Part shown: in pieces, positions 1 through 64,000 of the stretch
Layout: each line of letters starts with the position of its first letter
How positions within the stretch are numbered: the first letter of the stretch is position 1
Assembly: GCA_002709295.1 (NCBI GenBank)
Contig: PAQL01000002.1
Location: forward strand, 1 to 64,000
Length of the DNA: 64,000 nt
Reading direction: 5' to 3'
Origin: Phycisphaerae bacterium
GTDB lineage: Bacteria; Planctomycetota; Phycisphaerae; Phycisphaerales; SM1A02
Position numbers and translations under genes: made by a program
The notes under the pieces: generated by a model
Told to the model about the DNA's origin: nothing
Database searches by the model: none
The model's input: the letters and a program-made list of their open reading frames with translations, nothing else

Positions 1-1087
1 GATGCAGCGACGGGCGGCCGGTGCCTGGCGCGATCTGGTGAATGCCTGGAGCGAATCGGATGCGGAAGGGGTGAACGCCTCCGCGAAGACCCTCGCGGTC
101 ACTCTGCGGGATCTGAATCCCGCCGGGTATCCCTCCGTGGATCGACTCTCCTGGGAGAACTGGTACTTCAAGGCCAACCAGCTGACTCGCGGCTGGCTGT
201 TCTACATGCTCTCGATCATCCTGCTGCTGCTGGGCGCGGTGTACCGGTGGCGATGGGCGATGTGGTCGGGCATGTTCGTCTTCGTCGGAGCCTTCGGATT
301 CCAGACCTTCGCGGTCGGTCTCCGCTGGTGGATCAGCGGTCGCTGGCCGAACTCCAACATGTTCGAGGCGGTGACCACCGCAAGCTGGTTCGGAGTGCTG
401 TGCGCCCTCCTGCTCGAGGTGTTCCTCCTCCGGAGGACGTCGTTCCGAGGACTGGTGCCCATCGGGGCGGCTGCCACCGCGATGGTGGCCCTCATGACCG
501 CGAATTTCCTCCCGGTCTATCTCAACCCGAACATCTCGAACATGATGCCGGTGCTTCACGACGTGTGGCTCTACATCCACACCAACGTGATCATCTTCAG
601 CTACGCCCTGATCTTCATGGCCTCGGTCACCGCCACCATGTACATGGTCTACCGCCTGATCGGCGGCAAGGCGGTGTACGCAAGGGCCGGCGGGGCGGGG
701 GCGCTGGTTCTGACCGGGCCCAACGGTCACACCCTGGCCGATCTCGACGACGACGCCGCTTCCGCCCGGCGCCGGGAGCGGTTCGGGGAGATCCTCGACG
801 GGACGACGATGCTGCTCATGGAGCTGAGCTTCGTCCTGCTCTGGGCGGGCATCGTGATGGGGGCCATCTGGGCCGACCATTCATGGGGGAGACCGTGGGG
901 CTGGGATCCCAAGGAGGTCTTCGCCCTCAACACCTTCGTGATCTTCGCGATTCTGGTCCACGTCCGGCTCAAGGCGCGGGACAAGGGGCTCTGGACGGCG
1001 ATCCTCGCGGTGATCGGGTGTGCCGTCATGCTCTTCAACTGGATCGTGATCAACTTCGTCATCTCGGGACTGCATTCCTACGCATGA
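1..1087 (+). CDS. ccsA: CcsA/ResC-type cytochrome c biogenesis protein (5' end outside window)
   Basis: Integral membrane haem-handling protein of system II cytochrome c maturation, which exports haem and helps attach it to apocytochromes outside the membrane. Visible are the CcsA motif WWISGRWPNSNMFEA (about residue 101 of the visible part), a conserved His in the loop PVLHDVWLYIHTN, and the tryptophan-rich WWD-type segment SWGRPWGWDPKE near the C-terminus, between about eight hydrophobic helices. The frame is open to the window edge. The first 60 residues are soluble and read like the middle of a larger protein, so the ATG at 2 is probably not the true start and an N-terminal part lies upstream. 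It overlaps the next gene by ATGA, so the two are translationally coupled. Confidence 0.88.
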   Translation, partial: MQRRAAGAWRDLVNAWSESDAEGVNASAKTLAVTLRDLNPAGYPSVDRLSWENWYFKANQLTRGWLFYMLSIILLLLGAVYRWRWAMWSGMFVFVGAFGFQTFAVGLRWWISGRWPNSNMFEAVTTASWFGVLCALLLEVFLLRRTSFRGLVPIGAAATAMVALMTANFLPVYLNPNISNMMPVLHDVWLYIHTNVIIFSYALIFMASVTATMYMVYRLIGGKAVYARAGGAGALVLTGPNGHTLADLDDDAASARRRERFGEILDGTTMLLMELSFVLLWAGIVMGAIWADHSWGRPWGWDPKEVFALNTFVIFAILVHVRLKARDKGLWTAILAVIGCAVMLFNWIVINFVISGLHSYA

Positions 1088-1461
1088 GCGACCGGACACC
1101 CAGTTCACCGGAAGTCGAGGCGATCCTCGAGCGTGCGGAGAAGCGTGCGATCGCCCAGGTCGCCCGCGACGTGGAGCTTCTGGGGCCGCTCGACGAGGGC
1201 GGGATCAAGGAGGGGGTGAAGCGGCTGCCGACCGGGGTCCGCGGCCCCTTCGTGTTCGCCCTCGCCGGCCTGCCGTCCCTCCGTCGAGCCTGGGCGGAGC
1301 AGGACCGCCTCTCCCTCGGAGAGGCCTACGCCCAGATGATTCTTCGTTCGATGGCCTGCTTCCTCGGGAGCGAGGACTTCAACGAGATCACCGGGATCGG
1401 ACGGGTCTTCGGGGAGTCGGAGGCCATGCTGGCCCTGGTTCTCGACGTCGAAAACGGTTGA
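1084..1461 (+). CDS. Small conserved-looking hypothetical protein coupled to ccsA
   Basis: A 125-residue soluble protein, no family recognised. The ATG at 1084 overlaps the ccsA stop (ATGA), which fixes the start and implies co-translation. The sequence is mostly helical with many charged residues (LERAEKRAIAQVARDVELL near the N-terminus) and has no signal peptide, membrane segment or CxxC/CxxCH motif, so nothing suggests direct haem binding. Its position suggests a role linked to cytochrome biogenesis, but that is inference only. Confidence 0.65.
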   Translation: MSDRTPSSPEVEAILERAEKRAIAQVARDVELLGPLDEGGIKEGVKRLPTGVRGPFVFALAGLPSLRRAWAEQDRLSLGEAYAQMILRSMACFLGSEDFNEITGIGRVFGESEAMLALVLDVENG

Positions 1462-1625
1462 TCCGGGGCCGCTGAGAGCCCTCCGGGAGGTCTGAGGACA
1501 TCCCGGCCGGAGAAGCGCGGCTTTTCCCGCCCGACAGGTGAGAGATATCCCTCTCGACCTCGGAAGTGTGGTGCAGGGCCGCCGGAACGGTCCTTCGACA
1601 CCGCTTCTCAACCGAGGACCCATCC

Positions 1626-4193
1626 ATGTCATTCAAGAATCGAATTCCCGGAGCCCGGCGTGGCTCCTCCATCGTCGGTCTCGCCATCGCGACGGCCGGA
1701 AGTCTCTTCATCGCCCCCACGGTCCTGGCCCAGGACAACTGCGACACCGCGGTTCCGGCCCTGCCGGGGCTCAACTCGTTCAATCTCAACGAGATGACCA
1801 CCAGCGGTTTCTCCGCTCCATGCTTCAAGGGCGACGTCGTGCATCACGACGTCTGGTACTGCTTCGAGGCCCCGGTCGACGGCTGGGTGAACATCTCTAC
1901 CTGCGGGCTCACCAACGTGGACACCCGCATCGTGCTCTGGCCGGGATGCGACTGTCCCGATCCCGATCACGTTGCGCCCATCTGTTGCGCCGAGAACGAA
2001 TGCGGCAAGCAGTCCGACCTCGTCTGTGAGGTGGTGTGCGGAGAGCGGTACCTGATCCAGATCGGATCAGCCGCAAACGGCGACCACGGCCCCGGCGACT
2101 TCATGCTGGGATTCGAAGGCAGCGACTGCGATCCCGGCAATGGCACCGGCACGCCGCCCTCCGGCCCCTGCAACGAGTGTCGCGAGGGTGATCCGGAATG
2201 GCTCGATCAGGCCGGATTCGACGGCGGGCAGATCATGCTCTTCACCCGCGACGCGACGACGAGCATCGAGTCGCCGCTCCTCGCCTTCGACCTCACCGAC
2301 GAGGCCGCCGCTCCGCTCGGAAGCAACTGGGCGGCGCCGACCTGGACCCATCCCGACTGGACCAGGACGAACCTCGGAACCGTCTTCGGGGTCGCGATCG
2401 ACGGCATCGGCAACGCCTTCCTCGCCCACAGCTCCGTCTACAACTACGGCATCCCCCGTGACGCGGTCGGGGCGCTCGGCGGTCCCGGCGCGATCTACCA
2501 GATCGATTCGGCGACCGGTGCCCCCAGTCTCTTCGCAACCCTTCCCCAGACCCTCGATCCCTCCATCCAGCCCGCCTCGGAAGCCTGGCCGGGCATCGGC
2601 AACATCGCATGGGACTTCGATCGCGACGTCCTCTTCGCCAGCAACATGGATGACGGGCGCATCTATCGAATCGACGGTTCCGGCTCGATCCTCGACGCCT
2701 GGGACCACGCCACCGACATCCTCACCGCGGGTGGAGCCCCGGAAGCCGGTGATGCCGACGGATTCGCACCGCTCGGCGAGCGGGTCTGGGCGGTCTGCCC
2801 GACCATGGACCGTCTGTACTACTCGGTCTGGTGGGAGGACTCCGCCAACCTGGACCTGGTGCAGGCCAACGAGATCTGGTCGGTCCGGCTCGATCCCTCG
2901 GGCGCGATCGTGCCCGGAAGCAGGCAGCTCGAGCTCGAGATGCCGGCCCTCAACAACGGGTCGTTGAGCAATCCCGTCGCCGACATCACCTTCGACGACC
3001 AGTGCTGCATGCTGATCGCGGAGCGATCCATGAATGGAGCGACGCTCTCCGGTGCCCACAACTCCCGCGGCCTGAGGTTCTGCCACGACGGATCCGGCTG
3101 GGTCCTTGGAACCGATTACGTGGTCGGTTACTACAGCGTCGGCAACAACACCGCGGGCGGTGTCGACTTCGACGGTGGTCCCGAGGCTCGAAGCTGGTTC
3201 AGTGCCGATGCCATCCACTACCCGAGCCCCTATCTCTACGGTGCGACCGGCATCCCGGTCCTCGGCGACACGCCCGACCAGAGCGTGATCATCGACATCG
3301 ACGTCAACGTGAACTTCCCCGAGAAGTTCCAGATGGGTTCGATCGAACTCACCTGCTACCGGGAGGTCTCGGGTCCCTGCCTCGAGGCGACCGGCGAACT
3401 GGAATGCCTGGTCGATGAGAACGGACTCTCCGTCGACTACGCCCTCGAGCTCGAGATCACCAACAACTCCTCGACCCCCGCCCACTACCTGCTGGTCGCG
3501 GGACCGGTCTCCCCCGGGGTGATGAATCTCGTCCCCGAGCTCGCTCCCGGCGAGACCCGCATCCTGGATCTGACGGTCAACGGCCCGATCGCGGGCGAGA
3601 CGGTCTGCCTCCAGCTCACGCTCTTCGATGCGGACTTCGGCGAATGCTGCGGTCTCGGCGAGGAACTCTGCCTGGTCATCCCCGAGTGCGATTGTGCGAT
3701 CGAGGAGGGGCTGGAGATCGTGTGCATCGACGAGGCTGCCGGGATCTACCAGCTGCAGTTCGACCTGGTGAACCTGTCACCCGACGTCATCGAGCACGTC
3801 TTCCTGCTCTCCGATCCCGGTGCCCCCTGGATGCTCGACGAGGATCACTTCGATGTCCCCGCGACCGCGCCCTTCGGCACCATGAGCATCGGACCGGTGA
3901 TCATCACCACCTCGCAGTCGCCCGGAGACACCATCGCCTTCATCGCCACGCTGCACGTCGCGAATCTCGCCCAGTGCTGCGACTTCCCGATGGAGATCAC
4001 CCTGCCCCTCTGCGACGGCGAATCCAACGGGCACCCGGCGGATCTCGACGGAGACGGAGTGGTCGGAAGTTCCGATCTGGGCATCATCCTCGCCAACTGG
4101 GGCGGCTCCGGTCTCGGTGATCTCGACGGCGACGGCGTCGTCGGAGCATCCGACCTGGGCATCCTGCTCGCCGCCTTCGGCATGACCCCCTGA
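1626..4193 (+). CDS. Secreted Cys-rich protein with C-terminal dockerin-like repeats
   Basis: An 855-residue exported protein. The ATG at 1626 is chosen because it starts a signal peptide (basic MSFKNRIPGARRGS, hydrophobic core, likely cleavage near TVLAQ); the frame is open upstream to 1566 without signal features. The mature N-terminus (about residues 38-165) is a Cys-rich beta domain (EAPVDGWVNISTC, WPGCDCP) like PPC-type domains of planctomycete exoproteins. The middle (about 175-560) has repeated IYQIDSATG and RIYRIDGSG strands suggesting a beta-propeller. Two Cys-paired beta domains follow. It ends in two calcium-binding dockerin-like repeats: DLDGDGVVGSSDLGIILANWG and a second copy ending GILLAAFG. 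No catalytic motif seen. An intrinsic terminator follows. Confidence 0.85.
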   Translation: MSFKNRIPGARRGSSIVGLAIATAGSLFIAPTVLAQDNCDTAVPALPGLNSFNLNEMTTSGFSAPCFKGDVVHHDVWYCFEAPVDGWVNISTCGLTNVDTRIVLWPGCDCPDPDHVAPICCAENECGKQSDLVCEVVCGERYLIQIGSAANGDHGPGDFMLGFEGSDCDPGNGTGTPPSGPCNECREGDPEWLDQAGFDGGQIMLFTRDATTSIESPLLAFDLTDEAAAPLGSNWAAPTWTHPDWTRTNLGTVFGVAIDGIGNAFLAHSSVYNYGIPRDAVGALGGPGAIYQIDSATGAPSLFATLPQTLDPSIQPASEAWPGIGNIAWDFDRDVLFASNMDDGRIYRIDGSGSILDAWDHATDILTAGGAPEAGDADGFAPLGERVWAVCPTMDRLYYSVWWEDSANLDLVQANEIWSVRLDPSGAIVPGSRQLELEMPALNNGSLSNPVADITFDDQCCMLIAERSMNGATLSGAHNSRGLRFCHDGSGWVLGTDYVVGYYSVGNNTAGGVDFDGGPEARSWFSADAIHYPSPYLYGATGIPVLGDTPDQSVIIDIDVNVNFPEKFQMGSIELTCYREVSGPCLEATGELECLVDENGLSVDYALELEITNNSSTPAHYLLVAGPVSPGVMNLVPELAPGETRILDLTVNGPIAGETVCLQLTLFDADFGECCGLGEELCLVIPECDCAIEEGLEIVCIDEAAGIYQLQFDLVNLSPDVIEHVFLLSDPGAPWMLDEDHFDVPATAPFGTMSIGPVIITTSQSPGDTIAFIATLHVANLAQCCDFPMEITLPLCDGESNGHPADLDGDGVVGSSDLGIILANWGGSGLGDLDGDGVVGASDLGILLAAFGMTP

Positions 4194-4224
4194 CACATCC
4201 CGGCATGGCGGGACTCGTCCCCGT

Positions 4225-4267
4225 CGGAACCGGCCTCGTGCGGTCCGGTTCCGGCGGGTCTTTATTT
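4225..4267 (+). terminator. Intrinsic terminator after the dockerin protein
   Basis: The stem CGGAACCGGCC (4225-4235) pairs with GGTCCGGTTCCG (4242-4253) with one bulged T and a 6-nt loop. A T-rich tract (CTTTATTTT) ends at 4268. It lies 31 bp after the stop at 4193. Confidence 0.75.
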
Positions 4268-4292
4268 TGAAGGGCACCGCATTGGATAGCAT
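4265..4292 (+). promoter_or_regulatory. Candidate promoter for the two-helix membrane protein
   Basis: TTTTGA (4265-4270), 16-nt spacer, TAGCAT (4287-4292). It overlaps the T-tract of the upstream terminator. A Shine-Dalgarno GGAAG lies 6 nt before the ATG at 4322, giving a short leader. Confidence 0.35.
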
Positions 4293-4321
4293 GCCCGTGC
4301 TGATGAGCACGGAAGCGACCG

Positions 4322-4951
4322 ATGCCGGTCGATCCGGACGGCGGCGACGACGCCGGACCGAGCAGATCACCCCGTGAGTGGATGCCCATGACCGGATCGA
4401 GACCGACCGACGAGATGGAGAGGCTGAAGGCGAAGTATCACGTCGAGGCCCTTCACCGGTGGGACCACCGGCGGAGGATGGGCATCCTCCTCAGCTTCCT
4501 GGCCTGCCTCGCCTACGTGGTGATCGCCCTCTTCAACGGATGGAAGCTCGCCCCGGGCAGCTTCCCCGCGTGGTGTTTCGCGCCGATGTTCGTCTGTGGC
4601 ACCCCGTTCCTGATCTTCGTCCTCAGCGGTTTTCTCGCTCCCGGACGAAGGGTCGGAATCCTCGAGTCGGTCTTCCGCGACCGCACCGAGCTCGAAAAGG
4701 CGATGAGCGAGATCGGGCGACTGGCGAGGGAGACCTCGGGGGTGCCCACCGTGGAGGATCGAACCGCGCTCGACGAGGCCCTCGAATTCCTCTCCGGGGA
4801 GATGGACAAGGCGAAGACCTCGGGCGCCGATCGCTTCGAGATCTGGGAGCATGTCTCGGCCACCATCCGGAACGATCTGAGCGACGACCTGGAGGTGAAC
4901 CGGGAGATCGAACAGGTGGTGTCGGCCTTCCTCGACGAACGCCGCCCGTGA
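4322..4951 (+). CDS. Hypothetical membrane protein with two helices
   Basis: A 209-residue protein of no recognised family. About residues 54-72 and 86-108 form two transmembrane helices (MGILLSFLACLAYVVIALF; CFAPMFVCGTPFLIFVLSGFL). An acidic, helical cytoplasmic-type tail of about 100 residues follows. The start at 4322 is supported by GGAAG six bases upstream; ATGs at 4382 and 4388 are alternatives that would lose a disordered Pro/Asp-rich leader. It has its own candidate promoter and is convergent with the ABC exporter pair. No function can be assigned. Confidence 0.65.
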   Translation: MPVDPDGGDDAGPSRSPREWMPMTGSRPTDEMERLKAKYHVEALHRWDHRRRMGILLSFLACLAYVVIALFNGWKLAPGSFPAWCFAPMFVCGTPFLIFVLSGFLAPGRRVGILESVFRDRTELEKAMSEIGRLARETSGVPTVEDRTALDEALEFLSGEMDKAKTSGADRFEIWEHVSATIRNDLSDDLEVNREIEQVVSAFLDERRP

Positions 4952-4973
4952 GCACCTGCCCTCGGCCGACGGG

Positions 4974-6845
4974 TCAGCTCAGCAGACGCCGCTCCTCCTC
5001 GTCGACGAACTGATCGAGGTACAGCCTGCGGTAGCGGCCGTCGATCGCCATCAGTTCCTCGTGGGAGCCGCGTTCGACCACTCGACCACGGTCGAGCAGC
5101 AGGATCTGGTCGGCCCGGCGGATCGTCGACAGGCGATGGGCGATGACCACCGAGATCCGATCCGCGAGGATCGACTCCACCGCATCCTGGATCGACGCCT
5201 CGGTCTCGGCATCGACCGAGCTGGTGGCCTCGTCCATGATGAAGATCGGAGGATCGGCGAGGAAGGCCCGGGCGAGGGAGATCAGCTGTCGCTGGCCGAT
5301 CGAGAGACGTTCACCGCCCTCGCCGACCTGGAAGTCCAGGTCACCGCCGTCCGGGGCCTCGAGCCGTTCCACGAAGTCGAGGGCATGCACCCGCTGGAGG
5401 ACCTGTCGGACCTCGTCGTCGGTCGCGTCGAGACGGCCGTAGCGCACGTTGTCTCGGATCGTGCCGGTGAAGAGGTGGGGGACCTGCTGGACGACTCCGA
5501 ACCGGGACTGCCACCAGTCGAGACCCCGCTCCCGGTACTCGACGCCGTCGACGAGGATCCGACCCTCGGTCGGCTCGTACCAGCGGGCGAGGAGGCCGGC
5601 GATCGTGGTCTTGCCGCTTCCGGTGTGACCGACCAGGGCGAGGGTGGTGCCGGGACGGAGTTCGAAGGAGACGTCCTCGAGGACCCGTTCGCCCTCGACG
5701 TACCAGTGGCCGACACCATCGAAACGGACGGTGTCGATCTCCGGATCCCCTCCGTCGGGGGCCCGGCCTTCGACCGGGGTGGCGGCCTGGCGTTCGATGG
5801 CGGCAAGGACCTCCTCGGAATCACGGATCGCAGGTGCCTCGTCGAGAAGCTCCTGAACACGTTCCGCGGCGGCCTGGGCGTTCTGGAGATCGACGAATCG
5901 CTGTGCGAGTTCCTGGATGGGCTGGCTGAACAGCATCGCGTACTGCATGAACGCGATCAGGGTGCCGAGCGTGAGCCCGGTCGACTCCTGCACCCGGACC
6001 CCGCCCGCCCAGAGGGCCAGTCCGACCCCGATCGAGCCGAGGCTCATCACGATCGGAAGGTAGACCGCCGACTGCAGCGCGTTTCGGACCGACCATGACC
6101 GCATCTCCCCGCTGATCTCGTGGAACTCGGCGGCGGCGTCCTCCTCGCGGGCGAGCATCCGGGTGGTCCTGACTCCCGCGATCGTCTCGTTGTAGGCGGC
6201 GGTCAGCCGGGAATTGGCCCGCCTCATCCGTCGACTGGACAGCAGCATCCTCCGCTTGAACCACCAGGTGGACAGGGCGAGGGGAGGCACGATGATCGAG
6301 ACCGCCAGGCCGAGTCCCGGTTCGACGGAGAACATCGCGATCAGGATCCCGACCAGCATGCTGGTGCCCCAGAAGACGTCGAGCAGCAGCCAGGGCAGCA
6401 GGCCCGTCACCTTCGTGACGTCGCTGGTCACCCGCGCGACCAGCCATCCGGTCGAGCGGACGTCGAAGAATCCGAAGGGGAGGGCCTGGAGCCTTCGAAA
6501 GCATCCGTTCCTGAGATCGAAGGCGACCCCGGTCGCCAGGGTGCCGGCGGCACGGATGAACAGCAGGACCAGCAGGGCGAAGATCGCCAGCATCACTCCG
6601 TAGAGCATGCCCCACCCGGGGATCTCCGAGGCCCGTTCCCGACCGTCCAGTCCACTTGCCGCATCGATGATGCGGGCGGTGACCAGCGGCAGGCAGACCT
6701 CCACCCCCGCGAGGATCGCACCGCATCCGGTCATCGTGATCACCGCGCGGGGATGGGGCTTGAGGTGCCCGAGGATCCTCCGCCAGAGCCGCCAGTCGAC
6801 CTGTCGAGGCGTGAAGTCCTCCTCCTCGAACATGCCTTCGCTCAT
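4974..6845 (-). CDS. ABC exporter subunit, catalytic-Glu half of a heterodimer
   Basis: A 623-residue fused membrane/ATPase protein of the MsbA/LmrA exporter class. About six helices occupy residues 35-320. The nucleotide-binding domain has Walker A GHTGSGKT (406-413), Walker B IFIMDE with the catalytic Glu (534-539), and H-loop VIAHRLST. The signature is LSIGQ (514-518) instead of LSGGQ. The upstream partner (6842-8707) has the opposite pattern, so the pair should form one degenerate and one competent ATP site, as in TM287/288- and BmrCD-type exporters. The start codon overlaps the partner's stop (ATGA). Substrate unknown; a drug or lipid is typical for the family. Confidence 0.9.
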   Translation of the reverse strand: MSEGMFEEEDFTPRQVDWRLWRRILGHLKPHPRAVITMTGCGAILAGVEVCLPLVTARIIDAASGLDGRERASEIPGWGMLYGVMLAIFALLVLLFIRAAGTLATGVAFDLRNGCFRRLQALPFGFFDVRSTGWLVARVTSDVTKVTGLLPWLLLDVFWGTSMLVGILIAMFSVEPGLGLAVSIIVPPLALSTWWFKRRMLLSSRRMRRANSRLTAAYNETIAGVRTTRMLAREEDAAAEFHEISGEMRSWSVRNALQSAVYLPIVMSLGSIGVGLALWAGGVRVQESTGLTLGTLIAFMQYAMLFSQPIQELAQRFVDLQNAQAAAERVQELLDEAPAIRDSEEVLAAIERQAATPVEGRAPDGGDPEIDTVRFDGVGHWYVEGERVLEDVSFELRPGTTLALVGHTGSGKTTIAGLLARWYEPTEGRILVDGVEYRERGLDWWQSRFGVVQQVPHLFTGTIRDNVRYGRLDATDDEVRQVLQRVHALDFVERLEAPDGGDLDFQVGEGGERLSIGQRQLISLARAFLADPPIFIMDEATSSVDAETEASIQDAVESILADRISVVIAHRLSTIRRADQILLLDRGRVVERGSHEELMAIDGRYRRLYLDQFVDEEERRLLS

Positions 6846-8707
6846 GACGACGCCTCCTCTCCCCGACGCAGCGGCCTGTCGTCATCGGCCTCGAGGCTGC
6901 TCTGGATGTCCCAGAGGCGTCGGTAGAGTCCGGGTCGATCGCGAAGTTCGGCGTGGGTGCCGCTCGCCTCGATGCGACCTCCGGACATCACCACGATCCG
7001 GTCCGCCTCTCTCAGGGTGGACAGTCGGTGAGCGATCACCACCGTGGTGTGTCGACCCCGGCGGGAACGGATCGCCTCGAGGATCGAACGTTCGGTACCG
7101 GTGTCGACCGCGGAGAGGGCATCGTCGAGCACGAGGATGGACGGCTTCTGAAGGAGGGCCTGGGCGATCGCGATCCGCTGTCGCTGTCCGCCGGAGAGCG
7201 TGAGACCGCGCTCGCCCACCATGGTTTCGTATCCCGAATCGAATCGTTGGATCGAATCATGGATGCACGCCTCCCCGGCCGCGATCTCGATCGAGGCGTG
7301 GTCCGCCCCGGGATCCGCGAGCAGGATGTTCTCGCGGATCGTCCGGCTGAACAGGAACGGCTGCTGCAGCACGGTCGCCACCCGGGTTCGGAGATCGTGT
7401 CGATCGAGAGTGCGGATGTCGACCCCGCCGATCTCCACGTGCCCGGTGTCGGGTTCGTAGAACCGCAGCAGAAGCTGGACGAGCGTGGACTTTCCGCACC
7501 CCGAGGGGCCCACGATCGCCACGGTCTCGCCGTCCGCGATCTCCAGATCGATGCCGTCGAGCACCGGTTGATCGGGGGTGTGGGCGAAACCGATTCCTCG
7601 GAAGGAGATCGAGCCGTCGTCGGGGATTCGTTCCGGTTCCGACTCGACCTCGGTCTCCACCGGCAGCTCGAGGATCTCCTCGATGCGGTCGATCGCCACC
7701 GTGGCCTTGCCGAACTCCGCCACGATCCGGCCCGCCATCCGGACCGGCCACAGGTACATCCCGACCGCGGCGAAGAAGAAGTAGAACTCGCCGACGAGGA
7801 TCCGACCGTCGGCCAGAAGCCATGCTCCGACGAGCACCACCGACGCCTGCTGCATGAAGCAGAGGAGATCGCTGAGCGACCAGAACGTGGAGAACACGGT
7901 GTAGAGACGAGCATCGAGCCGGCGATGATCGTCGTTGCGGGGACGGAACCGCTCGATCTCGTGATCCTGGCGGTTGAAGGCGCGTACCACCCGGATGCCG
8001 ACGAGGTTGTCGTTCACCGCGGCGGTCAGACGCCCCTCGGCCTCGTCCTTGTCCTTGAAGAGGGCGCGGACCTTCTTGAAGTAGAAGAAGGAGAAGCCGG
8101 TGATGAGCGGAAGCAGCCAGACCGCCGCGGTCGCCATCCGCCAGTCGATCACGAACATGATGGGGATCGCGACCGCCAGCATCACGATCGCCCGTCCGAC
8201 CTCGACCACCTGCGTGGAGAGGAACACCTGGGTGGTGTCGACGTCGCTCGTGCAGCGCTGGAGGAGGTCGCCCCGGTCGAGTCGGTCGTAGGACCGCATG
8301 TCGAGGCGCTGGATCCGGTCCTGCAGTCGATCCCTGATCCGACGTGCCGTGTTCTGGCTCGCGATGGCCGACCATCGCTGTCTTCCGTAGGTGAAGACAC
8401 CGGCGACGGTGGCGATGGCGGTGATCAGGAGGAGGGGCAGCCAGAGCGCATCGGCGACCCTTTCACGGCCTCCGAGCAGGTCGACGACCTGCCACGAGAG
8501 CCCGGAGGCCTTTTCGGGTTCGCCACCCAGGACCACGTCGATGACCGCCTGAGGCACGAGGGGGACGAGATACAGCATGCCCGCCGCGGCGAGCAGGGAG
8601 GCCAGGGCGAGTCCGTAGCGGAGGCGATCGCCCTCCATGAGGCTCCACATGCCGCGGAAGATGCGGCTGCGGGAGGGCGTCGGTTTGGAGTCGTGATGGT
8701 CGGACAT
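6842..8707 (-). CDS. ABC exporter subunit, degenerate-Walker-B half of a heterodimer
   Basis: A 621-residue half exporter, first gene of a two-gene operon. Six helices lie within about residues 30-330. Walker A is GPSGCGKS (400-407), the signature LSGGQ (504-508) is canonical, but Walker B ends LVLDD, so Asp 529 sits where the catalytic Glu normally is. This is the hallmark of the non-hydrolysing site in heterodimeric exporters and complements the altered signature of the partner at 4974-6845. The stop overlaps the partner's ATG. No regulator or substrate gene is adjacent. Confidence 0.9.
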   Translation of the reverse strand: MSDHHDSKPTPSRSRIFRGMWSLMEGDRLRYGLALASLLAAAGMLYLVPLVPQAVIDVVLGGEPEKASGLSWQVVDLLGGRERVADALWLPLLLITAIATVAGVFTYGRQRWSAIASQNTARRIRDRLQDRIQRLDMRSYDRLDRGDLLQRCTSDVDTTQVFLSTQVVEVGRAIVMLAVAIPIMFVIDWRMATAAVWLLPLITGFSFFYFKKVRALFKDKDEAEGRLTAAVNDNLVGIRVVRAFNRQDHEIERFRPRNDDHRRLDARLYTVFSTFWSLSDLLCFMQQASVVLVGAWLLADGRILVGEFYFFFAAVGMYLWPVRMAGRIVAEFGKATVAIDRIEEILELPVETEVESEPERIPDDGSISFRGIGFAHTPDQPVLDGIDLEIADGETVAIVGPSGCGKSTLVQLLLRFYEPDTGHVEIGGVDIRTLDRHDLRTRVATVLQQPFLFSRTIRENILLADPGADHASIEIAAGEACIHDSIQRFDSGYETMVGERGLTLSGGQRQRIAIAQALLQKPSILVLDDALSAVDTGTERSILEAIRSRRGRHTTVVIAHRLSTLREADRIVVMSGGRIEASGTHAELRDRPGLYRRLWDIQSSLEADDDRPLRRGEEASS

Positions 8708-8772
8708 GACGGCATCCCGAAGGATGCGGCATCATCGCAGATTGCGAGGACGCTCATGAAAGGGGGGGCGGC

Positions 8773-10374
8773 TCAGGAACCGAGTCCCGCTCGCAGGGTC
8801 TTCTTGTCGATCTTGCCGGTGGAGGTGAGCGGCATCCGTTCGATCTCCCGGAGGTCGTCGGGAAGCTGCCAGGACTGGAAGCTTCCGGACAGCTCGGATC
8901 TGAGTTCCTCGATCGAGAGGCTGGCGCCCTCCCGGAGGACGACCATCGCCACCGGCCGCTCGCCCCAGCGTTCATCGGGGCGTGCGATCACCGCGACCGA
9001 GGCCACGGCGGGGAGATCCCCGATCGCCCGCTCGAGGTCGAGGCTGGAGATCCATTCGCCTCCCGACTTGATGAGGTCCTTCTCCCGATCGCGGATCGCC
9101 ATCCGTCCTCGATCGTCGATCGAGGCGACGTCCCCGGTGTCGAGACGGCCGTCGGGCCGGAATCGAGCCGCATCGGGGTGGTCGTGGAGATAGCCCGGTG
9201 CGACCCACCAGCCGGAGACGAGCAGGCGTCCGGTCTCCGAACCGTCATGGGGGACCGGGCGGCCTTCATCGTCCTCGATCTCCAGGGACAGACCCGGAAG
9301 CGGTCGACCGGCCACGGTCTGGTGGTCGATCCTCGCCTCCGGAGACATCGCGGCCTCCTCGCGGGTCGTCACGGCGGGGGACATCGTCCCGACCGGGTTG
9401 ATCTCGGTCATGCCCCAGGAGTGGATCACCTCGATGTCGTGACGGTCCCGGAATCCCCGGATCATCGCCGGGGTCGGTGCCGCTCCCCCGGAGACGATCC
9501 GATCGAGGCAGGAGACGTCCCAGCGACCGGGCTCCGAGTCGAGGGCGGCGAGCACCCCGTTCCAGATCGTGGGCACCGCGGCCGCGGTGGTCACCCGGTG
9601 TTCGGAGATCACGTCGAGGATCCGCATCGGATCGAGATCGCGATGGGGGAGGACGAGTCTCGAGCCGAGCATGGCGGTCGCGTAGGGAAGACACCAGCCC
9701 ATGGCGTGGAACATCGGGACGATGGCGAGCACGGTGTCGCCGCCCGACAGTCGCATGCAGTCGGTGAGTCCGAGGGCCATGGTCTGCAGACAGGTGGACC
9801 GGTGCGTGTATTCGACGGTCTTCGGCCCCCCGGTGGTTCCGCTGGTCGAGCAGAGCGCCATGCCCGCGGTCTCCTCGAGCTCCGGCCATCCCTCGACCGG
9901 GACCGAGTCACCGACCAGATCGTCGTGGTCGATCGTGGAGACGTCCCCTCCGGCCCAGGGGCCCATGGACACCACGTGTTCGATCCACGGGCAGCGTCGG
10001 AGGATCGGGCCGACCCGATCCGCGAGACCGCCGTCGACCATCAGGATGCGATCCCGGGTGTGAGCCAGCACCGGCACGATCTCGTCGTCGCTCCAGCGGG
10101 TGTTCACGGGGTGCAGCCTCGCGCCCAGGCACGGCACCGCGAGGTAGGCGTCGAGATGCCGGTGATCGTTGAAGGCAAGCGTCGCGACCGCATCACCCTC
10201 GCCAAGTCCCAGTCCGGCGAGGCCGCCGGCCAGTCGTCGAGCCCGCTGTCCCACCTCCCGCCATGAGTGTTCGCAGGAGCCCTCTGGCGTCAAGGAGACC
10301 ACCGTCTCCTCTGGGGCGATGCTCGCGGCCCGGAAGACCAGATGGTGGAGAAGCAGGCGACGAGTGGGGTGCAT
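8773..10374 (-). CDS. Acyl-CoA synthetase (AMP-binding, medium/long-chain type)
   Basis: A 533-residue adenylate-forming enzyme that activates a carboxylic acid, probably a fatty acid, to its CoA thioester. Motifs in order: STSGTTGGPKTVEYTH (P-loop-like ATP motif), HSWGMTEINPVG, TGD before DREKDLIKSGGEWIS, and the catalytic Lys in LTSTGKIDKKTLR at the C-terminus. The ATG at 10374 is chosen over an open extension to 10512 because it is preceded by GGAGG at 5 nt and matches the usual N-terminus (RLLLHHLVFRAASIAPEETVV). It diverges from the acyl-CoA dehydrogenase at 10511, suggesting a shared acyl-CoA catabolic role. A TAGCAT box at 10404-10409 on this strand is a possible -10. Confidence 0.88.
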   Translation of the reverse strand: MHPTRRLLLHHLVFRAASIAPEETVVSLTPEGSCEHSWREVGQRARRLAGGLAGLGLGEGDAVATLAFNDHRHLDAYLAVPCLGARLHPVNTRWSDDEIVPVLAHTRDRILMVDGGLADRVGPILRRCPWIEHVVSMGPWAGGDVSTIDHDDLVGDSVPVEGWPELEETAGMALCSTSGTTGGPKTVEYTHRSTCLQTMALGLTDCMRLSGGDTVLAIVPMFHAMGWCLPYATAMLGSRLVLPHRDLDPMRILDVISEHRVTTAAAVPTIWNGVLAALDSEPGRWDVSCLDRIVSGGAAPTPAMIRGFRDRHDIEVIHSWGMTEINPVGTMSPAVTTREEAAMSPEARIDHQTVAGRPLPGLSLEIEDDEGRPVPHDGSETGRLLVSGWWVAPGYLHDHPDAARFRPDGRLDTGDVASIDDRGRMAIRDREKDLIKSGGEWISSLDLERAIGDLPAVASVAVIARPDERWGERPVAMVVLREGASLSIEELRSELSGSFQSWQLPDDLREIERMPLTSTGKIDKKTLRAGLGS

Positions 10375-10510
10375 GAGGCCTCCAGGCCGATGGATCGGGA
10401 ACGATGCTACGACAAACGGGTCGGCAGGAGATCGCCCCGCCCCTGCATCGGACCGACGCCGCCGGTCGAATCCGTCCCGTGGTCCCCCCGAACACCCCCT
10501 CGAGCCCGAC

Positions 10511-11707
10511 ATGCCTGCCGACAGCCCCGATCTCGATCTCTACCGATTCGACGACCGTCTGAGCACGGAGGACCTCGAACTCCGCGACCGGATCCGAGCG
10601 TTCGTCGACGAGCGGTTCCTCCCGGTGGTCAACGAGTACTGGGACCGGCACGACTTCCCCGTGGATCTCGTCCGCGAGATGGGGGATCTCGGCTGCTTCG
10701 GGGCGACCATCGACGGGTGGGGATGCCCGGGACTCACGCCGCGCACCAACGGCGTGATAATGCGGGAACTCGAACGTGGCGACTCCGGTCTCAGGACCAT
10801 GGCGAGCGTCCAGAGTTCACTCGCCATGAATGCGGTCCGGTTCTTCGGCTCCGATGCCCAGCGCGATCACTGGCTTCCCCTGATGCGGACCGGGGAGGCG
10901 CTGGGCTGCTTCGGACTCACCGAGCCCGGCTTCGGTTCCAACCCCGGCGGCATGACGACCACCGCCCGGCGGGTGGATGGTGGCTGGAGTCTGAGCGGGA
11001 ACAAGATGTGGATCGGCAACGCCGACATCGCGGACGTCGCGATCGTCTGGGCCAAGGCCGAGGGTTTCGACGACGATCCCGAGGGGTCCCGGGCGATCCG
11101 GGGCTTCCTGGTCCCCACCGACCGTCCGGGCTTCAAGGCCGAGCTCATCAGGAACAAGTACAGCCTTCGGGTGGCGCGGACCTCCCGAATCGAGTTCGAT
11201 GACGTCCCGCTGACCCACGACGACCTGCTTCCGGAGTCCGGCGGCCTGCGTTCACCGCTGACCTGTCTGGACCAGGCCCGCTTCGGGATCGCCTGGGGAG
11301 TGATCGGTGCCGCCGAGGCCTGTCTGCAGGACGTGGTTCGACACGCCGGGGTCCGGGAGGTCTTCGGCAGGACCCTCGACCACTACCAGCTCACCCAGGA
11401 CAAGATGAGCGAGTGCTGGATCCGCATCGTCCAGATGCAGGCCATCGCCGACCGGCTCGCCGACCTCAAGGAGGCCGGCGACGGCACGGGGCCCCAGGTC
11501 TCGCTCGCCAAGACCTCCGCGTGCGAGAGCGCCCAGATCGTGGCCCGGCTCTGCCGTGATCTCCTCGGCGGGGTCGGGATCCTCGACGATCACTGCGTGA
11601 TGAGACACATGATCAACCTCGAGTCGGTGGCGACCTACGAGGGGACCCGTGACATCCACCGGCTGGTGCTCGGCCGCGAGCTCACCGGAACCTCCGCGTT
11701 CTTCTGA
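10511..11707 (+). CDS. gcdH: Acyl-CoA dehydrogenase, glutaryl-CoA dehydrogenase family
   Basis: A 398-residue FAD enzyme. Glutaryl-CoA dehydrogenase oxidatively decarboxylates glutaryl-CoA to crotonyl-CoA in lysine and tryptophan breakdown. Family blocks are clear: SGLRTMASVQSSLAM with the Arg expected to bind the free carboxylate, GCFGLTEPGFGSNPGGM, KYSLRVARTSRIEFDDVPL, and the catalytic Glu in VATYEGTRDIHRLVLGREL followed by TGTSAFF. The ATG at 10511 is used although the frame is open to 10169, because the extra part is low-complexity. Tryptophan dioxygenase (50327-51109) feeds the same catabolic direction but is far away. A related acyl-CoA dehydrogenase specificity cannot be excluded. Confidence 0.85.
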   Translation: MPADSPDLDLYRFDDRLSTEDLELRDRIRAFVDERFLPVVNEYWDRHDFPVDLVREMGDLGCFGATIDGWGCPGLTPRTNGVIMRELERGDSGLRTMASVQSSLAMNAVRFFGSDAQRDHWLPLMRTGEALGCFGLTEPGFGSNPGGMTTTARRVDGGWSLSGNKMWIGNADIADVAIVWAKAEGFDDDPEGSRAIRGFLVPTDRPGFKAELIRNKYSLRVARTSRIEFDDVPLTHDDLLPESGGLRSPLTCLDQARFGIAWGVIGAAEACLQDVVRHAGVREVFGRTLDHYQLTQDKMSECWIRIVQMQAIADRLADLKEAGDGTGPQVSLAKTSACESAQIVARLCRDLLGGVGILDDHCVMRHMINLESVATYEGTRDIHRLVLGRELTGTSAFF

Positions 11708-11782
11708 ACCACCCGATCGAGGCGTCGGTCCGATCCTGCTCGCAGACATCGCGAGGGTCGTCGGCCCTCCTCGCCGGCACAT

Positions 11783-12232
11783 CTAGCGGAGATCGGCTTC
11801 GATCACCACGCTCGCCCGGTTGATCCGGTCCTCGGCGGAGAGGGACAGTCCGGTCGAAAGGCTGCCGCTGAAGAAATTCATCGGCTTCAGCCAGGGGCCG
11901 TCTGCGGTCCGCAGGCGAACGCCGTCCGGTCCCATCCAGGCCTCGACCGGTTGCTCGACCACGAAGGACAGCGACGTGTCGTCCCCACTGCGGACGACGT
12001 CTCCGGAGACCTGCACCTCGAGGACGATCTCGTCGCCGGCCTCGAATCGGATCACCACGCCGTCGCCCACGCCCTGCTGGAGGGATTCGACCTGGTCGGG
12101 GGTCGGACCGCCAGCGCCATCGGGGGCGAACGAGTCCAGGACCGGGGTCGTGGAGGAGGGTTCGGTTCGACAGCCGGCGAGCGGCAGCAGGCCGCTCAGG
12201 ATCACGCAGGAGACGACCGCGGACCTGATCAT
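11783..12232 (-). CDS. Small lipoprotein downstream of enolase
   Basis: A 149-residue predicted lipoprotein: signal MIRSAVVSCVILSGLLPLAGC with a lipobox ending LAGC. The mature part is a small beta-rich domain with alternating polar/hydrophobic strands (DGVVIRFEAGDEIVLEVQV). Family not recognised. The start at 12232 lies 2 bp after the enolase stop, so it is the second gene of an eno operon. The frame is open further upstream but that region is enolase in another frame. Confidence 0.72.
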   Translation of the reverse strand: MIRSAVVSCVILSGLLPLAGCRTEPSSTTPVLDSFAPDGAGGPTPDQVESLQQGVGDGVVIRFEAGDEIVLEVQVSGDVVRSGDDTSLSFVVEQPVEAWMGPDGVRLRTADGPWLKPMNFFSGSLSTGLSLSAEDRINRASVVIEADLR

Positions 12233-12234
12233 GA

Positions 12235-13623
<1,389 letters not shown>

Positions 13624-13695
13624 CTCGCCCGCACCATCATGGACGTCGCGACGAGACGCACGTCCTCGCCTGCAGAACAAGAATCGGAGAAAGAA

Positions 13696-14865
13696 ATGAT
13701 CAGCCATTCCGCGATGCTCCTTTCCGTGATCGGTCTGTCCTCGACCTGGTCTCTCGCGACCGTCTCCCACGCCGGGGATCCCAGTCAGGTCATCGCGGAA
13801 GGACTCGTCCTTCCGATCGGCATCGAAGCCGATCCGAACGATCAGATCTGGGTGTCGGAGATGGGGGCGCCCTCCCCCACGGATCCGCCCGGGACCCCCG
13901 GTGTCGGTCGGGTCTCGATGCTCGCCGCGAATCTCGACGGCAGCTACACACAGGTCCCCCTCGTCGAGAACATCCAGGTCGCCTTCAACGCGATGATGGA
14001 ACCCGCAGGCGCCCATCACATCTCCTTCGCTCCGGACGGCTCGCTGCTTCTGGCGACCGGCGGCCCCAACGTCCCCTCGGCCTATCCCTATCTCGGATCG
14101 GTGCTGCGTTACGACCCCACCTACACGGTGCTGAGCGCCGGCCCCTACGCGGTCGATGGTGCGGCCCTCATCGGACAGGTTCCGGTCTTCCCGTTCGTCA
14201 GGCAGGACGCCGGCTATCCGGATTCGAACACCTACTCCGCGATCCAGATCGGCACCGAGATGTGGATCGTCGATGCCGGCGCCAATGCGGTGATCCGATA
14301 CGACACGGTCTCCGAGAGCTATTCGGTGCTCGCGGAACTTCCGAACAAGACCAATCCGAAGGGCACCACGCCTCCCTTCTCGCAGGCGGTCCCCACCCGG
14401 ATCATCGCCGACGGAATGGGCGGGGCGTACCTGGTCGAACTCACCGGCTTCCCGTTCATCGCCGGCAACGCCAACGTCTTCCAGCTGGCCGCCGACGGCA
14501 CCGTCACCACGATCGCCACGGGACTCCAGACGCTGCTCGACGTGGCGCTGGCCTCCGACGGCAGCCTCCTGGTCTCCTCCGGCGGTGACTTCGACCCGGA
14601 CACGGGGCTGCCCGCCATGGGTGCAGGCAGCGTCATGCGTGTCCGGCAGGACGGTTCCACCACCACCCTGATCGGCGGTCTCTGGATTCCCAGCGGGCTG
14701 GAGGTCATCGGGGACGACGTCTACGTCGCCCAGATGCTCTACGGGACGGTCACTCGCTACTCGGGGATCGCGCCCCAGTCGTGTGTGGGTGATCTCAACG
14801 GAGACGGCCGGGTCGACGGCGGCGACATGGGCATCCTGCTCGCGGCATGGGGCCTCTGCTCCTGA
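13696..14865 (+). CDS. Secreted ScyD/ScyE-like beta-propeller protein with a dockerin-like repeat
   Basis: A 389-residue exported protein. The ATG at 13696 follows a good ribosome site (GGAGAAAGAA) and starts a signal peptide (MISHSAMLLSVIGLSS...VSHA). The body carries propeller-like repeats resembling ScyD/ScyE and NHL-type proteins: LPIGIEADPNDQIWVSEMG, GAHHISFAPDGSLLLATGG, LLDVALASDGSLLVSSGG, IPSGLEVIGDDVYVAQ. It ends with one dockerin-like repeat, GDLNGDGRVDGGDMGILLAAWG. Presumably binds a ligand or surface outside the cytoplasm; no catalytic residues are evident. Followed by an intrinsic terminator. Confidence 0.82.
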   Translation: MISHSAMLLSVIGLSSTWSLATVSHAGDPSQVIAEGLVLPIGIEADPNDQIWVSEMGAPSPTDPPGTPGVGRVSMLAANLDGSYTQVPLVENIQVAFNAMMEPAGAHHISFAPDGSLLLATGGPNVPSAYPYLGSVLRYDPTYTVLSAGPYAVDGAALIGQVPVFPFVRQDAGYPDSNTYSAIQIGTEMWIVDAGANAVIRYDTVSESYSVLAELPNKTNPKGTTPPFSQAVPTRIIADGMGGAYLVELTGFPFIAGNANVFQLAADGTVTTIATGLQTLLDVALASDGSLLVSSGGDFDPDTGLPAMGAGSVMRVRQDGSTTTLIGGLWIPSGLEVIGDDVYVAQMLYGTVTRYSGIAPQSCVGDLNGDGRVDGGDMGILLAAWGLCS

Positions 14866-14896
14866 GTCGGATCCCCGCTCACGATCGAGACATCGG

Positions 14897-14931
14897 GCCG
14901 CACCTCCCACGGGGGTGCGGCTCGTCCTCTT
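14897..14931 (+). terminator. Intrinsic terminator after the propeller protein
   Basis: GCCGCACC (14897-14904) pairs with GGTGCGGC (14914-14921) across a 9-nt loop, then a pyrimidine/T-rich tail (TCGTCCTCTT). It lies 32 bp after the stop at 14865. Confidence 0.65.
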
Positions 14932-14973
14932 CGTGACGCCGAGGCCCCCGGTCCGGATCTCTCCTCCGAGGCT

Positions 14974-15942
14974 CTAGAGCGATGGGGCCGGGTGGAGCGG
15001 AGCTTCACCCTCCAGCACCCGCCAGACGTCCTTGACCACCCAGCTCATGTTCGCCATGGCGGTGGTGGTCCGGCTCGCCAGGTGCGGTGCGAGGTGCACG
15101 TTGCTCAGTCCGAGCAGGGGGTCCTCCTCGGTGAACGGTTCCTCGGCGTGCACGTCGAGGATCGCCAGGGCCGCGGGATTCGCTCCCAGCCAGGCGGCGA
15201 GGGCCGCTTCGTCGATGACGAAACCCCGGCTCGTGTTCAGGATGATCGCGTCGGACTTCATCTTCGCAAGAAGGGCCGCATCCAGAAGGTCGTGGTTGGC
15301 ATCGCGCCCGTCGACATGCACGGTGAGGACGTCGCTGTCCCGGAGGAGGGCATCCAGGGAGACCGGTTCGGCGCCGTGGCGTTCGGAACCCGTAATCTCC
15401 AGGAGGTCGTGATAGATCGTCTTGAAGCCGATGGCGTCTGCCACCTGCGCGACACGACGGCCGATGCGGCCGAAGCCGAGGATCCCGAGGATCAGCTCGT
15501 TCATCTGCCAGGCTCCGCAGACCTCCTCGCGGAGCTCGCTCCAATCCTCCCCGGAGATCGGTTCCTGCAGGGTCAGTCGGGGACGAAGTGCGTCGCACAG
15601 CAGCGCGGTCACGTATTCGACCACCGCCTGGGTGTTCGCATCGGGCGTGTGCACCACCTCGATGCCTCTGGCCCGGCACTCGGCGACGTCGATGTTGTCG
15701 AGTCCGACACCGGCCCGGGCGACGACCTCGAGTCGGGGGAGACGCTCGAGCAGCTGCCCGTCCACCCGGGTGTAGGTGCGGACCACCAGGCCGCGGATTT
15801 CGGATGCGAGCGCAGCGAATTCTTCGGAGTCGACGGCCGCGTGCCGCACTCGGCAACGTTCCTCGAGCCACGCCTCCGCACCGGAATCGAGGTGTTCGGT
15901 GCGGACCACCAGGGGGCTGGAATCGGATGGAGAAGGGGCCAT
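14974..15942 (-). CDS. D-isomer-specific 2-hydroxyacid dehydrogenase
   Basis: A 322-residue NAD-dependent oxidoreductase. The Rossmann motif GILGFGRIGRRVAQ follows a substrate domain with ARAGVGLDNIDV. Catalytic residues are in place: Arg in LNTSRGFVIDE, Glu in DVHAEEPF and His in HLAPHLASRT. It resembles 3-phosphoglycerate dehydrogenase but has no ACT or intervening regulatory domain, so glycerate, hydroxypyruvate or another 2-keto acid is possible. The start at 15942 is the first Met giving a normal N-terminus. A -10-like TAGCAT ends 7 nt before it, suggesting a leaderless message. Confidence 0.85.
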   Translation of the reverse strand: MAPSPSDSSPLVVRTEHLDSGAEAWLEERCRVRHAAVDSEEFAALASEIRGLVVRTYTRVDGQLLERLPRLEVVARAGVGLDNIDVAECRARGIEVVHTPDANTQAVVEYVTALLCDALRPRLTLQEPISGEDWSELREEVCGAWQMNELILGILGFGRIGRRVAQVADAIGFKTIYHDLLEITGSERHGAEPVSLDALLRDSDVLTVHVDGRDANHDLLDAALLAKMKSDAIILNTSRGFVIDEAALAAWLGANPAALAILDVHAEEPFTEEDPLLGLSNVHLAPHLASRTTTAMANMSWVVKDVWRVLEGEAPLHPAPSL

Positions 15943-15949
15943 GTCCGCG

Positions 15950-15955
15950 ATGCTA
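15950..15955 (-). promoter_or_regulatory. -10-like box close to the 2-hydroxyacid dehydrogenase start
   Basis: TAGCAT on the minus strand, 7 nt before the ATG at 15942. Transcription would begin at or next to the start codon. No clear -35. Confidence 0.4.
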
Positions 15956-16065
15956 TCCCGCCCGAGGTCCTTCCGGGTCCGGATGGCGGGGCCGGGGCCC
16001 GGGGGACATGCGGTGGATGATCGACGGCGCCGTCCACCGAGCATCCCCCGAACCGCCGTTCCGCT

Positions 16066-16093
16066 TTCAAGGACGGTGGGAATCGAATAGGGT
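16066..16093 (+). promoter_or_regulatory. Candidate promoter of the HU gene
   Basis: TTCAAG (16066-16071), 16-nt spacer, TAGGGT (16088-16093). It leaves about 25 nt of leader containing GGAG before the ATG at 16126. Confidence 0.45.
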
Positions 16094-16125
16094 TCCCTCT
16101 TCGATGGTCCAGAACGGAGTGGAAG

Positions 16126-16404
16126 ATGAACAAACGCGATCTCGTCGAATGCGTCGCCGCCGAACTCGGTGGTTCCCGCCAGGGAGCGGAGAAGGCCGTC
16201 AAGGCCGTGCTCGACTCCATCCTCGACGGACTTGATCGTGACGGTTCGGTGACCATCGCCGGTTTCGGGACCTTCGAGCGGAAGGAGCGGGCGGCTCGCG
16301 TGGGCCGCAATCCACGCACCGGAGAGTCCATCGACATCCCTGCCACCAGCACGGTCGGTTTCCGACCCGCAGCGGCGCTGAAGCGGGCTGCAGTGCCCGC
16401 CTGA
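16126..16404 (+). CDS. hup: HU/IHF-family DNA-binding protein
   Basis: A 92-residue nucleoid protein that bends and compacts DNA as a dimer. The full family signature is present: MNKRDLVECVAAELGGSRQ at the N-terminus, GSVTIAGFGTFERKERAAR, then the DNA-binding arm GRNPRTGESIDIPATSTVGF and the last helix PAAALKR. Preceded by GGAG and a candidate promoter. A possible hairpin (CCCCGA/TCGGGG, about 16478-16498) lies between it and motA but lacks a T-tract. Confidence 0.96.
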   Translation: MNKRDLVECVAAELGGSRQGAEKAVKAVLDSILDGLDRDGSVTIAGFGTFERKERAARVGRNPRTGESIDIPATSTVGFRPAAALKRAAVPA

Positions 16405-16624
16405 GGGCCTCGAACCCTCCCGGCCCCCTTGCCGCCGATAAGTCGACGACCGCAGGATCCGCACGACCGGACCCTTTCCCCGAAGTCCTTCATCGGGGTG
16501 GACATCTTCATCAAGACGCCTTGCCTGTGGGCCGATCGTTGCGAGGACGGGGATCGCATCGTGCGATCAGTCGCTCGTCGGTCGTCCGATTCGGTCGACG
16601 ACGGTCAGGGAGGTGGATCGAGGC

Positions 16625-17410
16625 ATGGACAAGGCCAGTCTGATCGGAAGCATCTTCGGCGTCGTCGTCTGCGGGGCGACCGTCATGCTCGTGGTGAGCC
16701 ATGGTGGCAACCTGATGATGTTCTGGTCGCTCAAGGGCGTCATCATGGTGTTCGGCGGAACCATCAGCGTTCTCTTCATGGCGATGCCCATGGACAAGCT
16801 GAAGCAGGTTCCCGGCTACATCAAGGCGTTCTTCCGCGAACCCTCCCAGTCCGTCGGCGAGACGGTGTCGATCATGTCGACCCTCAGTGACAAGGCCCGA
16901 CGCGACGGCATTCTCGCCCTCGAATCCGAGGTCGAGAACATCAAGGATCCGTTCCTCGCCCAGGCTCTGAAGATGGCCGTGGACGGCACCGACGAGCACG
17001 TGATCGAATCGACCCTCCGCCTGGAGGTGATGTCGATGCAGGAACGTCACAAGGCCGGGAAGAAGTTCTTCGATCTCATCAAGCTCTACGGACCGGGATA
17101 CGGTCTCGCGGCGACCCTGATCGGCCAGATCGGCATGTTCGGCGCCCTCGGCGGCTCCATCGAGGAGCTGGGCGGGATGCTCGCGGTCGCGGTGACGGCG
17201 ACGATGTACGGAACGGTGCTCGCCAACGCGATCGCCGGACCCATCGGCGACAAGCTGTCCCTTCGATCCGGCGAGGAGATCCTCTCCAAGGAGATGGTCC
17301 TGCAGGGGATCATGAGCATCCAGGCCGGGGACAACCCCCGGACCACCACCGAGAAGATGCTCGCCTTCGTCCCCTTCGCCGGACGCGGAAAGCTCAAGCT
17401 CGCGGCCTGA
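16625..17410 (+). CDS. motA: MotA flagellar stator ion-channel subunit
   Basis: A 261-residue inner-membrane protein with four helices: two at the N-terminus (GSIFGVVVCGATVMLVV; GVIMVFGGTISVLFMAM) and two after the cytoplasmic loop. The loop carries the charged helices that act on the rotor, and the third helix starts with the stator proline in GPGYGLAATLIGQIGMFGAL. ATG 16625 is preferred over GTG 16613, since GGGAGG sits just upstream. motB follows 24 bp later. No flagellar structural genes lie nearby, so the stator operon is separate from the rest of the motor. Confidence 0.93.
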   Translation: MDKASLIGSIFGVVVCGATVMLVVSHGGNLMMFWSLKGVIMVFGGTISVLFMAMPMDKLKQVPGYIKAFFREPSQSVGETVSIMSTLSDKARRDGILALESEVENIKDPFLAQALKMAVDGTDEHVIESTLRLEVMSMQERHKAGKKFFDLIKLYGPGYGLAATLIGQIGMFGALGGSIEELGGMLAVAVTATMYGTVLANAIAGPIGDKLSLRSGEEILSKEMVLQGIMSIQAGDNPRTTTEKMLAFVPFAGRGKLKLAA

Positions 17411-17434
17411 CCGCGGCTCGATTGGAATCCACGC

Positions 17435-18214
17435 ATGTCCGACGATCATGCCAAGCACGACTCCGGTCACCACGGAGGCTTCCCCGGAGGCCACGCTGGT
17501 GGTCACGAGGAGGAGGAGGAGAGCGGAGCACCCGAGTGGCTCATCTCCTTCGCCGACATGGTCATGCTGCTGATGGGCTTCTTCGTCATCCTCTTCGCCC
17601 TGAACGTCCAGCCCAAGGGCGGCAACCCCGGTGGCGGGGGGGAGGAGAGCGAGGGTGTCGCGCATCAGCCGCTGGAGATCGATCCCGAGTTCATCGAGTC
17701 GGTTCGCAAGGCCTTCGGCAATCCCCTGGATCCCGACAACCCCGAGGACGCGGACATCCTTCACGCCATCGCCCAGCGCGGAGCGGGTCATGCCCGGGAT
17801 CGCGGACTGCAGGGTGACGAATCGGAGGTTCGATCGCCGCGGGACATCGATTTCTTCGGCGAGGCGACCGACATCCCCTTCGAGCGGCACGGTCTGCACC
17901 CCTCGAGCGATGCGGGTGAGATCATCGACGAGTTCGTCATGCGGCACCAGGGACGACAGAACGTGATCGAGGTGCGGGGCCACGCCGCCCAGGTCGAGGC
18001 CTGGAACGATCCTGCGAAGACGTTCCGGATCGCGATGGAGCGTGCGGCGAAGATCGCGGAGATGATCGCGGAGCGAGGGATCGACTGGCGTCGGATCCGC
18101 ATCACTGCCGCAGGGACCAGCGAGCCCCGACGCCGGGACAAGGCCCTCGGTGGCGATCCCGACGACAACGCGAGGGTCGAGATCCTGATCCGTCGTGATT
18201 CGGCGATCCGCTGA
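17435..18214 (+). CDS. motB: MotB flagellar stator subunit
   Basis: A 259-residue partner of MotA. One helix with the proton-carrying Asp is clear: WLISFADMVMLLMGFFVILF (about 35-55). The C-terminal OmpA-like domain binds peptidoglycan: VIEVRGHAAQVEAW, RAAKIAEMIAERGIDWRRIRI, and DDNARVEILI. The N-terminus before the helix is unusual: a His/Gly-rich then Glu-rich stretch (HHGGFPGGHAGGHEEEEE) where most MotB proteins have a short basic tail. Coupled to motA with 24 bp spacing. Confidence 0.92.
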   Translation: MSDDHAKHDSGHHGGFPGGHAGGHEEEEESGAPEWLISFADMVMLLMGFFVILFALNVQPKGGNPGGGGEESEGVAHQPLEIDPEFIESVRKAFGNPLDPDNPEDADILHAIAQRGAGHARDRGLQGDESEVRSPRDIDFFGEATDIPFERHGLHPSSDAGEIIDEFVMRHQGRQNVIEVRGHAAQVEAWNDPAKTFRIAMERAAKIAEMIAERGIDWRRIRITAAGTSEPRRRDKALGGDPDDNARVEILIRRDSAIR

Positions 18215-18376
18215 CCAGAACCCCCGGATCGGACCACGAAGGGGGGCGGGGTCGATCTGGCGCACTTCCTGCGGGTTTTCGGACGCGATTCGTCCGGATC
18301 CCGGGTGGAATCGGAGCCCGGCGCGTCTATGGTTGGGTGTCCGTCCCTTTCCGTGGGAACGTCAGGAGCCAGCGAC

Positions 18377-19930
18377 ATGTCCCAGATCCGATTCATCACC
18401 GTCTGCACGGCCAGCGTGCTCCTGTCGGTGTCCACTCTGAACGCTGACGACATTCTCGACGACATCGGCCACACCGATCTCGTGGAGCGGCTGGGAGCCG
18501 CGGCTCCGACCGGCGCCGGCGTGGTCGTCGGTCAGGTCGAGGTCCCGGACCCGGGGTACGGGCCGGTTCAGAGCGATCCTGAATTCGCCGGCATCAACTT
18601 CATCGAGCGAAGCGGCGCGGCGGGAAGCAGCAGTCACGCGAACACCGTCGCGACCCGTTACTACGGCCAGACCCTGAGCCCCGCGCCGGGGATCGGAACC
18701 GTGGTCCTGTGGGACGTGAACGACTTCGTCACGAACGGCTACCTCCGGGTCGGACAGTCGACCTCGCCTCCGTCCCCGCCGTCGGGCCTGAAGATCTTCA
18801 ACCACAGCTGGATCGGCTCGTTCGGTTCGGTCGGCAACGACAACAATGCGCTGCGGCGCGCGGACTGGGCCGCCAACACCTTCCGGACGCTGTGGATCGC
18901 GGGCACCAACAACGGTTCGACCAGCTCGAACCAGCCTCTCATGAGCGGCATGTACCACGGGATCTCGGTCGGGCTGGTGGACGGGAATCACGCCTTCGAC
19001 GACACTTCCGCGAACCTCGACGGTCCCGGCCGTATGAGGCCTCAGCTGGTCGCGCCCGGAAGCGCCACGAGCTGGGCGGCCCCGCTGGTCGGTGGTTGTG
19101 CCGCGCTTCTCCTCGAGACCGCGGCGGTCGACCCCGATCTCTCCGGCAACAGCGCCTCGACCCAGCCCTACGTCCTCAAGTCCGTGCTGCTCGCGGGTGC
19201 GGTCCGCGACGCCGCCTGGACGAACAATCCCTCGAGCGCAGGAGCCGATCGCGGCGCCACCTCGCGTCCGCTGGACGAGGTCTTCGGGGCGGGCGTGCTG
19301 AACATCGATCGGTCCCACCGGATCTTCACCGGTCTCGAACAGGACGGATCCGCGGAGGTGCCCGCCGAGAACACGATCGACGGCCCCGCTTGGGACTTCG
19401 AGCTGCTGAGCTCGGACGAGGTCCTCTGGCATCGATTCTCACTCGCCGAGCCCGCCGAGGAGATCGGCATCGCTCTGACCTGGCATCGCATCGTGGCCAG
19501 CAACTTCTCGAGCAGCAGCGTCGCCGACGCGGATCTCGAGCTCTTCACCCTCGATGGGAACGGGAGCCCCGTCTCCCTGGTCGGAACCGGCACCCAGGTC
19601 TTCGGTTCGGGCAACGTCCGAAGCGAGAGCGGGGTGGACAACGTCGAGGTTCTTCATGTCCGGGACCTCGCCGCGGGCGACTACGCGGTGAGGATCATGC
19701 GGGTCGACGACGTGGCCACCTCCGCCCGAGCCGCGATCGCGTTCTGGATTCCGGAGACCGGAGACGAACCTCTCGTCGGGGACCTCAACGGTGACGGTCA
19801 GGTCGACGGTGCGGACTTCGGGATCCTGCTCACCGCCTTCGGCACCAACGATCCCGCCGCGGATCTCGATGGAAGCGGCGAGGTGGGGGGCGGGGACATC
19901 GGGGTCCTGCTCGCCAACTGGACGGGATGA
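18377..19930 (+). CDS. Secreted subtilisin-fold (S8-like) protein with two dockerin-like repeats
   Basis: A 517-residue exported protein. ATG 18377 follows AGGAG at 8 nt and starts a signal peptide ending near LNA. The central domain resembles subtilases: His in SSSHANTVATRYYG (H87), oxyanion Asn in LWIAGTNNGS, and Ser in SATSWAAPLVGGCAALLL (S232). Where the catalytic Asp is expected (after GAGVVVGQVEV) there is no Asp, so activity is uncertain. A beta domain follows (about 350-460) resembling pre-peptidase C-terminal domains. The tail has two dockerin-like repeats, GDLNGDGQVDGADFGILL and DLDGSGEVGGGDIGVLL. Either a diverged protease or an inactive binder. Confidence 0.78.
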   Translation: MSQIRFITVCTASVLLSVSTLNADDILDDIGHTDLVERLGAAAPTGAGVVVGQVEVPDPGYGPVQSDPEFAGINFIERSGAAGSSSHANTVATRYYGQTLSPAPGIGTVVLWDVNDFVTNGYLRVGQSTSPPSPPSGLKIFNHSWIGSFGSVGNDNNALRRADWAANTFRTLWIAGTNNGSTSSNQPLMSGMYHGISVGLVDGNHAFDDTSANLDGPGRMRPQLVAPGSATSWAAPLVGGCAALLLETAAVDPDLSGNSASTQPYVLKSVLLAGAVRDAAWTNNPSSAGADRGATSRPLDEVFGAGVLNIDRSHRIFTGLEQDGSAEVPAENTIDGPAWDFELLSSDEVLWHRFSLAEPAEEIGIALTWHRIVASNFSSSSVADADLELFTLDGNGSPVSLVGTGTQVFGSGNVRSESGVDNVEVLHVRDLAAGDYAVRIMRVDDVATSARAAIAFWIPETGDEPLVGDLNGDGQVDGADFGILLTAFGTNDPAADLDGSGEVGGGDIGVLLANWTG

Positions 19931-19992
19931 TCGGTCCGGCGGGTTCCCGGCCGGCGGGTACCGGGCGGCAGGCCCCGAGGGCGGGCTGCCCG

Positions 19993-19998
19993 TAGACT
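19993..19998 (+). promoter_or_regulatory. -10-like box next to the ABC permease start
   Basis: TAGACT lies 7 nt before the ATG at 20006, the same geometry as at several other starts in the window. No clear -35. Confidence 0.35.
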
Positions 19999-20005
19999 CC
20001 CGGCC

Positions 20006-21790
20006 ATGGGCCGGAACACCCCAGCTCGGTATCTGCTTCTCGCCTCCCTGCTCGCGCTGCTGGGGGTGGTGCTGCTGTACCCGATCTGGCTGACCGTCCG
20101 GGGAGCCTTCCTCACCGAGGATGGAGGCTTCACGCTCTATCACGTGCTCGACGTCCTGCAGGACGGTTCGCTGCGTGGAGGGCTGGTGAACGCCCTCATC
20201 ATCGCCACGGCCACCACGATCCTCTCGACGATCCTCGCGATGCCGCTGGCGATGGTGGCCGCCCGCCACCATTTCCCGGGCAAGGCGTTCTTCTCCGCCC
20301 TGGTCCTGATTCCACTGATCCTCCCACCCTTCGTGGGGGCGATCGGAGTCCGGCATCTGCTCGGTCGTGCCGGATCCTTCAACACCATCCTGCAGGATGC
20401 CGGGATCCTCGATGCGCCGTTCGATCTGTTCGGAACCGGCGGCATCGTGGGCGTGATCGTGGTCGAGGCCCTGCATCTCTATCCGATCATCTATCTCAAT
20501 CTGCTGGCGTCGCTGGCCAATCTCGACCCGGCACTCGACGAGGCGGCCCGCAACGTCGGGGCGGGGCCCTGGACGCGATTCCGTCGGATCACCCTTCCTC
20601 TGGTGAGGCCGGGCCTCTTCGCCGGTGGAACGATCACCTTCATCTGGAGCTTCACGGAACTGGGCACGCCGTTGATGTTCGAGTTCCGCAACGTCACACC
20701 GGTCCAGATCTTCGACGGTCTGAAGCAGATGGAGACCAGTGCGGAACCGTTCGCCCTCACCGTGGTGATGCTGTCCACCGCGGTCCTGCTCTATCTCGTG
20801 GGGCGGATCCTGCCCGGGGTTCGCGGCGTCGGTGCGAGTGCCAAGGCCTCCCGAGGTGACTCCGAGACCAGGCTTCGCGGAGTCACCGGCCTCGCCGCGG
20901 CGACGCTCTTCGCGGTGGTCATCGGCATCGCGGCCCTTCCGCACGTGGGCGTGATCCTCGCCAGCGTCTCGGTCGAGGGCCAGTGGTACCAGTCGATCCT
21001 GCCTCGGGCCTTCACATGGTCGAACTACGAGGAGGCGCTCGGTCATCCGCTGGCGATCGGTTCGATCCGAAACAGCCTGATGCTCGCGGGGATCGCGGTG
21101 GTTCTGGATCTTCTGGTCGGGATCCTCGCGGCCCGGATCATCGTCCGGACGAGGCTCCGTGGCCGATCGCTGCTCGATGCGCTCTGCATGCTTCCGCTGG
21201 CGGTTCCCGGCCTGGTCATGGCCTTCGGGTACGTGGCGATGTCCCTGGAGTGGCCCTTCCGCGGTCCGGTGCCGGGCTGGCTCGCCGCGGTGATGCCCTC
21301 CTCGATGGTGTCGGCGCTGGATGACGGACCGCTTTCGGGGGTCGCGGACATCCTGGGAGCCGATCCCAACCCCATTCCGCTCCTCATCGTCGCCTACGCG
21401 GTCCGACGACTTCCCTACGTGGTCCGATCCACGGTCGCGGGTCTGGAGCAGACGCCGGTCGATCTGGAGGAGGCCGCTCGCGGCCTCGGGGCGGGACGTT
21501 TCACGGTTCTCCGACGGATCGTGGTGCCCCTGGTCACGGCCAACCTGATCGCGGGGGCGCTGCTGGCCTTCAGCTTCGCGATGCTCGAGGTGAGCGACAG
21601 CCTCATCCTGGCCCAGCGGGAGATCCACTACCCGATCACCAAGGCGATCTACGTCCTCTTCGAGCGGCTGGGGGACGGACCGGGCATCGCCGCGGCGATG
21701 GGCACCTGGGCGATGTTGCTGCTGGCCTGCACCCTCGCGGGGGCCAGCCTGCTTCTGGGGCGGAAACTGGGAGCGGTCTTTCGGGCCTGA
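20006..21790 (+). CDS. Two-domain ABC transporter permease (iron(III)/FbpB-like)
   Basis: A 594-residue inner-membrane protein made of two fused permease modules, each with about six helices and an EAA loop for docking the ATPase: DEAARNVGAGPWTRFRRITL and LEEAARGLGAGRFTVLRRIV. This duplicated layout is typical of FbpB/SfuB-type ferric-iron importers and of some thiamine and 2-aminoethylphosphonate permeases. Neither an ATPase nor a periplasmic binding protein is adjacent, so the substrate cannot be fixed and the partners must be encoded elsewhere. Confidence 0.85.
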   Translation: MGRNTPARYLLLASLLALLGVVLLYPIWLTVRGAFLTEDGGFTLYHVLDVLQDGSLRGGLVNALIIATATTILSTILAMPLAMVAARHHFPGKAFFSALVLIPLILPPFVGAIGVRHLLGRAGSFNTILQDAGILDAPFDLFGTGGIVGVIVVEALHLYPIIYLNLLASLANLDPALDEAARNVGAGPWTRFRRITLPLVRPGLFAGGTITFIWSFTELGTPLMFEFRNVTPVQIFDGLKQMETSAEPFALTVVMLSTAVLLYLVGRILPGVRGVGASAKASRGDSETRLRGVTGLAAATLFAVVIGIAALPHVGVILASVSVEGQWYQSILPRAFTWSNYEEALGHPLAIGSIRNSLMLAGIAVVLDLLVGILAARIIVRTRLRGRSLLDALCMLPLAVPGLVMAFGYVAMSLEWPFRGPVPGWLAAVMPSSMVSALDDGPLSGVADILGADPNPIPLLIVAYAVRRLPYVVRSTVAGLEQTPVDLEEAARGLGAGRFTVLRRIVVPLVTANLIAGALLAFSFAMLEVSDSLILAQREIHYPITKAIYVLFERLGDGPGIAAAMGTWAMLLLACTLAGASLLLGRKLGAVFRA

Positions 21791-21869
21791 CCCCGTCCTT
21801 GATCATGAAAACCGGGTTTTCGGGCTCCAGATCATGGGTGATCGGTGCCGGATGGCCGCGTTGCAACTC

Positions 21870-21875
21870 TATACT
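21870..21875 (+). promoter_or_regulatory. Candidate -10 box for the nuoDEF cluster
   Basis: TATACT, with about 55 nt of leader before the nuoD ATG at 21938. Further upstream GAAAAC (21807-21812) and GTTTTC (21816-21821) form a small hairpin flanked by direct GATCATG repeats (21801 and 21830). No strong -35. Confidence 0.4.
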
Positions 21876-21937
21876 GAGCTTCAGACCACTCCGGGCCCCG
21901 ACGGGGTTCGATCTCTCCCCCGGGCCCACTCCGACCC

Positions 21938-23227
21938 ATGCCCTACACCATGAAGCCAGACGAGGTCTTCGGCCTCGACATCGAATCCACCGAATACCTG
22001 CAGGATCACGTGCAGGCGGCGGATCGATGGGTTCTCAATTTCGGCCCTCAGCATCCCGCCACCCACACCACGCTCCGCATCGTGCTGGAGCTCGATGGTG
22101 AGCGAGTGGCTCGATGCACCCCGCACATCGGCTATCTGCACTCCGGCTTCGAGAAGCTGGGCGAGCATCACGACTACAACCAGTACGTCTGCACGATCAG
22201 CCGGATGAACTACGTCTCGCCGATCGTCAACGACATCGCCTGGCACACGGTGTGTGAAGAGCTCTTCGACATCGACATCACGCCGCGCTGCAAGGTGATC
22301 CGCACGATCATGGCCGAACTCGGCCGGATCCAGGATCACCTGCTCTCGATCGGTGCCGCGGCGCTCGATCTCGGCGCGTTCACGGGATTCCTCTACGGCT
22401 TCAACGAGCGGGAGTTCATCTACGACATCGTCGAGTACCTCTCCGGCCAGCGGTTCCACCCCGACTGGACCCGGCTGGGTGGAGCCTGGCGGGACATCGC
22501 CGACGAGGAAGTCTTCCGCAGGATGGTGAAGGAATTCATCCACACCCGACTGCCCCGTGCCCAGAAGGACCTCGAGAACTGCCTCAACCGGAACCGCATC
22601 TTCGTGGACCGGGTCAAGGGGGTCGGCACCATCAGTCGGGAGGACGCCATCGCCTGGAGCCTGAGCGGTCCGGTGGCCCGTGCCAGCGGTGTCCGCCACG
22701 ACGTCAGGAAGTCCGATCCTTACCTCTGCTACGCCGACAACTGGGACGGCGAGGGGGCCGAGGCGGTCAAGTTCAACGTGCCGATCTCGACCGACGGCGA
22801 CTCGCTCTCCCGCTATCTCGTTCGTCTCGCGGAGCTGCACGAGTCTGTGTCGATCATCGAACAGCTGATCGACGACATCCCGTCGGGGCCGATCGACAGT
22901 CTCGCCGACTCGAAGCTCCGCATCCCCGAGAAGGGCGAGGTCTACGGCTCGATCGAGGGCACCATCCAGCTCTTCGAGCTGATCATGCACAACCGGGGAG
23001 TCGATGCGCCGGTCGGCGAGTTCTACGGTGGAATCGAGAGCCCCAACGGCGAGCTCGGCTACTTCATCGTCGCCGACGGCACCAAGTATCCCTGGAGGAC
23101 GCGGACGCGTCCTCCCTCGTTCGTCAACTACTCCGTCTTCGCGAAGCTCATCGAGGGTCACCTCGTGAGCGACGTCGTCGCGGTCCTCGGTTCGCTCAAC
23201 ATCATCGCGGCCGAACTCGACCGCTGA
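21938..23227 (+). CDS. nuoD: NADH-quinone oxidoreductase subunit D
   Basis: The 49-kDa-type subunit of respiratory complex I, forming part of the quinone site. At 429 residues it has normal length. Family blocks: NFGPQHPATHTTLRIVLELDG, the His/Tyr region PHIGYLHSGFEKL, YNQYVCTISRMNYVSP, LGAFTGFLYGFNERE, and the C-terminus PSFVNYSVFAKLIEGHLVSDVVAVLGSLNI ending AAELDR. It is first in a nuoD-nuoE-unknown-nuoF cluster; no other complex I subunit genes are in the window. Confidence 0.97.
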   Translation: MPYTMKPDEVFGLDIESTEYLQDHVQAADRWVLNFGPQHPATHTTLRIVLELDGERVARCTPHIGYLHSGFEKLGEHHDYNQYVCTISRMNYVSPIVNDIAWHTVCEELFDIDITPRCKVIRTIMAELGRIQDHLLSIGAAALDLGAFTGFLYGFNEREFIYDIVEYLSGQRFHPDWTRLGGAWRDIADEEVFRRMVKEFIHTRLPRAQKDLENCLNRNRIFVDRVKGVGTISREDAIAWSLSGPVARASGVRHDVRKSDPYLCYADNWDGEGAEAVKFNVPISTDGDSLSRYLVRLAELHESVSIIEQLIDDIPSGPIDSLADSKLRIPEKGEVYGSIEGTIQLFELIMHNRGVDAPVGEFYGGIESPNGELGYFIVADGTKYPWRTRTRPPSFVNYSVFAKLIEGHLVSDVVAVLGSLNIIAAELDR

Positions 23228-23261
23228 TCATCACCCGTCCACCCGCCCTCGGAAGCTCAAG

Positions 23262-23813
23262 ATGTCCTGGAAGGTCGTCGATTCAGACAAGACCGAGATC
23301 GAACGCCGAAGCGAGCCGTGGTGCACGGACGCGATGAAGGCGACGTGGGCGGAGAAGGTGCTGCCTCGATACGAGACGACGCACGGCGCCCTGATGCCGA
23401 TTCTGCACGATGTCCAGCACGCGTACCGTCACGTTCCCTACCAGGCGATGATCGAGATCGCGTCCTTCCTGCAGATTCCTCCGGCCGAGGTGCTCGACAC
23501 CGTCACCTTCTACGAGGAGTACACCACCGAGCCCGTGGGGAAGTGCGTGATCGGGATCTGCCAGTCGATCGCCTGCGAGGTCTGCGGCCACCAGAAGCTT
23601 CTCGACCACTGTCGGGAGACTCTCGGGATCGAGCTGCACGAGACCTCGGGGGACGGCCTCTTCACCCTGCTCGCCCTCGAGTGCCTCGGTTCCTGCGATA
23701 CCGCTCCGGTGGCCCTCTTCAACGAAACGCTGCACGAGAACCTGACCCTGGAGACCGTCGATCAGCTCATCGGCAGGGTCCGTCAGGCGGGCGGCGATCC
23801 GGAGGCACACTGA
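23262..23813 (+). CDS. nuoE: NADH-quinone oxidoreductase subunit E
   Basis: A 183-residue thioredoxin-fold subunit of the NADH-oxidising arm. The four Cys ligands of its [2Fe-2S] cluster are visible in GICQSIACEVCG and ECLGSCDTAP. Family motifs: LMPILHDVQHAYRHVP and VLDTVTFYEEY. Located 34 bp after nuoD. Confidence 0.96.
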   Translation: MSWKVVDSDKTEIERRSEPWCTDAMKATWAEKVLPRYETTHGALMPILHDVQHAYRHVPYQAMIEIASFLQIPPAEVLDTVTFYEEYTTEPVGKCVIGICQSIACEVCGHQKLLDHCRETLGIELHETSGDGLFTLLALECLGSCDTAPVALFNETLHENLTLETVDQLIGRVRQAGGDPEAH

Positions 23814-23821
23814 ATTCAGAG

Positions 23822-24046
23822 ATGAGCACCCGAAACGACAAGTCGATCATGCATTCGCTCGGAGCCTTCGTGGGGCATGTGGTCAAGGGAATCCGCACCG
23901 ACCCCGCGGCGAAGACGAACACCACCGAGGTCCGCAGGACCGAGGAGGTCGAGGACCGGGACGGAGTGGTCCTCCGAAGGACCGTGATCGAGGAAGTCGA
24001 AGTTCGGAATCCCGACCAGAGACCCCCCAGTCAGACCGAATCCTGA
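23822..24046 (+). CDS. Small unknown protein between nuoE and nuoF
   Basis: A 74-residue protein starting 8 bp after nuoE and ending 33 bp before nuoF, so almost certainly co-transcribed. A short helix (MHSLGAFVGHVVKGIRTD) is followed by a charged segment with strand-like repeats (TTEVRRTEEVEDRDGVVLRRTVIEEVEVR). No Cys, signal peptide or membrane span. No family recognised. Could be an accessory or assembly factor of the NADH module. Confidence 0.6.
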   Translation: MSTRNDKSIMHSLGAFVGHVVKGIRTDPAAKTNTTEVRRTEEVEDRDGVVLRRTVIEEVEVRNPDQRPPSQTES

Positions 24047-24079
24047 CCGCATTCCAGACTCCAGCGACCAGCCAGAACC

Positions 24080-25423
24080 ATGCCGATCACAGATCCAGTC
24101 CTGACCAAGCGAATTCCCACGGCTCCGTGGGGCGATCCGAAGGATCGTCACACCGTTCATTACGAGGAGTTCGTCCGTACCGACGGCTACAAGGGCCTCG
24201 AGGCGGCTCTGGACCGTAAGCCCGCGGATCTGGTCGAGGAGGTCAAGGCCGCGGTCCTGAGGGGCCGGGGCGGCGCGGGATTCCCCTGCGGACTCAAGTG
24301 GTCCTTCCTGCCCGAGCCGGACGGAGGACGTCGGTACCTCGCGATCAATTGTGACGAGGCGGAGCCCGGAACCTTCAAGGATCGGCTCCTCGTCGACTTC
24401 GACCCGCATCAGGTCCTCGAGGGGATCGCGATCGCGTGCTGGGCCTGCCAGCTCGACACCGCCTACTTCTTCATCCGGGGCGAGTACCACCATCAGGCGA
24501 AGGTCTTCGAGCGTGCGATCCAGGAAGCCTACGAGAACGGCATCTTCGGTGGGAACGGACTTCTCCGCGGCAAGGTCGACTTCAAGGTCGACTGCTACCT
24601 GCACCGTGGTGCGGGCGCCTACATCTGCGGCGAGGAGACCGGGCTGCTCGAGGCGGTGGAAGGCAAGCGGGGCTGGCCTCGGATCAAGCCCCCGTTTCCT
24701 GCGGTGAAGGGGCTCTTCGGTCGGCCCACCATCGTGAACAACGTCGAGACGCTGGCAGCCGTGGTGCCGATCCTCGAGCACGGGGTCGACTGGTGGAAGG
24801 ATCACGGCTGCGAGAGCTCCAGCGGTGGGGCCCCGAGCTACGGAACGAAGCTCATGGGCGTGTCGGGCCATGTCGAGAGGCCCGGCGTCTACGAGTGTGA
24901 TCTGGGCATTCCGCTTCGCAAGCTGGTGGAGGATCTCTGCGGCGGCATGCGCAACGGCAAGCGGTTCAAGGGTGCGATCGCCGGTGGAGTCTCGATGGGG
25001 GTGCTGGGGCCCGACCAGTTCGACGCACCGATGGACTTCGACATCGGCCAGTACGACGTGATGGGACTGGGCACCGCATGTCCGACCGTCTTCGACGAGG
25101 ACACCGACATGGTGGCGGTGGCGAGAAACATCGCGAGGTTCTTCAAGAACGAGTCGTGCGGCCAGTGCACCCCGTGTCGCGAGGGATCGGGCTGGATCCT
25201 GAAGCTGATCAGCCGCATCGAGCGGGGAGCCGGCACCACCCGTGATCTCGACCTCCTTCTGGAGATCGCGGGATCCATGGGACTGACTCCCGGCACCACG
25301 ATCTGCGGACTGGCGGACGGCAACAACTGGGCGGTGCGCACGATCGTGAACAAGTACCGCGGTGAGTTCGAGGCGCGGGTCAAGCCGCAATTCATTCCGG
25401 TCACGGTGAACTCCAGTGCTTGA
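24080..25423 (+). CDS. nuoF: NADH-quinone oxidoreductase subunit F
   Basis: A 447-residue NADH-binding subunit with FMN and one [4Fe-4S] cluster. The NADH/FMN motif RGRGGAGFPCGLKW is near residue 60; GAGAYICGEETGLLEAVEGKRG is the FMN block. The cluster ligands are CGQCTPCREG plus the later Cys in GTTICGLADG. Electrons pass from NADH through FMN toward NuoE and the peripheral arm. The 3' end overlaps the presumed GTG start of ybeY. Confidence 0.97.
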   Translation: MPITDPVLTKRIPTAPWGDPKDRHTVHYEEFVRTDGYKGLEAALDRKPADLVEEVKAAVLRGRGGAGFPCGLKWSFLPEPDGGRRYLAINCDEAEPGTFKDRLLVDFDPHQVLEGIAIACWACQLDTAYFFIRGEYHHQAKVFERAIQEAYENGIFGGNGLLRGKVDFKVDCYLHRGAGAYICGEETGLLEAVEGKRGWPRIKPPFPAVKGLFGRPTIVNNVETLAAVVPILEHGVDWWKDHGCESSSGGAPSYGTKLMGVSGHVERPGVYECDLGIPLRKLVEDLCGGMRNGKRFKGAIAGGVSMGVLGPDQFDAPMDFDIGQYDVMGLGTACPTVFDEDTDMVAVARNIARFFKNESCGQCTPCREGSGWILKLISRIERGAGTTRDLDLLLEIAGSMGLTPGTTICGLADGNNWAVRTIVNKYRGEFEARVKPQFIPVTVNSSA

Positions 25424-26030
25424 CGGTTCCTCGGAGTCGAGTTGCATCGTGGATGGTCCTGATTCCGACGATGGAGGAGGCCAACGAGGCATCGCCGATG
25501 GCGAGCCCTCCGAACCTCCGGCTGCGCCCGATTCCGGGGCGTGTCCCGGAGCGGAATCGGCTCCTGCCGTGACCCTCGATCTGGAGCCCGGAACGGATGT
25601 GGGGCGGGATGAGGCGGCCTGGGTGGTTGATCGTCTCGAGGAGGCGGTACCGGTGGCCTGCCCGACCGGAAAGGGGCCGCGGATTCATCGGATCTCGGTG
25701 AGAGCCGTCGGTGACGAATCGATGTCGGAGGCTCATCGTCGATGGTGCGATCTCGACGGCACCACGGATGTCCTGACGTTCCACGGCAACGAGGAAGACG
25801 GACTGCACATCGATCTTCTGATCTGCGTCGATGAGGCGCGACGGCGAGCCGCGGAGTTCGGGCATGACGTCCGACGCGAGCTCCTGCTCTATTCGATTCA
25901 CGGCCTTCTGCACTGTCTCGGCCATGACGATCACGATGCCGAATCCTTCGAGCGGATGCATGACGAGGAGGATCGGGTGCTTCGAGAGATCGGAGTCGGC
26001 CCCGTGTTTCGACCGGGGGAGGCGTCATGA
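25416..26030 (+). CDS. ybeY: YbeY endoribonuclease
   Basis: Zinc endoribonuclease for 16S rRNA 3'-end maturation and ribosome quality control. The metal site HGLLHCLGHDDHD, the TTDVLTFHGNEED block and DLLICVDEARRRA identify it. From the GTG at 25416 (overlapping the nuoF stop) the protein is 204 residues, about 50 longer than usual, with an acidic low-complexity N-terminus. An in-frame GTG at 25569 would give 153 residues starting VTLDLEP, the usual length. The next gene overlaps by ATGA. Confidence 0.88.
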   Translation: MLDGSSESSCIVDGPDSDDGGGQRGIADGEPSEPPAAPDSGACPGAESAPAVTLDLEPGTDVGRDEAAWVVDRLEEAVPVACPTGKGPRIHRISVRAVGDESMSEAHRRWCDLDGTTDVLTFHGNEEDGLHIDLLICVDEARRRAAEFGHDVRRELLLYSIHGLLHCLGHDDHDAESFERMHDEEDRVLREIGVGPVFRPGEAS

Positions 26031-27343
26031 CCTGGATCCTTCTTGGAGCCGTGGCGGTTCTTCTGGTGCTCGCCACCTGGACCAGCAGTCTTCACCTGGC
26101 CCTGCAGGAGCCCAGCCGGAGCGAACTCGAGCATCGGTTCGCGGGACGTGGTCGCCGTGACGGGAAGTCGCGCTCGGAGATCCACCTGGACTGGATCTTC
26201 CGGAGACGGGCGGAGATCGCCATCGAGGTGGCGTTCATCCGGACCGTGCTTCGGGTGGGGGTCACGGTCTGTCTGGTGCTCGCCATCGTCTCCGGAGAGC
26301 CCGACGTCCTCGAGGTCCTGATCGCGGGCGGAGTCGCGATCCTTCTGCTCTGGTTCGCCACCAGCGTGCTCTCGGGTGCGATCGCCGAATACCTCGGACC
26401 GGGTCTCATCGTCCGAGGACTGGGCATCCTGAGGATCATCGATCTCGTGATGGGGCCGATGGCCCGGGTCGCGATGCTCTTCAACGAGGTGGTCAGGCGT
26501 CTGAGCGGTGCGAACCTCCGGGAGCACGAGGCCGAGGAGCGACTTCGTCGTTCCATCGAGGACTCGACGCTGGAGGGCGAGCTCGACGAGATCTCGGCCG
26601 AGATGCTCGAGAACATCGTCGAGTTCAACAGCACCGAGGTCGGGACGGTCATGACCCCTCGGACGGACATCGAGGGGCTTCCGCTCAGCAACGATCTGGT
26701 CTCGATGCGGGAGTTCATCGTCGCTGCGGGGCATTCCCGCATCCCCGTCTACGGCGAGAATCTCGACGACATCCTCGGCATCCTGTACGTGAAGGACCTC
26801 GTGCCCTATCTGGGGGCCGACGCCGGAGAGTTCAGGCTCGAGCGGGTGCTCAGGCAGCCGATCCGGGTCCCCGAGACCAAGCCGGTGAAGGATCTCCTTG
26901 CCGACTTCCAGCGAAGCGAGGTCCACATGGCGATCGTCGTCGACGAGTACGGCGGAACCAGTGGTCTGGTGACCATCGAGGACGTCCTCGAGGAGATCGT
27001 GGGCGAGATCCAGGACGAGCACGACACCGAGGAGGAGCATCCGCCCTCCGCGGAGGAGGTGTCTCCCGGCCGATGGGAATTGGACGCGCGATTTCAGATC
27101 TACGACTTCAACGAGCTGCTCGACGCGAGGATTCCCGAGGACGACGATTTCGACACCGTCGCCGGCTACGTTCTCGAGCGACTGGGAAGGGTTCCCGAGA
27201 CGGGCGAGTCGTTCGATGCCGACGGTTTCCGATTCGAGGTCCTGGAGGCATCACCCACCCGGATCGACCGGATCGCGATCGAGCGATTCGACGAGGAGTT
27301 CGCGGAAGCGTCCGGCTCGAGGGACGATCCGGACGAGCGTTGA
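26027..27343 (+). CDS. CorC/HlyC-family membrane protein with CBS domains
   Basis: A 438-residue protein. An N-terminal CNNM/DUF21-type membrane domain with about four helices precedes two CBS domains, the first marked by GTVMTPRTDIEGLP and the second by IVVDEYGGTSGLVTIEDVLEEIVGEI. A CorC_HlyC domain follows (about 345-430) with DDFDTVAGYVLERLGRVPE. Family members take part in Mg/Co ion homeostasis; the 'hemolysin' label is historical. Coupled to ybeY by ATGA, an association common in bacteria. Confidence 0.92.
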   Translation: MTWILLGAVAVLLVLATWTSSLHLALQEPSRSELEHRFAGRGRRDGKSRSEIHLDWIFRRRAEIAIEVAFIRTVLRVGVTVCLVLAIVSGEPDVLEVLIAGGVAILLLWFATSVLSGAIAEYLGPGLIVRGLGILRIIDLVMGPMARVAMLFNEVVRRLSGANLREHEAEERLRRSIEDSTLEGELDEISAEMLENIVEFNSTEVGTVMTPRTDIEGLPLSNDLVSMREFIVAAGHSRIPVYGENLDDILGILYVKDLVPYLGADAGEFRLERVLRQPIRVPETKPVKDLLADFQRSEVHMAIVVDEYGGTSGLVTIEDVLEEIVGEIQDEHDTEEEHPPSAEEVSPGRWELDARFQIYDFNELLDARIPEDDDFDTVAGYVLERLGRVPETGESFDADGFRFEVLEASPTRIDRIAIERFDEEFAEASGSRDDPDER

Positions 27344-27379
27344 GAACCGGTCCCGCTCGACGGGCCCGGAGCACCCGGA

Positions 27380-28114
27380 TCAGTCGAACTCGTCTCCTCG
27401 GAAGGTGCTGGCCAGATAGGCGTTTCGAACCTCCGGATCGTTGATGATCGACCGGGGGTCGCCCTCCTTGAGGTTCTGTCCCTGATGAATGATGTACGCC
27501 CGATCGCAGATGCGGAGGGTCTGCTGCACGTTGTGGTCGGTGACCAGCATCGCGATCCCCTCGTCGGCGAGACGACGGACCTCGGCCTGCAGCTCCTCGA
27601 CGGTGTGGGGGTCGACGGCCGCGAAGGGTTCGTCCAGGAGCATCAGCCTCGGACGAGTCACGAGGGCGCGGGCGATCTCGAGGCGGCGTCTCTCTCCGCC
27701 GGAGCAGGTTCGTGCGAACTCCTTGCGCTTGTGGATGAGCCCGAACTGCTCCAGAAGCTCGTCGCAGCGTCGCTGTCGAGCGTCGCGGTCCAGGCCGCGG
27801 GTCTCGAGAATGGCGAGGACGTTCTGTTCGACGGTCAGTTTCTGGAAGACGCTGGGTTCCTGGCTGAGGTACCCCATGCCGTACTGGGCGTGGCGGTACA
27901 TCGGCTCGGTGGTCAGGTCCCGATCATCGAAGACGACCTTCCCCTCCTCGGGGGTGAGCATCCCGATGGTCATCCGGAAGGAAGTGGTCTTCCCGGCTCC
28001 GTTGCGGCCGAGGAGGCCGACGATCTCGCCGGCATCGACCTCGAATCCGACCCCGTCGACGACCTTCCGGCCACCGTAGCTCTTCTGCAGATCCCTGACT
28101 TCGAGCAATGCCAT
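27380..28114 (-). CDS. lptB: LPS export ATPase LptB
   Basis: A 244-residue ABC ATPase that powers extraction of LPS from the inner membrane with LptF/LptG. Walker A GRNGAGKTT, Q-loop region GMGYLSQEPSVFQKLTVEQNV (typical of LptB), signature CSGGERRR with Cys for the usual Leu, Walker B LMLLDEPFAAVD, H-loop VTDHN. The related branched-amino-acid ATPases share the fold, but the YLSQEPSVF segment favours LptB. It stands alone here; LptF/LptG are not in the window. A TACGAT box 6 nt before the ATG suggests a leaderless message. Confidence 0.92.
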   Translation of the reverse strand: MALLEVRDLQKSYGGRKVVDGVGFEVDAGEIVGLLGRNGAGKTTSFRMTIGMLTPEEGKVVFDDRDLTTEPMYRHAQYGMGYLSQEPSVFQKLTVEQNVLAILETRGLDRDARQRRCDELLEQFGLIHKRKEFARTCSGGERRRLEIARALVTRPRLMLLDEPFAAVDPHTVEELQAEVRRLADEGIAMLVTDHNVQQTLRICDRAYIIHQGQNLKEGDPRSIINDPEVRNAYLASTFRGDEFD

Positions 28115-28120
28115 GCCCCG

Positions 28121-28126
28121 ATCGTA
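28121..28126 (-). promoter_or_regulatory. -10-like box next to the lptB start
   Basis: TACGAT on the minus strand, 6 nt before the ATG at 28114. It sits in a 66-bp divergent intergenic region whose other strand carries a matching promoter for the PEGA lipoprotein. Confidence 0.4.
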
Positions 28127-28144
28127 TCCGACCTCGGGTCAGGC

Positions 28145-28173
28145 TTGCCGAGCGGGGCCTGCTCGGCTACAAC
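28145..28173 (+). promoter_or_regulatory. Promoter of the PEGA lipoprotein, apparently leaderless
   Basis: TTGCCG (28145-28150), 17-nt spacer, TACAAC (28168-28173). The ATG follows at 28181, only 7 nt after the -10, so transcription should begin at or beside the start codon. Confidence 0.6.
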
Positions 28174-28180
28174 CAGCACC

Positions 28181-28852
28181 ATGCCAGACGACCGTTCATC
28201 ATCGTTCGAGGCGATCTCCGGGGCCTGCAGGGCCGGTCGGATCGTCCTGATGGGACTGATCATGGGCGGTCTCCTCGTCGGAGGGGGCTGTGTCCGACGG
28301 GTCGTGGAGATCACCTCCGAGCCGTCGGGAGCGGTCGTCTGGATGAACGATCGGGAGGTGGGATCCACCCCCTGCGAGGTGGAGATCCTCCACTACGGGA
28401 CCTACGACCTGCGGGTGGTCAAGCCCGGATACGAGCCTGCGGTCACCGGTCGCAGGGCCGCTCCGCCGGCATGGGATCTCCCCGGGCCGGACCTGATCGC
28501 CGAGCTGCTCCCCATGGAGCTTGAAAGCCGGAACTCCTGGCACGTGAAGCTCGTGATCGAGGACATGTCCACCGATGCGGTGATCCAGCGGGCGATCATC
28601 GAACGTGATCGCCTTGCGGCGCTCGACCGTCGTGATCCCATCGATCCCGAGGCCGGGATCGAGGAGGGGCTGGTCGAGAAGGTCGAACGAGCCGACGGCC
28701 TCCGTCCGGTCGAACCCGGTCAGCCGGTGCAGGGTGCCGTGCAGCCGGTCGAGCCCGACCCGGTCGCCGAGCCGGGAGTTCCCGGGCTTGATCCCGGTTC
28801 CGATCCCGGCCGGGACCCCGACATGCCTGCAGGGTCGTCCGAGGACGAATGA
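28181..28852 (+). CDS. PEGA-domain lipoprotein
   Basis: A 223-residue predicted lipoprotein. The signal (MGLIMGGLLVGGGC, about 24-37) has a lipobox-like end. The mature N-terminus is a PEGA domain (VEITSEPSGAVVWMNDREVGSTPCEVEI...YDLRVVKPGYEPA), a surface beta-sandwich. A charged helical segment and a disordered Pro/Asp/Gly tail (about 165-223) follow. The tail may lie in the periplasm near peptidoglycan. It diverges from lptB, which hints at an envelope role. Confidence 0.78.
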   Translation: MPDDRSSSFEAISGACRAGRIVLMGLIMGGLLVGGGCVRRVVEITSEPSGAVVWMNDREVGSTPCEVEILHYGTYDLRVVKPGYEPAVTGRRAAPPAWDLPGPDLIAELLPMELESRNSWHVKLVIEDMSTDAVIQRAIIERDRLAALDRRDPIDPEAGIEEGLVEKVERADGLRPVEPGQPVQGAVQPVEPDPVAEPGVPGLDPGSDPGRDPDMPAGSSEDE

Positions 28853-29003
28853 AACGACATCCCGGATCCTTCTGAAGTCCTCGCGAAGGCGGGTCGATCC
28901 ATCATGGTCGGACCCCGCGGATCGCGATCGGGTCCGCCGCCGCGGGATGGCATGTGGTGTGCCGATCCCGTCGATGAACCCGGATCGAGGAGGGTGGCCG
29001 ACC

Positions 29004-29405
29004 GTGGGCAGTCGAAGAGGTCCGAAGGTGCTCGTCGTCGACGATGATCGGATGAGCGTTCTGATGATCGCAAGGGTCGCCAGCGGTCTCGGGTGCGACT
29101 GTGTGACCGCCCGGACCGGAGCCTCCGCATGGCGGGAGTTCATCCGAACGCGTTTCGACCTCGTGGTCACCGATCTCAACATGCCCGGTGGTGACGGCGC
29201 GGTGCTCGCACGGCGGATCCGCGAGCGTTCCGAGGTGCCGGTTCTTCTGGTGACCGCGCTGGATGCCGCGACTCCGGCGGCCTGCGGGGTGATCGGTCTC
29301 GAGGGGGTCGAGGTCCTCCGGAAGCCGGTGGTTCCCCCCGATCTTCGGCACGCCATCGAACGCCGCCTCGAGGACGGGCATCCCGGGATGCTTCAGACCG
29401 CCTGA
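29004..29405 (+). CDS. Stand-alone response-regulator receiver protein
   Basis: A 133-residue single REC domain. The acid pair VVDDDR, phospho-acceptor Asp in VVTDLNMPGGDG, switch Thr in LLVTALD and Lys in VLRKPV are all present. There is no output domain. The GTG at 29004 is preferred because AGGAGGG (28988-28994) lies 9 nt upstream; ATGs at 28974 and 28947 lack such a site. No histidine kinase is adjacent, so its partner is elsewhere. Single REC proteins usually act by protein contact or in phosphorelays. Confidence 0.85.
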   Translation: MGSRRGPKVLVVDDDRMSVLMIARVASGLGCDCVTARTGASAWREFIRTRFDLVVTDLNMPGGDGAVLARRIRERSEVPVLLVTALDAATPAACGVIGLEGVEVLRKPVVPPDLRHAIERRLEDGHPGMLQTA

Positions 29406-29440
29406 GGATCCCCGGCGGTGCGAGTAAGATCGGGATCGAT

Positions 29441-30475
29441 ATGGCAGCCCGCCTTGCGATTCCGCTTCCGGTCCTTGACGACGGCCCTCAGCGCCCCGTC
29501 CATGCCCAGGGCCCGAGATCGCTCTCCGCGGTCCGCATGCTTCGAATCTCGCTGACCGATCGCTGCAATCTGCGTTGTCGGTACTGCATGCCCGAGGAAG
29601 GGGTCTCCTTCGTCCCGAAGGAGCATCTCCTCGATGTCGATTCGATCGTCGAGATCGCCGGGGTCGCCCATGGCTTCGGGGTCCGGCACTTCAAGCTCAC
29701 CGGTGGGGAACCCACGCTCCGATCGGATCTGTCGGAGGTCGTGAAGGGATTGAGGGCGCTGCCGGGCGTCGACATCTCGATGACCACCAACGGGATCCAT
29801 CTCCCACGTCTGATCCGGCCGCTCCACGACGCCGGTCTGAATCGTCTCACGATCTCTATCGATTCCCTCCGTCCGGACCGTTATCGCGAGATCACCGGGG
29901 GAGGGCGTCTCGAACGGGTGATCGAGGGATTCGAGGCCGCTGCGAGCGTGTTCGGTCCGCCGAAGTTGAACGTGGTGGCGATGCGGGGTGTCAACGACGA
30001 CGAGTTCCTGGACTTCGCCCGCTTCGCCATCCGACACGACTCGACGGTTCGTTTCATCGAGTTCATGCCTCTGGGGGAGAGCACGCTCGCCGACGTCGAT
30101 CCGTCCACGGTGCTCGTCACCGCGGAGGAGATGATCGAGGTCCTGTCCGTAACCCTGGGCAGGCTCGAGCCCCTCGAGTTCGGGGCGGATCCCGGCGTCG
30201 GTCCGGCCCGGCTCTTCGCCTGTCCGGGAGGGCGCGGTCGGATCGGTTTCATCCATGCGATGAGCCGACCGTTCTGCGAGACCTGCAATCGTCTTCGACT
30301 GACCGCCACCGGCACCCTTCGCAGCTGTCTTTTCGACGGAGGCGAGGTCGAGCTGGCTCCACTCCTCGGTTCCGGGGACGAGGTCATCCGTGATGCCTTC
30401 GCCCGGTGCACGGCCTTCAAGCCCGAGGTCCATCGTGGCCGGGGAGAACGGGCGATGAGCTCGATCGGTGGTTGA
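29441..30475 (+). CDS. moaA: GTP 3',8-cyclase MoaA
   Basis: Radical-SAM enzyme for the first step of molybdenum cofactor synthesis. The N-terminal cluster is bound by CNLRCRYC; the second cluster by CETCNRLRLTATGTLRSC near the C-terminus, a MoaA hallmark. The tail ends in Gly-Gly (SSIGG), which is needed for activity in known enzymes. At 344 residues it has normal length. A TAAGAT box 10 nt before the ATG is a possible -10. No other moa genes are in the window. Confidence 0.96.
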   Translation: MAARLAIPLPVLDDGPQRPVHAQGPRSLSAVRMLRISLTDRCNLRCRYCMPEEGVSFVPKEHLLDVDSIVEIAGVAHGFGVRHFKLTGGEPTLRSDLSEVVKGLRALPGVDISMTTNGIHLPRLIRPLHDAGLNRLTISIDSLRPDRYREITGGGRLERVIEGFEAAASVFGPPKLNVVAMRGVNDDEFLDFARFAIRHDSTVRFIEFMPLGESTLADVDPSTVLVTAEEMIEVLSVTLGRLEPLEFGADPGVGPARLFACPGGRGRIGFIHAMSRPFCETCNRLRLTATGTLRSCLFDGGEVELAPLLGSGDEVIRDAFARCTAFKPEVHRGRGERAMSSIGG

Positions 30476-30507
30476 CAGCAGCCCGGGCATCGATTCCCCT
30501 GCATCGC

Positions 30508-31305
30508 ATGAGACATGAACTTCTCCAGTGTTCCGCGGCCGCGAGTCGTGTCGCTCTCCGGCCCATGCTTCTTCTGCTCACGCTTCTCGTGGTCGCCTGC
30601 GGAGACTCCGGCTCCTCGACCTCCTCGTCCGTCGAGGGGGAGATCTTCGGAACCGCCGCCGAGGGCGGCACCGCCCAGGCCGGCACCGCATGGCAGTCCT
30701 CGCTCGAAGTGTGGCCGAGGCAGGGGAACCTCAGCATCCTCTACGGCTCTCCTCGCATGCAGGCCGAGTTCGAGAACTGGCTCCGCGGACTCGGTACGCC
30801 GGGAGAGGAACTCACTCCGGTGTTCGTGAAGATCAGGGAGTTCAACGATCCCTTGATCGCCCTGGACGGCGGCTGGGGGGCGTTGCCGGAACCGGACAAG
30901 GTCCGTTCCATGTCGGTGCGCGGAATGCGAAAGACCCTCTGGTCCGATCTGCGGCTGGCAGTGGTCGAGGGGGATGCAGATCGGGCCACCGATGTGATGG
31001 TCGTGATGTGCAACCTGCCCCGGGTCTGTCACACCTTCGATGGAACCACCCGGGGGCTTCTCGCGACGCTGGGCACGTGCGATGCCATCGGATGGGGGAT
31101 GCGGGACATGAGCACCGGCGGACTGGAGCTTGATGAAGGGCAGAAGTCGAGGATTCGCGAGGCCTCGAGCTGGCTGGACGCACCGGCCCCCTTCGGGACC
31201 GTCGACGTCCCAGAGGATGATCCGAGACGGGCGGAGATGCTCGTGCAGTTCAGGAATCAGACGCTTCCACCGATCATGGATGCACGCGTCAGACTTCTGG
31301 ACTGA
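30508..31305 (+). CDS. Lipoprotein of unknown function
   Basis: A 265-residue predicted lipoprotein. The ATG at 30508 starts MRHELLQCSAAASRV and leads to a hydrophobic segment with lipobox LLVVAC. A Ser/Gly/Ala-rich linker precedes a helical domain (about 55-265) with WLRGLGTPGEELTPVFVKIREF and a middle Cys pair (VVMCNLPRVCHTFDG). No family recognised. It follows moaA by 32 bp and may be co-transcribed, with no evident functional link. Confidence 0.72.
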   Translation: MRHELLQCSAAASRVALRPMLLLLTLLVVACGDSGSSTSSSVEGEIFGTAAEGGTAQAGTAWQSSLEVWPRQGNLSILYGSPRMQAEFENWLRGLGTPGEELTPVFVKIREFNDPLIALDGGWGALPEPDKVRSMSVRGMRKTLWSDLRLAVVEGDADRATDVMVVMCNLPRVCHTFDGTTRGLLATLGTCDAIGWGMRDMSTGGLELDEGQKSRIREASSWLDAPAPFGTVDVPEDDPRRAEMLVQFRNQTLPPIMDARVRLLD

Positions 31306-31327
31306 TCGCCGGGGGGCCTCTCGAAGC

Positions 31328-31783
31328 TCACTCCGTGGTGTTGGAGAGGAAGGACTTCAGGGCCTCGTTCAATCTGGTGTTCGCTCGCGGCCATGGATGG
31401 TCCGCAAGCTCCTCGAGGGGGATCCATTTCCAGGGGCGTTCCGAGATCGTGGGATCTCCGTCGATGCTCCTGGCCAGAAGCAGATGAACGCGCACGTGCT
31501 TCTCTCTTGGTTGAGAGTGATCGATGTCCTCGTTGATCGCGATCGGCTCGATGATCTCGATGTCGATGCCGAGTTCTTCACGTGTCTCGCGCACTGCGGC
31601 CTGAGATGGCGTTTCGTTCTCTTCGATCTTGCCGCCGGGGAACTCCCACACGCCACCTCGAATGGCGCCTTTCGGGCGCCATGCAGCCAGGATTCTGGGC
31701 TTCTCGCCATCCGGTCGAGCATGATTCTCAAGGATCGCGGCCACGGCGACTTCGAGGGGTTCGGGGGGGAGCTCTTTGTTCAT
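31328..31783 (-). CDS. Nudix hydrolase, MutT-like
   Basis: A 151-residue Nudix enzyme. The complete Nudix box GKIEENETPSQAAVRETREELGI spans about residues 50-72; it is preceded by GGVWEFPGG, typical of MutT-type 8-oxo-dGTP diphosphatases that sanitise the nucleotide pool. The C-terminal part (ERPWKWIPLEELADHPWPRANTRL) also fits MutT. AAGGA lies just before the ATG. Substrate assignment rests on resemblance. Confidence 0.88.
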   Translation of the reverse strand: MNKELPPEPLEVAVAAILENHARPDGEKPRILAAWRPKGAIRGGVWEFPGGKIEENETPSQAAVRETREELGIDIEIIEPIAINEDIDHSQPREKHVRVHLLLARSIDGDPTISERPWKWIPLEELADHPWPRANTRLNEALKSFLSNTTE

Positions 31784-31838
31784 AAGTCCTTTGCCAGAAA
31801 CGATTAGCGATTTTGGGCAACTTCGCGGGTTCTACCCG

Positions 31839-31867
31839 TTGACCCACCACTCTGAAGCCCGTAGTGT
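31839..31867 (+). promoter_or_regulatory. Promoter of a candidate non-coding RNA
   Basis: TTGACC (31839-31844), 17-nt spacer, TAGTGT (31862-31867): one of the best sigma-70-like matches in the window. No protein start follows closely; instead a structured stretch runs to a strong terminator at 32236. Confidence 0.6.
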
Positions 31868-31873
31868 CCAGAC

Positions 31874-32236
31874 GTCCCCTCCGAAGGGCCGCTTTGGAAC
31901 GGCACAGGATACGACACGGCTCTCAGGCGTGTCGATCTGCCGAGATCTGGCGGCAAAAACCTTCGAAACGGGGCCGATCTGGCCCGAAATGACGGCGATC
32001 TTCCTTGAAGAAGCCCTCGTCACGGCCAAATCGAGAAGAGTGGGTCCCTCTGGTGACCCGCCCGCAGGCCCCAGCGTCTCCCTCGGGGGGTGCTCGGGTC
32101 GGCTCGAGGCTGCATCCACACTCCTCCGGGGTGGGGATCCAGTCGGAACAACCTGTCTTCTTCGTGGCCGTGTGACTTCGGAATCACGGCCCGTGGACCG
32201 CCCGGTCGGGTCGGAGCGACCGGGCGGTTGTTTTTT
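31874..32236 (+). ncRNA. Candidate structured non-coding RNA, about 360 nt
   Basis: Bounded by a TTGACC-17-TAGTGT promoter and an intrinsic terminator. Hairpins visible by eye: CGACACG/CGTGTCG (31912-31934), TGCCG/CGGCA (31938-31955), GGGCC/GGCCC (31971-31985), GGGTC/GACCC (32042-32059), GGCCGTG/CACGGCC with an inner C-TTCG-G loop (32166-32191), then the terminator. It lacks RNase P, tmRNA, SRP and typical 6S signatures as far as I can tell. The downstream PagL-like gene has its own candidate promoter beyond the terminator, so this looks like an independent unit rather than only a leader. The exact 5' end is an estimate. Confidence 0.5.
32198..32236 (+). terminator. Strong intrinsic terminator of the candidate RNA
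   Basis: CCGCCCGGTCG (32198-32208) pairs perfectly with CGACCGGGCGG (32217-32227) over an 8-nt loop, followed by TTGTTTTTT. The T-tract shows it acts on plus-strand transcripts. The nearest upstream plus-strand protein gene ends 893 bp earlier, with a minus-strand gene between. Confidence 0.85.
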
Positions 32237-32255
32237 GGGGGTCGAACGTCCTGCA

Positions 32256-32284
32256 TTCATCCTCTCGGCGTCTCCGTGTAGCCT
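32256..32284 (+). promoter_or_regulatory. Candidate promoter of the PagL-like gene
   Basis: TTCATC (32256-32261), 17-nt spacer, TAGCCT (32279-32284), located after the terminator and 40 bp before the ATG at 32325. The -35 match is weak. Confidence 0.4.
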
Positions 32285-32324
32285 CACATCGCTCTCCCGA
32301 GGACCTTGCGAAGGAACTGCTGCC

Positions 32325-32960
32325 ATGTCGATCACGGGTTCGTCGATCTCTCGCCGTTGGATCGGCCTCCTGCTGGGTTCGTGCATCACGACGTCGGCCC
32401 AGGCTCAATACGACCCGCTGGCGATGCTGCAGGAGGCATCGAGCGCCGCATCGGCGGCCGAGCCCGTTCCCACAGCCGGTGAGCCGCAGGCATACGGTCG
32501 CCGGGGGTTCGTCGAATGGACGGTGGGGGGCATGGTCGGCGCTGAGTTCGGCATCACCGAGCTCGCCTTCGTCCGGAACCGGGTCGACTGGTTCGTCCAG
32601 GATCGATTCAGTCTCGGTCTGCAGTTCGAGGCGGGCGGCGCGTGGGTGGGGGGCACCGGGTACACGGGTTCCATCGGGGTGGCCAGCTGCGCCCGGTGGC
32701 ACTTTCTCGAACGGGAGAGCTGGACGCTCTTCGGCGAAGTCGGGATCGGACTCGCGTGGTTCGGATCGCCCCTTCCCGCCGGAGGAACCCGTCTCAACTT
32801 CTCTCCTCAGGCCGGGCTGGGGGCGACGTTCCGGATCGATGACCGGCTTCGACTCCATGTCGCCTGCGGCTGGTATCACCTCTCCAACGCGCGGACTTCG
32901 AACAGCAATCCCGGATTCGACGGTCTGGCGGTCCAGGTCGGCGTCGGCATCGGATTCTGA
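32325..32960 (+). CDS. PagL-like lipid A 3-O-deacylase / acyloxyacyl hydrolase family
   Basis: A 211-residue outer-membrane beta-barrel candidate. The signal peptide (RRWIGLLLGSCITTSAQA) supports ATG 32325. The C-terminal PagL signature is present: GWYHLSNARTSNSNPGFDGL, with the catalytic His 185 and Ser 187 of the family; D199 may stand where the family has its acidic triad member. It ends in Phe (VGVGIGF), typical of outer-membrane barrels. PagL removes a 3-O-acyl chain from lipid A. Other lipid A/LPS genes in the window support such a substrate. Confidence 0.75.
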   Translation: MSITGSSISRRWIGLLLGSCITTSAQAQYDPLAMLQEASSAASAAEPVPTAGEPQAYGRRGFVEWTVGGMVGAEFGITELAFVRNRVDWFVQDRFSLGLQFEAGGAWVGGTGYTGSIGVASCARWHFLERESWTLFGEVGIGLAWFGSPLPAGGTRLNFSPQAGLGATFRIDDRLRLHVACGWYHLSNARTSNSNPGFDGLAVQVGVGIGF

Positions 32961-32965
32961 GCGCG

Positions 32966-34027
32966 TCAGTCGGCTCCATATCCCGAGGGATTGGCCTGCA
33001 TCCATCGCCAGGCGGTCGCGACCGTCTCGTCGAGGTCGGTGAAACGCGGGCTCCAGTCCAGATCCCTGCCGATGCTCGACGCATTCGCGAAGAGGGTCGG
33101 TGGATCGCCGGGGCGTCGTGGTCCCATGGTCGCGGGGATGTCCCTGCCGGTGACCCGTCGACACGACTCGAGGACCTCTCGAACCGACCAGCCGTGTCCG
33201 AGTCCGACGTTGTAGCGACGCAGCTCACCGTCCTTCATCGCGTCCATGACGGCGAGGTGGGCATCCACGAGATCGACCACGTGGACGTAGTCCCTGATGC
33301 AGGTTCCATCGGGGGTGGGATAGTCGTCGCCATGGATGACGAGGGCCTCCCGCCGGCCTGCCGCCACTTCAAGGCAGATGGGAATCAGGTGCGTCTCGGG
33401 ACGATGATCCTCACCGACCCTGCCTTCGGGATCGGAACCGGCCACGTTGAAGTAGCGAAGCATCGTGGCGGCGAAGGGGGTGCCAGCGGTCCTTGCGGCC
33501 TCGACCCGGTCCTCGAGCATCCGCTCGACCATCAGCTTCGACCGGCCGTAGGGGTTGATCGGAGACTGGGGGCAGTCCTCGGCGATCGGAATCCGATCCT
33601 CGGGCGGTTCCCCGTAGGTCGCGCAGGTGCTCGAGAAGACGAATCTGGGGACACCAGCCTCCTCGACGGCCTGAAGAAGACGGCAGGCGCCGCCGGCGTT
33701 GTTGTCGTAGTAGAGGAGTGGTCGTTCCACGGATTCGCCGACGTAGGCGAAGGCGGCGAAGTGCATCACCACCTCGATGCGTCGATCCGTCAGCAGTTCG
33801 ACTGTTCCGGTTCGATCCGCGATCGAACCTTCGACGAACTCGAACTCGCCCGGGGCTCGTGAAGCCGCGCTCTCCAGGGCCCGGGTCGCACCCCGGTGCC
33901 CGCGGGAGAGGTCGTCGAGGCCGACCACCCGGCATCCCGACTCGATCAGCCGCATGCAGGCATGGGATCCGATGTACCCCGCGGCGCCGGTCACCAGCAC
34001 TCTTCTCATCGAATCCGGGGTCGTCAT
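32966..34027 (-). CDS. galE: UDP-glucose 4-epimerase
   Basis: Interconverts UDP-glucose and UDP-galactose for surface polysaccharides. A 353-residue short-chain dehydrogenase-type protein with NAD motif VTGAAGYIGSHACM, the SSTCATYGEP block with the active-site Ser/Thr, and YxxxK in NPYGRSKLMVERM. LRYFNVAGSDPEGRVGE and GDDYPTPDGTCIRDYVHV are GalE-specific. The start is uncertain: ATG 34027 has GGAG about 10 nt upstream; 34036 and 34009 are alternatives. Confidence 0.93.
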   Translation of the reverse strand: MTTPDSMRRVLVTGAAGYIGSHACMRLIESGCRVVGLDDLSRGHRGATRALESAASRAPGEFEFVEGSIADRTGTVELLTDRRIEVVMHFAAFAYVGESVERPLLYYDNNAGGACRLLQAVEEAGVPRFVFSSTCATYGEPPEDRIPIAEDCPQSPINPYGRSKLMVERMLEDRVEAARTAGTPFAATMLRYFNVAGSDPEGRVGEDHRPETHLIPICLEVAAGRREALVIHGDDYPTPDGTCIRDYVHVVDLVDAHLAVMDAMKDGELRRYNVGLGHGWSVREVLESCRRVTGRDIPATMGPRRPGDPPTLFANASSIGRDLDWSPRFTDLDETVATAWRWMQANPSGYGAD

Positions 34028-34116
34028 CGTCTTCATTGCTCCGAATCGTGAAGGTTCGAGCCGTCCCGGTCGCATGGTCGATGTCCATGGGATCCCGGAC
34101 GGATCTCGAGACCACG

Positions 34117-34124
34117 AGTATACG
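34117..34124. promoter_or_regulatory. Divergent -10 elements between galE and the DUF368 gene
   Basis: A GTATAC palindrome (34118-34123) reads as TATACT on the minus strand (toward galE) and TATACG on the plus strand (toward 34156). One site may serve both genes. Confidence 0.35.
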
Positions 34125-34155
34125 TCTCGAACCGCCGGCTCCCGGTGACCGGCCC

Positions 34156-35223
34156 ATGAACGACCGCCCAGAAGAAGCCGACTCCTCCGCGCCAGCCAGG
34201 CACCGGTCCCCCCGTGCGATCGGCGTCCTCCTGCTGATTCGAGCCGCGCTTGGCGGCGTCCTGATGGGCCTCGCCAATCTCGTGCCGGGGATCTCCGGCG
34301 GAACCATGCTCCTCGCCGCAGGTGTCTACCCGGAGTTCGTCGAAGCCGTCTCCGCAGCGACCAGGCTGGTTCGGCGGTGGCGTCCATGGATCGTGCTCGC
34401 TGCGGTCGCGATTCCCGCGGTGCTGGCGATCGGGCTTCTCGCGGGGACGATTCGGGATGCGGTGCTCGAGCATCGGTGGGTCGCCTACAGCCTGTTCATC
34501 GGTCTCACCCTCGGAGGAGCGCCCACGCTCCTCCGCATGATCCGACCCATCACCCGGGGCGCCGTCGTCTCCGCGATCATCGCCTTCTGCGGGATGGTCG
34601 CCCTCGCGATCCTCCAGGAGACCGGTGAGGGCGAGCCGGGACTGGCCGTGGGGGGGATTGCGGGACTGGGGATCGCCGGGTTCGCCGGCGCCTCGGCGAT
34701 GGTCCTGCCCGGAGTGAGCGGGGGATACCTGCTTCTGGTCCTGGGCCAGTACGTGCCGGTTCTCGATGCCATCAGTTCGTTCGTCGATGCCCTCCGATCG
34801 GGGGCGATCAGCGAGGTCCTGGCCGCGGCTCCACCGATCATCGCGATCGGGGTGGGGGTGCTTCTCGGGATCGTCCTCGTGAGCAATGGGGTGCGATGGC
34901 TGCTGCATCACCATCGGCATCCGACGCTGGGGGTGCTTCTGGGGCTGCTTCTGGGAGCCGTGGCCGGCCTGTGGCCGTATCGCACGCCGGTGGTGCCAGA
35001 GGTCGGATCCCATGTTCGAGGTGTTCTGATCGAGACCGAGCTCCAGGCCGCCGAGGTGCCTCTGAAGCATCGACCGACCGTGGGTTTCACGCCCTCGCCC
35101 CTCGTGGCCGCCGCGTCCATCGGGCTGATCCTCGTCGGGTTCGGCATGTCGATCGGCGTGTCGCGACTGGGTGGCGTCGATGAGGACGAGGAGGAGGATC
35201 CCCACCGCGGGCCACAAGCCTGA
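34156..35223 (+). CDS. DUF368-family polytopic membrane protein (PopT-like polyprenyl-phosphate translocase)
   Basis: A 355-residue membrane protein with about 9-10 helices. Two inverted copies of the family motif are clear: LANLVPGISGGTMLLAAGVY (about 40-60) and SAMVLPGVSGGYLLLVLGQY (about 177-197). DUF368 proteins were recently linked to recycling of undecaprenyl phosphate across the membrane, the lipid carrier for peptidoglycan and polysaccharides. The start is ATG 34156; the open frame upstream is antisense to galE. Its divergence from galE fits an envelope-polysaccharide role. The C-terminus is acidic (DEDEEEDP). Confidence 0.85.
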   Translation: MNDRPEEADSSAPARHRSPRAIGVLLLIRAALGGVLMGLANLVPGISGGTMLLAAGVYPEFVEAVSAATRLVRRWRPWIVLAAVAIPAVLAIGLLAGTIRDAVLEHRWVAYSLFIGLTLGGAPTLLRMIRPITRGAVVSAIIAFCGMVALAILQETGEGEPGLAVGGIAGLGIAGFAGASAMVLPGVSGGYLLLVLGQYVPVLDAISSFVDALRSGAISEVLAAAPPIIAIGVGVLLGIVLVSNGVRWLLHHHRHPTLGVLLGLLLGAVAGLWPYRTPVVPEVGSHVRGVLIETELQAAEVPLKHRPTVGFTPSPLVAAASIGLILVGFGMSIGVSRLGGVDEDEEEDPHRGPQA

Positions 35224-35344
35224 GCGATCGGAAGCCGATGCCTTTTCGCCGGTGGATGGGATGTGGAGGAGGCTTTTGCCCGGCCTCGCGGAGGAATCCC
35301 GAGGTTCTCAGGCCATCCGGAGAAGACCGTTGTCGATTCAGGAA

Positions 35345-35363
35345 ACCGGGTTTTCGGCCCGGT
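35345..35363 (+). repeat. Intergenic hairpin containing the AAACCGGG motif
   Basis: ACCGGG (35345-35350) pairs with CCCGGT (35358-35363) over TTTTCGG. The surrounding 13-mer TTCAGGAAACCGG recurs at 41511-41523, and AAACCGGGTTTTCGG recurs near 21809. Function unknown. Confidence 0.4.
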
Positions 35364-35420
35364 ATTGGACCGATAGCCCGCCGATGGTCGAAAATCGGGG
35401 TGTCCCAGACCCAACCAGAC

Positions 35421-35876
35421 ATGTCCGTTGAACTTGCCTCCAAGCGCTCCGGCCCGGAGAATTCCTCCCCCATGTCCGATTCCTCGACCGCCAACCAGAT
35501 GACCGAAGTCATCACGCCCCGGAGAGCCGGGGCGACTTCCGGGCAGGATTCCCGGAGCCCCCGTCTGCGGCTTGCCGGCACCTGCGCCGGGCCGTTGACG
35601 CCGACGGTCGAACGTCTGCTCGAATTGAGGCGGCAGCTGATCGAGACTCGGGCGGTGATTCTGGAGGAAGCCGGGTTCATCCGGCGTCGACTCGAACGGG
35701 CCGGTCGCCGGGATGCGATCGCCTGCATCACCGGGGAGGACGCCTTCGCCGGTGCCGCCACCGGCATCGACCACGAGATCTCCCGGGTGGAGCTCGAGCT
35801 GGCCAGGCTGGATGAGAAGGCGGTCTCCATCGAGACCACCGCCATCGACGTCGGGCGTCTTCAGCGCGATTCCTGA
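35421..35876 (+). CDS. Small hypothetical protein
   Basis: A 151-residue soluble protein. The first 65 residues are Ser/Thr/Pro-rich; the rest is helical: TVERLLELRRQLIETRAVILEEAGFIRRRLERAG and a final coiled-coil-like EISRVELELARLDEKAVSIE. No family recognised. The start at 35421 is uncertain; ATG 35472 would also keep the helical part, and the frame is open upstream to 35238. Confidence 0.5.
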   Translation: MSVELASKRSGPENSSPMSDSSTANQMTEVITPRRAGATSGQDSRSPRLRLAGTCAGPLTPTVERLLELRRQLIETRAVILEEAGFIRRRLERAGRRDAIACITGEDAFAGAATGIDHEISRVELELARLDEKAVSIETTAIDVGRLQRDS

Positions 35877-36070
35877 AGGATCAAGAGTCCGGATCGAGCA
35901 GGTGCGACCCGCTTCTCGAGTGGTTCGTGCTCGATGTCAGCCTTCTCGCCGGGAGCGGCTCGCCACGGGGTCACGGCTGCTGAAGCGGATTCCGGCGACC
36001 CCGGGCTCTTCCGGAACGACCCGGATGGTTTCCGGAGACGGTGGTCCCCAGCACGACGACCCGTCGCCGA

Positions 36071-36430
36071 TCAGTCGGAATCATCATCCCCCTCGGGTGG
36101 GCGATACATGTGGAGTCGTCTGAAGGTCGAGAGGTCGATCAGGTCCCAGTCGAAGCTCCGGGCGATGCGAAGCAGCACGCCCTTGGAGATGTCCTCGTCG
36201 TCCTCGAAGAGGGAGAACTGGGTGATGGGCCCGGATTCGTCGCTGGGGTCGTAGGGGGGCAGGGTGACCCTGATGCCGGGGCCGTACAGCTCCTCCTCGG
36301 CAGCGCTTTCGGTCTCGGCGGAGGTGTTGAAGGGCAGCAGGGCGGCTCGAAGCTCGGCCCGGGTGCCCAGCGACTTCAGCTCCTCGGAGTCCGGGTCTTC
36401 ACGGTGTTGTTCGACGGCGTAGGTGGCCAT
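36071..36430 (-). CDS. Hypothetical acidic protein
   Basis: A 119-residue soluble, acidic protein. It has alternating strand/helix character, with GPGIRVTLPPYDPSDESGPITQ in the middle and a helix KGVLLRIARSFDWDLIDLSTFRRL before an acidic tail (PPEGDDDSD). No signal peptide or recognised motif. It lies 46 bp downstream of the receiver gene on the same strand and may be last in that operon. Confidence 0.6.
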   Translation of the reverse strand: MATYAVEQHREDPDSEELKSLGTRAELRAALLPFNTSAETESAAEEELYGPGIRVTLPPYDPSDESGPITQFSLFEDDEDISKGVLLRIARSFDWDLIDLSTFRRLHMYRPPEGDDDSD

Positions 36431-36476
36431 GGTGGTCGCGGAAGAATAACGGTTCTGACCGCCTCGTGATCGTCGG

Positions 36477-36875
36477 TCAGTCCTCGAAGAGGCCGTCTAG
36501 GGTCTCGATCAGTCGGATCATGGGGACCGGTTTGACCAGGTATGCGGAGACCCCGAGGTTCTCCGCGTAGGCATGATGTCTCCGTCCCTGGTTCGCCGTG
36601 ACCATCACGACGGGGGTTTCGGGTTGTTCCTCCCGGATCTTCTCCAGGACCAGGAACCCCGATCTGCGGGGGAGCATCATGTCCAGCACGACGCCATCAG
36701 GGTTCGAGGCGAGGAAGATCGAGACGGCGGTGTTTCCATCCTCGGCCTCGAGCACCTCGGCGCCCTCGGCCGTGAGGGCGAGGGCGGTGGAGGCGAGGAT
36801 GTCCGGATCGTCGTCCACGACGAGGATCGTTCGTCCTTCGAACCGGCCTCCGTTCGAGACTCCTTCGTCGCTCAT
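36477..36875 (-). CDS. Stand-alone response-regulator receiver protein
   Basis: A 132-residue REC domain without output domain. ILVVDDDPDI holds the acid pair, VVLDMMLPRRSG the phospho-acceptor Asp, VVMVTAN the switch Thr and YLVKPVP the Lys. The ATG at 36875 overlaps the stop of the upstream acyltransferase (ATGA), so this regulator is coupled to a lipid A gene, an unusual pairing. No histidine kinase is adjacent. Confidence 0.87.
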   Translation of the reverse strand: MSDEGVSNGGRFEGRTILVVDDDPDILASTALALTAEGAEVLEAEDGNTAVSIFLASNPDGVVLDMMLPRRSGFLVLEKIREEQPETPVVMVTANQGRRHHAYAENLGVSAYLVKPVPMIRLIETLDGLFED

Positions 36876-37921
36876 GAGAGAGGGGCTCCGGGTTCTCCGG
36901 TGTCGAGGAGGCGACTCATCGTCTCGTCGTCCATCCACGGCAGTTCCTCGAGCTTTCGACGGACCGAGGCCGGCATGGGCTTGCCCGACTCCTCCCACCT
37001 CGGCCGGCTCTTCCATCGACGATGGATCCAGAGGTACTGCTCCGGTGCCTTCCTGACCACCTGCTCGAGACTGCGATTGAATCTCGCGGTGATGTAGAAG
37101 AGCGGATCCCGGGCGTCGGTCCAGTCGTCGGGGCCGAACCGATCGGTGAGCTCGATGCGATAGTGGAAGGAATCCGGGCTGGTCCGTCTCGCGGTCCCGA
37201 CGATGATCGGGATGTCGTAGCGCATGGCCAGGAGGCCGATCGACTTGTAGCTCGAGGCCATGCGTCCGAACCACGGGACGAACAGGCCGCCCCGACCGGC
37301 ATTCTGATCGGCGATGAAGGCGATCCGTCGATCCGCGGGGTCGTCGCTCTTGACCAGTTCCTTGATTCGATCCGAGGCGCCCCACTTGGTCAGGACCCGA
37401 AGGCCTCGGGCTTCGCGAAGTCCCAGGACCCAGTTGTAGAGGTGGGGGTTGTCCAGCGGGCGGGCCAGGGCGGTCATGGGGAACCCGACGGTGGCCAGCG
37501 TGAAGCCGAGCAGCTCCCAGTTGCCCGAATGTCCGGTGATCAGGATCGCCGGTTCGTCGGACATCAGAAGCCTGGCGCCCTCCGAGAACTCGTCGAGTTC
37601 GACGTGGTCCTGCCAGCTCCAGGGGTTGATCAGCCGGGGCATGGCCATGGCATCGACGAGGAAGACCCGGAACATGTATCGGATCGACTCTCTCGCGATC
37701 CGATCCACCTCGGATTCGGAAAGTTCGGGCATCGCCTGACGGATGTGCGACTTCGCCCGCTCGGTGCGTGCGGCACCCCATCTTCCGAAGATCGAACCGA
37801 TCAGGGAGGCGGTCCGGAGGTTCTGGCTCGGCTCGACGCACTGCATCGCCGCGGCGAGGGCGCGGAGCGGCACGTACTCGGCGAGGTGCTGGAGCCTCGT
37901 CGTCAGCGAGCGGGTCGGCAT
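36872..37921 (-). CDS. Lipid A (LpxL/HtrB-type) acyltransferase
   Basis: A 349-residue late acyltransferase of the lysophospholipid/lipid A family, which adds a secondary acyl chain to lipid A or a related lipid at the inner membrane. The HX4E-type catalytic motif is HSGNWE (about residue 130); ADQNAGRGGLFVPWFG and the RWKSRP end fit the family. The start at 37921 (MPTRSLTTRLQ) removes a Pro/Arg-rich open extension. A 13-bp perfect stem terminator of the preceding gene lies just upstream. It is coupled to the receiver gene by ATGA. Confidence 0.85.
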   Translation of the reverse strand: MPTRSLTTRLQHLAEYVPLRALAAAMQCVEPSQNLRTASLIGSIFGRWGAARTERAKSHIRQAMPELSESEVDRIARESIRYMFRVFLVDAMAMPRLINPWSWQDHVELDEFSEGARLLMSDEPAILITGHSGNWELLGFTLATVGFPMTALARPLDNPHLYNWVLGLREARGLRVLTKWGASDRIKELVKSDDPADRRIAFIADQNAGRGGLFVPWFGRMASSYKSIGLLAMRYDIPIIVGTARRTSPDSFHYRIELTDRFGPDDWTDARDPLFYITARFNRSLEQVVRKAPEQYLWIHRRWKSRPRWEESGKPMPASVRRKLEELPWMDDETMSRLLDTGEPGAPLS

Positions 37922-37979
37922 GGTGGCGTCATCGGACACGGTGTCGCGGATTCGTATCGGAGCCCGGGGAAGCGGGTGG

Positions 37980-38023
37980 CTGGAGGAGGAAAGGACCCGG
38001 ACCGGGCGAGCCGGTCCGGGTCC
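37980..38023 (-). terminator. Intrinsic terminator after the coiled-coil membrane protein
   Basis: Reading the minus strand, GGACCCGGACCGG pairs perfectly with CCGGTCCGGGTCC (38023-37993) over a 5-nt loop, followed by TTTCCTCCTCC. It lies 32 bp after the stop at 38056. Confidence 0.8.
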
Positions 38024-38055
38024 TGGATTCGCTCGCGCCTTTCCGTGAGGTGATC

Positions 38056-39426
38056 TCAGCGGTTGGTCATGCCCGTGAGGGTTTGGAACCGGTTCCAGTT
38101 GAGCACGGGGATCTGTGCCTGCGAGGCCTGGTCGAAGAGTCGGTTGTACTGCTCGAGGGCCTCGCGCTGCTGGAGGTAGGCACGAAGTTCGGCCTGGGTG
38201 TTGTCCGGAGGCAGGGGGGCGGGCATCGGCGGCTGTTCGCCGAGGACCAGGAAGTCGAGGTCGCCGGTCAGCTTGTCGCCCTCGACGAGTTCTCCGCCCC
38301 ATTCCATGACCCGTCGTCGGACGTAGTCGGCTTCGGCGACCGAGATCTTGCCGTCACCGTCGATGTCGAACTGGCCGTGGACCAGGAACTTGAACCGGTA
38401 GTCGGGGTTGAAGACCGCGTTGGCGATCACGTCGTCCTTGACGACCGGACGGCCCTGGATCTCACGGGTGATCCGGGCCGCCGAGGTGTCGGCGTTGACC
38501 CGGATGATCTCGACGCTGGCCTTGCCGCGGACATACTCGCCGGTTCGCGGGTCGGGTCGGATCCCGGAGGCGTCCTCGTAGACCTCGAAGGTCATGCCGG
38601 GAACGACTCGGTCGTTCCGTCCGAGGTCGATGAAGACCTGGCCGCCGGAGCCGGGGACGCTGATGACCCGACCGTCGACGAGCTCGGCGGGGCTCTGTGG
38701 CTTGACCCGGTAGTTCTCCGTCTTCTTGCGGAGCTCGTCGATCTGGGCTCGGAAGACGCTGTTCTCCTGGTTCGCCTGATCGAGGCGTCCCTGGAGCGTC
38801 GCAAGACGGTTGCGGTAGTCGCGATCGAGCTTGGCCCGGCTGTCGTCGATCGAGGCGATGGCGTCCTCGACCTCGGTCTGGTAGCGGCCGGCCGCGACCT
38901 TGTAGCCGTCGAACTCCTTCTCGACCTGGGCGACCTTCTCATCGCTCATCGTCTCGGCCTTGTCGGCGCGGTCGCGGAGCTCCTGGTTGCCGGCCTGGGT
39001 GCTTGCCAGCTGCCGCTGCAGGCTCGACACGGTGTTGTTGGTGGAGGTGAGCTCACGACGAAGGTCGGTCATCGCATTGGAGACGACGTCGGTGTCGGAG
39101 AGCCCGAGGTTGGATCGCATCTCCGCGATGCCGGCTCCGGGGTTGCCGGTCACGAAGGTCGCGACCTCGGAGCGACGATCCTCGAGCATTCGGTAGAGCG
39201 ACTTGCGATCCTGCTTCGCGGCGTCCATGAGCCGTTCGAAGGACTCGGTCTTCTCCGAAGAGGCCACGAAGGCGCTCAGGTCGGCCTTGGCCTGGGCTTC
39301 GTTCTCGAGGGCCTCGGCCTTGCCCGTGTACATCATGAACGTGATCGTCAGAAGGCCGACGTTGCAGACGACACTCACGACGAGGGCGACGATCACGCCG
39401 GTACCGGCACCAGATCCTCTAGCCAT
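38056..39426 (-). CDS. Membrane-anchored coiled-coil protein with BRCT-like, EF-hand-containing C-terminus
   Basis: A 456-residue protein. One N-terminal helix (about 10-33, GVIVALVVSVVCNVGLLTITFMM) is followed by a long coiled coil (about 35-235) with heptad-like Leu/Ala and many charged residues. A beta domain (about 245-345) contains VISVPGSGGQVFIDLGRND and VVPGMTFEVYED. The last 112 residues resemble a BRCT domain: FLVHGQFD, then VRRRVMEWGGELV, DLDFLVLGEQP, and ALEQYNRLFDQASQAQIPVL. An EF-hand-like loop DIDGDGKISVAE is inserted after the first strand. The family is not one I can name. It could scaffold an envelope complex; cytosolic or periplasmic side is undecided. Confidence 0.8.
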   Translation of the reverse strand: MARGSGAGTGVIVALVVSVVCNVGLLTITFMMYTGKAEALENEAQAKADLSAFVASSEKTESFERLMDAAKQDRKSLYRMLEDRRSEVATFVTGNPGAGIAEMRSNLGLSDTDVVSNAMTDLRRELTSTNNTVSSLQRQLASTQAGNQELRDRADKAETMSDEKVAQVEKEFDGYKVAAGRYQTEVEDAIASIDDSRAKLDRDYRNRLATLQGRLDQANQENSVFRAQIDELRKKTENYRVKPQSPAELVDGRVISVPGSGGQVFIDLGRNDRVVPGMTFEVYEDASGIRPDPRTGEYVRGKASVEIIRVNADTSAARITREIQGRPVVKDDVIANAVFNPDYRFKFLVHGQFDIDGDGKISVAEADYVRRRVMEWGGELVEGDKLTGDLDFLVLGEQPPMPAPLPPDNTQAELRAYLQQREALEQYNRLFDQASQAQIPVLNWNRFQTLTGMTNR

Positions 39427-39711
39427 TGCTTCGGGTCTCCTCGCCTCCAGTTCAGAGGCGGTGTGGGGTCGGGTCTTTGCGGCCCCCTCGGGAAACAGGC
39501 ACCCGGGGGGGGGAATGCGGTTCGGAATGTCCTCGATCGGCCTCGAGGGTCCTCTCCGGGGTCACGAATGACGTCCGGTTGGTGGTCGGGCCGCGGCCGG
39601 GACTTCCGGAACGGACCCTGAACGGACCAGTGTCTAGGGATGACGGACTCCCGTCAAGCCACCTCTTCGGTTCCCGGCGTGGGGGGTTGCGGTTCCCCGA
39701 TTCGACTCTGA

Positions 39712-41376
39712 TCAGTCTCGGATGACTCGAAGAGCTTCTGCGGGGCTGGTGAGGCCCTGCAGGACCATGTTCCAGGCCGCCTCTCGAAGGGGATGCAGTT
39801 CCCCGGCCTCGAACGCTGCCTGACGAAGGGCCGTGGCGGACGATCGCTGGGTCACATGCTCGCGAAGCTGATCGGTCATCCGAAGCAGCTCGAAAACCCC
39901 TTGACGGCCTCGAAAACCCGTTCGACGGCAGTCCCGGCACCCCACGGGCTCGGGGACCATGCCGTCCTCGGGCATCGTCAGGCCCCTCGGAACCTCGTTC
40001 TCGTGGATCTGTCTCTGGCGGCCGCATTCCGAGCAGATTCGACGGACGAGCCTCTGCGCCAGGACCCCCTCGAGACTCGAGGCGACGAGAAACGGTTCGA
40101 CCCCCATGTCCAGCAGGCGACTGGGGGCTCCCGAGGCATCGTTGGTGTGGAGGGGGGAGAAGACGAGGTGACCGGTCAGGGAGGCCTGGACCGCCGCTTC
40201 CGCGGTCTCACGGTCACGGATCTCGCCGATCATGATGATGTCGGGGTCGTGCCTCAGGATCGCACGAAGTCCGGCGGCGAAGCTCAGGCCGGTCTGGCTG
40301 TTGACCTGGATCTGGTTCACGCCCTCCACCTGGTACTCGACCGGATCCTCCACGGTGATCGCCTTGACCGCATCGCTCACGATCCGGTTCAGGGATCCGT
40401 AGAGGGTGGTGGACTTGCCCGACCCGGTGGGGCCGGTCACCAGCACGATGCCGTGAGGCCTGGCGATCAGTCCGTCCCATCGATCGAGAATGGGTTCGGG
40501 CATCCCGAGGTCGTCGAGTCCGAGTCGAACCGAGCCGCTGTCAAGGACCCTGAGCACCACGCCCTCGCCGAACATCATCGGGATGATCGACACTCGAAGG
40601 TCGTACTCCCGTGACTTGTGACGCAGCGTGATTCGTCCGTCCTGGGGGTGACGTTTCTCGGCGATGTTCAGGCTCGCCATGATCTTCAGGCGACTCACGA
40701 TCGCGTTGCGGAAACGATTCACCGTCGCCGGAACCCCGGCCTCGCCGAGCACGCCGTCGATCCGGTACCGGATCGAGAGCTCGTCCTCGTACGGTTCGAT
40801 GTGGATGTCGGTGGCTCGTTCGCGGATCGCCTCCAGCAGGAGATCGTTGACGAGCTTGATGACGCTGGCCTCCTCGTCGGCGTCGAGTTCGCCGTCGATG
40901 GATTCGGTGGTGTGGGTGGAATCCTCGTCGCCACCCAGGGCATCGAGGGTGTCTCCGGCCACGCCGTAGTTGGAACGGATGAACTTCCGAAGATCGCGTT
41001 CGTCCGCGAGTACGAGTTCGACTCCGAGTCCGGTCAGCAGCCGGAGCTCGTCGAAGGCGCTCAGTTCGAAGGGGTCGCAGGTCGCGACCTGGAGGGTGTT
41101 GCCTTCCCGGCGGATCGGCACGCAGAGCTGCTTGAAGACCAGACGCGAGGGAAGGATTCGCAGGACCTCCTCCTCGACCTTGATCTCGGAGAGATCCACG
41201 ATGGGCATGTCGAACTGTCTGCCGATGGCCTCGAGGACGCGATCCGGTCCGACGTGACCCAGCCGCACGAGGGTGTGGTCCAGCCGTTCGCCCGTCCGCT
41301 TCTGTTCGAGGATCGCCTCCTCCAGCTGGGACTCGGAGATGAGTCCGCGTTCGACCAGGATCGTGCCGATGCCCAT
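39712..41376 (-). CDS. GspE/PilB-family secretion or pilus ATPase
   Basis: A 554-residue hexameric ATPase that drives type II secretion or type IV pilus extension. N-terminal MGIGTILVERGLISESQL and DLSEIKVEEEVL form the GspE N-domain. The ATPase has Walker A GPTGSGKSTTLYG, Asp box TVEDPVEYQVEGVNQIQV, Walker B GEIRDRETAEAA and HTNDA. A zinc site is built by CSECGR and CRDCRRTGFRGRQGVFELL. ATG 41376 is chosen because GGAGG lies 11 nt upstream; ATG 41490 would add a 38-residue leader without a ribosome site. No pilin or secretin genes are adjacent. Confidence 0.92.
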   Translation of the reverse strand: MGIGTILVERGLISESQLEEAILEQKRTGERLDHTLVRLGHVGPDRVLEAIGRQFDMPIVDLSEIKVEEEVLRILPSRLVFKQLCVPIRREGNTLQVATCDPFELSAFDELRLLTGLGVELVLADERDLRKFIRSNYGVAGDTLDALGGDEDSTHTTESIDGELDADEEASVIKLVNDLLLEAIRERATDIHIEPYEDELSIRYRIDGVLGEAGVPATVNRFRNAIVSRLKIMASLNIAEKRHPQDGRITLRHKSREYDLRVSIIPMMFGEGVVLRVLDSGSVRLGLDDLGMPEPILDRWDGLIARPHGIVLVTGPTGSGKSTTLYGSLNRIVSDAVKAITVEDPVEYQVEGVNQIQVNSQTGLSFAAGLRAILRHDPDIIMIGEIRDRETAEAAVQASLTGHLVFSPLHTNDASGAPSRLLDMGVEPFLVASSLEGVLAQRLVRRICSECGRQRQIHENEVPRGLTMPEDGMVPEPVGCRDCRRTGFRGRQGVFELLRMTDQLREHVTQRSSATALRQAAFEAGELHPLREAAWNMVLQGLTSPAEALRVIRD

Positions 41377-41505
41377 GAGCGTTGTGGCCTCCAGTAGAGC
41401 CGGTGACCTCTTCAGGTCGTCCTCGTCGAGTGTCCCAGACCGGTGGGTCGAATCCCACATCCAATGGTGGTCCGGCGACACTTCATTCATCGCACCGGAC
41501 CGGCC

Positions 41506-41523
41506 CCGGTTTCAGGAAACCGG
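41506..41523. repeat. Perfect inverted repeat upstream of the GspE/PilB gene
   Basis: CCGGTTTC, AG, GAAACCGG: an 18-bp near-continuous palindrome in the 272-bp gap between the ATPase and FIST genes. On the minus strand a GATAAC box lies just before it, so it could fold in the ATPase leader. There is no T-tract, so it is unlikely to be a terminator. Confidence 0.55.
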
Positions 41524-41648
41524 AACCTGCACTGTTATCGGCCGATTTCTCCCGACCTCCGAACAAGACTTCCTCCCTACCGGGGAGAGGGGGCGAGGAT
41601 GCCCGGGAGTTCCGGAACCTCGCGATCACGCCGGGGGCGGGGAGCTGA

Positions 41649-42860
41649 TCAGGCCCCGTTCGCCCGGAAGGGGCTTCGAAGGGCCACCGCTGAGAGTCCC
41701 AGCCCGGCCAGGCGGGGTCTTCCCGCGATCGGAGCGATCTCCGCCCCGGTCACGAAGCCGAGCAGGGGGGGTTCCTCCAGGCGGGCATGAAGTCTGGCGG
41801 CATCATGCGTGTCGCCTCCCAGCAGACGCGGACCTCGGCCGGCGGAACTCGCCGCGAGGACGCCGAGCACCGGCCGATCGTCGAGCATCGCCAGGTCCAG
41901 TGACATCGCGAGATCCTGCCGCTCGGTCTCGCCGTCGACGATCTGGAACTGGATGGTGCTGCCGCGGGGGGCGGCACCCGGAACCAGCAGACTGCCGCTG
42001 GATCGATCCACGGCGGCGACCGGTCGGATGAGAAAACCGCCTCGACCCCGGCTCTGGTTCATCGCGTCGGCGGCGATCCCGATGAGCGGCCGCGATTCCA
42101 GCCGAGCACGATCGTCCGGCTTCAGCCCGGACAGGACCATGTCGAACATCTCGGCGGCGGGACGCCCCCCGAGACCCTTGACCGTGCCGCCGGCGATGTC
42201 GGTGACGATGAGCGGGGGACCGACCGCCCGGCCGGCATGAGCCACGATCGGTGTCGCCTCGATCGCGCCCTCGAGCACGAATCCCACGGCTCCGGTGTTC
42301 CGGACCTGATCGTCGGCGACCAGCACGTTGGTGCCGGGCTGACTGCCACCCGAGACGAGTCCGCCCATGAGAGGCGTGCCTGCGGGCACCGCCGACTCGA
42401 AGACCCATGGGAGCGCGGTGCTTCCAGCCGTGAACGGATCCGCGAAGAGGGCGATCAGCTTCGGGGGGGATGCCGGCTTCAGCCTGCTGCGAACCATGGG
42501 CCGGGTCCAGACATCCGGCGGGCCGTCCTTGACGTCGAAGGCGAACGACCGGGCGCGGATGCCCGGTCCGCCGATGGCCAGGGCGGCGAGCGTCGGACCA
42601 CTGTGATGTTCCTCCGGACCCGCGAGGACTCCGGCCGAGGTGATGCCCACCGTGGCGGGCTCCCCGAGGGCTTCCCGGATGGTCTGGGTGGCCACCGGGA
42701 TGGCGGCGGCGTGGTGGTAGCTTCCGACGACCACCACCAGGGAGGGGGTCGTGACCAGTTTCGAGGCGAGCTGCTCCCCGACCGTCCAGGCGGCGGTGCG
42801 GGTGTCCGCGTGCCGATCCACGGCCGCTGAACAGCTCAAATCGGAGGGTGAGACGGTCAT
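41649..42860 (-). CDS. FIST-domain sensory protein
   Basis: A 403-residue protein with FIST_N (about 20-215: SLVVVVGSYHHAAAIPVATQTIREALG; TVGITSAGVLAGPEEHHSGPTLAALAI; GTPLMGGLVSGGSQPGTNVLV) and FIST_C (about 235-400: GLLAASSAGRGP-like VLGVLAASSAGRGPRLLGG; PLLGFVTGAEIAPI). FIST domains are thought to bind small ligands such as amino acids and feed signalling systems. No kinase or GGDEF domain is fused, and none is adjacent on this strand. ATG 42860 is preferred since GGAGG is close upstream. Confidence 0.85.
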   Translation of the reverse strand: MTVSPSDLSCSAAVDRHADTRTAAWTVGEQLASKLVTTPSLVVVVGSYHHAAAIPVATQTIREALGEPATVGITSAGVLAGPEEHHSGPTLAALAIGGPGIRARSFAFDVKDGPPDVWTRPMVRSRLKPASPPKLIALFADPFTAGSTALPWVFESAVPAGTPLMGGLVSGGSQPGTNVLVADDQVRNTGAVGFVLEGAIEATPIVAHAGRAVGPPLIVTDIAGGTVKGLGGRPAAEMFDMVLSGLKPDDRARLESRPLIGIAADAMNQSRGRGGFLIRPVAAVDRSSGSLLVPGAAPRGSTIQFQIVDGETERQDLAMSLDLAMLDDRPVLGVLAASSAGRGPRLLGGDTHDAARLHARLEEPPLLGFVTGAEIAPIAGRPRLAGLGLSAVALRSPFRANGA

Positions 42861-42930
42861 CCGCCTCCATTTTAGCCGCCCGGGGGCCGGATTTCGCCCT
42901 CCAAACGGCCAGGACATGCCTCGGGAGGGG

Positions 42931-42958
42931 TTGCATCCTCCGGGGAGTCGGGGATAAT
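42931..42958 (+). promoter_or_regulatory. Promoter of rpsT
   Basis: TTGCAT (42931-42936), 16-nt spacer, GATAAT (42953-42958). It leaves about 24 nt of leader with AGGAG (42976-42980) 8 nt before the GTG start. Confidence 0.65.
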
Positions 42959-42988
42959 GACCGATTCCCCCCTTCAGGAGCTGGCCTC

Positions 42989-43261
42989 GTGCCGAACACC
43001 GAATCAGCCAAGAAGCGAGTCCGTCAGAGTGCCAAGCGCCGTGCGCTCAACAACTGGCGGAAGCGTCGAATCAAGACCCAGGTGAAGTCCTTCCTCTCCG
43101 CCGTGCAGGCCAGGGATCTCACGCTGGCCGAGACCGAGTACCGCAAGGTGCAGGGCATCCTCGACCGCATCGCGTGCACCGGGACGATCCACCGGAACAC
43201 CGCTGCTCGTCGAAAGAGCCGTCTCTCCCGCCAGCTGCGTGAACTGAAGTCCGCGGCCTGA
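42989..43261 (+). CDS. rpsT: 30S ribosomal protein S20
   Basis: A 90-residue basic helical protein of the small subunit. Typical S20 pattern: VPNTESAKKRVRQSAKRRALNNWRKR at the start, a central VKSFLSAVQARDL helix, and GTIHRNTAARRKSRLSRQL at the end. The GTG start at 42989 is fixed by AGGAG 8 nt upstream and by family length; S20 genes often use a non-ATG start. Confidence 0.97.
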   Translation: MPNTESAKKRVRQSAKRRALNNWRKRRIKTQVKSFLSAVQARDLTLAETEYRKVQGILDRIACTGTIHRNTAARRKSRLSRQLRELKSAA

Positions 43262-43292
43262 TCCGGACGGCTTGTGTCGATGAACGAGGTGG

Positions 43293-44159
43293 ATGTGTTC
43301 CCTCCCTCGTCACCCCTCCGCTCACGAGCGTGTCGAAGGCCCTGATGCCATCCGCTTCGAGTCGAGCGAACCCGTGAACCAGAGCACCGAGACCCTCGCC
43401 GGAGATGGACATCCGGCGGAGGGTCCGTACTGGGCGCGATCGAGGAGGCCGCTGGCCATCCTCATCTTCCTGCTTCCCTTCGTCCTGTTCTATGAACTGA
43501 GCCTGCTGTTGATCCCGATGAGTTCGGGACGACTCGACATCGTCGCGTATCAAGGCATCGAGAGGATCTTCGGGACGTTGTTCGGGGTCGTGGGTCTGGC
43601 CGATGCGGGCATGGCGATCCCTGCGATCCTGCTCGTGGTCTGCCTTCTCGCCTGGCATGTCATGGCTCGACACCCGTGGCGACTGGACGGTCCCACGGTC
43701 CCGCTGATGTGGTTGGAATCGAGTCTCGTCGCGGTACCCGTCGTGGTGCTCGGTTTCGTGATCTCCCTGACCCCCGCGATGAACACCGTGGGTGAGGAGA
43801 TCGCCGGGATGGCTCCGGAGGCGCATCCCGGGATCCTGAGTCTTCTCTCGATGGCCGTCGGGGCTGGTCTGTACGAGGAACTGATCTTCAGGTGGGTGCT
43901 CATCGCGATGGTCCACACCCTGCTAGCCGATCTTCTGAAGTTCTCCAACCGCACCGCAATCGTGTCCGCGGTCCTGCTGTCGAGTTTCCTGTTCACCTAC
44001 GCCCATCATCCGGGCGACCTCGGGGCGGTGGCGTTCTACTTCCTGGCGGGGCTCTGGTTCTCGGCCCTCTACCTGATCCGGGGTTTCGGTATCGCCGCCG
44101 GGGGCCACATCGCCTACGACCTGGTCTGGGTCACCTGGAACCTCCCTCAGGGAGGTTGA
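43293..44159 (+). CDS. CPBP-family intramembrane metalloprotease
   Basis: A 288-residue membrane protein with about six to eight helices. The CPBP (Abi) motifs are present: paired Glu and Arg in GLYEELIFRWVLIAMVHTLL, His in FLFTYAHHPGD, and the last motif GGHIAYDLVWV. These proteases resemble Rce1 and may process small proteins or confer self-immunity. The start is uncertain: ATG 43293 has GAGG very close; a GTG near 43374 would trim an unstructured N-terminus. It follows rpsT by 31 bp. Confidence 0.85.
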   Translation: MCSLPRHPSAHERVEGPDAIRFESSEPVNQSTETLAGDGHPAEGPYWARSRRPLAILIFLLPFVLFYELSLLLIPMSSGRLDIVAYQGIERIFGTLFGVVGLADAGMAIPAILLVVCLLAWHVMARHPWRLDGPTVPLMWLESSLVAVPVVVLGFVISLTPAMNTVGEEIAGMAPEAHPGILSLLSMAVGAGLYEELIFRWVLIAMVHTLLADLLKFSNRTAIVSAVLLSSFLFTYAHHPGDLGAVAFYFLAGLWFSALYLIRGFGIAAGGHIAYDLVWVTWNLPQGG

Positions 44160-44205
44160 GGGGGCTTCGCAGACCGTCCGATCCCTGCAACCCGCACGAC
44201 CCGTC

Positions 44206-44229
44206 CCGGAGATGGAGCTCCATCTCCGG
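44206..44229. repeat. 24-bp perfect palindrome upstream of the pseudokinase gene
   Basis: The half-site CCGGAGATGGAG is followed directly by its complement CTCCATCTCCGG. It lies 47 bp after the protease stop and 87 bp before the pseudokinase start. A short pyrimidine-rich stretch follows. It could be an operator for a dimeric regulator or a weak terminator. Confidence 0.6.
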
Positions 44230-44277
44230 TTCCGCTTGTCCACGTCGATATTCGATTTGAAGCTTCAGTTCCGGGGC

Positions 44278-44299
44278 ATCCCGACACTGGGGTCGGGAT
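44278..44299 (+). promoter_or_regulatory. Leader hairpin just before the pseudokinase ribosome site
   Basis: ATCCCGAC (44278-44285) pairs with GTCGGGAT (44292-44299) over a 6-nt loop. AGGAG follows at 44305-44309, so the hairpin is well placed to influence translation initiation at the GTG 44316. Confidence 0.45.
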
Positions 44300-44315
44300 C
44301 GAGCAGGAGCGTGAC

Positions 44316-45239
44316 GTGGCAGCAATGCGATCGAGCGTCAGTGGGCCTCGAACTTCGAGGGATCTTCGGGCCGGCGACATCAAGCACGGATTCCGGATCC
44401 TCTCCCGTCTCGGGAACGATCCGGATCGAGGCGTCTTTCTGGCCGCCCACGCCCAACGAGGTGACCTGGTGGTGTTGAAGAACGCCTGCCGGGCGTCGGA
44501 GCCGGATTCGTTCGAGCGGATCCTCCGGGAGCACGACGTGCTGTCCGGCCTGTCCGATCCGACCATTCGCCCGGCGGTGAGGATTCACCGGGTCCGGGAG
44601 GGACTGCGGACGACCGAAGTCACCCTGGTGGCTCGCTTCGTGGACGCGTCGGATCTCTCCGAGTCCAACGAGATCGATGCGGCCGCGGTGCTGACTGCGG
44701 CCGCGGGTGCGTGCGAAGGGCTCGCTCATGCTCATGAAGGCGAGATCGTGCATGGCCGGATGGACGCCGGCCACATCCTGCGTGAACCCGGTGGCGGGAT
44801 CAGGATCATCGGCTTCGGTTCCGCGGTGAAGGCAGGGACGAGGTTCGATGCCGAGGAGGCCGGTGGCGGATTCCTCGCCCCGGAATGCCACCTTGGTGGC
44901 GTGGCGACCGGACGAACCGACATCTTCGGTCTGGCGGCCATGGTCTGGAGTCTTCTGGGCGGTTCGGACCTCGAGTCCGGTTTCGAAGAGGAACTCGACG
45001 GAGAGGGCTGGCTCGTCCGGCATCGTTCATGGAGGAGGCGGATCGAGGAGTCGTCGATGTCGCCCCGGCTGGCGGCCCTCCTGGTTCGCTGCCTGCATCC
45101 GGACCCGCTTCGTCGCCCCGCATCCATCAAGGCGGTCGGAGACGCGTTGCAGCGACTCGTCCCGGAGGTCGCCTGCGATTCCTCGATGCGGATCGGTCAG
45201 TCCCGGGGATCCGGGACGGGGTCGGCACGAGCCGCCTGA
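44316..45239 (+). CDS. Ser/Thr protein kinase-fold pseudokinase
   Basis: A 307-residue kinase-like protein. The VAIK-type Lys is kept (LVVLKN, K55), as are the C-helix Glu region (EHDVL) and an APE-like FLAPEC. The catalytic loop reads VHGRMDAGHIL, lacking the catalytic Asp, Lys and Asn of HRDLKPxN, and the DFG motif is GFG (165-167). It should therefore not transfer phosphate by the normal mechanism. GTG 44316 has AGGAG at 6 nt. It is followed by a related gene that keeps these residues (45436-46290), sharing LRTTE...FVD, so the pair probably arose by duplication and may act together. Confidence 0.82.
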   Translation: MAAMRSSVSGPRTSRDLRAGDIKHGFRILSRLGNDPDRGVFLAAHAQRGDLVVLKNACRASEPDSFERILREHDVLSGLSDPTIRPAVRIHRVREGLRTTEVTLVARFVDASDLSESNEIDAAAVLTAAAGACEGLAHAHEGEIVHGRMDAGHILREPGGGIRIIGFGSAVKAGTRFDAEEAGGGFLAPECHLGGVATGRTDIFGLAAMVWSLLGGSDLESGFEEELDGEGWLVRHRSWRRRIEESSMSPRLAALLVRCLHPDPLRRPASIKAVGDALQRLVPEVACDSSMRIGQSRGSGTGSARAA

Positions 45240-45435
45240 ATCACCCGGGGCCGACCGGGATCGATGCAGGTCCGGAATCGTGATCGAAGCACCTTTCTTC
45301 CCATGAAATCGAGGTGCTGGATGCAACCATCGGCCGGGAAATCCGAACAGTGAGGACTGGCGACCTTCAGGGTGGAGAGCCCGAAGGACCGGGACAGGCA
45401 CTCTTCAACCAGTGGGTCGAGAAGCAGGGGCAGTC

Positions 45436-46290
45436 ATGGTCTATCTCAAGCAGGATCATCCCGACTTCATCCATGGATACCGGGTGCTCGCGCCGCTGGG
45501 CGAGGGTGCCGCCAGCAGGCTCTTCGTGGTTCACGACCCCGAAAGCCGTGAGCTGCTCGCCCTCAAGCATGTCCGGGTCGCGTCCACCGACCAGAGGCGT
45601 TTCCTGGCCCAGGCCGAACGCGAGCACCAGGTCGCCTCCCGGGTGAGATCACGGACCGTCCGTCGTTCCCGTCGACTGGTGCGCTACCGCGAGCTTCTGC
45701 GAACCACCGAGATCGCCCTGGTCATGGACTTCGTGGATGGCAGGCCGCTCGACGTCGCGGGACGGCTTCCACTCTGGGAACTCGTCTCGATCTTCGCGGA
45801 TGCCGCGGCGGGGCTGGCTCATCTGCACGACCTCGGATGGGCCCACGCCGATCTGAAGCCCGGCAACGTCATCCGGACCGGGCCGGGACGGGCCACGCTC
45901 ATCGACCTCGGTCAGTCGTGCCGGCTCGGAGAGGTCAAGTCGAGAATCCAGGGCACCCCCGGTTTCCTCTCCCCGGAGCAGCTCGAGCTCGGCCCGATCG
46001 ATGCCCGCACCGACGCCTTCCTCCTCGGAGCGATGATCTATCGCCAGCTCACCGGACGCTACGCCGCGGGTGGCATCACCAGAACGGTCGAACGACCGCC
46101 GCTTCGCCGCCTCGCCGCTTCTGCTCCGCCGGAGCTCGAGGAGCTGGTGGATCGCTGTCTGGATCCGAATCCCGACCGTCGCCCATCGAACCTCGAGCGG
46201 ATCGCGGACCGGCTCGCCGGCTGCGCCGAGGCCCTGCACGCGTCCGATGGCGACGGTCTGCCCCGGACGGTCCTTGCCGGAACCGGCTGA
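45436..46290 (+). CDS. Ser/Thr protein kinase, short cytoplasmic form
   Basis: A 284-residue kinase domain without membrane or sensor domains. Gly-rich loop LGEGAASRLF (third Gly replaced), Lys in LALKHV (K44), catalytic loop HADLKPGNVI (D139, K141, N144), metal Asp in IDLGQS (D157, DLG for DFG) and GTPGFLSPEQL as activation segment. Residues for activity are present, so it is probably active. ATG 45436 is used; the frame is open to 45412. It lies 196 bp after the pseudokinase; a 7-bp stem AGCACCT/AGGTGCT occurs in between. Confidence 0.87.
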   Translation: MVYLKQDHPDFIHGYRVLAPLGEGAASRLFVVHDPESRELLALKHVRVASTDQRRFLAQAEREHQVASRVRSRTVRRSRRLVRYRELLRTTEIALVMDFVDGRPLDVAGRLPLWELVSIFADAAAGLAHLHDLGWAHADLKPGNVIRTGPGRATLIDLGQSCRLGEVKSRIQGTPGFLSPEQLELGPIDARTDAFLLGAMIYRQLTGRYAAGGITRTVERPPLRRLAASAPPELEELVDRCLDPNPDRRPSNLERIADRLAGCAEALHASDGDGLPRTVLAGTG

Positions 46291-46315
46291 TCGACCGGGC
46301 CCGCCGACGAGTCGA

Positions 46316-46321
46316 TAGGCT
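46316..46321 (+). promoter_or_regulatory. -10-like box next to the kdsC start
   Basis: TAGGCT, 6 nt before the ATG at 46328. TCGACC (46291-46296) is a possible -35 at a long 19-nt spacing. Suggests a leaderless message. Confidence 0.4.
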
Positions 46322-46327
46322 TCGAGC

Positions 46328-46870
46328 ATGTCGACCACCGATCCGACCGACCCTGCGGACATCCGCCTGCTCTGCCTCGACGTCGACGGCGTCCTGACGG
46401 ATGGGTCCATCCTCATCGACGACCGGGGCGTGGAGACCAAGCGGTTCTTCGTCCGCGACGGGACCGCCCTGCGTGCCTGGCAGCGGGCCGGAGGCATCGT
46501 GGCCATCATCACCGGGCGAGGGGGCGAGGCCCTCGAGCGACGCGCCGCGGAGCTCGGCATCGACATCGTTCGAAGCCTGGTCGCCGACAAGGGGCCGGTG
46601 TTCGAGGAGCTTCTCTCCGAGCTCGGCCTCTCGGCCCGGGAGGCGGCGATGGTGGGGGATGACCTGCCGGATCTGCCCGTCCTCGATCGCTGCGGCTACC
46701 CTGTTGCAGTGAACGATGCGGTGCCGGAAGTGAAGTCGATCGCTCGGTTCGCAACCACCTCGCCAGGAGGGCGAGGTGCGGTTCGCGAGGTCGTGGAGCA
46801 TCTTCTTCAGGCCCGTGGCGCCTGGGATGCCGAAGTGGCCTTCCATCGCGAGCCTGACCGACGATCCTGA
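46328..46870 (+). CDS. kdsC: 3-deoxy-D-manno-octulosonate 8-phosphate phosphatase
   Basis: A 180-residue HAD phosphatase that makes free Kdo for the LPS inner core. The nucleophile motif LCLDVDGVLTDGSI, IITGRGGEALERRAAELG, Lys in VADKGP and the metal motif MVGDDLPDLPVL are all KdsC-type, and no cap domain is present. It sits 39 bp before the giant LptC/LptA-like gene, matching the kdsC-lptC-lptA order of many Gram-negatives. Confidence 0.93.
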   Translation: MSTTDPTDPADIRLLCLDVDGVLTDGSILIDDRGVETKRFFVRDGTALRAWQRAGGIVAIITGRGGEALERRAAELGIDIVRSLVADKGPVFEELLSELGLSAREAAMVGDDLPDLPVLDRCGYPVAVNDAVPEVKSIARFATTSPGGRGAVREVVEHLLQARGAWDAEVAFHREPDRRS

Positions 46871-46909
46871 CCCGGGTCGTGATTTCCGGATTCGAACGCA
46901 GGAGGCGTC

Positions 46910-49900
46910 ATGGCGGATCTCAGGAACGATCTCAGGATCAGAATGTCGGGAGCGATGTTCAGACCCGGGCGACGCGGTGCGGTGGATCGTCGGCCTCTGT
47001 ACACGATCGCCGGAGGTGTCGCACTGGCCTCGCTGCTGCTGCTGGCCATCTGGCAGCTGGGCGGCGAGGACACAGGCGACACGCGGCGTGAACGGACCGT
47101 CGATCTGGAACGCATCGTGATTCCGACCGTCCCGACCCGGGATGAACTCGCGGACCCCGCCACTTCGATCGATCGAGACGCGCTCGCCGGACTACGCGAG
47201 GGCGCGTCCGTGCAGGTCGCCGACGAGAACGGGCGACTTGCCCAGGAGTACGGCGCGGCTCGCATCGATCCGCTTCCCGATTCATGGGTCGAGATGGACC
47301 GGCCCTGGGCGAGGATTCACGGTTCCGGCGGGCGACTGGTGGAGATGCAGGCCGTCGAGGGGACGATGCGGGTGCCCGATCAGGCCCTCGAATCCGGCCG
47401 GCTCGATGGCGATGTCCGCATCCGGCTCTTCGAGTCGGGGCAGGACCCGGCCACCAGTGCGCCATCGGTCGTCATCACCGCGGATGATGCCGAATACGAC
47501 TCCGGGATCGGCGAGATCCGCAGCCGCCGACGCGTCCGGGTGGCCACCGCCGATGCGGTCTTCGTCGGGGAGGATCTTCGGATCGTCCTTGGTGACGAGG
47601 GGGCGAGGATCGAGCGACTGACCGTCGAGCGGGCGTTGGAGCCGATCCGCATCCAGCCGGGTGGGCAGATCGATTCCGGTCGTGCCGATGCCGTCGTTCG
47701 CGGGTCGAGCACCCCGGATCCGCTCGCTGCCGCCGGGATCTCCGATCGGGTGATGGCGTCCGGTGACACCCCGGAGACGTCCTCCCGGGGCACTGTCCCG
47801 TCCGGGATCGGACGGTCGGCGCCGACCGACGAGGATGATCCCGTCTATCGCGAGGCCGTCTACCGGCTGGTGCTCGAGGACGATGTCGTGATCGAGCGGC
47901 GGACCCTCGATGCCGACGGGCGAGTTCAGCGAAGCATGGTTCGTGGCGATCGACTTCTGGCCTTCTTCCAGCTCGGTGATCAGGGCGAGGATGTCGATCT
48001 GCTCTCGTCCGGAGCCGATCGGATCATGCCGCCGATCTCCGTGCACTCGCCCACCACGATGGTCGCGGCCGGAATCCTGACCGCGACTCACCTCGATCGG
48101 TCGGTCGAGGAGGATGTGGTGCTGGTCCGCTACTCGGGACGGCTGGTGATGACGCCGGATCCGACGGCCGCGGACCGACTTCGTTCCTCCGACGACTCCG
48201 TCATGATCGTCGAGGGATTCGAGGGACGCGGGATCGAGATCGAGGACGAGGCCAATGATGCCGCGGGGCAGGCGAAGTTCCTCGAGTATCGAACCCGGGA
48301 CGATCGAGTCGAACTGGTCGGTGACGAGGCCCACCCGCTGCACCTCGGCAGTCCTCGATTCACCCTCGATGGTGGTCGGTTCTGGTTCGAGCGGACCACC
48401 GGGCAGGGAGGGCTCATCGGCCCCGGTCGGATGATGCTGGAGCAGGACGCCTCCGAATCGCTGCGAGCGGCGGTCGATGGCGGGGTGCTCGGGGTCGATC
48501 TGATGATCGATCGCATGCTGGCCGATGCCTCCTCCGAGGCGAGTGCCGCACTGGTCTCCGCCACGCTCACCGCGCTGGGGACCCCGATCCAGGACGACCC
48601 CGCCGATGCGCCGCCTCGTCTGGAGATCGTCTGGGAGGGAGGTGTCGACCTCGACTTCGTGGAAGGGACCGATGCCCGTCTCCAGCAGGCGAGGTTCAAC
48701 GGCGACGTGAAGGTGGTCGGGGACGAGTTCAAGCTGGGGTCCGATTCACTGGTCGTCGACTTCGATCCCACCGGTGAGGCCGACGCGATCGATCGGATCC
48801 TCGCCCTCGGTGGAGCCCGGGTGGACCGGGTCGGAGAGAACGGGTCCCTCGAGGCCTCGCAGATCGATCTCGGTCTGGTCCGCACCGACGACGGTCGGAC
48901 GATCCCGAGCGAGATGATCGCCAGGGGAGAGGTCTCGGCGAAGGATCCGTCCCAGACGCTCTGGACCGAGCGACTGGTCGTGACCTTCCGCGAATCCGAT
49001 GGCAGCACCGATCGTGCGGAACGCGGTCTGGCCGGCGGTCTCGCAGGAGACGTCGCCGGACAGCCGGAGATGGGCGATGTGGAGATTCATCGCCTCAGCG
49101 CGACCGATGCGGTGCAGATCCGTCTCGATGAAGGGGCAAGGGTCTTCGCCGATCAGCTCAAGGGCGATGCCGCGGCCGGTCTGCTCGAGTTGTCGGGAGA
49201 GGACGTCATGGTGCTTCGTGGCAACGTGATCGCGGACCGCATGCGGGAGGTTCGACTCAACGACACCGCCAGGACCGTCCGGAGCCCCGGACCCGGGCGT
49301 TTCCGTTACTACGACGATCCGATCGTGAAACCGTCCGAGGTTCGAATCGAGCGTCCGAACCCCACGACGAGAACCTCGCTGGCCGCGACCTGGCGGGAGG
49401 CGATGGCGTATCGCCAGGCCCCCGACGGAGAGACCGGTCGGCTCGATCTCGAAGGTGATGTCCGGGTTCGAAGCACGCCCGACGCCCGCACCAGTGATCG
49501 CCTCGATGCTCGATCCGTCTCCCTGGATCTTTCCCATGGCGCGGGCGGCGTCCGGGACCGGGAGGAGCGTGGCAAGGCTGATCTGCTGGCCCGCCGGGGC
49601 GACACGAGCCTGGAGCGGATGGTGGCCCGGGGAGATGCGATCCTCGAGAGCCGGACCTGGGAGGATGATCGAAAGCTGGGCGACCCGAGGCTCTTCCGTG
49701 TCACCGGAGACCTCGTCGACTACCGGGTGGAGAGCGGCGAAGCCCTGGTCGAGGGAGCGGGCGGCCTTCTGGTCCACGACCCTCGGCCGTCCGGGGATCG
49801 ACGGATCGACGCGCCGGTAGAGGCCGGGTTCGGGGTGGACGGCACGACTCGCTTCCGTTGGGAACGTCGGATGTCCATGAATCGGGAGATCGACGGTCGC

Positions 49901-50314
49901 TACCTCGTGGTCATGGAGCAGGGCGTCGAGGTCCTTCATGCCGGCCTTGTCGAGCAGGACACCATGACCCTCACCGGGGACCGGCTGGAGGTCACCCTCG
50001 ATCGTCCGGACTCCGATCAGCCGGTGAAGCCGCGTCAGGCGGAGGGCGGGATCGAACTCGGGGGCCCGGCGGACATCGTCCGGGTCCGGGGCATGGGAAG
50101 GGTCTTCGTCCGCACCCCGGAGCATGACGTCGAATGCGAGGAGTTCGACTACAACGTGGACACCGGGATCGCGATGCTCCGGGCGGCGCCCGGTCGCGTG
50201 GTCACGGTGCAGACGAAAGCGGCGACCACGCCCATCCGCGCCGAGCGGGTCCTCTGGGACCTGCGAAGCGGACGTCTCCGGATTCTCGGCGGGGAAGGCG
50301 GCATCAGCCGCTGA
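46910..50314 (+). CDS. Giant LptC/LptA-like LPS-transport protein
   Basis: A 1134-residue protein. One N-terminal helix (about 30-50, YTIAGGVALASLLLLAIWQL) anchors a very long periplasmic beta region. The first part resembles LptC (VEMQAVEGTMRVP, ITADDAEYDSGIGEIRSRRRVRV). Later segments repeat the OstA/LptA pattern of short strands such as DGDVRIRLFES, LDLEGDVRVRSTPDARTSDRLDARSVSLDL, and DVECEEFDYNVDTGIAMLRAAPGRV. Family lengths are about 190 (LptC) and 180 (LptA), so this looks like a fused or expanded beta-jellyroll bridge for carrying LPS. It follows kdsC by 39 bp. lptB lies at 27380. Exact module number needs structure prediction. Confidence 0.82.
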   Translation: MADLRNDLRIRMSGAMFRPGRRGAVDRRPLYTIAGGVALASLLLLAIWQLGGEDTGDTRRERTVDLERIVIPTVPTRDELADPATSIDRDALAGLREGASVQVADENGRLAQEYGAARIDPLPDSWVEMDRPWARIHGSGGRLVEMQAVEGTMRVPDQALESGRLDGDVRIRLFESGQDPATSAPSVVITADDAEYDSGIGEIRSRRRVRVATADAVFVGEDLRIVLGDEGARIERLTVERALEPIRIQPGGQIDSGRADAVVRGSSTPDPLAAAGISDRVMASGDTPETSSRGTVPSGIGRSAPTDEDDPVYREAVYRLVLEDDVVIERRTLDADGRVQRSMVRGDRLLAFFQLGDQGEDVDLLSSGADRIMPPISVHSPTTMVAAGILTATHLDRSVEEDVVLVRYSGRLVMTPDPTAADRLRSSDDSVMIVEGFEGRGIEIEDEANDAAGQAKFLEYRTRDDRVELVGDEAHPLHLGSPRFTLDGGRFWFERTTGQGGLIGPGRMMLEQDASESLRAAVDGGVLGVDLMIDRMLADASSEASAALVSATLTALGTPIQDDPADAPPRLEIVWEGGVDLDFVEGTDARLQQARFNGDVKVVGDEFKLGSDSLVVDFDPTGEADAIDRILALGGARVDRVGENGSLEASQIDLGLVRTDDGRTIPSEMIARGEVSAKDPSQTLWTERLVVTFRESDGSTDRAERGLAGGLAGDVAGQPEMGDVEIHRLSATDAVQIRLDEGARVFADQLKGDAAAGLLELSGEDVMVLRGNVIADRMREVRLNDTARTVRSPGPGRFRYYDDPIVKPSEVRIERPNPTTRTSLAATWREAMAYRQAPDGETGRLDLEGDVRVRSTPDARTSDRLDARSVSLDLSHGAGGVRDREERGKADLLARRGDTSLERMVARGDAILESRTWEDDRKLGDPRLFRVTGDLVDYRVESGEALVEGAGGLLVHDPRPSGDRRIDAPVEAGFGVDGTTRFRWERRMSMNREIDGRYLVVMEQGVEVLHAGLVEQDTMTLTGDRLEVTLDRPDSDQPVKPRQAEGGIELGGPADIVRVRGMGRVFVRTPEHDVECEEFDYNVDTGIAMLRAAPGRVVTVQTKAATTPIRAERVLWDLRSGRLRILGGEGGISR

Positions 50315-50326
50315 GGTCGGTCATCC

Positions 50327-51109
50327 CTAGAGCTCGGTGCGAATCGCCCAGAGATCGGGGAACAACGACTTGAACAGCGTCTCTCGCAGGTAGGTGACCC
50401 CCGGCGATCCTCCGGTTCCCTTCTTGAAGCCGATGGTGCGCTCGACCATCTTGACGTGTCGGTACCGCCATTCCTGGATGCCCTCGTCGAGATCCACCAG
50501 CAGTTCGCAGAGGCTGCGGAGCGCCGGGTCCTCACGATACAAGCGGACCAGTTCATCATGGAACGGCTCGCAGATCACGGTCGGTTCCTCGACCGCGGCG
50601 GACGTGGCCTCGGGGGGGACGGCGACGCCGCGTCCGGCCAGGAATTGGAGGAACGCGGTCCAGAGCGAGGGTTCGGCCAGTCGTCGCTCGAGGGCCCTGC
50701 GCTCCGGGCTGTCGGGTTCGTAGTTCTCGAGGGGACGTGGTCGCTTGTGACCGAGCATGAACTCCCACTCCCGGAACTGGGCGCTCTGGAATCCACTGGA
50801 GTTGGCCAGGAACGACCGGAAGGACAGGAAGGACACCGGGGTCATCGTCTCGAGGACGTCGACCTGGGCGACCATGGTCTTCAGGATGGTCAGCATCCTT
50901 CCCAGGGTCGCTTCGGCGGAGAAGAGGTCGTCCTCTCCAAGCACCTGGATCAGGCGTTCGGTCTCGTGGATCTGCTGGCGGAACCAGAGCTCGTAGACCT
51001 GATGGATGACGATGAATAGAAGCTCGTCGTGCTCCGGCCCCTCGGATCGGGGGGACTGGAGTTCGAGGAGTTCGTTGATGCGGAGATAGTCGGCGTAGGT
51101 GAGGCTCAC
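50327..51109 (-). CDS. kynA: Tryptophan 2,3-dioxygenase
   Basis: Haem enzyme opening the indole ring of tryptophan to N-formylkynurenine. A 260-residue protein with the family blocks YLRINELLELQ, DELLFIVIHQVYELWFRQ, FLANSSGFQSAQFREWEFMLG, the haem-ligand His region WRYRHVKMVERTIG and GTGGSPGVTYLRETL. It is convergent with the LptC/A-like gene (12 bp) and has no kynurenine-pathway neighbours; a shared operon with crtN upstream (25 bp apart) is possible from spacing. Confidence 0.95.
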   Translation of the reverse strand: MSLTYADYLRINELLELQSPRSEGPEHDELLFIVIHQVYELWFRQQIHETERLIQVLGEDDLFSAEATLGRMLTILKTMVAQVDVLETMTPVSFLSFRSFLANSSGFQSAQFREWEFMLGHKRPRPLENYEPDSPERRALERRLAEPSLWTAFLQFLAGRGVAVPPEATSAAVEEPTVICEPFHDELVRLYREDPALRSLCELLVDLDEGIQEWRYRHVKMVERTIGFKKGTGGSPGVTYLRETLFKSLFPDLWAIRTEL

Positions 51110-51134
51110 ACCGCGGATGGTACGGGGTAGCCGA

Positions 51135-52703
51135 TCACGAGGCGCCGACGGTCTCCGTCGGAGTCCATGCCGGAGTCTCCCGGAGGCCGTGCTCCCGACA
51201 GACCAGGTCCGCCGTGATCTGGCTGGAGAGGAAGATCACCGGCAGCCCCGAGCCGGGATGAGTGCCGCCTCCGACCATCCAGACCCCGTCGACGTCCTCG
51301 AGCCGGTGCTGGGGGCGTCGATGAAGCATCTGATCGAGGCCGTGGGCGAGATTGAAGGTGGCCCCGAGGTTGATCCGTTCCGCCTCCCAGTCCGCGGGGG
51401 TGATCATCCTCTCCGCACGGATCCGTGAGCGGACGTCCTTGATCCCGAAGACGGTCTCGAGTCGGTCGAGGGTGGCCTCGCGGTACTTGAGGCCCTCCTG
51501 CTGCCAGTCGATGTCGCCCTTGCCGACATTCGGCGTGGGGACGAGCACGTAGAGAGAGGAGTGTCCCTCCGGGGCCATCGAGGGGTCGATCCGAGATGGG
51601 TTGTGGACGTAGGTGGAGGCATCCTCGGTCAGACGTCCGTCGCCGATGTCCTCGAGATTGTCCTGGTAGGTCTTCGAGGTGTAGATCGTGTGGTGGGGGA
51701 GATCGACGTCCCCTTCGAGACCCAGATAGAGCATGAAGGTGCTGCAGCTGTAACGGCGGGTGTCGATCTTCCGATCCGACCACTTCCGACGCAGATTCGC
51801 GGGGATCAGGTTCTTCATCGCCCAGGTCGCATCCGCGTTGACGATCACCTCGTCGTAGGCATGGGCTCCCGAACCGGTGCGGAGGCCGCGGGCGCGGCGA
51901 CCGTCGAACTCGATCTCCTCAACCGGATCGGCGAGCTCGATCCGGCCGCCCAGTTTCTCGAACGCCTCGGCCATCGCCTGCACGAGCGCGTTGCATCCAC
52001 CCTTCGGATGCCAGACTCCGTACTCGTACTCGATGAAGGGAAGGATCGAGAACAGGCCCGGGCATTCGAAGGGACTCATGCCCAGATACTTGCTCTGGAA
52101 GGAGAGGGCGAGCCTGATGTGGTCGTTCCTGAAGTAGCTCGAGAGATTGCCGTGGACCGACTGCCATGGCTTCAGACTCGGGCCGACCTTGATGGCGTCC
52201 ATCTTCACGAGGTCCAGAAGCGATCGCACCGGCCTTCGGAGGATGGGCGTCATGAGCGACAGCTTCCGACGGTTGTCGGTCATGAACCGGCGGAATGCGG
52301 CCCCGTCTCCGGGCTCGATGGAATCGAGGGTCGCGGCCATCCGGTCGATGTCCTGGGTCGCATCGATGACCAGCGGGTCCTGTTCGGGACGTCCGATGAC
52401 CAGGCGGTACATGGGATCGAGGCGATGAAGGTCCGCGTGATCGGAGAGGCGCAGTCCGCAACGGCCGAAGATCTCCTCCAGCACCCATGGCATCATGAAG
52501 AAGGTCGGTCCGGTGTCGAAGCGGTACGGCCCGATCTCGAGGGTTCTCGTCCGACCACCAACCCGGGGCTGGGCTTCGTGGATGACGACCTCGGCCCCGG
52601 CGTGGGCGAGGAGCATCGCCGATGCGAGCCCCCCGGGACCGGCGCCGACGATGCCGATCCGGGGAGATCCGGTACGGTCCGAGTTCGGCGAGGTGGCGAT
52701 CAT
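51135..52703 (-). CDS. crtN: CrtN-like C30 carotenoid desaturase
   Basis: A 522-residue FAD-dependent carotenoid desaturase. The Rossmann motif GIVGAGPGGLASAMLL and GGRTRTLEIGPYRFDTGPTF are at the N-terminus. YSCSTFMLYLGLEGDV, the MAPEGHSSLYVLVPTPN block and GGGTHPGSGLPVIFLSS at the C-terminus closely match dehydrosqualene desaturase CrtN. It would convert dehydrosqualene or squalene into coloured C30 polyenes. ATG 52703 is preferred since GAAGGA lies just upstream; ATG 52721 is the alternative. It diverges from the aldehyde dehydrogenase of the same pathway. Confidence 0.85.
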   Translation of the reverse strand: MIATSPNSDRTGSPRIGIVGAGPGGLASAMLLAHAGAEVVIHEAQPRVGGRTRTLEIGPYRFDTGPTFFMMPWVLEEIFGRCGLRLSDHADLHRLDPMYRLVIGRPEQDPLVIDATQDIDRMAATLDSIEPGDGAAFRRFMTDNRRKLSLMTPILRRPVRSLLDLVKMDAIKVGPSLKPWQSVHGNLSSYFRNDHIRLALSFQSKYLGMSPFECPGLFSILPFIEYEYGVWHPKGGCNALVQAMAEAFEKLGGRIELADPVEEIEFDGRRARGLRTGSGAHAYDEVIVNADATWAMKNLIPANLRRKWSDRKIDTRRYSCSTFMLYLGLEGDVDLPHHTIYTSKTYQDNLEDIGDGRLTEDASTYVHNPSRIDPSMAPEGHSSLYVLVPTPNVGKGDIDWQQEGLKYREATLDRLETVFGIKDVRSRIRAERMITPADWEAERINLGATFNLAHGLDQMLHRRPQHRLEDVDGVWMVGGGTHPGSGLPVIFLSSQITADLVCREHGLRETPAWTPTETVGAS

Positions 52704-52840
52704 GCAGAATCCTTCGTTCACCGGGGTGCGTGGATGCGTGGCGGTGTTCGCCGCATCCGAAAATCCGACTCAAAAGTAGCGAATCCGAAGGGGATCTGCT
52801 CCCGAAGGCGCTGCCCATCGGTTCATATGTCCCGACCATC

Positions 52841-54307
52841 ATGTCTGACCTGGCCCGTGATCCCCATCCATCGTCCGACGCCGGCAGCAGGACCCGCCCG
52901 GTCGTGCTGCCGTCGGTCGCTTCAGACCGGGCACGGACCATCACCGAGCCCTCCCGTCTGGGGTCCCCCGCATCGAGCCAACGCCGTGAATGGGTTCGAC
53001 GATTCGGCCGCCTGCTGGCAGCCGATGTGGACATGTTCGTCGAACTGGCCGGGGCGGAGATCGGCAAGCCGGAATGGGAGACCGTGGCGGCGGAGCTGCT
53101 CCCCACGGTCGCGTCCTGCCGCTGGCATGCGAAGCGGTCTCATCGAATCCTCGCCGACCGACGGCTTCGCGACCGACCCTGGTGGCTTCTGGGCCAGTCC
53201 ACGAGATCGCGAAGGGTCCCTCTGGGCCGGGTGGGGATCATCGCCACCTGGAACTACCCGATCCAGCTGCTCGGGGTGCAGCTGGTGCAGGCGGTGATGG
53301 GGGGGAATCGAGTGGTGGTCAAGCCCTCGGAACGAACGCCCCGGACCCAGGCCCGGCTTCTCGAGCTGGCCCGACACGCCGGTCTCGACGAGCACGAACT
53401 GGACATCCGCCCCGCCGATCGGGAGGCCGGAGCGGCCCTGCTCGAGGAGCCGGAGCTCGACCACGTGGTCTTCACCGGCTCCACCGCGGTCGGTCGTCAT
53501 GTCGCGATCGCATGTGCGGAGCGACTGATTCCCTGCACCATGGAGCTGTCGGGCTGCGACTCGGTGGTGCTGCTCGAGGACGCCGATCCGGTGCTTGCCG
53601 CCCGGGCCGCATGGGCGGGCCTGCTGATGAACCACGGGCAGACCTGCATGGCGCCGCGGAGGATCCTCGTCCACGAGTCCATCGACTCGGCGTTCGGAGC
53701 CGCGATCGTGCCGCTGGCCGCCGGAGCGCCGCTGCGTCGTCTGGCCGACCGGTCCGCCGCGGTCCGTCATCGTGAACTGGTCGCCGATGCGGTCCGTCGT
53801 GGGGCAAGGCTGGCGAGCCTCGTCGAGGATCCTCGCGACGACGACATGGTCCGGGCCCAGGTCGCCATGGACTGTCCGGTCGATGCGGAGGCCTTCTCCG
53901 CGGATCACTTCGGGCCCCTGGTCGTGACCACGACCTGGCGGACCCGGGAGGAGCTTCTCGAACGACACCGTCGAGGAGGCAAGCATCTCGCGACCAGCAT
54001 CTTCACCCGGGATCCCCGTCGGGCCGACGACCTTGTCGGGGCCCTCGGCGGCGGGATGGTGACGGTGAACGACACGATCGTTCCGTTCGCCCATCCCGCG
54101 TCCACTCTGGCCCCCCACGCCGACAGCGGCTGGGGAGCCAGTCAGGGCATCGAGGGTCTGCTCACGATGACCCGGCCGGTGATGGTGTCTCGAACGGGCC
54201 GCCTCCGCATCCCGCCCGGAGAACCGGACGAGCGAGCGAAGGGGATGCTTCGAAGACTGGTCGATTTTCAAGGACGTGGCGTGACGCCGCCACCGAACCG
54301 GGACTGA
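52841..54307 (+). CDS. Aldehyde dehydrogenase of the carotenoid cluster (AldH/CrtNc-like)
   Basis: A 488-residue NAD(P) aldehyde dehydrogenase. Cofactor block IIATWNYPIQLLGVQLVQAVMGGNRVV, VVKPSERTP, Gly motif VFTGSTAVGRH, catalytic Glu in TMELSGCDSV and catalytic Cys in NHGQTCMAPRRI. In C30 carotenoid acid pathways such an enzyme oxidises the terminal aldehyde (for example 4,4'-diaponeurosporenal) to the carboxylate. Its place between crtN and crtP supports that role. ATG 52841 is chosen; the frame is open upstream over the crtN promoter region. Confidence 0.85.
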   Translation: MSDLARDPHPSSDAGSRTRPVVLPSVASDRARTITEPSRLGSPASSQRREWVRRFGRLLAADVDMFVELAGAEIGKPEWETVAAELLPTVASCRWHAKRSHRILADRRLRDRPWWLLGQSTRSRRVPLGRVGIIATWNYPIQLLGVQLVQAVMGGNRVVVKPSERTPRTQARLLELARHAGLDEHELDIRPADREAGAALLEEPELDHVVFTGSTAVGRHVAIACAERLIPCTMELSGCDSVVLLEDADPVLAARAAWAGLLMNHGQTCMAPRRILVHESIDSAFGAAIVPLAAGAPLRRLADRSAAVRHRELVADAVRRGARLASLVEDPRDDDMVRAQVAMDCPVDAEAFSADHFGPLVVTTTWRTREELLERHRRGGKHLATSIFTRDPRRADDLVGALGGGMVTVNDTIVPFAHPASTLAPHADSGWGASQGIEGLLTMTRPVMVSRTGRLRIPPGEPDERAKGMLRRLVDFQGRGVTPPPNRD

Positions 54308-54361
54308 ACGTGATTTCCGCCGGACCATCCGTCCGGCCCAGAGACTGGAGAACCCTGCAGC

Positions 54362-55951
54362 ATGTCGAAGGAACGAACCAAGGTCGTGGTGGTGGGGGGA
54401 GGCCTTGCCGGCCTGGCCTCGGCCGTCGAGCTGCGGACCCGTGGCCTGGACGTGACGATCGTCGATCGGAACCGACATCTCGGTGGCAAGATGAACGTCC
54501 TGCAGGAGCAGGGATTCACCTTCGACATGGGGCCCACCATCCTGACCATGCCCCAGGTGATCCGCGGGATCATCTCCCGGACCGGGCGTCGGGTCGAGGA
54601 CTACATCGACATCGTCGATCTGCAGCCCCAGTGGCGATGCTTCTACGAGGACGGGACGGTGATCGACCTGCGTGGAGACGTCGATGAGATGGCCTCCGCG
54701 ATGGATCGACAGTTCCCGGGTCAGGGGGCCGGAGATGGATGGAGGTCCTTCATCGAATACAGCCGTCGGATGTACGGGCTGAGCGAGAAGGTCTTCTTCT
54801 ACAAGGACCTCGGCGGGGTCCTGGACATGATGAAGACCACGCCCACCACGGAACCCGGCATCCTCAAGGACGTGCTCGCGATGCGCATGCACTCCACGGT
54901 GGGGCGCACGATCCACAAGCACATCCGCGAACCTCACCTCGGGCAGCTCTGCGAGCACTTCCTCCAGTACGTGGGCTCCAGTCCCTTCCTCGCCCCGGCG
55001 ATCCTCACCCTGATCGCGGCGGCCCAGGTCGATCACGGATGCTGCTACGCGATGGGCGGCACCCGCATGGTGGCCGGCAGCCTCGAGCGGATCCTTCGCG
55101 AGGAGGAGGCCTCGATCATCCTCGGGACCGGTGTGAAGCGGATCCGACGCGAAAGAGGCCGGGTGACCGGCGTCGAACTCGAGGACGGCCGGGTGATCGA
55201 TGCCGACATCGTGGTGAGCAACTGCGATGTTCAAAGGACCTACCGCGACCTTCTCGGCAACGATGCCAGCCTGAACGAGCAGGCGAAGATCGGCCGGCGA
55301 TATCACCCCGCATGCAGCGGGGTGGTCCTCTATCTCGGCCTCGACCGGCAGTACGACCACCTGCTTCACCACGACTTCCTCTTCAGCGGGGATCCGGAGT
55401 TCGAGTTCGGCGACATCTACGACCGCGGCATTCCGGCCCGTGATCCCTCGGTCTACCTCTGCGTGCCGAGTCGTACGGATTCCGCCCAGGCTCCGGAGGG
55501 CGGCGAGGCCCTCTACGCCCTCATCCACACCCCGTATCTCCGCCCCGGCCAGGAATGGAACGGGCCGGGAGGGCTTCTCGAGCAGTACCGCCCCGTCATC
55601 ATGGACAAGCTCAAGCGGCACGGCATGGAGGACATCGAGGAGCACATCGTGGTCGAGAGGCACCTCACCCCTCAGGACATCGATCAGATGTACAACGCCG
55701 AAGGCGGGGCCATCTACGGTCTGGCCAGCCACGGCAGGCTCGCCGGCGGGTTCAAGCCGAAGAACCGCAGTCGCGTCCTGAAGGGCCTGTATCTCGCGGG
55801 AGGCAGCGCCAATCCAGGTCCCGGTGTTCCGATGGTGCTCATGAGCGGCGTCACCGCCGCGCTCGCGGTCGCCGAGGATCTCGGCATCGGCGATCCGAGG
55901 CAGGGATCGGCAGGAGAGACCGAATGCGTCGAGTCCGCGATGGCGGTGTGA
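54362..55951 (+). CDS. crtP: CrtP-like C30 carotenoid oxidase
   Basis: A 529-residue CrtI-family flavoprotein distinct from crtN. VVVGGGLAGLASAVELR and GGKMNVLQEQGFTFDMGPTI open the FAD domain. GVVLYLGLDRQYDHLLHHDF, AQAPEGGEALYALIHTPYL and AEGGAIYGLASHGRLAGGFK with GGSANPGPGVPMVLMSG fit the CrtP group, which oxidises a terminal methyl group to an aldehyde. Between aldehyde dehydrogenase and acyltransferase, it completes the oxidation branch. Its 3' end overlaps the next gene. Confidence 0.85.
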   Translation: MSKERTKVVVVGGGLAGLASAVELRTRGLDVTIVDRNRHLGGKMNVLQEQGFTFDMGPTILTMPQVIRGIISRTGRRVEDYIDIVDLQPQWRCFYEDGTVIDLRGDVDEMASAMDRQFPGQGAGDGWRSFIEYSRRMYGLSEKVFFYKDLGGVLDMMKTTPTTEPGILKDVLAMRMHSTVGRTIHKHIREPHLGQLCEHFLQYVGSSPFLAPAILTLIAAAQVDHGCCYAMGGTRMVAGSLERILREEEASIILGTGVKRIRRERGRVTGVELEDGRVIDADIVVSNCDVQRTYRDLLGNDASLNEQAKIGRRYHPACSGVVLYLGLDRQYDHLLHHDFLFSGDPEFEFGDIYDRGIPARDPSVYLCVPSRTDSAQAPEGGEALYALIHTPYLRPGQEWNGPGGLLEQYRPVIMDKLKRHGMEDIEEHIVVERHLTPQDIDQMYNAEGGAIYGLASHGRLAGGFKPKNRSRVLKGLYLAGGSANPGPGVPMVLMSGVTAALAVAEDLGIGDPRQGSAGETECVESAMAV

Positions 55952-56760
55952 ACGGGAAGCTCGTTCCAGCCCGGCCCTCCCCCCGCTTCCGAAGATTCTT
56001 CTCCGGATACGCGGCCCGGATGGTGCGTCGCCGCTTTCACGCGGCGCGGGTGCTGAGCGGTGACGGCGAGCATCTGGCCCGACTCGATTCCGTCGACGCC
56101 CCGGTCATCCTCCTGATGACCCACGCCTCCTGGTGGGACCCCCTCGTCGGCCTCGTCATCTGGCGGAGGTTCATCCCGTCCCGGGATCTGCTGGTGCCGA
56201 TGGACGCCTCCGAACTGGAGCGGTTCGACTTCTTCCGGAGGTTCGGGATGTTCGGCATCGATCCCGACGATCCCGGATCCCTCGAGGCCATGAAGCAGTA
56301 CGTGCTGTCGCGATTCGAGCACTCCGAGGACCGTCCGACCCTGGGACTGACCCCGCAGGGAACCTTCACGGACGCACGGGAGCCGATCCGACTCCGGCCG
56401 GGGGCGGCGGCCATCGCGGCGGCCAGTCCGGCACGGCCCGAGGTGCGGGCGGTGGCGGTCGAGTACCCCTTCTGGCAGGACAAGCGTCCCGAACTCCTGA
56501 TGTCGGTCAGCCCCGTGGTCGCCCCGACCTCCGAGCGTCCCACGACCGGGGACTGGCACCGCAGCATGACCGATGCGATGGTGGACGCCTCGGAACGACT
56601 GGCGGCCGCCTCGATCGCCCGCGACCCCGCGGCATTCGAGTTTCTCGATCCTGATCTTGGGAGCCGCAGCCGCATCAATCCGATCATGGATGGGTGGTTG
56701 AGACTCCGTGGACGGTCCGGTGCCGTCCAGGCCCGTGACAAGGGAGAGGCGACGACGTGA
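55924..56760 (+). CDS. PlsC-like acyltransferase of the carotenoid cluster (CrtO role)
   Basis: A 278-residue 1-acylglycerol-3-phosphate acyltransferase-like protein. The HX4D motif is THASWWDP (about residue 61); LTPQGTFTDAREPIRLRPGAA takes the place of the usual FPEGTR block. It could esterify the sugar of the glycosylated carotenoid, the job of CrtO in staphyloxanthin synthesis. ATG 55924 is fixed by AGGAG 7 nt upstream and lies inside the end of crtP; a GTG at 55948 overlapping the crtP stop is an alternative. The stop overlaps the next start (GTGA). Confidence 0.8.
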   Translation: MRRVRDGGVNGKLVPARPSPRFRRFFSGYAARMVRRRFHAARVLSGDGEHLARLDSVDAPVILLMTHASWWDPLVGLVIWRRFIPSRDLLVPMDASELERFDFFRRFGMFGIDPDDPGSLEAMKQYVLSRFEHSEDRPTLGLTPQGTFTDAREPIRLRPGAAAIAAASPARPEVRAVAVEYPFWQDKRPELLMSVSPVVAPTSERPTTGDWHRSMTDAMVDASERLAAASIARDPAAFEFLDPDLGSRSRINPIMDGWLRLRGRSGAVQARDKGEATT

Positions 56761-57992
56761 CCGCCCCTGGGGTGATGGTGATGTTCGGCCTCGAGCTCGC
56801 AGAGCTCGGATGGCTCGACTGGTGGATGATCGGAGCGCTGGCGGTCAGCGGTTTCGCGCTGCTGGTCTCCTCGATCAATCTCGCCGCCTTTCGTGTCGCT
56901 CCGGAGGAACCGAAGTCCGATGACGAGGGCTGGTCGCTCACCGTCTGCGTGCCGGCCCGCGACGAGGAGGAGAATCTCGAGGCGTGCGTGCGAAGCATCC
57001 TTCGAGCCGCCGATGCGGATCCCCGATCCAGAACCGAGGTGATGGTCTACGACGATGGAAGCACGGATCGCACTCCCGAGATCCTCGCTCGTCTGGTCGA
57101 GGAGGATTCCAGGGTGTTGGCGGCCGAGGTGGAACCGCTTCCCGAGGGATGGAACGGGAAGCAGCATGCCTGCGATGCGATGGGGCGGCAGGCGGAAGGC
57201 GACTGGCTTCTCTTCACCGATGCGGATGTCCGCTTCGAGCCGTCGAGTCTCCGTCGGACGCGGGCGGCCCTCCACGCCCGGAGCCGTCCGGAGCGACCGA
57301 TTGCTCTTCTTTCCGCCTTTCCCGGGGAACGCACCGGCTCGATCGGCGAGTCGCTGATCGTTCCCATGATCCATGTGATCCTTCTCTCCTACCTGCCGTT
57401 CGGAAGAATGCGTCGGACCCTCGACCCGGCCGCCAGCGCCGCGTGTGGTCAGTTCATCCTCTGTCGAAGATCGATCTGGACCGAGGTGGGTGGTCACGGA
57501 GCCATCCGCGACTCCATGCACGACGGCGTCCATCTTCCCCGGGTGTTCCGGCGGCAGGGGCACGCCACGGATCTCTTCGACGGCACCGACATCGTGTCCT
57601 GTCGGATGTATCACGGGTTCTCGGAGACCTGGCACGGTTTCGCCAAGAACGCCTACGAGGGGCTCGGAAACCCGGTTCTGCTGGTTCTCCTCACCGTCCT
57701 GCATCTGGGCGGGCAGGTGGCTCCGTGGATCGTCGCGGGGATCGCGGCCCTCGGGGCCTTCGGGGGCCTCGACGTCGCGACTCCGGCGATTTCCACATTC
57801 GCCCTGGGGTGTGCGTCGACGGCGATCCTGATCCAACTGCTGCTTCGGTCACGACTGGCCGCTCGATTCGATCAGTCCTGGGTGGGGGTGATGCTGCATC
57901 CGGTCGGGCTGCTTGTGCTCACCGCCATCCAGTGGTGGAGTCTTCGACTGCACCTCGTCGGTCGCCGATCATGGCGAGGCCGCATCGCCTGA
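56757..57992 (+). CDS. crtQ: Family 2 glycosyltransferase of the carotenoid cluster (CrtQ-like)
   Basis: A 411-residue membrane-bound GT2 enzyme. One N-terminal helix (about 20-41), GT2 motifs VPARDEEENLEACVRS, MVYDDGSTDRTPE and LLFTDADVRFEP, a later block GGHGAIRDSMHDG with the likely catalytic acid, and three to four C-terminal helices. CrtQ adds glucose to 4,4'-diaponeurosporenoate; the layout also resembles HpnB of hopanoid clusters. Neighbours favour the carotenoid role. GTG 56757 overlaps the acyltransferase stop. Confidence 0.83.
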   Translation: MTAPGVMVMFGLELAELGWLDWWMIGALAVSGFALLVSSINLAAFRVAPEEPKSDDEGWSLTVCVPARDEEENLEACVRSILRAADADPRSRTEVMVYDDGSTDRTPEILARLVEEDSRVLAAEVEPLPEGWNGKQHACDAMGRQAEGDWLLFTDADVRFEPSSLRRTRAALHARSRPERPIALLSAFPGERTGSIGESLIVPMIHVILLSYLPFGRMRRTLDPAASAACGQFILCRRSIWTEVGGHGAIRDSMHDGVHLPRVFRRQGHATDLFDGTDIVSCRMYHGFSETWHGFAKNAYEGLGNPVLLVLLTVLHLGGQVAPWIVAGIAALGAFGGLDVATPAISTFALGCASTAILIQLLLRSRLAARFDQSWVGVMLHPVGLLVLTAIQWWSLRLHLVGRRSWRGRIA

Positions 57993-58006
57993 AAGTCGTC
58001 TTTCGC

Positions 58007-58036
58007 TTGACGAACCGTCGGTCGCACCGATAGGGT
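58007..58036 (+). promoter_or_regulatory. Promoter of the DUF2339 gene, apparently leaderless
   Basis: TTGACG (58007-58012), 18-nt spacer, TAGGGT (58031-58036), then 7 nt to the GTG at 58044. Both hexamers are good and the start codon sits at the expected transcription start. Confidence 0.65.
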
Positions 58037-58043
58037 TCATGGC

Positions 58044-60803
58044 GTGAACGACGAAGAGCGACTTGGACGCATCGAAGAGTCGTTGAAGGAACTGCAGCTA
58101 CGGCTGGAAAGGCTGGAGTCTGCGGAGCGGGAATCCATCGCCGCCGGCGAGCATCGACCGACCGGTTCGAACAGGTCCGCGACAATCAGAGACGAGCCGT
58201 CGAATGTCCCCTCGGGGCATTCAACAGCGGCCGACGAGGCGACTCCGACCGTCCCGTCGGCCGCGTCTCTTTCCACGACCGACACCACATCCCACTCCGA
58301 TCGACCCGAAGCTCCCGCGCCACCCACGGGGCCGCCCACCGCGCCTCCTGTGTCGACGCCGGTCCCGGGCGTTCCAGCACCACCCCCGGCGCCCGTGATT
58401 CGATCCGGTGGATACGAGAAGGTGATCGGCACCAGGATCACCGCGATCGTGGGTGGTCTGCTCGTGGTGGCCGCCGCCGCCTTCTTCGCCAAGCTCGCGA
58501 TGGATCGTGGATGGATCGGAGCGATTCCGCCCCTGGTCCGAGCGGTGCTGCTCGCGGTGGCCGGGGTCGGCATGTTGATTCCCGCGGATCTGCTGCGGCG
58601 GAGAATCGGGAATCCCGCGGCGGTCGGCCTCGCGATGGCCGGAGTCGGCACCCTCTACGTCGATGGCTGGGCGATGGGGCCGGTCCTCGGGGTGGTGGGG
58701 CCGACCGGATCCCTGATCGCGATGGCGGTGGCCGCCGCGGTCGGTCTGATCGTCACCACGAGATTCGCATCACGATTGATCGGGGCGAGCAGTCTCGTCG
58801 CGGCGGTCCTGGCGCCGTACTTCGCCGGCGGCGATGGAAGCCACGTCGCGGCGGGGATCTACTTCACGGCGATCTTCGTCGTCGCCTTCGGGCTGAGCAT
58901 GGTGCGACCGCGTCCGTTCCTCGGTCTGCGCTGGGTCATGTTCGTGATCCTCGTTCTGGGCGCGGCCCCGTGGCTGCTGTCGGCGATCGCCGACTCGGCG
59001 TGGGGCATCGTGCTGGTCTCCACCACGGCCTGGTGGTTCGTGATCCATCTCTCCTCGGTCAGCTCGGGTCATCGCGGCTTCGAATGGAGGGACGGTGCGG
59101 GACTCATGGTGGCCAGCACCGCGATGATCGCGATCCCGGTGCCGATCGCGATGCGCGGACTTGCAGCGGGTTCGATCGGGGAATGGATCCCCCTCGGTCT
59201 GGGATGGCTCTGCGTCGCCTTCGCCTTCCAGTCCGGGGTCGGCCTCGGAGCCTTCAACCGGCCTGACGCACCCACTCGACGTCGGGAACGCTGCATGCAC
59301 GCCCTGGCCAGCACCGCCTGGCTCGAGGGACTGACTCTGGCGATGGTGTCGGTGGCCCTGCTGCTGCCCGGCCTCGGCGTTCCTCTCGCCTGGGCCGTGA
59401 CCGCCCTGGCCCTCGGATATCACGGACGCCGCTTCAGAAGCGTGGCCACCAGCATCTTCGCAGGCATCCTGGTGCTCGCCTCGCAGTTCGCCGCCTCGAT
59501 CGTGACCATGATCAACTGGGGAGGTCCGGACTGGTTCGACGACACGCCCTGGGAGATGGAGCCGGTGGTCGAGGCGATCACGATCCCCATCGCCCTCGCC
59601 TCCGCGGTGATGCTGGCCATCCTCTGGCCGGGTCGAGAAACCGATCCGTCCGTTGATGAAAGACCCCGGAACGCGGTCTGGCCGAGTCTGCTGCTGGCGC
59701 TCGGACTGCTTCCGGTCATGATCCCCGCCCTCTTCATCGGGGAGATGGGGTGGTGGCTTCTGGTGTGTGCTGCACCGTTCCTCGCCGACACTGTCGTGGC
59801 CCGCTTCCGCGGGGCACGTGCGATGGCGGGCTTCCCCTTCGTGATGGGGATCGCCAGCCTCGCGATCCTCGTCATCGGGTTCGTGGTCGCGACCATGCTC
59901 ACGGCCGACGAGGGAGGCACCCGGCATGCCGTCGTGCTGCTCGCCTACGGGATCCTCGTGATGCCGCTGGTGCTTCTGGACGTGCGTCGACCCGGCAGGC
60001 ACGAGGGTTCGATCTCGCTTCCCACGGATGTCGCGGCCGCCATCATCCTCGGTCTGGCCGGCGCCGGAGCGTCGATCGCTCTGATCATGGGCGATGTGGC
60101 TTCCGATCTGCAGATGGGGCAGGCACTGGTGATCGCCTCCATCGGCCTCCTCGCCGGGCCGCTGCTGCTGGGTCTGCTTCGATGCGGGGAGACCGGGCTC
60201 GTTCGTCCCACCGTCCCGCTCTCCATGGCTCTGGCGGCCGTCCTGTCCTGGACCTTCGGGCTGCTGACCATGCTCGGGGAGCAGAGGTCGATGGTCGAGC
60301 AGGGCGTCACCTTCAGTGCCAACGCGTGGTTCGGTCTGGTGCTGCTGGGCATCCTCTGCGTCCAGGCCGTCACGTCCCGGCCGCTTCCCTCGTCGCTCAA
60401 GGGGGTGATTCCGGGCCTCGCCCTGGTCATGGGCCTCGCGAGCGGATCGATCCTCCTCTACGACCTGCTCGGACCGGGCACGATCCTCGCCCAGGCGGGG
60501 CTCAGCATCTGGTGGGCGTTCTACGCGATCGGACTGGTGGTCGTGGGATTCATGCGGAGCGTCCCCGTGGTCAGGCACTGCGGGCTCGTGCTTCTGGGCA
60601 TCACCGCGGTGAAGTTCCTGGTGCTCGATCTCAGCGGAACCCAGCCGGAGTACCGGGTCGTCTCGGCCCTCGGGATCGGACTGCTGATGGTCGGAACCAG
60701 TGTCGTCTATGCCCGGTTCGGGAGGCGACTCGACGCGGAACTCGACGGGAAGATGGTCGAGGGCGAAGTCGAGGACGAGGACGAGGCGCCTCCCGCCGCC
60801 TGA
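58044..60803 (+). CDS. DUF2339-family large polytopic membrane protein
   Basis: A 919-residue protein. An N-terminal coiled coil (MNDEERLGRIEESLKELQLRLERLE) and a Ser/Thr/Pro-rich linker (about 30-120) precede more than 20 hydrophobic helices. The start of the membrane part, EKVIGTRITAIVGGLLVVAAAAFFAKLAMDRGWIG, is the DUF2339 pattern. The family has no established function; some members occur near envelope genes. The GTG at 58044 is supported by a promoter ending 7 nt before it. The C-terminus is acidic. Confidence 0.82.
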   Translation: MNDEERLGRIEESLKELQLRLERLESAERESIAAGEHRPTGSNRSATIRDEPSNVPSGHSTAADEATPTVPSAASLSTTDTTSHSDRPEAPAPPTGPPTAPPVSTPVPGVPAPPPAPVIRSGGYEKVIGTRITAIVGGLLVVAAAAFFAKLAMDRGWIGAIPPLVRAVLLAVAGVGMLIPADLLRRRIGNPAAVGLAMAGVGTLYVDGWAMGPVLGVVGPTGSLIAMAVAAAVGLIVTTRFASRLIGASSLVAAVLAPYFAGGDGSHVAAGIYFTAIFVVAFGLSMVRPRPFLGLRWVMFVILVLGAAPWLLSAIADSAWGIVLVSTTAWWFVIHLSSVSSGHRGFEWRDGAGLMVASTAMIAIPVPIAMRGLAAGSIGEWIPLGLGWLCVAFAFQSGVGLGAFNRPDAPTRRRERCMHALASTAWLEGLTLAMVSVALLLPGLGVPLAWAVTALALGYHGRRFRSVATSIFAGILVLASQFAASIVTMINWGGPDWFDDTPWEMEPVVEAITIPIALASAVMLAILWPGRETDPSVDERPRNAVWPSLLLALGLLPVMIPALFIGEMGWWLLVCAAPFLADTVVARFRGARAMAGFPFVMGIASLAILVIGFVVATMLTADEGGTRHAVVLLAYGILVMPLVLLDVRRPGRHEGSISLPTDVAAAIILGLAGAGASIALIMGDVASDLQMGQALVIASIGLLAGPLLLGLLRCGETGLVRPTVPLSMALAAVLSWTFGLLTMLGEQRSMVEQGVTFSANAWFGLVLLGILCVQAVTSRPLPSSLKGVIPGLALVMGLASGSILLYDLLGPGTILAQAGLSIWWAFYAIGLVVVGFMRSVPVVRHCGLVLLGITAVKFLVLDLSGTQPEYRVVSALGIGLLMVGTSVVYARFGRRLDAELDGKMVEGEVEDEDEAPPAA

Positions 60804-60824
60804 GTCCGCCGTCTCCGCTGCAGC

Positions 60825-61487
60825 TCAGGCCTCGGACACCCGTCCATCGGAGATCGCGAAGACCCGCCGGGAACGATCCGCGTCGGGGCGGACCCTGGCC
60901 CCGCGAGCGAACGGGGTGAAGGCCGGCAGGATCACCTGATGGGGATCGAGGACGAAGGCATGGGCGAGCGACCGTCGAGCCCCGGAACCCATTGACAGCA
61001 CGGGATGACGGTGGCCGGCGAGAACGAAGTCGGTCCCTTCGCCGTCCGCTGACGGCGGCGGTTCGTGCTGCAGCAGGAACGGCCCGATCCGAAGTCGGTG
61101 GCCGTCGTCGTCGATCCGCCAGGCGCGGGGGATGGAGACGTCGAGCTCGTGGTCGCCGCCGATGAGCGAGATCGGAAGCGTGACCCGGCGTCGCCAGCGT
61201 TCGAACTGCTCGACCACCGGTTCCTCCATGCCCTCCTCGCACTGGACGAGATCCCCGAGGATCACCACCCTTCCGGCCCGGGTGCGGAGGATCGCCCGCT
61301 CGAGTCGGTCGAGCGACTCCTCCACCACGCCCTCCGGAATGTCGATGCCGAGCGACCGGTGGGTGTCCGCCTTGCCCAGGTGGAGATCCGAGATCACGAG
61401 GACGGAGCGTTCGCGCAGCAGCAGTGCCCGCTCGGGAAGGAGCTGGAGCGTTTCGCCGGCGATCACGAGGTCGAGGTCGGTCGTCAT
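60825..61487 (-). CDS. pdeM: PdeM-like metallophosphoesterase
   Basis: A 220-residue calcineurin-type phosphoesterase. Metal motifs: ISDLHLGKADTHRSLGIDIPEG, ILGDLVQ, GGDHEL (in place of the usual GNHD/E) and LAGHRHP. The N-terminus GETLQLLPERALLLRERSVL is typical of the ligase-associated DNA repair phosphoesterase PdeM. The usual partners, an ATP-dependent DNA ligase and a helicase, are not in the window. It is 37 bp upstream-strand neighbour of the ABC protein and convergent with DUF2339. Confidence 0.83.
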   Translation of the reverse strand: MTTDLDLVIAGETLQLLPERALLLRERSVLVISDLHLGKADTHRSLGIDIPEGVVEESLDRLERAILRTRAGRVVILGDLVQCEEGMEEPVVEQFERWRRRVTLPISLIGGDHELDVSIPRAWRIDDDGHRLRIGPFLLQHEPPPSADGEGTDFVLAGHRHPVLSMGSGARRSLAHAFVLDPHQVILPAFTPFARGARVRPDADRSRRVFAISDGRVSEA

Positions 61488-61523
61488 CCGATGGTGCCGT
61501 TCGGGTTGTGAGCCCGGTGGGGG

Positions 61524-63521
61524 TCAGGAATCCTGGTGGGTTCGTTCCGGTCGAGCGGTCTGGACCGCGACCATGTCGCGATAGGTGGAACTGCGTTCGA
61601 TGAGTTGCTCGTGGTTGCCGGTCGCCGCCACCGAGCCTCCCTCGAGCACCACGATCAGATCCGCGTGGCGGATCGTGCTCAGCCGGTGGGCGATCGCGAA
61701 CGTGGTCCGACCCGACAGGAGGCGTTCGATCGACTCCTGGATGAGCTGTTCGCTCGCGGTGTCCAGGTTGCTGGTCGCCTCGTCGAGGATGAGGATCCTC
61801 GGATCGGCGAGGAGGGCCCGGGCGATCGCCAGTCGCTGACGCTGGCCACCCGACAGCTTGACGCCGCGTTCCCCGATGAGGGTGTCGAGGCCGTCGGGCA
61901 TGTCATCGATGAAATCGAGGGCGTTGGCCGCCCGGGCCGCGTCGCGGACCATCTCCTCGTCGACCCCCCGGCGACCGAAGGCGATGTTGTCGGCGATCGA
62001 CCCGTCGAAGAGGAACACGTCCTGCTCGACGATCCCGAGGAGTCTTCGATAGGCGTCGAGTCGCAGGTCGCGGAGATCGACTCCGTCCAGCAGGATCGAA
62101 CCGCCGGTCGGATCGAAGAAACGCGCGATCAGATTGCAGAGGGTGGTCTTGCCCGCACCCGAGGCACCGACGAAGGCGACCAGCTGGCCGGGTTCGGCGG
62201 TGAAGTCGACGTCGTGCAGGACGTCCTCCTCCCGCTCCGGATAGCGGTAGGAGAGTCCACGGACCTCGACCCGGCCTCGAACCGACTCCGGGGTGGGGCT
62301 CTGGGCCTGCGGGCGATCCGGCATCTCGGTGTCCTCGGCGAGCACGTCCAGAACCCGGTCGAGTCCGGCGAGGTTGGTCTGGAGATTGGTCGCACTCGAG
62401 GCGAGGGTCTGGATCGGGCCGAGCAGGAGGACGAGGTAGGTCAGGAACATCACGAGGTCGCCGGTCGTGATCCGGCCGTCGACGACCTGGAACCCCCCGT
62501 AGAGCAGGAGGACGGCGCTGGCCAGCGGAATGGCCAGGGCCCACACCGTCTCGGTGATCCTGGACCACCACCAGACCTGGATCTCCTGCCTCGTCATGAG
62601 GTGGTTGCCCTGCACGAACCGCATCGACTCGCTTCGCGCCCTTCCGAACGCTCTCACCACCCGCATGCCTCCGAACACCTCGGTGGCGTGCGCATCCACG
62701 TTGGATCGCTGGGCCCGGATGTCCCGGTAGAGGGGGCGGATGCGACCGATCCAGGTCCGATGGGTGATCCAGACCATCGGCAGCATCGCGACCGCTCCGA
62801 GCAGGAGTCTCCAGTCGGTGACCGCGAGGATCACCAGGCTGCCGCTCAGCTGGATGATCGCCCGCCAGGGGTTGTAGAGAAGTCCGAAGACCAGGTCCGC
62901 GACCCCGCCGGCATCCTCTCGAAGCAGGCTCGCCACCCCTCCGGCCCGGAGCTCGTTGATCCGGTGCAGGGGAAAGCGGACGGTGTGTTCGAAGACCCGC
63001 TTTCTCAGGTCCACCGCGAGGGTTCGGGTGGCCTTGGTGGCCTGCCATCGACCGGCGAGGCTCACCGCGACCGTGATCAACGCGAGCACCACGAGGCCGA
63101 TCCCGATCGCGACCAGCAGGCGTCTGGGATCGTCCTGGATGCCCCAGGATTCGGGGATCCACCGATCGGTCGACGGGGGAAGGGGGGTCCGGGTGAAGGC
63201 GTAGTCGATCGCGATCTTCGTGGCCGCCGGTGGCAGGAGGCCCAGCAATGTCGCGATCGTGAGGGTGCCCAGGGAGAAGAGGATCGGCAGTCTTCGACGC
63301 CCCAGCAGCGAGAAGAAGGTGCCGAGCAGGACCCGGGCGCTGCGGGTCCGCTTCAGGCTTCGAATCGATCCCGCCCGGGTGACCGCCGAGGGTTCCTCCC
63401 TCGCCTGTCGTCTGCGGGCCGCGAGGACCCGCCGATAGGCGGCGAATCGACGACTGCTCGTTCCCGTGCGGAGGGCGGGATCGTGATCGAGGTCCTCGGC
63501 TTCATCCAGTCTTCGATTCAA
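61524..63521 (-). CDS. MsbA-like ABC exporter half-transporter
   Basis: A 665-residue fused membrane/ATPase protein. An unusual charged N-terminal extension of about 70 residues (RRFAAYRRVLAARRRQAREE) precedes six helices. Walker A GASGAGKTT, signature LSGGQ, Walker B ILILDEATSNLD with catalytic Glu, and H-loop IAHRLST are all canonical, so a homodimer is likely. MsbA flips lipid A core; with LPS genes elsewhere in the window this is a plausible substrate, though drug export is equally possible. The start is uncertain: TTG 63521 overlaps the rlmN stop (TTGA); an ATG at 63614 lies inside rlmN. Confidence 0.85.
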   Translation of the reverse strand: MNRRLDEAEDLDHDPALRTGTSSRRFAAYRRVLAARRRQAREEPSAVTRAGSIRSLKRTRSARVLLGTFFSLLGRRRLPILFSLGTLTIATLLGLLPPAATKIAIDYAFTRTPLPPSTDRWIPESWGIQDDPRRLLVAIGIGLVVLALITVAVSLAGRWQATKATRTLAVDLRKRVFEHTVRFPLHRINELRAGGVASLLREDAGGVADLVFGLLYNPWRAIIQLSGSLVILAVTDWRLLLGAVAMLPMVWITHRTWIGRIRPLYRDIRAQRSNVDAHATEVFGGMRVVRAFGRARSESMRFVQGNHLMTRQEIQVWWWSRITETVWALAIPLASAVLLLYGGFQVVDGRITTGDLVMFLTYLVLLLGPIQTLASSATNLQTNLAGLDRVLDVLAEDTEMPDRPQAQSPTPESVRGRVEVRGLSYRYPEREEDVLHDVDFTAEPGQLVAFVGASGAGKTTLCNLIARFFDPTGGSILLDGVDLRDLRLDAYRRLLGIVEQDVFLFDGSIADNIAFGRRGVDEEMVRDAARAANALDFIDDMPDGLDTLIGERGVKLSGGQRQRLAIARALLADPRILILDEATSNLDTASEQLIQESIERLLSGRTTFAIAHRLSTIRHADLIVVLEGGSVAATGNHEQLIERSSTYRDMVAVQTARPERTHQDS

Positions 63522-64000
63522 TCCAGGGCCACCGATCCTCTGGTGAGACCGACCCTGGTTCCATCGGAGACCCGGCGACGGGCCCGGATGTCGGGATTGC
63601 CGAGCTGTCCGCACGCCGCCATCACGTCACGTCCCTTGGTCCCTCGACGCTTGGTGAACTGTCCGTTGGCGATGGCGCGGGCGAGAAACGCCTCCACGGA
63701 GGACTCGGTGGGAGCCGGCCACGGTGAGTTGCGGCGGGGGTTGTAGGGGATCACGTTGAGCGAGCAGCGCAGAGGCCGAAGGTATTCACAGACCTCGTCG
63801 CAGTGCTCCGGAGCGTCGTTCACCCCGGGAATCAGCACGTATTCGATGCAGATCGCGGACTTCGGCCGGCCCGGCCAGCCGCGCATGGCATCCATGAGAT
63901 CGTCCATCGGCCAGTCCCGGTCGACCGGCATGATCCTGGCCCGGATCCGGTCGTTGGGAGCGTTGAGACTCACCGCGAGGTTCAGTCGATGGAAGCCCGG
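63518..64000 (-). CDS. rlmN: 23S rRNA (adenine-C2)-methyltransferase RlmN, C-terminal part
   Basis: Radical-SAM methyltransferase acting on A2503 of 23S rRNA (and tRNA A37 in some bacteria). Only the C-terminal 160 residues are inside the window. Visible: LAVSLNAPNDRIRARIMPVD, IEYVLIPGVND, LNVIPYNPRRNSPW and AACGQL with the Cys that carries or resolves the methyl intermediate. The segment before it reads FTKRRGTKGRDVM, where the family often has TVR. The radical-SAM CxxxCxxC motif lies beyond the window end. The stop overlaps the presumed TTG of the ABC gene. Confidence 0.9.
   Translation of the reverse strand, partial: PGFHRLNLAVSLNAPNDRIRARIMPVDRDWPMDDLMDAMRGWPGRPKSAICIEYVLIPGVNDAPEHCDEVCEYLRPLRCSLNVIPYNPRRNSPWPAPTESSVEAFLARAIANGQFTKRRGTKGRDVMAACGQLGNPDIRARRRVSDGTRVGLTRGSVALD

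Follow-up and report, generated by a model that had tools for sequence, protein, structure and literature searches.

A predicted small RNA family of the Phycisphaerales with an invariant loop in its terminator hairpin

Introduction

What is encoded between a divergent NUDIX gene and a PagL-like gene in the DNA of a Phycisphaerae bacterium (assembly GCA_002709295.1, contig PAQL01000002.1)? We analysed 64,000 nucleotides of this contig, hereafter the window, for which a sequence-only reading had proposed that the gap holds an independent non-coding transcription unit of about 360 nt, possibly a new RNA, and had named a cis-acting leader of the PagL-like gene as the main alternative. To our knowledge, Planctomycetota have so far yielded few small RNAs, and in the open-licence papers on planctomycete and Phycisphaera small RNAs we found no description of this RNA and none from Phycisphaerales.

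Architecture of the locus

The features of the locus are collected in Table 1. Both hexamers of the promoter described in the sequence-only reading, and the spacer between them, are present where they had been placed, and its perfect 11-bp terminator stem with a T-tract was confirmed by the sequence and by a terminator scan. The 5' end of the RNA was inferred from the position of the promoter. A consensus scan of the RNA strand found the terminator only, the window promoter being too weak for it. With the pattern TTGA[CT]N-N16-18-TAN3T, the same element, of the TTGAC-N18-TACTGT type, was recovered at 74 of 100 homologous loci but in only 1 of 480 control stretches. Its spacing is fixed, at 18 in 73 of the 74 promoter-bearing loci and at 17 in the window.

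Table 1. Coordinates of the predicted RNA, its parts and its immediate neighbours in the window
Feature	Position	Strand	Basis
Promoter: -35 TTGACC 31839-31844, 17-nt spacer, -10 TAGTGT 31862-31867	31839..31867	+	read in sequence; TTGACCCACC identical in sister species; fixed spacing at homologous loci
Predicted small RNA, about 362 nt here	31874..32236	+	conserved promoter and terminator, fold z
5' extension, structured, unconserved	31874..32151	+	fold z; poor alignment with sister species G001 and within genus g51
Conserved 3' module (~85 nt)	32152..32236	+	match to covariance models R1 and R2
CUUCUU motif, before hairpin 1	32157..32162	+	alignments
Hairpin 1, stem GGCCGUG/CACGGCC	32166..32191	+	covariation
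Terminator hairpin, perfect 11-bp stem	32198..32227 (arms 32198-32208 / 32217-32227)	+	terminator scan, covariation
Terminator loop octamer GUCGGAGC; last C closes the stem	32210..32217	+	invariance
T-tract, intrinsic terminator	32228..32236	+	sequence, terminator scan
NUDIX (MutT-like) gene, divergent, outside the RNA	31328..31783	-	PF00293, 5.7e-21
Downstream gene for a PagL-like outer-membrane lipid A deacylase, outside the RNA	32325..32960	+	PF09411, 3.2e-15

The whole RNA folds better than its dinucleotide shuffles (z -4.5), and so does the 5' part that precedes the conserved module (z -3.5); eight control 277-base pieces of the window gave fold z values from -1.5 to +1.0. In line with the view that no coding-like frame uses the stretch, the open frame that covers it has no Pfam family. 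This long frame, which continues into pagL, has not been retained in the sister species, whose pagL frame begins only past the terminator. Over the window, Rfam 15 gave no match at gathering thresholds. A search of the region at a permissive threshold yielded nothing credible, the best match on the RNA strand (ncS037) reaching 23.9 bits against a gathering score of 112, and 22 homologous loci (seven, and fifteen more from the family and beyond) gave no match either. The Rfam match that would have taken away the novelty of the candidate was thus not found.

A conserved module at the 3' end

A DNA search with the whole 461 bases matched only the terminator in relatives, and synteny with the NUDIX gene then showed that these matches mark the same locus. 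The sister species G001 has the same order of NUDIX gene (minus strand), intergenic region, PagL-like gene and GalE. At the start, TTGACCCACC, and at the terminator the two species hardly differ, and the intervening stretch aligns poorly. In other genera of the family, the terminator matches lie ~200-500 bases from a divergent NUDIX gene, and the loci carry TTGACC promoters and a module composed of CTTCTT, a hairpin and the terminator. It was the comparison of this module and the terminator across genera that revealed the conserved RNA as the last ~85 bases. Of the proposed ~360-nt unit, the independent, non-coding character stands, while its conserved extent shrinks to the 3' end. Likewise, of the five hairpins read in the window, the one at 32166-32191 is the conserved and covarying hairpin 1, whereas the other four (31912-31934, 31938-31955, 31971-31985 and 32042-32059), although legible in the sequence, do not align in relatives.

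Predicted RNA lengths at the family loci have a median of 85, most homologues being about 85 nt long, and in genus g36 the predicted transcript is barely longer than the conserved module. Predicted lengths above 250 come largely from genera g1 and g51, and the ~360-nt form is, by these predictions, special to the source genus and one other. We treat the additional 5' part as a putative lineage-specific extension, because it can hardly be aligned between species.

From a hairpin alignment made with N padding and trimmed loops, we worked with a covariance model of the 3' module (R1) and a second model rebuilt from 100 matches (R2). Of the 181 genomes of the family, 121 carried the module according to R1 (E <= 0.01) and 131, covering 40 of 45 genera, according to R2 (E <= 0.001), usually with one copy per genome. 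CUUCUU precedes hairpin 1 in most family members and has been lost in some genera.

Single copy and wide conservation are also what a divergent housekeeping RNA (6S, RNase P, SRP or tmRNA) would show. The sequence-only reading had recognised no signature of these RNAs. We consider this explanation extremely improbable, as Rfam returned no match to any of them, permissive thresholds included. RF00013 (6S RNA) has no match at the locus, and the 6S-like RF00013 matches of two relatives (G003 and G012) sit on contigs other than the one bearing the RNA. RNase P and tmRNA, moreover, do not fit an architecture of about 85 nt and two hairpins.

The sequence-only reading had looked to alignment in relatives for compensatory changes that would support an RNA, and such changes were found in the stems. 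Among 89 distinct sequences, 20 of the 21 base pairs have changed on both sides, as have all 10 model pairs of hairpin 1, and covariation reaches 0.550 against 0.215 in shuffled and at most 0.106 in slid alignments, in an alignment that is itself fitted to the model. Because of this fit, we recounted pairing without gaps, anchoring the sequences on the loop octamer only, and found 91.8% of positions paired in register, compared with 31-43% when the register was shifted. No base of the octamer GUCGGAGC differs among the 71 distinct family sequences examined, although the search model partly selects for this loop. The fixed UCGGAGC loop sits inside a variable terminator stem.

The terminator is the best conserved part of the locus, as would be expected if nothing more than a terminator or DNA element had been kept, with no functional RNA. 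However, the promoter is dedicated and held at fixed spacing, hairpin 1 covaries by itself, the invariant loop lies within a variable stem and, where the divergent NUDIX gene lies upstream, there is no gene on the RNA strand to terminate; a bare terminator or DNA element is accordingly highly improbable. In its sequence, the locus shows traits of an independent intergenic sRNA gene, namely a promoter, a terminator, non-coding status and a conserved secondary structure, and we conclude that it is almost certainly an independent small non-coding RNA gene.

Neighbouring genes and the pagL leader question

In 76 of the 100 family loci, the pagL-like gene lies downstream on the strand of the RNA; in others it lies elsewhere. 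The former arrangement would suit a cis-acting leader of this gene (an attenuator or riboswitch-like element) whose terminator is read through conditionally. A constant same-strand position 5' of pagL, however, was not found. The gene is on the opposite strand at L116, L119, L131, L141 and L144, lies beyond the NUDIX gene in nine loci of genus g48, and elsewhere is more than 1.2 kb downstream, which leaves room for a gene between. Furthermore, G119, G120, G007 and G024 keep the RNA with neither pagL nor NUDIX within about 8 kb, and no pagL occurs in the examined flanks of the loci from other families. Since the RNA persists in lineages with an inverted, displaced or missing pagL, we regard it as independent of pagL, and the leader that had been the main alternative as very unlikely.

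The most widely kept neighbour is the divergent NUDIX gene, present in 61 of the 100 family loci. In several genera (L111, L092, L095, L114, L115, L131, L141 and L144), TAGCGT stands ~10 bases ahead of the probable start codon of pagL and is possibly a promoter giving a leaderless mRNA.

In the window, lptB (27380-28114), the pagL-like gene, galE (32966-34387) and a lipid A acyltransferase gene (36872-38302) all lie within 11 kb. Genus g6 accounts for two of the four genomes without pagL or NUDIX, and there the RNA has genes for an LptB-type ABC ATPase and for a lipid A acyltransferase beside it, as assigned to families on L219; part of this envelope and lipid A neighbourhood is thus retained there without pagL. 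A conserved protein of ~117-119 aa with the motif LYGPGIR... and no Pfam family is encoded at 36071-36430 (minus strand) in the window, at L219:7758-8111 and at L217:9537-10118, and adjoins a response regulator and a lipid A acyltransferase.

Relatives in other families of the order

In a search of the order, R2 also picked up relatives in families f2, f4, f3 and f6, less strongly yet still convincingly. All 22 order-level loci examined have UCGGAGC in the terminator loop and a hairpin before the terminator, most have a TTGAC-type promoter, and 13 have the divergent NUDIX gene beside the RNA. Covariation across the five families (48 sequences) was 0.606, whereas shuffled alignments gave 0.180 and slid ones no more than 0.103. 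In the f4 homologues (L246 and L247), CUUCUU does not precede hairpin 1 but separates it from the terminator, and these loci have no NUDIX gene within about 8 kb.

Outside Phycisphaerales, R2 gave no convincing match. The weak R1 and R2 matches in other classes look like ordinary terminators or chance palindromes, and a few weak matches within the order (G617, G496, G495, G034, G778, G238 and G336) appear to be the same. In a collection of named genomes, sequences identical to the loop and inner stem fell in MAGs labelled Phycisphaerales or Planctomycetota, with some labelled otherwise, for example Singulisphaera. Seven further exact matches fell in other phyla (Nocardia, haloarchaea and others). 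None of them has the promoter or CUUCUU, and they were dismissed as chance; six of the seven fall inside long open frames.

Taken over these genomes, the comparisons describe a predicted small RNA family that is uncatalogued in Rfam, spans Phycisphaerales, is single copy in most of one family and is traceable in four related families.

Possible modes of action

Hfq was detected in none of 21 relatives, control genomes being positive, and we therefore rejected a reading as an Hfq-dependent trans-acting sRNA. CsrA was found in 20 of the 21, usually in two copies per genome (in G000, the homologues are at C2:105129-105284 and C42:50172-50339).

The best explanation as a whole, to which we give a probability of roughly 0.65, is an independent sRNA gene whose product regulates in trans, independently of Hfq, via the UCGGAGC loop. 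The RNA would be transcribed from its own promoter to the intrinsic terminator, whose hairpin would stabilise it, and would then act as a regulator in trans without Hfq. Its exposed UCGGAGC loop would do so in one of two ways: by pairing with a few mRNAs as an antisense seed, or by binding a protein, for example CsrA. What points to the loop is that its bases are the most constrained of the RNA. Action as a trans-acting regulator, taken by itself, is reasonably probable; the loop as an antisense seed is a tentative proposal, and the loop as a protein-binding site is rather doubtful. We suggest, again tentatively, an order-wide Hfq-independent RNA of the Phycisphaerales whose functional part would be its terminator loop UCGGAGC, read by a single RNA or protein partner dedicated to it, and which would have been kept since an ancestor of at least five families.

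Near the locus, the pagL and NUDIX genes included, complements of the loop were not enriched, with 57 occurrences of CTCCGAC against 52 expected and 51 of GCTCCGA (GCUCCGA) against 67 expected. Nor was the loop complement enriched at start codons, guessed by simple rules, when 0.4 Mb of each of the genomes G011 and G060 was searched. The complement of CUUCUUCG, CGAAGAA, was overrepresented near the locus (65 against 22 expected); we set it aside as a target signal, since the occurrences are mostly outside both genes or antisense to pagL, often at one coding position. Cell-envelope genes are plausible targets, because in its own family the RNA sits in an lptB, pagL, galE and lipid A acyltransferase neighbourhood. 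This envelope-gene context was not seen in the other families, in which the NUDIX gene is the one neighbour found again.

Another way to view the loop is as a site for CsrA, its GGA either titrating CsrA or letting CsrA control the RNA. The GGA is invariant and lies in an exposed hairpin loop, UCGGAG is closed by G-C in several families, and the frequency of CsrA in genomes with no Hfq found would be in keeping with such a role. Known CsrA sponges, however, bear many GGA hairpins, whereas several conserved ones were not found here, the single conserved GGA being that of the terminator loop, and the bases around it (U, C, G and C) do not vary either, beyond what GGA alone needs. We thus judge a CsrA-binding RNA unlikely and retain the Hfq-independent trans regulator as the preferred reading.

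The predicted RNA is ancient, under strong constraint and, with few exceptions, present once per genome, and Hfq was not detected in its hosts; for these reasons it should be a good entry point to riboregulation in these bacteria. The fixed loop in a freely changing stem marks which bases to mutate.

Comparison with known systems

In Pseudomonas aeruginosa, the small RNA Sr006 base-pairs with the pagL transcript and increases PagL (review, PMC9308961). A small RNA is tied to a lipid A deacylase gene in both cases, which makes for a loose parallel: Sr006 acts by pairing with pagL mRNA, whereas here complementarity to pagL is not enriched, the RNA adjoins pagL in one family only and no Hfq was found. 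With RNAs of the CsrB/RsmY type, the candidate shares a GGA in an exposed loop and a genome that encodes CsrA, but differs in the singleness of its conserved GGA and in the fixity of the surrounding bases. The Rhodopirellula-1 motif, given without an Rfam number, is also a candidate structured RNA from Planctomycetes, but has been reported for Proteobacteria as well (Weinberg 2010, PMC2864571), whereas, compared by that published description only, our covariance model gave no convincing match outside Phycisphaerales. Finally, although the terminator loop is the most conserved part here and the genomes have no detectable Hfq, the layout is like that of intergenic trans-acting sRNAs, with a promoter of its own and a C/U-rich CUUCUU followed by a hairpin and an intrinsic terminator.

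Follow-up and report, generated by a model that had tools for sequence, protein, structure and literature searches.

A probable single-chain LptC–(LptA)n bridge protein encoded directly behind kdsC in a planctomycete genome

A gene for a 1134-residue protein located directly behind kdsC in a planctomycete genome probably specifies the complete periplasmic bridge of the Lpt machine in a single polypeptide, an LptC–(LptA)n fusion. In this wholly computational analysis the best reading, and one which we consider likely, is that a single chain has taken the place of LptC and the stack of LptA copies. This reading is based on the gene itself, its anchor and predicted fold, its family resemblance, its synteny and the presence of LptB, LptF/LptG and LptD.

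The window, meaning the whole stretch of 64,000 nucleotides that was analysed, contains the open reading frame (ORF) that an earlier note on this DNA had reported as adjoining kdsC, and this ORF is a real, conserved gene, with a Shine–Dalgarno-like site before it (Table 1) and conserved homologues in related genomes. Its nearest relatives are found in Phycisphaerae/Phycisphaerales assemblies, at a best identity of 58–59%, and for this reason the label of planctomycete used in that note is right. The gene preceding it scores 144.2 bits against TIGR01670, where the cut-off is 106.95, which identifies it as KdsC. The order in E. coli K-12 is kdsD–kdsC–lptC (191 aa)–lptA (185 aa)–lptB, and the fused bridge gene keeps the kdsD/kdsC–lptC–lptA part of this order. 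The note put its product at about three times the length of LptC and LptA together, and with the E. coli lengths the ratio is indeed 3.0. Unlike in E. coli, lptB is not found behind the bridge gene in the window. Downstream on the opposite strand (50327–52721, −) are a tryptophan 2,3-dioxygenase-like gene and a gene for an FAD amine oxidoreductase, and a dioxygenase-like ORF was also seen by eye behind the bridge gene at two further loci (L138 and L146). Two consecutive protein-kinase-like genes (44316–46290) immediately precede kdsC. Promoter and terminator scans were uninformative.

Table 1. Positions of the bridge gene, the predicted parts of its product and the other Lpt genes of the genome (positions in the window unless a contig or locus is given)
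Feature	Position	Strand	Basis
Gene for the 1134-aa bridge protein, a probable LptC–(LptA)n fusion	46910..50314	+	ATG-started ORF, homologues, Pfam, AlphaFold2, structure search
Shine–Dalgarno-like site, AGGAGG	46900..46905	+	Ends four bases before the ATG
kdsC	46328..46870	+	TIGR01670 and E. coli KdsC match; 39 bp upstream of the bridge gene
N-terminal transmembrane anchor, residues 28–50	46991..47059	+	AlphaFold2 helix; hydropathy
LptC-like jellyroll (predicted), residues 97–250	47198..47659	+	Pfam LptC at 97–218; VIA-align to 6mjp_C
LptA-like beta modules (predicted), residues 315–1127, about four LptA-equivalents	47852..50290	+	Pfam LptD_N at 591–634; 2r19_B match; repeat registers; strand count
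Hydrophobic low-confidence loop, residues 357–400	47978..48109	+	Signal-peptide-like in 34 of 50 sequences
Second hydrophobic loop, residues 512–569	48443..48616	+	Held by 28 of 50 sequences, hydrophobic in 21 of the 28; absent from shorter homologues
lptB, ATPase of the Lpt machine	27380..28114	−	315.9 bits with TIGR04406 (cut-off 240)
LptF and LptG	G000:C2, about 92136–95305 (same contig as the bridge gene)		Found in the genome
LptD, 1063 aa	L084:1390–4581 (G000:C5, about 27779–30970)		Lineage profile, 1140 bits

The fold was predicted with AlphaFold2 from 50 sequences, namely the protein of the window and those from 49 of 74 homologous loci, giving a mean pLDDT of 79.3 and a pTM of 0.66, with 622 of the 1134 residues at 90 or more; a model made from the single sequence (pLDDT 31) was discarded. 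The model consists of one helix, at residues 28–50, followed by an all-beta structure with strands from residue 99 to 1126, and this single N-terminal transmembrane helix, also apparent from the hydropathy, agrees with the membrane anchor that the earlier note had claimed. In a VIA-align search ranks 1–27 were taken up wholly by LptC, LptA/LptH and LptD, with OspA (Z 8.6) the earliest unrelated entry. Residues 98–240 align with Vibrio LptC (6mjp_C; Z 16.3, rmsd 2.7 over 128 residues), residues 926–1107 with E. coli LptA (2r19_B; Z 13.5, rmsd 2.8 over 132 of 141 residues) and residues 339–658 with an LptD N-terminal domain (Z 11.7, rmsd 3.3 over 161 residues). Some of the LptD rows in the list have an rmsd of 18–24 Å and carry little meaning. 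The best Foldseek match was LptD (4q35_A, E 2e-8), in a list that also holds unrelated large beta proteins at lower probability. No VIA-align row separately spans the whole of residues 660–925, and the assignment of this stretch is based on the model and on repeat registers in the sequence. Both the LptC-like start and the OstA-like modules that had been proposed for the rest of the chain were thus recovered as predicted jellyrolls of the LptC/LptA type.

LptA has 16 strands, and each strand adds 4.8 Å per sheet. By strand count, the model has 16 half-strands in residues 97–250 and 66 in residues 315–1127, the latter being a rough estimate of 4.1 LptA-equivalents at 16 strands each, and an LptC-like jellyroll followed by about four LptA-equivalents in one chain is largely supported as the predicted arrangement. 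The same count yields rough lengths of ~38 Å for the LptC-like part and ~158 Å for the rest, or ~20 nm in total. Since this span together with the N-terminal domain of LptD roughly fits an ordinary periplasm, the wide planctomycete periplasm that the earlier note had offered as the reason for such a bridge is not needed; its central proposal, of one chain replacing the LptA oligomer, loses this reason and keeps the support of the fold, the likeness to LptC and LptA, the synteny and the Lpt partners.

Against sequence families the whole protein scores 27.4 bits with Pfam LptD_N (PF03968, gathering cut-off 20.4) and 21.3 bits with Pfam LptC (PF06835), only just over the cut-off of 21, with no single stretch being significant alone in either case. 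The scores with NCBIfam LptA (TIGR03002, 18.5 bits) and LptC (TIGR04409, 17.8 bits) fall below the equivalog cut-offs of 71.7 and 38, and single queries with E. coli LptA and LptC find plausible registers that are non-significant (E 0.12 and 0.18). A search of PDB sequences with the bridge-family profile returned two chance matches only. Comparison of the family with itself revealed an internal repeat, residues 740–1110 against 448–967 (E 7e-10). A profile of shorter fusions from other planctomycete lineages (22 rows, in which some genes occur twice; hhalign kept 16) matches the 1134-aa family in the overlapping registers 104–802 (E 3e-15), 666–1128 (5e-12) and 450–955 (1e-9), where the controls, a reversed profile and eight out of eight column shuffles, gave E 0.3 or worse and the LptD barrel gave 0.6. 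A profile of the N-terminal part of LptD matches the shorter fusions and also the 1134-aa family, weakly at residues 840–1092 (E 6e-5).

With the 1134-aa protein as query, 137 of the 201 genomes in the order, counting its own, gave homologues at E≤1e-3, and the remaining 64 gave none at this threshold. The 74 loci come from a scan of named assemblies with closer alignment, and 62 of them hold the ORF inside the locus ends (719–1280 aa, median 1087, the 719-aa ORF at L126 being interrupted by unknown bases); more distant members within the order have 939–1445 aa. Approximately residues 461–640 are missing from homologues of about 900 aa (alignment occupancy 0.38–0.66), and the length of the bridge therefore seems to change in steps of modules. 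The immediate upstream neighbour is kdsC in 49 of the 68 loci that could be assessed (of 74 in all), in all 18 testable loci of a second set of 30 and in 16 of 29 wider regions, these three sets sharing genomes. Eighteen of the 19 loci without kdsC in this position encode proteins of 887–1087 aa and the other is the interrupted L126; kdsD can abut the bridge gene where kdsC is absent (L043, L047, L203). One relative (L009/L093, G197) is split by an in-frame TAG near its start into pieces of 86 and 1009 aa, which may reflect a pseudogene, an error or a re-start.

Shorter fusions occur elsewhere in the phylum. At five loci (L189, L190, L192, L193 and L197) a protein of 635–793 aa is encoded 13 to 570 bp behind kdsC, with kdsD preceding kdsC in all five. 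By Pfam the shorter fusions score 42–68 bits for LptC and 75–93 bits for LptD_N, the latter in two to four stretches, and E. coli LptA matches them twice (E 5e-6 and 1e-4). They share with the 1134-aa protein the upstream kdsC and an LptC domain followed by LptD_N stretches, and differ from it in their shorter length, stronger family scores and lack of hydrophobic loops. Over L189–L193 and L197, kdsC is found together with an LptC/multi-LptA fusion of 635–1075 aa, and kdsD is present in five of the six. In the phylum as a whole, 51 of 246 genomes had a PF03968 match, and no genome of the order was among them; 15 of the 51 have a single frame of at least 635 aa with two or three matches among those listed, and others have a stand-alone LptA (168 aa, L194) or a 301-aa LptA followed by LptB (L198). 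The phylum is therefore mixed, with single-frame fusions and stand-alone LptA both present.

LptB, LptF/LptG and LptD are all encoded in the same genome as the bridge gene. lptB lies 19 kb from it and shares no operon with it, and the minus-strand ORFs adjoining lptB (28199–29356 and 29393–30490) are not recognised by any Pfam family and might not be real genes. The Pfam LptD models found no match in the genome; they recognise LptD in 77 of 121 genomes of the order, and a profile built from ten of these finds the LptD listed in Table 1, so that the idea of an LptD-free system was rejected. At E≤0.1 this LptD has no match in Pfam, which is likely an annotation blind spot. Speth et al. (2012) report LptD in all planctomycete genomes searched, and their text does not mention lptC (PMC3422733). 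Another paper calls the Lpt set of Planctomycetes largely reduced (PMC8871954).

In the proposed mechanism the N-terminal helix would anchor the chain in the inner membrane, and the first jellyroll would take the place of LptC, where it may bind LptF/LptG and receive LPS from LptB2FG. The chain would then continue with about four LptA-equivalents that share this fold, with LPS passing along them, and would end by docking, through its C-terminal edge, onto the N-terminal jellyroll of LptD, a separate protein. We infer the docking, the passage of LPS, the span by a monomer and the absence of another LptA.

This last point bears on an alternative in which the protein is a greatly extended LptC part and the bridge is completed by a divergent LptA with a gene of its own. 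The earlier note had asked for a check on separate genes, and Pfam searches of the genome detected neither lptA nor lptC; because the same searches also missed the 1134-aa protein, and so could miss a second one, their absence is only likely, and the check, though negative, is a weak one. The genome is also 95% complete. However, profiles of the shorter fusions found no second LptA-like ORF in the window or in the LptFG and LptD regions (the LptD N-terminal domain was missed too, which makes this search weak evidence as well), the 1134-aa protein used as a query matches only itself in its own genome, and LptA itself matches the chain at residues 926–1107, and we regard a separate LptA as unlikely. 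It is very improbable that the cargo of the chain is not LPS but some different lipid, such as another glycolipid or a phospholipid, in the manner of AsmA/TamB-type bridges: beta-groove bridges carry several lipids and a fold does not by itself identify what is carried, but kdsC, and in several relatives kdsD, is directly upstream, LptB, LptFG and LptD are all encoded in the genome, and the structure search has nothing but Lpt proteins among its best matches.

Another alternative is that the product is a precursor, cut at the signal-peptide-like loop 357–400, and perhaps at 512–569, to yield an LptC that stays anchored and a long LptA that is soluble. The first loop is hydrophobic in 39 of 50 sequences, the second is signal-peptide-like in 12 of the 28 that hold it, and five other loops score 0; both loops have low pLDDT, lie at module borders, are alanine-rich and are retained by most relatives. 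Such cutting nevertheless appears distinctly unlikely, as the related shorter fusions have no such hydrophobic loop at their LptC/LptA border, only 15 of 50 sequences have their most hydrophobic stretch beyond the anchor in the junction loop, a third loop (250–316) is also signal-peptide-like in 7 of 49, and alanine-rich loops are common in GC-rich genomes. The two loops may be membrane contacts, sites of cutting or fossil signal peptides, although the idea that they are fossil signal peptides of a fused LptA is weakened by the other fusions, which are without them.

The single-chain bridge that we favour resembles LptC (YrbK) in its N-terminal anchor, its jellyroll and its position after kdsC, and differs from it in running on for ~880 residues and in scoring below the NCBIfam LptC cut-off. 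With LptA (YhbN/OstA) it has in common the jellyroll, an LptD_N score over the Pfam cut-off and the gene order, whereas the LptA-like part has here no gene or signal peptide of its own; because it is part of an anchored chain, the protein is classed as a fusion working like LptC plus LptA and not as LptA. The N-terminal domain of LptD gives a weak profile match, and the bridge protein has no outer-membrane barrel, LptD being a separate protein in the genome. The E. coli bridge is made of two proteins, one of them stacked in non-covalent copies, whereas the planctomycete bridge appears to be one long anchored protein with about four equivalents in tandem. According to one review, the number of LptA copies in the E. 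coli bridge is unknown (PMC10094684). The literature titles and abstract openings that were searched name no LptC–LptA fusion, tandem LptA or planctomycete Lpt protein, and domain databases may list the combination.

A natural single-chain bridge would fix its stoichiometry in a gene, would offer a monomer for structural work and would let one ask whether module number tracks periplasm width across lineages. It would also explain how a planctomycete can seem to be without lptA and lptC in annotation, and it supports a full LPS export route in these bacteria. More tentatively, the bridge might be a genetically encoded ruler: the gene would set how many modules a chain has, planctomycete lineages would differ in this number (chains of about 640 to 1445 aa), and the membrane spacing of each lineage would be set by, or tuned to, the length of one molecule, in contrast to a variable LptA stack; we see this as possible rather than probable. 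An LptF/LptG-like protein at L034 (7137–9188) has 683 residues, far more than the 360 or so usual for such proteins; ~160 of them precede the Pfam domain, which seems to carry an insertion.
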